25,035 nucleotides of DNA from Picochlorum sp. 'celeri' (Eukaryota; Chlorophyta; Trebouxiophyceae), in assembly GCA_010909725.1 (NCBI GenBank), contig JAACMV010000013.1:1-25035 (forward strand), in the 5' to 3' direction. A model generated the notes under the pieces. It was not told the DNA's origin. It was given only the letters and a program-made list of their open reading frames with translations, and searched no databases. Shown piece after piece: positions 1 to 25,035 of the stretch. How positions within the stretch are numbered: position 1 is the first letter of the stretch; each line of letters starts with the position of its first letter. Both the position numbers and the translations under genes were made by a program.

Positions 1-1801
1 ATCTCTGCTTCCTAAGCTCTTCTCTTCCCTCTCCGATTTCAGAATCTGAATGACATCCCTCTCAAAGCTTTCCAGCTTGGTCTGCCATGCATTTATAGCT
101 GCAGGGGGTACTTTGCGAGATAAGAGCTCAATTTTTCCTTTTTTGATAACTTCCTTCAGGAGGGAGCGATCGCCATCCTCTATAAAAGTGATGCTGCGCC
201 CAGATGTCCCTGCTCTTGCTGTCCTTCCAATCCTGTGCAAATACCCTGTCAAGTTTCTCGGTGCATCGAAATTAATGACAGTTTCTACGCCTAATATATC
301 CAAACCACGCGCAGCTACATCTGTTGCAAGCAAGAAACCCGCTTTTCCTGTCCTGAAGTCCTCCAAACTTTGCAACCTTGCAGCTTGGGTCATGTCTCCA
401 TGTAGCTCCACTGCGAGCGGGAGATCCGCCAAGCCAAAGAGAATTTTTGCCCTGTGGGCTTTCTGCTTTGTTGAGAAAAATATAATAGCCCTTCCTGACG
501 TCCTAAATCCTCGTGCTACGAGGGCCAATAGTGTTGCCTCCTTTTTAACTGATGCCTTGCCTTTCAGCCTCAAAACTTCCTGCGTCAGTGCCTTGGGTGC
601 GGCAGAGGTCTCATCCGCCGCTAACCGCACAGGATGCCTCAAAGATAATTTTATCAAATCTTTGACCTGCTCGGTCATTGTGGCGGAGAAGAGTAGAGTC
701 TGCCGTTTCTCTGGTGCCATTTTCACAATCTCGTGAATCTCTTCCTTAAATCCCATCTCGAGAAGTCTGTCAGCCTCGTCAAGAACAAGTGTCGCTATAT
801 CTTCTAGTCCAAACCCCTGGCTGTTCCTCAGATGGTCAATCACGCGCCCTGGTGTTCCAACTACGATCTCAGGCCCAGTGCGGAGTGCTGCTGCTTGGGC
901 ATTTACTGAGAGTCCACCAACGACTAGGGCAGCCCGTATGTCTGTAAACTGTGCAAGTCGTTCAATCATAGAGTGAACTTGGACCGCAAGCTCTCTTGCA
1001 GGCACAAGAATCAAGACATACGTGGCAGAAACTCTCTTGTCTCTGTACAGCAACCTCTCCAGCAAGGGTAAGCTGAATGCTGCTGTTTTCCCGGACCCCG
1101 TGATGGCGCTGCCACATATATCTCTTCCTGTTAGAGCAAGCGGGATACATGCTGCCTGAATTGGAGTTGGCTTCGAATACCCAAGCGCCGAGCATGCTCG
1201 AATGAGGGGTCTTGACAAATTCAAGTCCCCAAAGCTGGAGGCTGAAAATTTCGTGTTCTTGGGTGCTGACCCAAAATACCCTGGCTTCTCTTCGCTAGTT
1301 TTGCCCTTTCTTTTATCCCTCTCAGATGTAGAATGCGCCTTTTTCGACTGCTCTGGTTCCACGGGATGACCACCATCACTGGATGGTTCATCATCATCAC
1401 CATCGTCAGATGATGGTTCCTCGTCGCCAGGTTCATCAGATTCTGCCTCTTCGAGCTCCTCCTCACCAGGGAGAAGTTCTTCTTCACTGCTTAGTTCTTC
1501 TTCGCCTGTATCTCTGTTCCTTCTTGCCGTCCTTGCAGTCTTCTGAGCCCTTATTTTGTAGTCAATGCTCGTCCCAGTGGATTCTACCGCATCCTTAAGA
1601 GCGTCTACATGGCAATATCAAAGTATGTTAACAGTGAGTACGGACCCCTCGGGCTTCTATCCGCTTCAAACGCGTCCTTTCAAAACAGCGCCATGCATGG
1701 CATGACCACTTTGTCACCGCACCTGAGAAATCCCATGGTGTTTGCTTAGGAACTGACTCATCTCTGATATCAAACGAGAATTGGGGGTTGAAATCGCCCA
1801 T
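1..1801 (-). CDS. DRS1: DEAD-box ATP-dependent RNA helicase, DRS1/DDX27 type (3' end outside window)
   Basis: Nucleolar RNA helicase family that acts in large ribosomal subunit maturation (family knowledge). Exon 1 is 1801-1723, starting MGDFNPQFSFD; a 118-bp intron (1722-1605, donor GTGCGG, phase 1) leads into exon 2, which stays open to base 1. Exon 2 begins with an acidic, lysine-rich stretch (about 1300-1500), then the Q-motif region. Visible motifs are Walker A ITGSGKTAAF (near 1085-1110), PARELA (near 975-995), the DEAD box VLDEADRLLEMGF (about 750-790), SAT (about 680-695), TDVAARGLDI (about 294-326) and HRIGRTARAG (about 208-240). The frame has no interruption. The C-terminal tail beyond the helicase core lies off the left edge. 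The acidic N-terminus plus the post-core coiled region fit DRS1/DDX27 better than other DEAD-box families. I am confident of the helicase and fairly confident of the subfamily. Confidence 0.9.
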
Positions 1802-1974
1802 ACTTTTTTTTTTTTCCAAAAGAACTGCGGAATTCTTTTGCAGAAACGAACAGCACGTTTGGCGAGCAGTCTCTTCCACGCTACTGAATGTTCGATTACA
1901 TACAACTGTAAATTGTGAATCAAATATACTCAACAAATTCAACGAATCAATAAGAATGAACAGTGCTGTGAAAT

Positions 1975-3763
1975 TCAGGCAGACTTTTGATGGGCCATCA
2001 AGTTCAAACTCACTTGGGACGCAGTTTTCCTCATGTGCGCCGAAGGCGATGGCTTGCTTGTCAGGAACGGCAAGAACACGGCCATGACTCCTTCGGATCG
2101 TATGATGGGGAAAATTATGCAGCACGCAGTATAGATGAGTGTGATACTGGCGAGAACTCCCTTGACTGAGGGCCTCGGGAGCAACAGCCTTCCAACTCCA
2201 TACAATGCAACCATGAAAAAGTGGGCAACTAGTACTGATGGCCTCGGTTCAGACCTGAAAGCAGCGACACAGGACCACTTGAGTACATTCCTCCCAACTT
2301 GAGATAGTTGAAGCAAGCTTGTCTCATCTCTTCCTGTGCTGGACTACCTGTGGAACAGAAGACCTTGTACAATGCATTTGCCAGGGTATTCACTGTTGCA
2401 GACAATGGCTTTCTCTTTACGTAGAAAGCAGAAGTCGCATCGCAGGTCTCAATGCACTATCAAAGTTGGACAATGGATTCAACATCTGACAGAGCAGCAA
2501 TGTGTCCGACAGGGCAACTGTCATGCCGCCCCCAGTGAGAGGATGCCTCATGTTGAAGGAATCTCCCAACAGCAGGGCTCCAGGCTGGTGAAGTGGGGCG
2601 CTCGTCAGCTGTTTGTTCTGCATCGTCCTGATTCTTCCCTGCTTCACTGCCTTACAGAAAGCTTCTTGCAGCGTTGGCGGCACTTGAGGTGCAATGCGTT
2701 CAAGCAAATATTCGTGAAGTGCACCCGAAGTCATCGGAGGAAGCTTCTCTCCTGGATAGTCCACAAGGCAACGAACTTCTGACGACGATATGGGATAAAA
2801 TAGCACTGGTGATGGCTCTGCCAAAATCACATGTCCGAAATTAGCATGTGGCACGGCAACATCTTTCAACAACAGTCCCACAAAGTAGGAGGGAAACTTC
2901 ATATCTGGCTTGCTCAGCTTTTTCCTGAACGACGAGTACATGCCATCGCACACAATTGTCAGATTGCCCAAAGCAGTCTTATCAGATCCATCGGACGACT
3001 TGTACCGTACCCCAGTGACAACTTGTCCCTCTTCCCATTCTTCTCCCTTGTCTGGAAAGCACACAGAAGAAGTTAGAATTTCAGGCAGCACACACGGATG
3101 ACGTCGATACCGTACCATTGATCAATTTCTTCACGATGCCTTGCCTCACAGTAATGTTTTCACAGCCGGAAGCAGCCTGTCTCAACTTTTGCACAAATCT
3201 GCCATGGTGGAATGACCTCCCAGCAATGTCCTCCCCCATACCCTCCAGCGGATATCCAACTTTTGCCTCCTCTCCATTCTTAAACATGCAGTATCCGTAC
3301 ACCTTTTGGGCATCAATGCCGTCCACACAGTGTTCCAAGCCTAAAGATTTCAAAGCCATGTAACCCCCTGGCTGCAGCAGCTCTCCCACGATCCTATCGG
3401 GCTGCCTCAAGTCTCGTTCCACCAAGAGGACTCGCCTCCCACGCCTTCCCTGTTCGTACGCGAAAGCCGAGCCAGCCACTCCAGCACCAACAACTATGAG
3501 ATCCCATACCTACAAATATACATATATATGGTGATGTTGCCGAGCCAACATGGTTGAATTCATCCAGAGTTCCGCAAGGACGTTGAGCAGAGGCGCTGAA
3601 ACCTCCCAAACGTCACGGGCCTCTTCCACTGGCGCGTCTCTTCAAGCATACCTTTGGATCATTTTCGTAGTCATCATTGGAGGGAATGGGTGGAAGGATC
3701 ATTCCAGTGTCTTCGATGGAGTCAGTCACCGGCGCATGGGCTTGGTTTTGTTGCTGAGGACAT
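1975..3763 (-). CDS. SQE: squalene epoxidase (squalene monooxygenase)
   Basis: FAD enzyme that oxidises squalene to 2,3-oxidosqualene in sterol synthesis at the ER membrane. Exon pieces: 3763-3652 (N-terminal, start uncertain), intron 3651-3510, exon from 3509 with the FAD-binding motif VVGAGVAGSAFAYEQG and ERDL..PDRIVGELLQPGG, intron 3115-3052 (64 bp, phase 1), then the main exon. That exon carries FVGLLLKD, the FAD motif II GDSFNMRHPLTGGGMTVALSD (about 2505-2570) and the tail RKPLSATVNTLANALY. The end has two hydrophobic segments, as in other squalene epoxidases. The frame must change by one base near 2447-2453 and again near 2241-2252 to follow the conserved protein. These are sequencing indels or real frameshifts; conservation on both sides favours errors or a very recent lesion. 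The ATG at 3763 is not in frame with the conserved exon end without another one-base change, so the true start is open. Confidence 0.9.
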
Positions 3764-4044
3764 GTTTGCCCACCTCCACAAAAAAGGTAATTATATCCCT
3801 GTCACTCGAAGATACTACTAAAAAATTAATTATTGATCGGTAGGAAAGGAGGGGAGCGTCTGGCTGTTCACGTGGACAAGATCAGAAAGTTGTCACGTCA
3901 CCTCTGTCAGTTTGAAAAAACTGATGCTCAATGTCGAGAGATTTTTACCACTCACGCAATACAATGACTTACATATAATCCGAATTTTGAGGATGTGCTC
4001 ATCTTTCACCATGCCATCACCACCGGGCATTAATGACTGGAACA
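3764..4044. other. intergenic spacer
   Basis: This lies between the presumed start of squalene epoxidase and the stop of the UCH37-like gene, both on the minus strand. I see no conserved coding sequence. It should hold the squalene epoxidase promoter and possibly a short upstream exon; an AT-rich patch lies at 3810-3840. Confidence 0.5.
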
Positions 4045-5088
4045 TCAGATGAATTGGTCGAGCAGGCGGTTTTTGCCCATGATTTTCAGGCAATGGAAGA
4101 TGAACGGCGTAAAGTCTGTCCGTCTGTACAAATTTTCCATCTTCCAAGCCTTCCTCTTTTCTTCCTCGTCCCGAAGAGCTGCCGTGTTCTTAGCAATCTG
4201 CTGTCGGAGCTCTAAAATTTTCCGGCGAATTTCACACTGCCTGATGCATTTCTTCTAGGGACTGCATTTCCTTCTCCAGGGCAGCAATATCTCTACGAAT
4301 GGCTTTGTGACTTTCCCCCCATTCTTCGATGATGGCTTGCAGCGAAATCGTTCTTCTGAACCTTGATTACATACCTTATTCTCTCCCTGAATTGCTTCGA
4401 TCGCCTGGTGGATCCAGGCGCCGTCCTTGACGGCACAAATTGCACGAGGACCCGGGGCTAGGCCATCCAACTCGTAGACACGCCCATGAATAGGCATGTA
4501 TGCAATGTAATGGAACGCCTCTCCTTCTGAAGAGCTCGTCTTTTCTGGCAACAGATGAGACGCTGGAGGTCTAAAGAATTGTGAAACCTCTCGCAGAATC
4601 TCGCTGTTCCCGATAGAAAGCCCCTTCATTTCCATGTCAACATCTGCCGTGAACGTTTTCATCTTCGATAATTCCTTCCCCAGAGCAAAATCTGTCCCCT
4701 CTGTAATGTTCATGAGGACATTGACAATCGCTTGGGTCGCGCATGCGTTCTGAATGACTTGCTTTTGCAAATAGATGTTTGAGTCCGCCTCTTGGGTCTC
4801 TTCTGCCTTGGAGCGTGTCTGCTCCAGTTCTGCCTCTATCCCTGCATCCCATTTGAAAAGAAAGATTAAAGCATACACATGTCCTAGTTTTGCCAAGGTT
4901 TCATCGTCGAAAACTCTCTATTTCTGCCACCTCTGCACCCTGGACTCCAACTCTCTGAACGAGTTCCGTGAACACTGCTGGATCTGATTCGACTGCACCG
5001 TATGTAATATATTGTTACATGTGATATTTATAACTATGTTTGCAATTGCGACAGGAGGAACCGTACTCGTCGTCCACGTATCGGTCAT
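4045..5088 (-). CDS. UCHL5: ubiquitin carboxyl-terminal hydrolase, UCH37/UCHL5 type
   Basis: Cysteine deubiquitinase; UCH37 enzymes edit ubiquitin chains on the proteasome (family knowledge). Exon 1 is only 22 nt (5088-5067, MTDTWTT), followed by a 74-bp intron (5066-4993, donor GTACGG, acceptor GTGCAG) that joins in phase to IESDPAVFTELVQRVGVQGAEV. Active-site landmarks are the Cys in NACATQAI, the His in FHYIAYMP and the Asp in VYELDGL. The C-terminal UCH37 extension is also present, with EEEKRKAWKMENLYRRTDFTPF and a stop at 4047-4045. Following the family requires one-base frame changes near 4909-4914 (an A run), 4343-4348 (an A run) and 4235-4247. Three such changes in one otherwise well-conserved gene suggest sequence error, or else a pseudogene. 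The 5' end lies only about 70 bp from the repeat array. Confidence 0.85.
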
Positions 5089-5150
5089 GTCGATTACAAC
5101 ATTTTACCGCTATCGGTGCAACACCTGATACCTCATGAATTATGGAATCG

Positions 5151-5155
5151 AATAA
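5151..5155. repeat. AATAA directly left of the repeat array (candidate target duplication)
   Basis: AATAA abuts the first base of unit 1. On the right, unit 3 is followed by AA (13008-13009), TA (13010-13011), the Fanzor element with its second TA, then A (15578). Removing the Fanzor element and one TA restores AATAA directly after unit 3. Five AT bases could match by chance. Confidence 0.45.
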
Positions 5156-6087
5156 ACATTCCCGCGATGCTGTCTTTGATTACCTGCCTTTCATCCGGGA
5201 TCAGTGTCTTGATTCAAATTTCGTACATAGATTCGAGGATTCGTTCGGTGGACGGTCTCTGGACCGACCAGCCTCATGCGAGATGGGATGGTGCAGCCCA
5301 TGTGTTTGAACGCATGGTTTGATGCGAATACTTCAAATATTTGGACATAGACAGATGGTTCCAAACGTACGGGGTGTTTTGCTTGTGGACCTTGAACATG
5401 AGACAGGGCAGTTGTGGACCATATGTTGGTCGTTGCCGACGGAAGAGGTGCTTAAATACGTGGCAGACTGTGTTGACCAACAGAGAACTGTAGCCGAGGT
5501 CTGTAGAAGTTCGAGTGTGCACCGATATTGAAGGCAATGCCATGTCCCTAGTCCCTACGCAATTACAGAAAACTATATCATTATGATAGATGGTCCATGT
5601 GATTCAACGTCCCCAAGTCAATTAACAGTGCAATTTGTTTGCTGTGTGGTGGGCAGGAGGCTAGTATCAGATGTCTTGTGGGGCACTCATCACCGTTCTC
5701 TTTGCTCTAAGCGCCATTAATTCCTTTCATCATACTATATATGATTCCTCAGTCATTTGATCGGTGTTGTCCTTCTTCGTATATCCGCGTTTGGTCGCAG
5801 TATCCGTGATACATCTGAGATCCTTTGGGGTACCTGAGTGTTGCTCACTTCCAGTCATACCCTTCCTTGCAATGCTTGGTGTGCATCAATCCGGTATCCT
5901 TGGCTTCGAGATAATGCTCTATTCTTTCTTAGAGGCGAATCTCTTGGCGCTTTGGGCCGCTGTGTGATTGATTACAATCTTCTTGTCTTCTATTTCCACA
6001 GTATCGATGTGAGTCATTCCAACCTATACCTTCCTTTGTTTCGGCAGATCTTCGTGATTCTCTCGATCCTTTTGTTTTATCTCATAT

Positions 6088-6453
6088 GATCGGTAAATAT
6101 AATGCTGGGGTTTTATGTGCTGAGAGGTCAATTGAAGGTATGGACTCAACCATCAAAGGAGGGAGGTTTCTGTCACCTGGAGGTGCTGAAAGTGAGCTAT
6201 GGTTGGTGCCATGATTTCTGATATTTGTCGACTGCTTCCTAATTGTGTAAAGCGATCCTGTCAGTCAAATCCACCATTTATTTTCTTCAAATCACTTTCC
6301 ATTTGAGATGCCAGTGCTACCCTACTATCCGATATATCCTACTCTGTCTCAGTGTACACATAGCGAACCTGGAAATTGGAATAGACAACAGACAGGCCTT
6401 CTTTCAACGGAGCTTCAGGTCCAGCACAGACGAGACACGGGTCTTCAATCAAT
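6088..6453. repeat. segment present only in repeat unit 1
   Basis: About 366 bp between CTCATAT and AGGATCGAAGC in unit 1. In units 2 and 3 these flanks are joined directly (around 8844-8850 and 11377-11384). A short direct repeat GATCG sits at both edges, which fits loss by deletion from an ancestor of units 2 and 3, or gain in unit 1. I see no recognisable gene in it. Confidence 0.75.
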
Positions 6454-7215
6454 AGGATCGAAGCAAGGGATGCTATGAATGGGGTCACAATGACTATCTC
6501 ACCTAGAAAACTCGCTTGGCTGTCAACGCTTGGTGGGTACAAAAAAGATTTGACCCACACTTGTTAGCAGGTCTTAGTTTTCCTTCTCCCCATCAGATTA
6601 CACACTCAATCAACTCATGCCATGGAAACGAGCCCCAACGGAAGCAATATTGATGGTATCAATATGTTAGAAAGTTGCATCACGTGAGAAAGGTCACAGG
6701 TAGATTCCTGATGCTCTACCGGTGAGACGAAAACCTTCATCTGATGGTCCTGCTGAATAACTCAGATTTGGCCACTCTTTTGGACGGTGTTGATTGATTC
6801 TCGGCATGCTAAATGTACTCATGAACCGACTGACTCTTTCATCCAAACCATGAAAATATTTCTTTTTGCAACAGTTTGGACCAGTCAAAAAAGCATCTGT
6901 TCTGGAGGAATACATGTAGAACTTTGTGGTCTAATGCAATTCCCCCGAATTTGATCATACTTGCCGGGCTCAAAGGATCCGGGCTGCCTGATTTTGGTCT
7001 TGGAGGTCGATGAGTAAAATATCGGGACATATATTGATCGGGGCGGACGGAGGACATGCTCTGAGTGCAGGGCAGTTGTGTTGACTGACAAAGTGTTGAC
7101 AGGACAGCACCCTCTCATGCACCTCATGAGAAACAGTGCCATGTCAGTAACCATCTGCTTTTTGAGGATTATACTGATCACTCTAAACATGAGCAATTAC
7201 ATCGAATCTTCTCTC

Positions 7216-7440
7216 ATCTCTTTAGATGTTCATGAAATGCTCTTAGGTGCTCTCTGATGTTCTTAGAGCCTTTTCAGGTGTTCTCAGATGATCTTGGATG
7301 TTCTCAGAGCTTCATCAAATGCTCCCTGATGTCGATCACATGTTCTGATGATCTTAGATATTTGTTGAATGTCCATGAAATATTGATCTGATGTTCTCAG
7401 AGATTCTGAGAGGTTCTTGTTCATTGAATCTTCTTTCATC
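7216..7440 (+). repeat. degenerate GATGTTCTCAGA minisatellite, unit 1
   Basis: Loosely periodic recurrences of GATGTTCT(T/C)AGA and TCAGATGATCT. Equivalent tracts lie at about 9603-9830 (unit 2) and 12135-12360 (unit 3). It is low-complexity and non-coding in appearance, and sits directly before the GC-rich island in each unit. Confidence 0.65.
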
Positions 7441-7465
7441 TTCTTTGGCACTGCTGTTTCCGTAA

Positions 7466-7863
7466 TAAGTTGGGGGCACTCTGGGGAGTGGGTCGATCGA
7501 GAGTATCGGCCGGTCCACTGAGGGCCGCGACAGATGAAGAAGACCGGTTTCGGAGGTGTCGGCAACCCGCCTTTGCGGCGCTGGGCCGCCCAGCAGAAAC
7601 GCCCGTTGCGGCCCGGACCGTAGCCCAGCCCAGTTTTTTTGAAATATCTTTTCGTCGGGGGCCGAGCGAGGAAATTTCGGAGCCTGGCGAGGGAGCGATT
7701 TTCGGCACATTTCCGGAAATCGCGCACATCGGCGGAGACCGCCCCTCGCGCCCGGCACCTCCTCCGGCGGAGAAATGCAAAATCCCACACTTATGCAGTG
7801 TGTTATTCGATTGGGAGGCTCGTTTCCGGGCGATCGGTCTCGTGCCGGACGCCCCGATTTAAA
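7466..7863. repeat. GC-rich island with palindromes, unit 1 (also 10018-10415 and 12552-12955)
   Basis: A clearly GC-rich block of about 400 bp in otherwise AT-rich repeat units, conserved in all three copies. Each copy holds the 12-bp palindrome ATTTCCGGAAAT (7709-7720, 10264-10275, 12795-12806). The palindrome lies inside a larger hairpin with arms GCGATTT and AAATCGC (12781-12787 and 12803-12809 in unit 3). Several frames are open on both strands, as expected of GC-rich DNA, and no frame reads as a known protein. It could be a promoter-like or structural region; the function is unknown. Confidence 0.6.
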
Positions 7864-7909
7864 GAAAATCCCGATTTTTTTATGGTTACAGCTGTAATCC
7901 TTAATCTAC

Positions 7910-7932
7910 GCATCGCAACATTCCCGCGATGC
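7910..7932. repeat. hairpin at the unit 1/unit 2 junction
   Basis: GCATCGC (7910-7916) at the end of unit 1 pairs with GCGATGC (7926-7932) near the start of unit 2 across a 9-nt loop. The same two 7-mers occur as sub-terminal inverted repeats of the whole array (5164-5170 and 13000-13006). Confidence 0.6.
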
Positions 7933-10471
7933 TGTCTTTGATTACCTGCCTTTCATCGGGATCAGTGTCTTGATTTCAAATTTCGTACATAGATTCGAGG
8001 ATTCGTTCGGGGCGTCTCTGGACCGACCAGCCTCATGCGAGATGGGATGGTGCAGCCCATGTGTTTGAACGCATGGTTTGATGCGAATACTTCAAATATT
8101 TGGACATAGACAGATGGTTCCAAACGTACGGGGTGTTTGCTTGTGGACTTGAACATGAGACAGGGCAGTTTGTGGACATATGTTGGTCGTTGCCGACGGA
8201 AGAGGTGCTTTAAATACGTGGCAGATGTGTTGACCAACAGAGAACTGTAGCCAGCTCTGTAGAAGTTCGAGTGTGCACCGATATTGAAGGCAATGCCATG
8301 TCCCTAGTCCCTACGCAATTACAGAAAACTATAAAATCATGATGGATCAAATATATGGTCTATGTGATTCAACGTCCCAAGGCAATTAACAATGCAATTT
8401 GTTTGCTGTGTGTTGGGCAGGAGGCTTGTATCAGCTGTCCTGTGGAGCATTCATCACTATTCTCTTGCTCTTAAGCGCCTTTAATTCCTTTCATCATACT
8501 ATATATGATTCCTCAGTCATTTGATCGGTGTTATCTTCTTCGTATATCAGCGTTTGGTCGCAGTATCCCTGATACATCCTTTTGGGTACCTGAGAGTTGC
8601 TCACTTCCAGTCATACCTTTCCTTGCAATGTTTGGTGGCATCAATCCGGTATCCTTCGCTTCTAGATAATGTTCTATTGTTTCTTAGAGGCGAATCGCTT
8701 GGCGCTTTTGGTCGCTGTGTGATTGATTACAATCTTCTTGCCTTCTATTTCCCACTGTATGGATGTATGTCCCTTCCAACCCATACCTTCCTTTTGTTTC
8801 GGCAGATCTTCGTGATTCTCTCCATCCTTTTGTTGTATCTCATATAGGATCGAAGCAAGGATGCTATGAATGGGGTCCACAATGACTATCTCACCTGGAA
8901 AACTCGCTTGGCTATCAATCCTTGGTGGGTACAAAAAAATTAGACCCAGATCCACAATTGTTAGCAGGTCTCAGTTTCCTTCTCCCCATCAGATTCCACA
9001 CTCAATAAACTCAGCCATGGAAATGAGTCCCAACGGAAAGCAATATTGATGGTATCAATATGCTAGAAAGTTGCATCCCGTGAGAAAGGGCACAGGTAGA
9101 TTCTTGATGCTCTACCGTTGAGACGGAAACCTTCATCTGATGGTCCCTGCTGAATAATTCAGATTTGGCCACTCTTTTGGACGGTGTTGATTCATTCTCT
9201 GCATGCTAAATGCACTCATGAACCGACTTTTTCATCTAAAACCATGAAAATATTTGTTTTTGAAACAGTTGGGCCAGTCAAAAAAGACATCTGTTCTGGA
9301 GGAATACATGTATAACTTTGTGGTCTAATGCAATTCCCCCGAATTTGATCATACGTGCCGGGCTCAAAGGATCCGGGCTGCCTGATTCTGGTCTTGGAGG
9401 TCGATGAGTAAAATATCGGGACAATATTGGTCGCGGCGGACGGAGGATATGCTCTGAATGCAGAGCAGGGCAGTTGGGTGTTGACAGGACAGCACCCTTT
9501 CATGCACCTCATGAGAATCAGTGCCATGTCAGTAACCATTTGCTTTTTGAGGAGTAAACTGATCACTTTAAGCATGAGCAATTATCGAATCTTCTCTCAT
9601 CTCTTTAGAGGTTCATGAAATGCTCTTAGGTGCTCTCTGATGTTCTTAGAGTTTTGTCAGGTGTTTTCAGATGATCCTGGATGTTCTTAGAGCTTCATCA
9701 AATGCTCCCAGATGTCGATCACATGTTCTCTGATGATCTTAAATATTTGTTGAATGTCCATGAAATATTGATCTGATGTTCTCAGAGATTCTGAGAGGGT
9801 CTTGTTCATTAAATCTTGTTTCATCTTCTTTGCTTTACTGCTGTAAGTAGGAAGGAAGATCTCCTACTTAATATATCTAATTAAGACCTGATTATAGATT
9901 TAAGTAGAATAATATATCGTGATCTTCATGGATACGTTCAGATGATAAGAGATGCTCTAGATCTCTAGGATGGACCCGTGGGAGATCCGAGGGGGTCCAT
10001 CACAACTGCTGTTTCCGTAATAAGTTGGGGGCACTCTGGGGAGTGGGTCGATCGAGAGTATCGGCCGGCCCACCGAGGGCCGCGACAGATGGAGAAGATC
10101 GGTTTCGGAGGTGTCGGCAACCCGCCTTTGCGGCGCTGGGCCGCCCAGCAGGAACGCCCGTTGCCGCCCGGACCGTAGCCCAGCCCAGTTTTTTTGAAAT
10201 ATCTTTTCGTCGGGGGCCGAGCGAGGAAATTTCGGGGCCTGGCGAGGGCGCGATTTTCGGCCCATTTCCGGAAATCGCGCACATCGGCGGACACCGCCCC
10301 CCGCACCCGGCACCTCCGCCGGCGAGAAATGCAAAATCCCACAGTCATAGAGCGTGTTATTCGATCGGGAGGCTCGTTTCCGCTCGATCGGTCTCGTGCC
10401 GGACGCCCCGATTTAAAGAAAATCCCGATTTTTTTATGGTTACAGCTGTAATCCTTAATCTACGCATCGCA
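7918..10471 (+). repeat. tandem repeat unit 2 (about 2.55 kb)
   Basis: Head-to-tail copy of unit 1. It aligns with unit 3 almost end to end, including the 160-bp segment at 9845-10004, and shares with unit 1 the 5' 45 bp that unit 3 lacks. Most differences from unit 3 are one-base length changes in short homopolymers. The landmark TGTGTCTTGAT-like site recurs at 7962 here, 5201 in unit 1 and 10492 in unit 3. Confidence 0.92.
9837..10012. mobile_element. 160-bp segment with 8-bp flanking direct repeat, copy in unit 2
   Basis: The segment 9845-10004 is bracketed by ACTGCTGT at 9837-9844 and 10005-10012; unit 1 has a single ACTGCTGT at the equivalent site (near 7449-7456). This is the pattern of an 8-bp target duplication, though deletion between the two repeats in unit 1 would look the same. 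It opens with a perfect hairpin (AAGTAGGA 9845-9852 with TCCTACTT 9862-9869) and has a second near its end (GATGGACCC 9969-9977 with GGGTCCATC 9993-10001). I see no terminal inverted repeats and no coding capacity. It could be a small non-autonomous element. Confidence 0.55.
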
Positions 10472-13007
10472 ATCATCGATTCCGATCGGGATCTGTGTCT
10501 TGATTTCAAATTTCGTACATCAATTGGAGGATTCGTTCGGGGGCGTCTCTGGACCGACCAGCCTCATGCGAGATGGGATGGTGCAGCTCATGTGTTTGAA
10601 CGTATGGTTTGATGCGAATACTTCAAATTTGGACATACACAGATGGTTCCAAACATACCGAGTGTTTGCTTGTGGACTTGAACATGATACAGGGCAGTTT
10701 GAAGACATATGTTGGTCGTTGCCGACGGAAGAGGTGCTCTAAATGCGTGGCAGATGTGTTGACCAACAGAGAGCTGTAGCCAGCTCTCTGTAGAAGTTCG
10801 AGTGTGCACCGATATTGAAGGCAAAGCCATGTCCCTAGTCCCTAGGTAGTTACAGAAAACTATAAAATCATGATGGATCAAATATATGGTCTATGTGATT
10901 CAAACGTCCCCAAGGCAATTAACAATGCAATTTGTTTGCTGTGTGTTGGGCAGGAGGCTTGTATCAGCTGTCCTGTGGAGCATTCATCACTATTCTCTTG
11001 CTCTTAAGCGCCTTTAATTCCTTTCATCATACTATATATGATTCCTCAGTCATTTGATCGGTGTTATCTTCTTCGTATATCAGCGTTTGGTCGCAGTATC
11101 CCTGATACATCCTTTTGGGTACCTGAGAGTTGCTCACTTCCAGTCATACCTTTCCTTGCAATGTTTGGTGTGCATCAATCCGGTATCCTTCGCTTCTAGA
11201 TAATGTTCTATTGTTTCTTAGAGGCGAATCGCTTGGCGCTTTGGTCGCTGTGTGATTGATTACAATCTTCTTGCCTTCTATTTCCCACTGTATGGATGTA
11301 TGTCCTTCCAACCCATACCTTCCTTTTGTTTCGGCAGATCTTCGTGATTCTCTCCATCCTTTTGTTGTATCTCATATAGGATCGAAGCAAGGATGCTATG
11401 AATGGGGTCACAATGACTATCTCACCTGGAAAACTCGCTTGGCTATCAATCCTTGGTGGGTACAAAAAAATTAGACCCAGATCCACAATTGTTAGCAGGT
11501 CTCAGTTTCCTTCTCCCCATCAGATTCCACACTCAATAAACTCAGCCATGGAAATGAGTCCCAACGGAAGCAATATTGATGGTATCAATATGCTAGAAAG
11601 TTGCATCCCGTGAGAAAGGGCAATAGCGTAGATTCTTGATGCTCTACCGTTGAGACGGAAACCTCATCTGATGGTCCCTGCTGAATAATTCAGATTTGGC
11701 CACTCTTTGGACGGTGTTGATTCATTCTCTGCATGCTAAATGCACTCATGAACCGACTTTTTCATCTAAAACCATGAAAATATTTGTTTTTGAAACAGTG
11801 GGCCAGTCAAAAAAGACATCTGTTCTTGAGGAATACATGTATAACTTTGTGGTCTAATGCAATTCCCCCGAATTTGATCATCCGTGCGGGCTCAAAGGAT
11901 CCGGGCTGCCTGATTCTGGTCGTGGAGGTCGATGAGTAAAATATCGGGACATATATTGGTCGCGGCGGACGGAGGATATGCTCTGAATGCAGAGCAGGGC
12001 AGTTGGGGTGTTGACAGGACAGCACCCCTTTCATGCACCTCATGAGAATCAGTGCCATGTCAGTAACCATTTGCTTTTTGATGAGTAAACTGATCACTTT
12101 AAGCATGAGCAATTATCGAATCTTCTCTCATCTCTTTAGAGGTTCATGAAATGCTCTTAGGTGCTCTCTGATGTTCTTAGAGTTTTGTCAGGTGTTTTCA
12201 GATGATCCTGGATGTTCTTAGAGCTTCATCAAATGCTCCCAGATGTCGATCACATGTTCTCTGATGATCTTAAATATTTGTTGAATGTCCATGAAATATT
12301 GATCTGATGTTCTCAGAGATTCTGAGAGGGTCTTGTTCATTAAATCTTGTTTCATCTTCTTTGCTTTACTGCTGTAAGTAGGAAGAAGATCTCCTACTTA
12401 ATATATCTAATTAAGACCTGATTATAGATTTAAGTAGAATAATATATCGTGATCTTCATGGATACGTTCAGATGATAAGAGATGCTCTAGATCTCTAGGA
12501 TGGACCCGTGGGAGATCCGAGGGGGGTCCATCACAACTGCTGTTTCCGTAATAAGTTGGGGGCACTCTGGGGAGTGGGTCGATCGAGAGTATCGGCCGGC
12601 CCACCGAGGGCCGCGACAGATGGAGAAGATCGGTTTCGGAGGTGTCGGCAACCCGCCTTTGCGGCGCTGGGCCGCCCAGCAGGAACGCCCGTTGCCGCCC
12701 GGACCGTAGCCCAGCCCAGTTTTTTTTGAAATATCTTTCGTCGGGGGCCGAGCGAGGAAATTTCGGGGCCTGGCGAGGGCGCGATTTTCGGCCCATTTCC
12801 GGAAATCGCGCACATCGGCGGACACCGCCCCCCGCACCCCGGCACCTCCGCCGGCGAGAAATGCAAAATCCCACAAGTCATAGAGCGTGTTATTCCGATC
12901 GGGAGGCTCGTTTCCGCTCGATCGGTCTCGTGCCGGACGCCCCGATTTTAAAGAAAATCCCCGATTTTTTTATGGTTACAGCTGTAATCCTTAATCTACG
13001 CATCGCA
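10472..13007 (+). repeat. tandem repeat unit 3 (about 2.54 kb)
   Basis: Third copy. Its first ~20 bp (TCATCGATTCCGATCGGGA) replace the first ~45 bp seen in units 1 and 2; after that it is nearly identical to unit 2. It ends CTACGCATCGCA at 13007, exactly like units 1 and 2, and four bases later the Fanzor transposon begins. Confidence 0.92.
12368..12543. mobile_element. 160-bp segment with 8-bp flanking direct repeat, copy in unit 3
   Basis: Counterpart of the segment in unit 2, bracketed by ACTGCTGT at 12368-12375 and 12536-12543 and with the same two hairpins. Its presence in both units 2 and 3 shows that they were copied from a unit that already carried it. Confidence 0.55.
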
Positions 13008-13011
13008 AATA

Positions 13012-13035
13012 CCGTAAAAATTTTAAATTTCGTTT
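13012..13035 (+). repeat. left terminal inverted repeat of the Fanzor transposon
   Basis: It begins CCGTAAAAATTTT and ends AAATTTCGTTT. It pairs with 15552-15575, mismatching only at positions 2, 9 and 14. A further internal inverted match, GGAATGT (13041-13047) to ACATTCC (15538-15544), lies at slightly different spacing. Confidence 0.85.
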
Positions 13036-13049
13036 AATAAGGAATGTAA

Positions 13050-15454
13050 CATCTAGTCCATTTGACCTCTGGTCAATCCGAATCTTCTAGAACCTTGGAT
13101 TGGTATGAAGTCGAGCCGCCATCGCCAACCGTGTCATTTCAAAATGAAAAAAAGAGAAAGGTGTCCGCCACACCATCGAAAAAGGTGAAGAAAAAGAAGT
13201 TTACTCGATTGGATGTGGCTATAAAGAAGGATAAAGACCGTTTTTTCAATAAGACAGTCGTCAAGTGCACTTGCAGCCTTTTTGTAAGTTCAAAGTGGTT
13301 CAACGCGAAATTGAAGAATGTGTATTCTATCTGAGTAGACTACAGATTCATGTGCATCATGTCATGCATCTATTGTTATTGAGGAACGGTGGGGCATTTA
13401 GAGACCACAAAGATGAAACTCTCTACGAACTCTACAACAAAATCTACAGACACCTTGCTAATCATTTGCAACAAAAGAAGGAGAGAAAGGATGTTGATAC
13501 CAACTTGCGCGACTTGTGCAAGGAATATTGTGAGGAGACTGGGTTAAAAACAGATTGGCCACAGGGTTGTCTCTCTTCTTGGAGAGGCAAAACAATGGAG
13601 CAGATGGCCCAGCAGTCGTCTGTTATGCATACCACGCATTTGGAAACCAATCTTAATGTATATGCATTACGGTATCTGAGATATTTGCTATTTCGAGACG
13701 ACACGGACTTTGACCAAATCAAAAATTTGTCAAAGAAGAAGTTTGGACAAGTATTTTCTGCAATCACACAGGCATTCTGGGAGAGGACGAAAGTCAGTGA
13801 TATTGTTGAACGTAGACCATCATTGACAGAATTTGCGTCTGATGTGTCAGTATGGGATGAAGCACAGAGAGCCTTGGATATCATTTGCTCGTTGGTGCCA
13901 AAGACGACAACTCTTTCTGAGAAATCCAGAATTTGCTTCTGGATTTTGGGTCACTTGGAGCCATTCGTGGAATCACTGCAACAGAGGTTCAGAAACGGAG
14001 AGTTTGAAGGGAAGAAGAGTATACTTGGAAGACAGAAATGGACATTTTGTCTGTGTCCACAGATGGCCTGGAAACCAAAGCATATCCATATCTCCAGCAC
14101 AGCAGTGAAGACTATGGTTGAGCAACTCGCAAAGAAATATCCATATATCAGAAAGATAGTAGATGACTGTCCAGCACTGGATGACTATACAAATAAGTAT
14201 TATTATTGGAAATCGATATTCAACATGAAGCGAGTATTGAAAAAAAAGCACATGAAGGACCAAACGAAACTCAGATTCGGATGCTCTATATGCACTGATG
14301 GCGTCTCTGTTTCTGCTGTTATAGACACTGTGAAGTCGGATCTGGAATGCAAGATAATCCATCTGCAGGATGATATGAATTACGTCAAAGCAAAGTTGTG
14401 GGCCACCTATTGTGGGATGTTTGCAACCAACATTATTGCAAAAAAGATCAGATATGACCCTTTGCGTATTCTCCTTGGTGACATTTCCACCATACATTAT
14501 GTTCTACTGAAGCCATTGTTGCATACATTAAAGTCACAAAAGGACGTTCTACAGAAACGAAAGGCTAAAAACAAAGACAAGACAGTCATCACAGAAAGGA
14601 TCAAAAGGTTGGCTGGCATACGCAAAGATGACCATGGTATATATCACACAGATTGTATCATTGTCGGTTTGGACCCAGGTAAAAAGTCAGCGGCCACGTG
14701 GGTTTTTCATGATTCGGAAAAGCAAAAGATCCATGCAAAGTGGAATGCAGAAAATGGTCGTCATACAGAGGTGGAAGACAGATATAAAAGTGATTCTCTG
14801 GGGTCAGGAGAATGGATCTTCTTATCTAGTCAGAAACAGTATACAGCCAAAATAAAGAAAAGGATGTCTGAATACTGTCCTGCATGGGTGTCTGTGCCAA
14901 CATACAAGACAGTAGATCTTGAGAAAATTTTTGAGAGTTACAGATTCCAAGTTTCTATGTGGCCCCAACTGCAACAAGCCTTCTTCGATGACAAAAAATG
15001 GTATCAGAAACAGAAGATGAGGAAATTTTGCAAGGAAAAGTCGGCCATGGAGGATGTGGTTGCTCGAATCTGTGGAACAAGAAACAAAGAGGCACAGAAG
15101 AGAGTCATCGTGGCGTATGGTGATGGTGATAATAACGGCACAATGAGGGGCACTGCTCCTATCATGAGCACAAAACTGTTCAACAAGGTATCGGAATGTG
15201 CCACAGTTGTGTTGGTTAATGAATTCAATACGTCCAAACTCTGTTCTTGCTGTCATGAGGCAATGGAACAGTACAACAAACAATTCAGGATGAAACGTTG
15301 TCACAACAATGAATGCATTCGAAATGTTTGGGACCGTGATGTCAATGCCAGTATCAATATCAAAGACTTGTTTTTGGAAAAGTGTCACAATGGATCTCGA
15401 ATCAAGGCTTTCAAGAGGACGAGGAAAAGGCAAAGGACATCAACACGGCAATGA
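13050..15454 (+). CDS. Fanzor1-like RNA-guided endonuclease (TnpB homologue), 5' end disrupted
   Basis: The main frame runs from 13253 to the stop at 15452-15454; residue numbers count the GTG at 13265 as 1. Family landmarks are the TDG motif (SICTDGVSVS, residues 344-346), RuvC-I GLDPGKKSA with Asp470, VAYGDGDNN (616-624) where TnpB would carry its usual Glu, NEFNTSKLC with Glu653 as the relocated acidic residue, a zinc finger (Cys660, Cys663, Cys679, Cys684), and RuvC-III WDRDVNASINI with Asp690/Asp692. A basic tail RKRQR could be a nuclear signal. About 70 codons of a lysine-rich N-terminus (KKVKKKKFTR) lie upstream in another frame (13050-13270). The two join either by one missing base near 13270 or by a 62-bp phase-0 intron (13284-13345, GTAAGT...CTACAG). 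The first option keeps the helix EIEECVFYL..LQIHVHHV, which looks like a conserved TnpB-type N-terminal helix. No usable ATG is seen: the only one in frame (13044) is followed at once by TAA. At roughly 800 residues it fits Fanzor1 rather than the shorter Fanzor2. Confidence 0.9.
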
Positions 15455-15575
15455 ATTCGGCATGTAAGTCGGCTGCTTTTTGCAGACGCTATGCTTCAAG
15501 ATACAGCAGAGAGAACGATGGAACTTCCAAGTTTGGAACATTCCGTCCGACAAACGAAATTAAAAAATTTTACTG
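15455..15575 (+). ncRNA. candidate guide-RNA (omega/fRNA) scaffold at the right end of the Fanzor element
   Basis: TnpB and Fanzor guide RNAs come from the 3' end of the gene and the adjoining element end, with the guide reading into flanking DNA (established knowledge). Here 121 bp lie between the Fanzor stop and the element end. They can form a closed structure: GTCGG (15468-15472) pairs with CCGAC (15547-15551), right before the terminal repeat. Inside lie CTGC/GCAG (15473-15476 and 15482-15485) and TTCCA/TGGAA (15525-15529 and 15534-15538). The predicted guide would begin at TAATTTATGGCTAC (15576 on). Pairing was found by eye, not by energy calculation. Confidence 0.4.
15552..15575 (-). 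repeat. right terminal inverted repeat of the Fanzor transposon
   Basis: Read on the minus strand it begins CAGTAAAATTTTTT and ends AATTTCGTTT. TA follows at 15576-15577, matching the TA at 13010-13011. Confidence 0.85.
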
Positions 15576-15609
15576 TAATTTATGGCTACTTATTATTTTA
15601 TTATTATGA

Positions 15610-16727
15610 TTAGATTTTGACACCTGGAGGCAGAGCACCGTTGTTCTCAAACATGTAGATGAGATCTCGGGAGACATGTTCCTCTGGCTCCCAGGTGTCC
15701 TCTGATCCATCCATCCATCTCACCAAATACGCACGAGAGTCTCCCTTATTTCGGACATCGAGAATCTTCTCAGCTTTCGCGTACTCCAGGTTATCTTGGT
15801 AATCGGCTACGACCTCTTCCGACATGTACTTCTCGTGGACCCACACAGGTTCATCTTCGTCGGGAAATTTCACCAAGTACTCCTTGGCTCCATCGCCATT
15901 TTCTATCTCTCTACTCTCCATTACGGCGTCTGGAAGCACATCTTCGAACAAATTATCCACCAATACTTTCAGTACCTCTTCTAGAGCAATTCTACGAGCC
16001 GCAGTCGCTGGATTATCCGGGGGCAGAGCTGCTCTCAGGCTTTCGACAAGTTCCAAGGGAGACCTGCCCTGCAAATCCTGCTGCTCTGGATCTGCATTCC
16101 CTTCTATCAAAGCGTATATTGTCGATGTATGAAGATATCCTGCGGCCATGTGCAGAGGAGTGTACCCTTCTTTATCTCCCAGGTCCACCTCGGCCCCCTC
16201 TCTGATGAGACGCCGCACCAGGTCAGCTTTCCCAAGAGCAGCCGCAAAATGGAGGGCACTGCGTCTGTCCTCATTCAGGGTTCGTGACAAAACAGCGCCT
16301 CCGCCGTCGAGCATCTCGCTCATCACAGCTTCGTCTCCCTTTTTGACAGCGTTCCACCATTTGGATTCGAAATCTCTCAGCAAATTGTCCGCGAGGTTTG
16401 TGACGGGCTCCCATGTATCTGGCGACCCATCCTTCCACTCTACCAAGTACTCCACCATTGGACGAACCTTTTTCTCCTCGTCCTCGGCGCTGCGCGGTTT
16501 CATTCGAATGCCTTTCAGATTCTTGACCTCGACAATTCCTCAGTCGCAGCTTGGATCATCAACCTAGCTTGGGCTTTGCACGCTCGGGGAGTCGTCTGGA
16601 AGACAAACAGGGCCCGTCTTGCACCAGTGTCGTGGAGCACCTGCCTTGTCCTACGGATTCCAGGTCGAGGAGCGGTCCTAGTATGAGGACCAATCGCAAT
16701 AATGAAATTTCTGTGTATGATTTCCAT
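15610..16727 (-). CDS. chloroplast signal recognition particle 43 kDa protein (cpSRP43)
   Basis: Chaperone that, with cpSRP54, carries light-harvesting chlorophyll proteins to the thylakoid membrane. Counting the Met at 16503 as residue 1, the order is the end of chromodomain 1 (VEYLVEWKDGSPDTWEPV, about 18-35), ankyrin repeats (about 45-160, with ALHFAAALGKADLVRRLI and TPLHMAAGYLHTSTIYALI), chromodomain 2 (about 195-245) and chromodomain 3 (YLVRWMDGSEDTWEPEEHV, about 255-290). This is the cpSRP43/CAO arrangement. The start of chromodomain 1 (GIVEVKNLKGIR) lies upstream of that Met in the same frame. One base is then needed near 16535-16538 to join it to an upstream arginine-rich leader beginning at 16727, which looks like a plastid transit peptide ending near MIQAATEE. 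The leader and exact start are less certain than the body. Confidence 0.88.
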
Positions 16728-17174
16728 GTCTTACTCGTCCACGGCGGTCGGAACGGCCGATTGCGGAGCAATCGTCTAAGCGTGAATTCCCGAGTGCTTC
16801 TTCGGACCACGTCACGCCGTCAACCAGCTGATGAAGATCAGTAAAATTCGTTTATAATATTCTCTTTCGAATGTACCCAGCGGTTCTGCCCTCATCTACG
16901 AGAGGAATTTGGAAGAGTCAATCCAGATAGAATCCATAATGTCCATAATTTGACGTTTTAAATACAATATTATCGTTCCTATCGTTCCCATCGTTGATGG
17001 GAATGAACATGTCGGTATGTCAGTCGCCGAAAAAACTTGTATGAGTCCACATTTGTTACTATGTAGAACATTCATCAGGACATATTTGAGCGATAATTAT
17101 TGTACATCCACAAGACCTTGTGATCCCGGGATTGGACACCATTTCCACCCCTGCTCCTGGTGCATGAGCCAAGC
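16728..17174. promoter_or_regulatory. divergent intergenic region between cpSRP43 and the zinc-finger gene
   Basis: About 450 bp separate two genes transcribed away from each other, so both promoters should lie here. It is AT-rich around 16850-17010, with ATCGTTCC/TCCCATCGTTGATGGGA repeats near 16970-17005. I see no conserved coding sequence. Confidence 0.5.
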
Positions 17175-17489
17175 ATGGGGAAAGCAAAACCAGCAAAGCA
17201 TACCGCAGCTGAGCTGAAAGCAAAGGCATTTAATGCAACTGTGAATAGAGGAGGCGGTTCTGCGGGATTGCAGGACAGAAAGGGGGGGAAAGTCGGGCAC
17301 AGCAAGTTCAAATGTCCCGTCTGCAACCTCCAAATGCCGTCGATGAAAACCGTGCAGGAGCACCATCAGAATAAGCATCCAAAATTACCCTGGGAACCTG
17401 AGAAAGTTCAGAATGTGCACGAGCTATCTGGTGGTGTGACCACCCAAGGCGTGGCAGTTGTCGGAGGACTCAAGAAGAAGAAAAAGTAG
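17175..17489 (+). CDS. small C2H2 zinc-finger protein, ZNF706/At2g23090-like
   Basis: A 104-residue protein starting MGKAKPAKHTAAELKAKAF; an upstream in-frame GTG is not a likely start. A lysine-rich N-terminus precedes one zinc finger: CPVC, then 12 residues, then HHQNKH (C-x2-C-x12-H-x4-H), followed by PKLPWEPE and a polylysine end. Architecture and size match the small ZNF706-like family, whose role is poorly defined. The last 66 bases overlap the 3' end of the convergent ATG9 frame. Confidence 0.75.
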   Translation: MGKAKPAKHTAAELKAKAFNATVNRGGGSAGLQDRKGGKVGHSKFKCPVCNLQMPSMKTVQEHHQNKHPKLPWEPEKVQNVHELSGGVTTQGVAVVGGLKKKKK

Positions 17490-19712
17490 GACTTTTTTTT
17501 TCAACACACTCATCTCATTGCTGCGCTCTTGATCATGGCTCGGTGCATTTTGCTTGCTATTGGTTGCTTCTTGGCTCTGTAAGCTTGCATGCATTTTTTC
17601 CTGGTGGTCATGAAAGTACTGGAGCATACTGTACGAGATCATTGTTTTTTTCCCAGGGTCTCCCTTGGCTGTGTCTTTTCTCAGGTCACAAAGACTTGCG
17701 AGTGGATCGTCTTGTGAATTCATCACCATTTTAGCCACGTGTGGATAGTATGTAATCAAAAACTTCCGTATGTCGAAATTGGCATGTCCATGCATGTCAT
17801 ACCCTTGAGCTTGCTGCTCCACCAATTCTGGCAATGTTTCATTTTCATCCTGGAACACGCTTTCAACGTTACTCAGCAGCACTCTACTCTGCTCCGGGGG
17901 GTTCCATGTCGGGTAAATTGCTGCAAAACTCATGATGCTCTTTTCCATTTTGCCTTGCTTCGATCTCAGGCGTTTTGGTCCGTTCCGGGAGCTCCCATAC
18001 TTTTTATTTCCGTGCTTTGACACGTCGAATGCAGAGAATGAGCAAACATCTCCCAATCCGGGCACATATGTCGTATTACTTTGGAGAAATGCGACTATCT
18101 CGCTTGCTGATGTAGGCAAAACTCGCCAAAGCAAGATTGGTGTCAAAATCACACTAGCAAGCTCTTCAAGAAAGATGGCAGCCCTGTAGCGAAACATGGC
18201 TTCAATTTCCTCCTGTACGTCTAATGTGTGAGCTTTCCCACTCCAATGACGAGGATAATGGTGCGTATGGGCGGCGAGTTCCAGGAGGGCCAACTCTGGG
18301 TCAAATGATGTGGTGGATTTGTCAACAACCATGGGCCTGAACACAGCAAGCACCACACCCAAGACAGCCAGCCACCAAACTGTCTGCTTTCCACTCATAA
18401 AATCTACTTCTAGCAAATCGTCTTCAAACAATGTAAGCGCCATGAGAAGGGCAGCAAATGATCCAGCAATATAACACAGGAAACGAGAGATGTGGCTGAC
18501 TAACAAATTTGGAAACTGTTTGATATACCTCATTGCAGATTCGTGACCTGAATTCAGTCTGTTATACAAGAAAAAGGGAACTTCATTAAATTCGCGGAGA
18601 TACCAAAGGGCCAGGGGGGACCATTGCCTGGCTCCTATGGACCCTGGCTGCCGGTACACGCTCTCGGCGTTTTTTAGCACACTCTGCAGGATCAACACCA
18701 CGAGCAAAAATGGCGACAGAGCGATATTTACCAAAGCTGCAGCTCTAAATCTCTTCTTGATTGTCTCAGGAGAGGAGAGAAACGACTCTTTCACCCGGAG
18801 AGAATCGTCAAACATGGCGTTCAAGATGCACCATCTCAGGTTCCATTCAACTGTTTTGGTCAGGAGAGGGGCTTTTGACAGGCCGGGCAACCCCGAGAAA
18901 CTCAACGCCAAAACACCCTTGTTGAGCATGCCAATCAAATAATTATCCTTCCGCATGATGCACATGACAATATCCTGCTCAGTCAGGTCGCGAGACAAGC
19001 ATATCCTGACCCGCTTTTGAGACTCGACTACCCTTGCCAACACCTCCTGCCACGTCGCCGCACGGATGCCGCGTTCGCTATATCCCAGGTCGTTTCTCAC
19101 AAACTCGTAAACACGAGACATTCCTTTGTATTCTGAGACGAGATGCACCACGGCGAGCCCAACATATGCGACAAAAGCTCCCAGGTACAAGGTGGAGACC
19201 ACCTTCCACAAGGTTATCGGAAACAAAACCCGAGATCTCTCCCTCAGGCATGCTTCGAGAATACTGCAGGATCCCTCTTTCAAACATGGATTGCTCAAAC
19301 CAGAGTAGTTCACGCCCAGAAGAAGAAACCCCGACAACACTCCAGTAAACGCCAGCGCAAGTGCGTTCAGGACTCGTCCGACCAGGAACTGCCTAAAGCC
19401 TTTTGACTCCCAGTACAGGTACAGTTTGCCAAAAAACACATCTAAATTTGCCTCTGAAACCCATGAAACGGGAGCATCCCCTTCCAACAAGGCCCCCGGA
19501 AGGTTGTCGAGTGACCCTCCTCCAAGTGGTGTCGTTGAAAACTCGCCACTTTGACTCCTCTCGCTGTCAAATCCCTCGTCGTCGCTCTTCTCCAAGGACT
19601 GCAGCAACTGCTCCTCCAAATCCATGCTATTTTGTTTGCAGCATTGCAAATGCACGCTCGGTTGGACGAGGCATTCAATTTGCTCAGGTAGAGGTGGGAC
19701 ATGAGACATCAT
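17424..19712 (-). CDS. ATG9: autophagy-related protein 9 (ATG9), lipid scramblase of autophagosome formation
   Basis: Multi-pass membrane protein on small vesicles that seed the autophagosome membrane. A single uninterrupted exon encodes 762 residues. Conserved blocks are LYLYWESKGF, VRICLSRDLTEQDIVMCIMRKDNYLIGMLNKGVL, VEWNLRWCILNAMFDD, WYLREFNEVPFFLYNRLN, and the RYRAAIFLEELASVILTPILLW region, with several hydrophobic segments in the expected places. A late RKFLITYYPHV segment precedes a variable tail. Length is typical of plant and algal ATG9. Met30 (MDLEEQLLQSLEKSDDEGFD, 19625) is an equally good or better start. The last ~22 codons lie antisense to the zinc-finger gene and may not be conserved. 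Confidence 0.92.
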   Translation of the reverse strand: MMSHVPPLPEQIECLVQPSVHLQCCKQNSMDLEEQLLQSLEKSDDEGFDSERSQSGEFSTTPLGGGSLDNLPGALLEGDAPVSWVSEANLDVFFGKLYLYWESKGFRQFLVGRVLNALALAFTGVLSGFLLLGVNYSGLSNPCLKEGSCSILEACLRERSRVLFPITLWKVVSTLYLGAFVAYVGLAVVHLVSEYKGMSRVYEFVRNDLGYSERGIRAATWQEVLARVVESQKRVRICLSRDLTEQDIVMCIMRKDNYLIGMLNKGVLALSFSGLPGLSKAPLLTKTVEWNLRWCILNAMFDDSLRVKESFLSSPETIKKRFRAAALVNIALSPFLLVVLILQSVLKNAESVYRQPGSIGARQWSPLALWYLREFNEVPFFLYNRLNSGHESAMRYIKQFPNLLVSHISRFLCYIAGSFAALLMALTLFEDDLLEVDFMSGKQTVWWLAVLGVVLAVFRPMVVDKSTTSFDPELALLELAAHTHHYPRHWSGKAHTLDVQEEIEAMFRYRAAIFLEELASVILTPILLWRVLPTSASEIVAFLQSNTTYVPGLGDVCSFSAFDVSKHGNKKYGSSRNGPKRLRSKQGKMEKSIMSFAAIYPTWNPPEQSRVLLSNVESVFQDENETLPELVEQQAQGYDMHGHANFDIRKFLITYYPHVAKMVMNSQDDPLASLCDLRKDTAKGDPGKKTMISYSMLQYFHDHQEKMHASLQSQEATNSKQNAPSHDQERSNEMSVLKKKVLLFLLLESSDNCHALGGHTTR

Positions 19713-20042
19713 CTCGAGACGCTACAAGTCCCAGGCGATCGCCTTTCTGGTACAATAATTTGAAAATTTGCGCTGGTTTTGTAGTCATTGAAATGCTCTG
19801 TGGTAGGACACCTCAGAGAACTGCATGTACGTTTACACTTGACATGTCAAGGCAATGCACCGCCACAGAGATGGCATCACGGTAGTATCTCGTATGATCT
19901 GCAGTTTATAAAACTACGTACACGATTCGCTCATCTCTCCAGACCGGTCGAGCACTGCTGGGTACGTTGTCTACTTTGTTCGTGCGTCTGGCTGCGTGCA
20001 ACTACACAGCAGGGTGCATTTCGGTGTGCAGGCTCTAGAAGA
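19713..20042. promoter_or_regulatory. divergent region between ATG9 and arginyl-tRNA synthetase
   Basis: About 330 bp upstream of both genes. The frame of the synthetase stays open back to 19788 but has no ATG before 20043, so this is leader, a transit-peptide exon fed by an upstream intron, or chance. AGGGTGCATTTCGGTGTGCA (20011-20030) looks like the end of an intron and recurs before threonine deaminase. Confidence 0.5.
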
Positions 20043-21996
20043 ATGTCTAACAAGGTCACAGAAGCATTGTCAAAGTTGGATCTCATGGTTCAGTCAGCAT
20101 CTACCTCTCCTTCACAGGGCCAGGCAAGGTCGGTGGCCGCTCAGGCTTCGGCCACCGACAAAGTTCGCTGCGTCCGTCACGAACTGGTGGACTTGTTTTC
20201 CGAGGCCATCCAGAAAGCTTTCCCTGGCCTTGGCTCGGCTGAGCCCGCGCTAGTTAGTGCGTGCAACCAGCCCAAGTATGGGGATTACCAGTGCAACAAT
20301 GCCATGTCCCTCTTTGGGCGCTTGAAAGGAACAGACGATGCTCAGAAGAATCCGAGGGCTGTTGCCGACGCGATTGTAGCAAATTTGCCACCGTCCGAGA
20401 TCATCAAGGAGACGAGTCTGGCAGGTCCAGGCTTCATCAACATTCGAGTGAATCCATCATGGCTGGCAGCACGCACCTCTGCAATGCTCGCCTCCAACGA
20501 GGGGATTGCATCATGGGCACCAGAAGGGTATGAGCACAAGAAGGTCATTGTGGACTTCTCTTCTCCTAATGTAGCAAAAGAGATGCATGTGGGACACTTG
20601 CGCTCGACTATCATCGGAGATACCATCTCCAAGACACTAGAGTTTTGCGGTGCTGATGTTCTGCGACTGAATCATATTGGCGATTGGGGTACCCAGTTCG
20701 GCATGTTGATTCAGTATATTTCCGAGAAACGACCCGAGGGATTGAATGCAGCCACCAACGAAGATGTTGCGGATCTACAAGTTCTCTACAGGGCAGCCAA
20801 ACAGAGGTTTGATGAGGAAGATGACTTCAAGGTTAGATCAAGAGAAGCAGTCACCGCTCTCCAGAGCGGGAAGCCAGAGTACGTTGAGGCCTGGCAACGA
20901 ATTTGTGATGCTTCTCGCCGAGAGTTTGAAAAGATATACAAGAGGCTGGGCGTTACCATCCAGGAGAGGGGGGAATCTTTCTACAACCCCCTCCTGAATG
21001 ACGTGGTTGATGACTTGATGGACAGAGGCATTGCAGAGGTCAGCGATGGCGCAACCTGTGTTTTCGTTGATGGGCACAAAATTCCACTCATTGTGAAAAA
21101 GTCTGACGGTGGATTTGGGTATGCTTCCACTGATATGGCAGCAATCAAACACCGTATATCTGAGGAAAAGGCTGACTGGATCATCTACGTCACGGACGCA
21201 GGTCAATCCCAACATTTCGATATGGTGTTTGCTGCTGCCAAAAAGGCCGGATATATTCCGACTGATAGAGACATTAGAATTGATCATGTTCCTTTTGGCC
21301 TCGTGTTAGGAGAGGATGGAAAGAAATTCAGGAGTCGAAGTGGAGATGTGCGTGGTTTGCGTTTTAGTTTGTGTGAGTAGTTTTTCAACTCGTTTCTGAA
21401 CTCGTTCTGATCGCAATCTGCAGGTTGTTAGGCTGGTGGAGCTACTGGATGAGGCCAAAGAGAGATGTACCTCGACAATCAAAGAAAGGCGCCCCGATAT
21501 CACAGATGAAGAGTTGGATGCTGCCTCCTCCGCCATGGGATATGGTGCAGTCAAATATGCCGATCTCAAAGGACACAGGACAACCAACTATCGGTTCTCC
21601 TTTGATGAGATGTTATCCCTTCAGGGAAACACTGCAGTGTATCTACTGTACGCTCATGCCCGCATCGCTTCAATCATCAGGAAGTCTGGCATAGACCCAG
21701 AGGACTTGGTCACTAAAGGGGCAAAGATTGTCCTGGAACATGAGACAGAAGTGGCTCTTGCATTACATATTGCCCGCTTCCCGGAAGCAATCGAGGCCAC
21801 TCTTGATGAGCTGACACCAAACAGAATCACAGATTACCTGTATGACCTCTCTGGGGTTTTCAACCAGTTCTACAATGAGTGCCAAGTTGTTGGCAGTGAT
21901 GCAGAGGACAGCAGGCTCCTGTTGTGTCACGCTGCGGCTGTTGTCATGAGAAAATGCCTTTCTCTTCTAGGAATCACAGTTTTGTATCGCATTTGA
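20043..21996 (+). CDS. arginyl-tRNA synthetase (class I)
   Basis: Charges tRNA-Arg with arginine. Two exons: 20043-21347 and 21424-21996, separated by a 76-bp phase-0 intron (GTGCGT...CTGCAG), giving 625 residues. The N-terminal additional domain contains NQPKYGDYQCNNAM and SLAGPGFINIRV. The nucleotide-binding HIGH signature is HVGHLRST (residues 182-189), followed by LNHIGDWGTQFGMLI. The KMSKS position is GKKFRSRSGD (about 425-434), a form seen in eukaryotic and plant enzymes. The C-terminal anticodon-binding domain runs to LLGITVLYRI, a normal family ending. ATG 20043 (MSNKVTEALSKL) is the first in-frame ATG. An upstream targeting exon is possible, since plant enzymes can serve organelles as well. 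Confidence 0.95.
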
Positions 21997-22183
21997 TTCG
22001 CAAGAAGCCGCTGTAACAACATTGATGAGTCCCCATGCATGAGAAAGTCACTGGTCTCAATCGAAATTGACCACCAAGTGATAGCACCACAATCCTACTG
22101 ACGTGCCTTACATTTCAAACTGTATCAAAATATATCGTGGAGCCCGGTTGGAACGGATTTGAACTGCATACTTCGTTCCCACC
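21997..22183. other. short intergenic spacer
   Basis: About 190 bp between the synthetase stop and the threonine deaminase start, on the same strand. It should contain the end of one transcript and the promoter of the next. I identify no specific element. Confidence 0.5.
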
Positions 22184-24171
22184 ATGGCCGACCTGCCTTG
22201 TTGGACCAGCGCGGCTTCAGCCTTGTCCCATGACGCATTTTGCATTGGTTCGACGCCCGTAAACAATAGATCATATTCCTCTGGAAGAAATTCTGTTGGC
22301 AGAAGAAGCCGCTTCTGGCGAGCAGCCTTGTCTCAGGCCGACCAGGCTCGAAGCGACTCGTCTGACCTCGTGAGGACACCAGAATCGTTTCAAGAACCTC
22401 CTGGAAGATTAACGAAAGTAAATAGATTTTCATCTCCTTCTCCAGAGGATCTGTTCCGCTGTGCTGGGTGCGTGGACCCCGCTTGCCAAGGTGCTTTTGG
22501 GTGTGCAGGCTTTTCGTGGCGACTGGACCCGAATGGGTATCTGAGAGAGATTTTGACGTCCAAGGTGTATGACGTCGCTGTAGAAACCCCCATGGTGCAA
22601 GCGAAAGAACTCGGGCGGCAGTACGCAAATCAAATACTGCTCAAGAGAGAGGACCTGCAGCCTGTGAAGAGTTTCAAATTGAGGGGGGCTTATAATAAGA
22701 TGGCCCAACTTACACGAGAAGAGCTGGATAATGGAGTCATATGCTCATCCGCTGGAAACCATGCCCAAGGCGTCGCCTTGGGGGCGGCGAAGCTGGGTTG
22801 CAAAGCAATCATTTGCATGCCAACAAACACTCCAGAGATCAAGGTTGCAGCAGTGAAAGCCTTGGGAGGCACCGTAGAGTTGGTTGGAGAGAGCTACCAG
22901 GAAACCCAAGCGTATGCACAGAAGAAGTCGCGGGACGAAGGCATGGTCTTCATTGCTCCGTACGATGACCCATACACCATTGCAGGACAAGGGACAGTCG
23001 GGGCTGAAATTCTGAGACAATGTGACATGGATAATCTTGAGGCTGTCTTCGTGCCCGTAGGTGGAGGAGGTCTGATAGCAGGTGTCGCGGCGTACATAAA
23101 AGCGCTCAGACCCGAGATCAAGGTAATTGGAGTAGAACCTACTGGTGCCAATGCCATGGCTCAATCCCTGGCCCTGGGCAAAAGAATCACCCTCTCGAGG
23201 GTTGATACATTCGCAGATGGGGTGGCTGTCAAACAGGTTGGTGCGGAGACATTCAGATTATGCAAGGAATACGTAGACGGAGTTATTCTTGTGGATAACG
23301 CTGCCACGTCGGCAGCCATCAAGGACGTGTTCAATGAGACGAGGTCCATCCTAGAACCATCCGGTGCTGTGGCCGTGGCTGGCGCCAAGGAATATATCAG
23401 AAACTATAATATTAAGAAGACTGTCGTCGCCATAACATCGGGAGCGAATATGAATTTCGACCGCCTTCGCCAAGTTGCTGACTTGGCTGGTGTCGGGGAG
23501 GACGAAGCCAGTTTGGCTGTGGCTTTGCCGGAAGAGGATGGGTCGTTCGCCACATTTCTAGGACGGGCGATGAAAGGGCGCACATTCGATATCACAGAAC
23601 TCAAGTATAGGTACAGCGAAGGGTGTGAGGGAGCCCTCATGTTTGGTCTTGGCCTGTCGCCCAATTCGGAGGAGTTCAAATCTCTCCTGAAGGAGCTGGA
23701 AGAGTATAATTACACGTTTTCGGATATATCTCACTTAGAAATTGCCCAAGTACATCTGAGGCATCTAGTCGGAGGGCATTCAGGGGGAAGGGAGCGCTTG
23801 ACAGTGTTACAGACTCTGTAGATGGTGGCTCAACCTATGAGAGAATCTTCCTTGTTGACTTTCCCGAACGAGCAGGCTCTTTGGAAAGATTCCTGCCGTC
23901 CATTTCTCCCCGTTGGGGAATCACCCTGTTCCACTACAGAAAGTCGGGTAACAGATCATCCGGTGTCTTGCTAGGGCTGAGAGTGGGCACGACACTCCTC
24001 AGTGTCCTTGGGGAGACCCTGTTCAGAGTCTGGTCCAATGCGACAATCCGTAGCATGAATTTACGCTTCTCTATGATTTGTGTTATTTGCTCACTGACTA
24101 GTGTATTTTCACTTGCACAATATGCGCCATCAGATGCAAGGGTCCAGACTACAATCTTTGTTTGGGCATGA
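22184..24171 (+). CDS. ilvA: threonine deaminase (threonine dehydratase), biosynthetic; frame change and degenerate C-terminus
   Basis: PLP enzyme that converts threonine to 2-oxobutanoate, the first step of isoleucine synthesis (plastid in green algae). The first ~110 residues are serine- and arginine-rich and fit a transit peptide, though they may include an unrecognised intron. The catalytic domain starts near YLREILTSKVYDVAVETPM, with the PLP lysine in SFKLRGAYNKM (Lys165), SSAGNHAQGVALGA, the glycine loop VGGGGLIAG (Gly293-296) and SGANMNFDRLR. Regulatory ACT-like domains follow. The first frame stops at 23821; a one-base change in the G run near 23780-23787 continues into YERIFLVDFPERAGSLERFLPSISPRWGITLFHYRKSG, a clear second regulatory domain. 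Similarity ends near GVLLGLR (about 23985), roughly 30 residues before a normal end, and the rest to 24171 is unfamiliar. The end overlaps the opposite-strand Ku-like gene. Confidence 0.88.
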
Positions 24172-24873
24172 TCCCATGTAGTCTTTGCATCACTGAATTC
24201 AAGTACTGCTGCAATCAGAGCGTTCAAGAAGGAGTTGGCGCTCGAGCCGCTCGAACTTTTCCGAGCTACATCGTAGTTGAACGAGCTCAAGCGATCCAGG
24301 AGGTCAATCGACGGCGGTGACGCACTGTGCCAAGTCTTAATACCACCCAGTTGGTTTTGCCCACCAGCACTCGGCTGCAATTCAGATTGATGATGATGGG
24401 TCGGTCGGATTGATCAGGACGTTTACCAATCATACAACATACCGTGTTGAAGAATATGATGGTGATATCATCCTCCACGCTGAAGGCCAATCTAGAAAGG
24501 ACAATATCATGGACCTGCTTGAGGGCCACTTGGAAGAGGGTCAGGTTCTTGTACCGCTGCGGGAAAATAGATGGTGTCATCGAACAAGGAGAAAGATGAT
24601 GTCAAATGTATTGTCGTACCCTCTGGTTCCCACTGTACAGTGTTGTCTGTACGCCTTCCGAGGCGTCAATCAAGAAGGCAGCCTGCTCTTTGCCATACAC
24701 CTGGACAACAAACAAACCACGGTAGTGCATGCTTCTGTGGCTAGTTATATGATATACCATAAAATCGTACTGGTGTGTCTGCGGAAGAAGCATCTCCGCG
24801 AACGTCCTTCTCCGTGAAAGAGTCGACCTTGGGTCTCGTTGTTTCTCCTGTCGGTCGTGGCCTCTTCCGACAT
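23934..24873 (-). CDS. Ku70-like N-terminal von Willebrand A domain (probably truncated)
   Basis: Ku70/Ku80 bind broken DNA ends for non-homologous end joining. Four exons with regular small introns: 24873-24771 (MSEEATTDRRN), 24700-24620, 24556-24444 and 24374 downward; introns are 70, 63 and about 69 bp, two with GTACGA donors and all joining in phase. The protein reads YGKEQAAFLIDASEG, then YKNLTLFQVALKQVHDIVLSRLAFSVEDDITIIFFNT, then a loop, PPSIDLLDRL, SANSFLNALIAAVLEFS and TKIVVWTLASDGAYC. That is the order of the Ku N-terminal domain, closer to Ku70 than Ku80 by my reading. Exon 1 needs a one-base frame change near 24832-24840. Recognisable similarity stops near RIVALDQ (about 24045), and the beta-barrel and C-terminal regions are absent because the opposite-strand threonine deaminase lies there. 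It may be truncated, misjoined, or a different vWA protein. Confidence 0.6.
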
Positions 24874-24919
24874 CTTTATGTTACATTATGATGCGAGATC
24901 AAATCAATATGCATATATT

Positions 24920-25035
24920 TTAACGCAAGAAAAATCTGAAAATTCTTCGTGCATCACCGCTCACTTCTCGAATGTCAAACTCGCTGTGAGCATTCAAATG
25001 GTCAACAATCTGGTCGAGTTCGTGGCTGCTGTCCG
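24920..25035 (-). CDS. C-terminal end of an unidentified protein (5' part outside window)
   Basis: An open frame enters from the right edge and ends at TAA (24922-24920), about 37 codons. The visible end reads DSSHELDQIVDHLNAHSEFD then IREVSGDARRIFRFFLR. Charged, helix-like composition and a stop about 47 bp upstream of the Ku-like ATG suggest a real gene end. I do not recognise the family; it could be chance. Confidence 0.35.
   Translation of the reverse strand, partial: DSSHELDQIVDHLNAHSEFDIREVSGDARRIFRFFLR

Follow-up and report, generated by a model that had tools for sequence, protein, structure and literature searches.

We found that positions 13012 to 15575 of the window (the whole 25,035-bp stretch of DNA analysed, which is the entire contig C13 of the 27.4-Mb, 30-contig assembly of Picochlorum sp. 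'celeri') are a transposon that is bounded by terminal inverted repeats (TIRs) and has a Fanzor nuclease as its only gene, as a sequence-only reading of the window had observed; the interpretation offered in that reading is also supported, with the qualifications given below. The family has spread to 10 sites by transposition. We consider it likely that this is a Fanzor-only, TA-inserting transposon that arose by deletion from a two-gene ancestor, is mobilised in trans, and is kept through cutting of empty sites by its Fanzor.

The left TIR (CCGTAAAAATTTTAAATTTCGTTT, 13012..13035, plus strand) and the right TIR (CAGTAAAATTTTTTAATTTCGTTT, 15552..15575, minus strand) agree at 21 of their 24 positions, and TA adjoins each on its outer side (13010..13011 and 15576..15577), all as had been read from the letters; TA also adjoins the ends of other copies. 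When extended, the arms reach 29 nt at 86% identity. Arms of 24 bp with 3 mismatches were matched in none of 100 dinucleotide shuffles of the window, and a degenerate end pattern had 48 matches in the genome, while its reversed control had 0. TIRs with a TA target duplication, which mark membership in the Tc1/mariner superfamily, were found at 10 sites, 9 of them with both flanks.

A translated genome search yielded at least 55 segments of the window Fanzor and its relatives. The copy alignment consists of the window and 20 fetched loci; 20 of these (the window included) are near-full-length and one is truncated. The 21 copies are 98–100% identical to the window element and represent 10 distinct TA insertion sites, so that the search for further copies with the same ends, proposed in the sequence-only reading, was successful. 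The right end is followed by TA in 20 of 21 copies, the exception being the truncated one. The left end stands at base 1 beside TA in 18 of 21, with the first bases altered in 4 of those 18; the remaining three are one left-truncated copy and two in which a 2.6-kb repeat lies between element bases 26 and 27, with a TIR beyond the repeat. The sharp ends proposed from the window thus fall at the same bases in most copies, and the three odd left ends are truncated or interrupted rather than differently bounded. Copies pair on contigs C8/C17, C4/C30, C15/C27, C2/C22 and C11/C19; from this pairing on homologous contigs the assembly appears to be that of a phased diploid with about 13.7 Mb per haplotype, and the host alga is probably diploid. 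An empty site had been predicted for the window locus, and its own genome contains none at up to 3 mismatches (0 matches). At another site, site H, the C15 counterpart (L031, C15:1–8500) of the copy at C27:10466 (L021) lacks the element; it reads ATA and then the predicted guide of the L021 copy, mismatched at position 9 of that guide, and has a different left flank, so that neither the window site nor site H provided a clean empty site with one TA.

Gene neighbours of the window copy include ATG9 (top-scoring organism-named relative from Nannochloris sp. 'desiccata', 46%), arginyl-tRNA synthetase, a threonine dehydratase-like enzyme, squalene epoxidase and a chromodomain-ankyrin protein. On C21, the 3′ part (window 15602–15906) of the chromodomain-ankyrin gene (15610–16503, minus strand) has been duplicated along with the Fanzor array. 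Window positions 5155–13008 contain three tandem units of a noncoding repeat of about 2.4–2.7 kb, ending GCATCGCAA; the 3′ 473 bp of this tandem repeat has 27 matches genome-wide. One repeat unit is found between Fanzor element bases 26 and 27 at C15:912–915k, the C27 copy is alike, and the repeat may itself be a mobile element. At L024 (C21:99200–106800) a repeat unit is split at GTGA^TTCAACG by the Fanzor element together with about 330 bp of its right flank (as far as window 15905); the uninterrupted unit is present at window 8368 and 10898.

The window protein is a Fanzor1 as judged by its catalytic motif, sequence profile and predicted fold. The TnpB/Fanzor landmarks noted earlier in this only gene accordingly hold, and a profile search, named in advance as a possible refutation of the family assignment, put the protein inside Fanzor1. 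On the plus strand, the RuvC-I catalytic Asp lies in a DPG motif (14672..14680; residue 470 of the 729-aa frame), the alternative RuvC-II Glu (15221..15223; residue 653) six residues before the zinc-finger Cys, the C4 zinc finger at C660, C663, C679 and C684 (15242..15316; located by alignment, with Pfam PF07282 at E 1.1e-8), and the RuvC-III Arg-Asp at residues 691–692 (15335..15340). The Asp, the Glu (placed by profile alignment to SpuFz1) and the Arg-Asp are invariant in 31 of 31 aligned sequences. The Fanzor1 motif D-x(125,275)-[TS][TS]xx-C4 zinc finger-x(5,50)-RD matched an intact copy as a regular expression, and the combination of DPG in RuvC-I with the alternative Glu six residues before the zinc finger was also found, once the pattern allowed a DPG-Glu spacing of up to 200 (published 120–160; 180 here) and Cx4C for the second Cys pair. 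As is expected of Fanzor1, the gene is carried by a eukaryotic DNA transposon rather than IS607, on the evidence of the TIRs, the TA and a DDE_1 relative. Sequence profile and predicted fold are both closest to solved Fanzor1, with SpuFz1 the nearest solved fold. A profile was needed for this: single-sequence PDB searches gave no Fanzor match. An NCBIfam search gave no useful match. A poor AlphaFold prediction from 14 sequences (pLDDT 49) is not the one relied on here. Intact copies and homologues have a basic N-terminal stretch (13144..13210, plus strand; KMKKKRKV...KKVKKKKF in intact copies) that we take to be a likely nuclear localisation signal. A related Fanzor (47%) occurs in Picochlorum sp. 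BPE23, and viral contigs provided only three distant loci (40–41% identity). The genome has at least two further divergent Fanzor-like families (L034, L035 and L036, with ORFs of 1020, 917 and 1016 aa), showing 38% and about 30% identity to the window protein in matched parts; the Pfam TNB domain is under cut-off in two and absent in one, and no TIRs could be recognised on either side of the other Fanzor families in the genome.

The Fanzor1 gene occupies 13144..15454 (plus strand) and encodes about 770 or 783 aa in intact copies, depending on the start codon. The window copy is frameshifted in the A run at 13147–13153 and near 13270–13273, and its frame is open from 13265 to 15454 (729 codons from GTG), filling the element interior. 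The earlier description of a complete element with one long gene therefore stands for the long frame and fails for completeness, since two 1-bp indels disrupt the frame of the window copy as assembled. Comparison with the majority sequence of the 20 copies shows 3 substitutions and 4 one-base indels in the window copy; the two indels that break the frame, near the N-terminus, are possibly assembly errors. A full open frame (at least 801 codons) is present in 13 of the 20; seven, the window copy among them, lack it as assembled. The array-associated copies L024, L026 and L027 have 7, 11 and 17 indels versus 3, 2 and 16 substitutions, an excess which suggests uncorrected assembly errors. The 13 intact copies contain 22 synonymous and 34 nonsynonymous distinct variants (pN/pS 0.39, p 7e-4 against neutrality), a pooled value that is low because of the diverged C15/C27 pair (18 synonymous, 21 nonsynonymous; pN/pS 0.29, p 2e-4). 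Among the 11 other intact, young copies there are 6 synonymous and 18 nonsynonymous variants (pN/pS 0.75, p 0.34); pooling all 20 copies gives pN/pS 0.46. Purifying selection has acted between the two sublineages, and is not visible among the young copies.

A relative of the element carries a transposase. This element on C20 is 6,021 bp long, is flanked by TA, has similar ends, and encodes an 893-aa DDE_1 protein (E 5.7e-13) followed by an 809-aa Fanzor with about 50% identity to that of the window. Its left end has 2 mismatches to the 26-base end pattern, and its right end is more diverged. The left subterminal region of the window element (13012..13143, plus strand) is homologous to the C20 left end up to about the Fanzor start codon (local score 49; 1000 shuffles, 17.5 with sd 2.9, maximum 32). 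Because this homologous stretch runs straight into the window Fanzor start, the simplest history would be deletion of the transposase from a two-gene ancestor. The sequence-only reading had remarked on the absence of a transposase and proposed a non-autonomous, nuclease-maintained element; in light of the C20 relative, the most fitting reading is that the window element lost the transposase by deletion and is mobilised in trans, while upkeep by the nuclease is an inference. That reading had also suggested looking for full-length mariner/Tc1 elements that share these ends and encode a DDE transposase: similar ends and a DDE transposase are indeed present, the latter being DDE_1, pogo-like by Pfam, and not DDE_3. 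No copy combining exactly the window ends with a transposase was found in the genome. The DDE_3 (Tc1/mariner) transposase has no match in the genome and DDE_1 has eight, so few transposases would be able to serve in trans. The two-gene form is found at one locus on two contigs (C20 and C5), compared with 20 near-full-length copies of the Fanzor-only form. The C5 and C20 elements (L041/L042) differ by 12 indels and 0 substitutions within the element, which suggests sequencing errors rather than decay on C5. A third form, with related ends and TA flanks, is 527 bp long and has neither Fanzor nor transposase (L030, C2:1322213–1322742, and its C22 allele).

The 3′ noncoding stretch together with the right TIR and TA (15455..15577, plus strand) is a candidate guide-RNA (reRNA/omega-RNA) scaffold. 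It is 99–100% identical across at least 20 matches and resembles the C20 3′ region (score 66.5, TIR included; shuffles 33.9, sd 7.2), and its predicted fold is not notably more stable than those of shuffles (z −0.83). Ghost loci, with the RNA region only, were absent among the matches listed, those 20 being the right ends of 20 Fanzor copies; Rfam had no match in the window. Fanzor1 reRNAs have been described as spanning the TIR and TSD and extending some 15 nt further (PMC10711439), and on this basis the predicted guide of the window copy is placed in the right flank just past TA, at 15578..15597 (plus strand).

ATA beside the left end (13009..13011, plus strand) is a good candidate for the TAM, judging from the insertion sites and from analogy. 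It stands left of the element at 10 of 10 sites, where the local background is 0.36 (a post hoc comparison), and at the nine sites with two flanks the bias is oriented, with ATA at 9 as against 1 when the sites are read in reverse (flip test 2/512). The C20 element has TTA rather than ATA in its left flank. The bias may possibly reflect the target preference of the transposase itself instead of a Fanzor TAM, an explanation that we hold to be somewhat less than probable: the 527-bp element, which lacks a Fanzor, also lies in ATA...TAA, as does the C20 element when reversed, and ATAA may be a preferred target. However, an unoriented preference would place ATA on the left in about half of cases, and it is on the left at all nine of the two-sided sites.

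The likely course of events would begin with a two-gene ancestor, encoding transposase and Fanzor, from which an internal deletion removed the transposase. A DDE_1 (pogo-like, Tc1/mariner superfamily) transposase recognising the shared ends would most likely catalyse transposition in trans. The Fanzor would bind RNA made from the right end of the element and about 15–20 nt of right flank, and would cut the matching empty site beside the ATA motif, after which repair from the filled sister or homologous chromosome would restore the element. The nuclease could alternatively be a passenger with no part in upkeep, the element being spread by a transposase acting on the ends alone. The 527-bp element at its TA site indicates that ends alone may suffice, and the young intact copies give no clear sign of purifying selection. 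We nevertheless think a mere passenger rather unlikely, given the low pN/pS of the diverged C15/C27 pair, the full open frame in 13 of 20 copies, the catalytic residues, which all 31 of the 31 aligned homologues share, and the left-flank ATA bias. As to how copies arose, only the window site has multiplied with an array: one insertion, with left flank GCATCGCAAATA and a 2.5-kb tandem repeat next to it, recurs on C13, C29, C1 and C21, and the C21 array has received a copied block that includes about 330 bp of flank. An origin of the copies mainly by segmental or array duplication instead of transposition is still very improbable, and was largely refuted already by the distinct TA sites, since the nine other sites have different flanks, with the change falling at the TA beside the element ends (one of the nine shows the left side only).

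Retention by Fanzor cutting, as preferred here, could extend to homing. At seven of the 10 sites, both contigs of a pair carry the element. Six of these seven were compared, C11/C19 being left out for its rearranged left end and flanks and 37 element mismatches; the paired elements differ at 2 of 15,394 positions and their flanks at 69 of 28,782 (Fisher 9e-11, a p value that overstates because SNPs are clustered). The strongest pair is C15:61k/C27:67k, in which SNPs lie 85 and 247 bp away from the element ends and there is one in 2,566 inside. SNP-free gaps of more than 1.3 kb also occur in flanks, four of the six sites lie beside a SNP-free flank of at least 1.4 kb on at least one side, and the two elements chosen as controls, the 527-bp element and that of C20/C5, are uninformative, since the stretches around them are nearly SNP-free. 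With SNP-free tracts beside four of the six elements, ordinary loss of heterozygosity fits; it is described as pervasive in Auxenochlorella (PMC12636532). The element-versus-flank deficit hints at homing, and could be explained by loss of heterozygosity or by assembly (repeat polishing). That the Fanzor is a natural homing (gene-drive-like) nuclease, cutting the empty homologue at ATA plus guide and copying the element across, is in our judgment doubtful and decidedly unlikely. If true, it would explain the doubly filled sites, the roughly 18-fold lower difference of paired copies relative to their flanks, and why the transposase-less derivative outnumbers its two-gene relative.

The class is already known. 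In 2013 Bao and Jurka (PMC3627910) described Fanzor-only elements that have ends of the mariner type and are flanked by TA duplications; PUl-4 (Fanzor only) and PUl-1 and PGv-1 (Fanzor plus transposase), as presented there, likewise have TIRs and a TA duplication, the one-gene form sharing ends with two-gene forms. In contrast to these, the transposase here is DDE_1/pogo-like by Pfam, the host is a green alga, and the Fanzor-only form is the commoner. The Spizellomyces SpuFz1 element (PMC10432273) is likewise a single-ORF locus with inverted repeats and many related copies; its reported fixed CA beside the left repeat, TAM CATA and guide RNA near the right end resemble our ATA and right-end predictions. 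Spu-1 as described in that paper has no transposase within its inverted repeats and has 134 Fanzor-less 'ghost' loci, whereas here there is a transposase-bearing relative and no RNA-only locus among the matches listed. The SfAV Fanzor1 element (PMC10711439) is similarly Fanzor-only with TIRs and a short TSD, which is predicted to contribute to the reRNA scaffold, but is reported from a viral host in two copies. Auxenochlorella (PMC12636532), also a green alga with a phased diploid genome, has a Fanzor-encoding element as its most abundant repeat; the account there calls it uncharacterised, and we liken it to the window element by description alone. Our literature searches found nothing joining Fanzor and pogo, and on Fanzor and Picochlorum nothing beyond the Auxenochlorella paper and a CRISPR review.

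The window family is a clean further example of this class, and its genomic setting is unusually informative. PMC10432273 describes the natural role of Fanzors as unknown. Here a young Fanzor-only family occurs together with a transposase-bearing relative, insertion sites lie on paired homologous contigs, and a TAM and guide can be predicted for each copy, which makes the idea of retention or homing directly testable in an alga.
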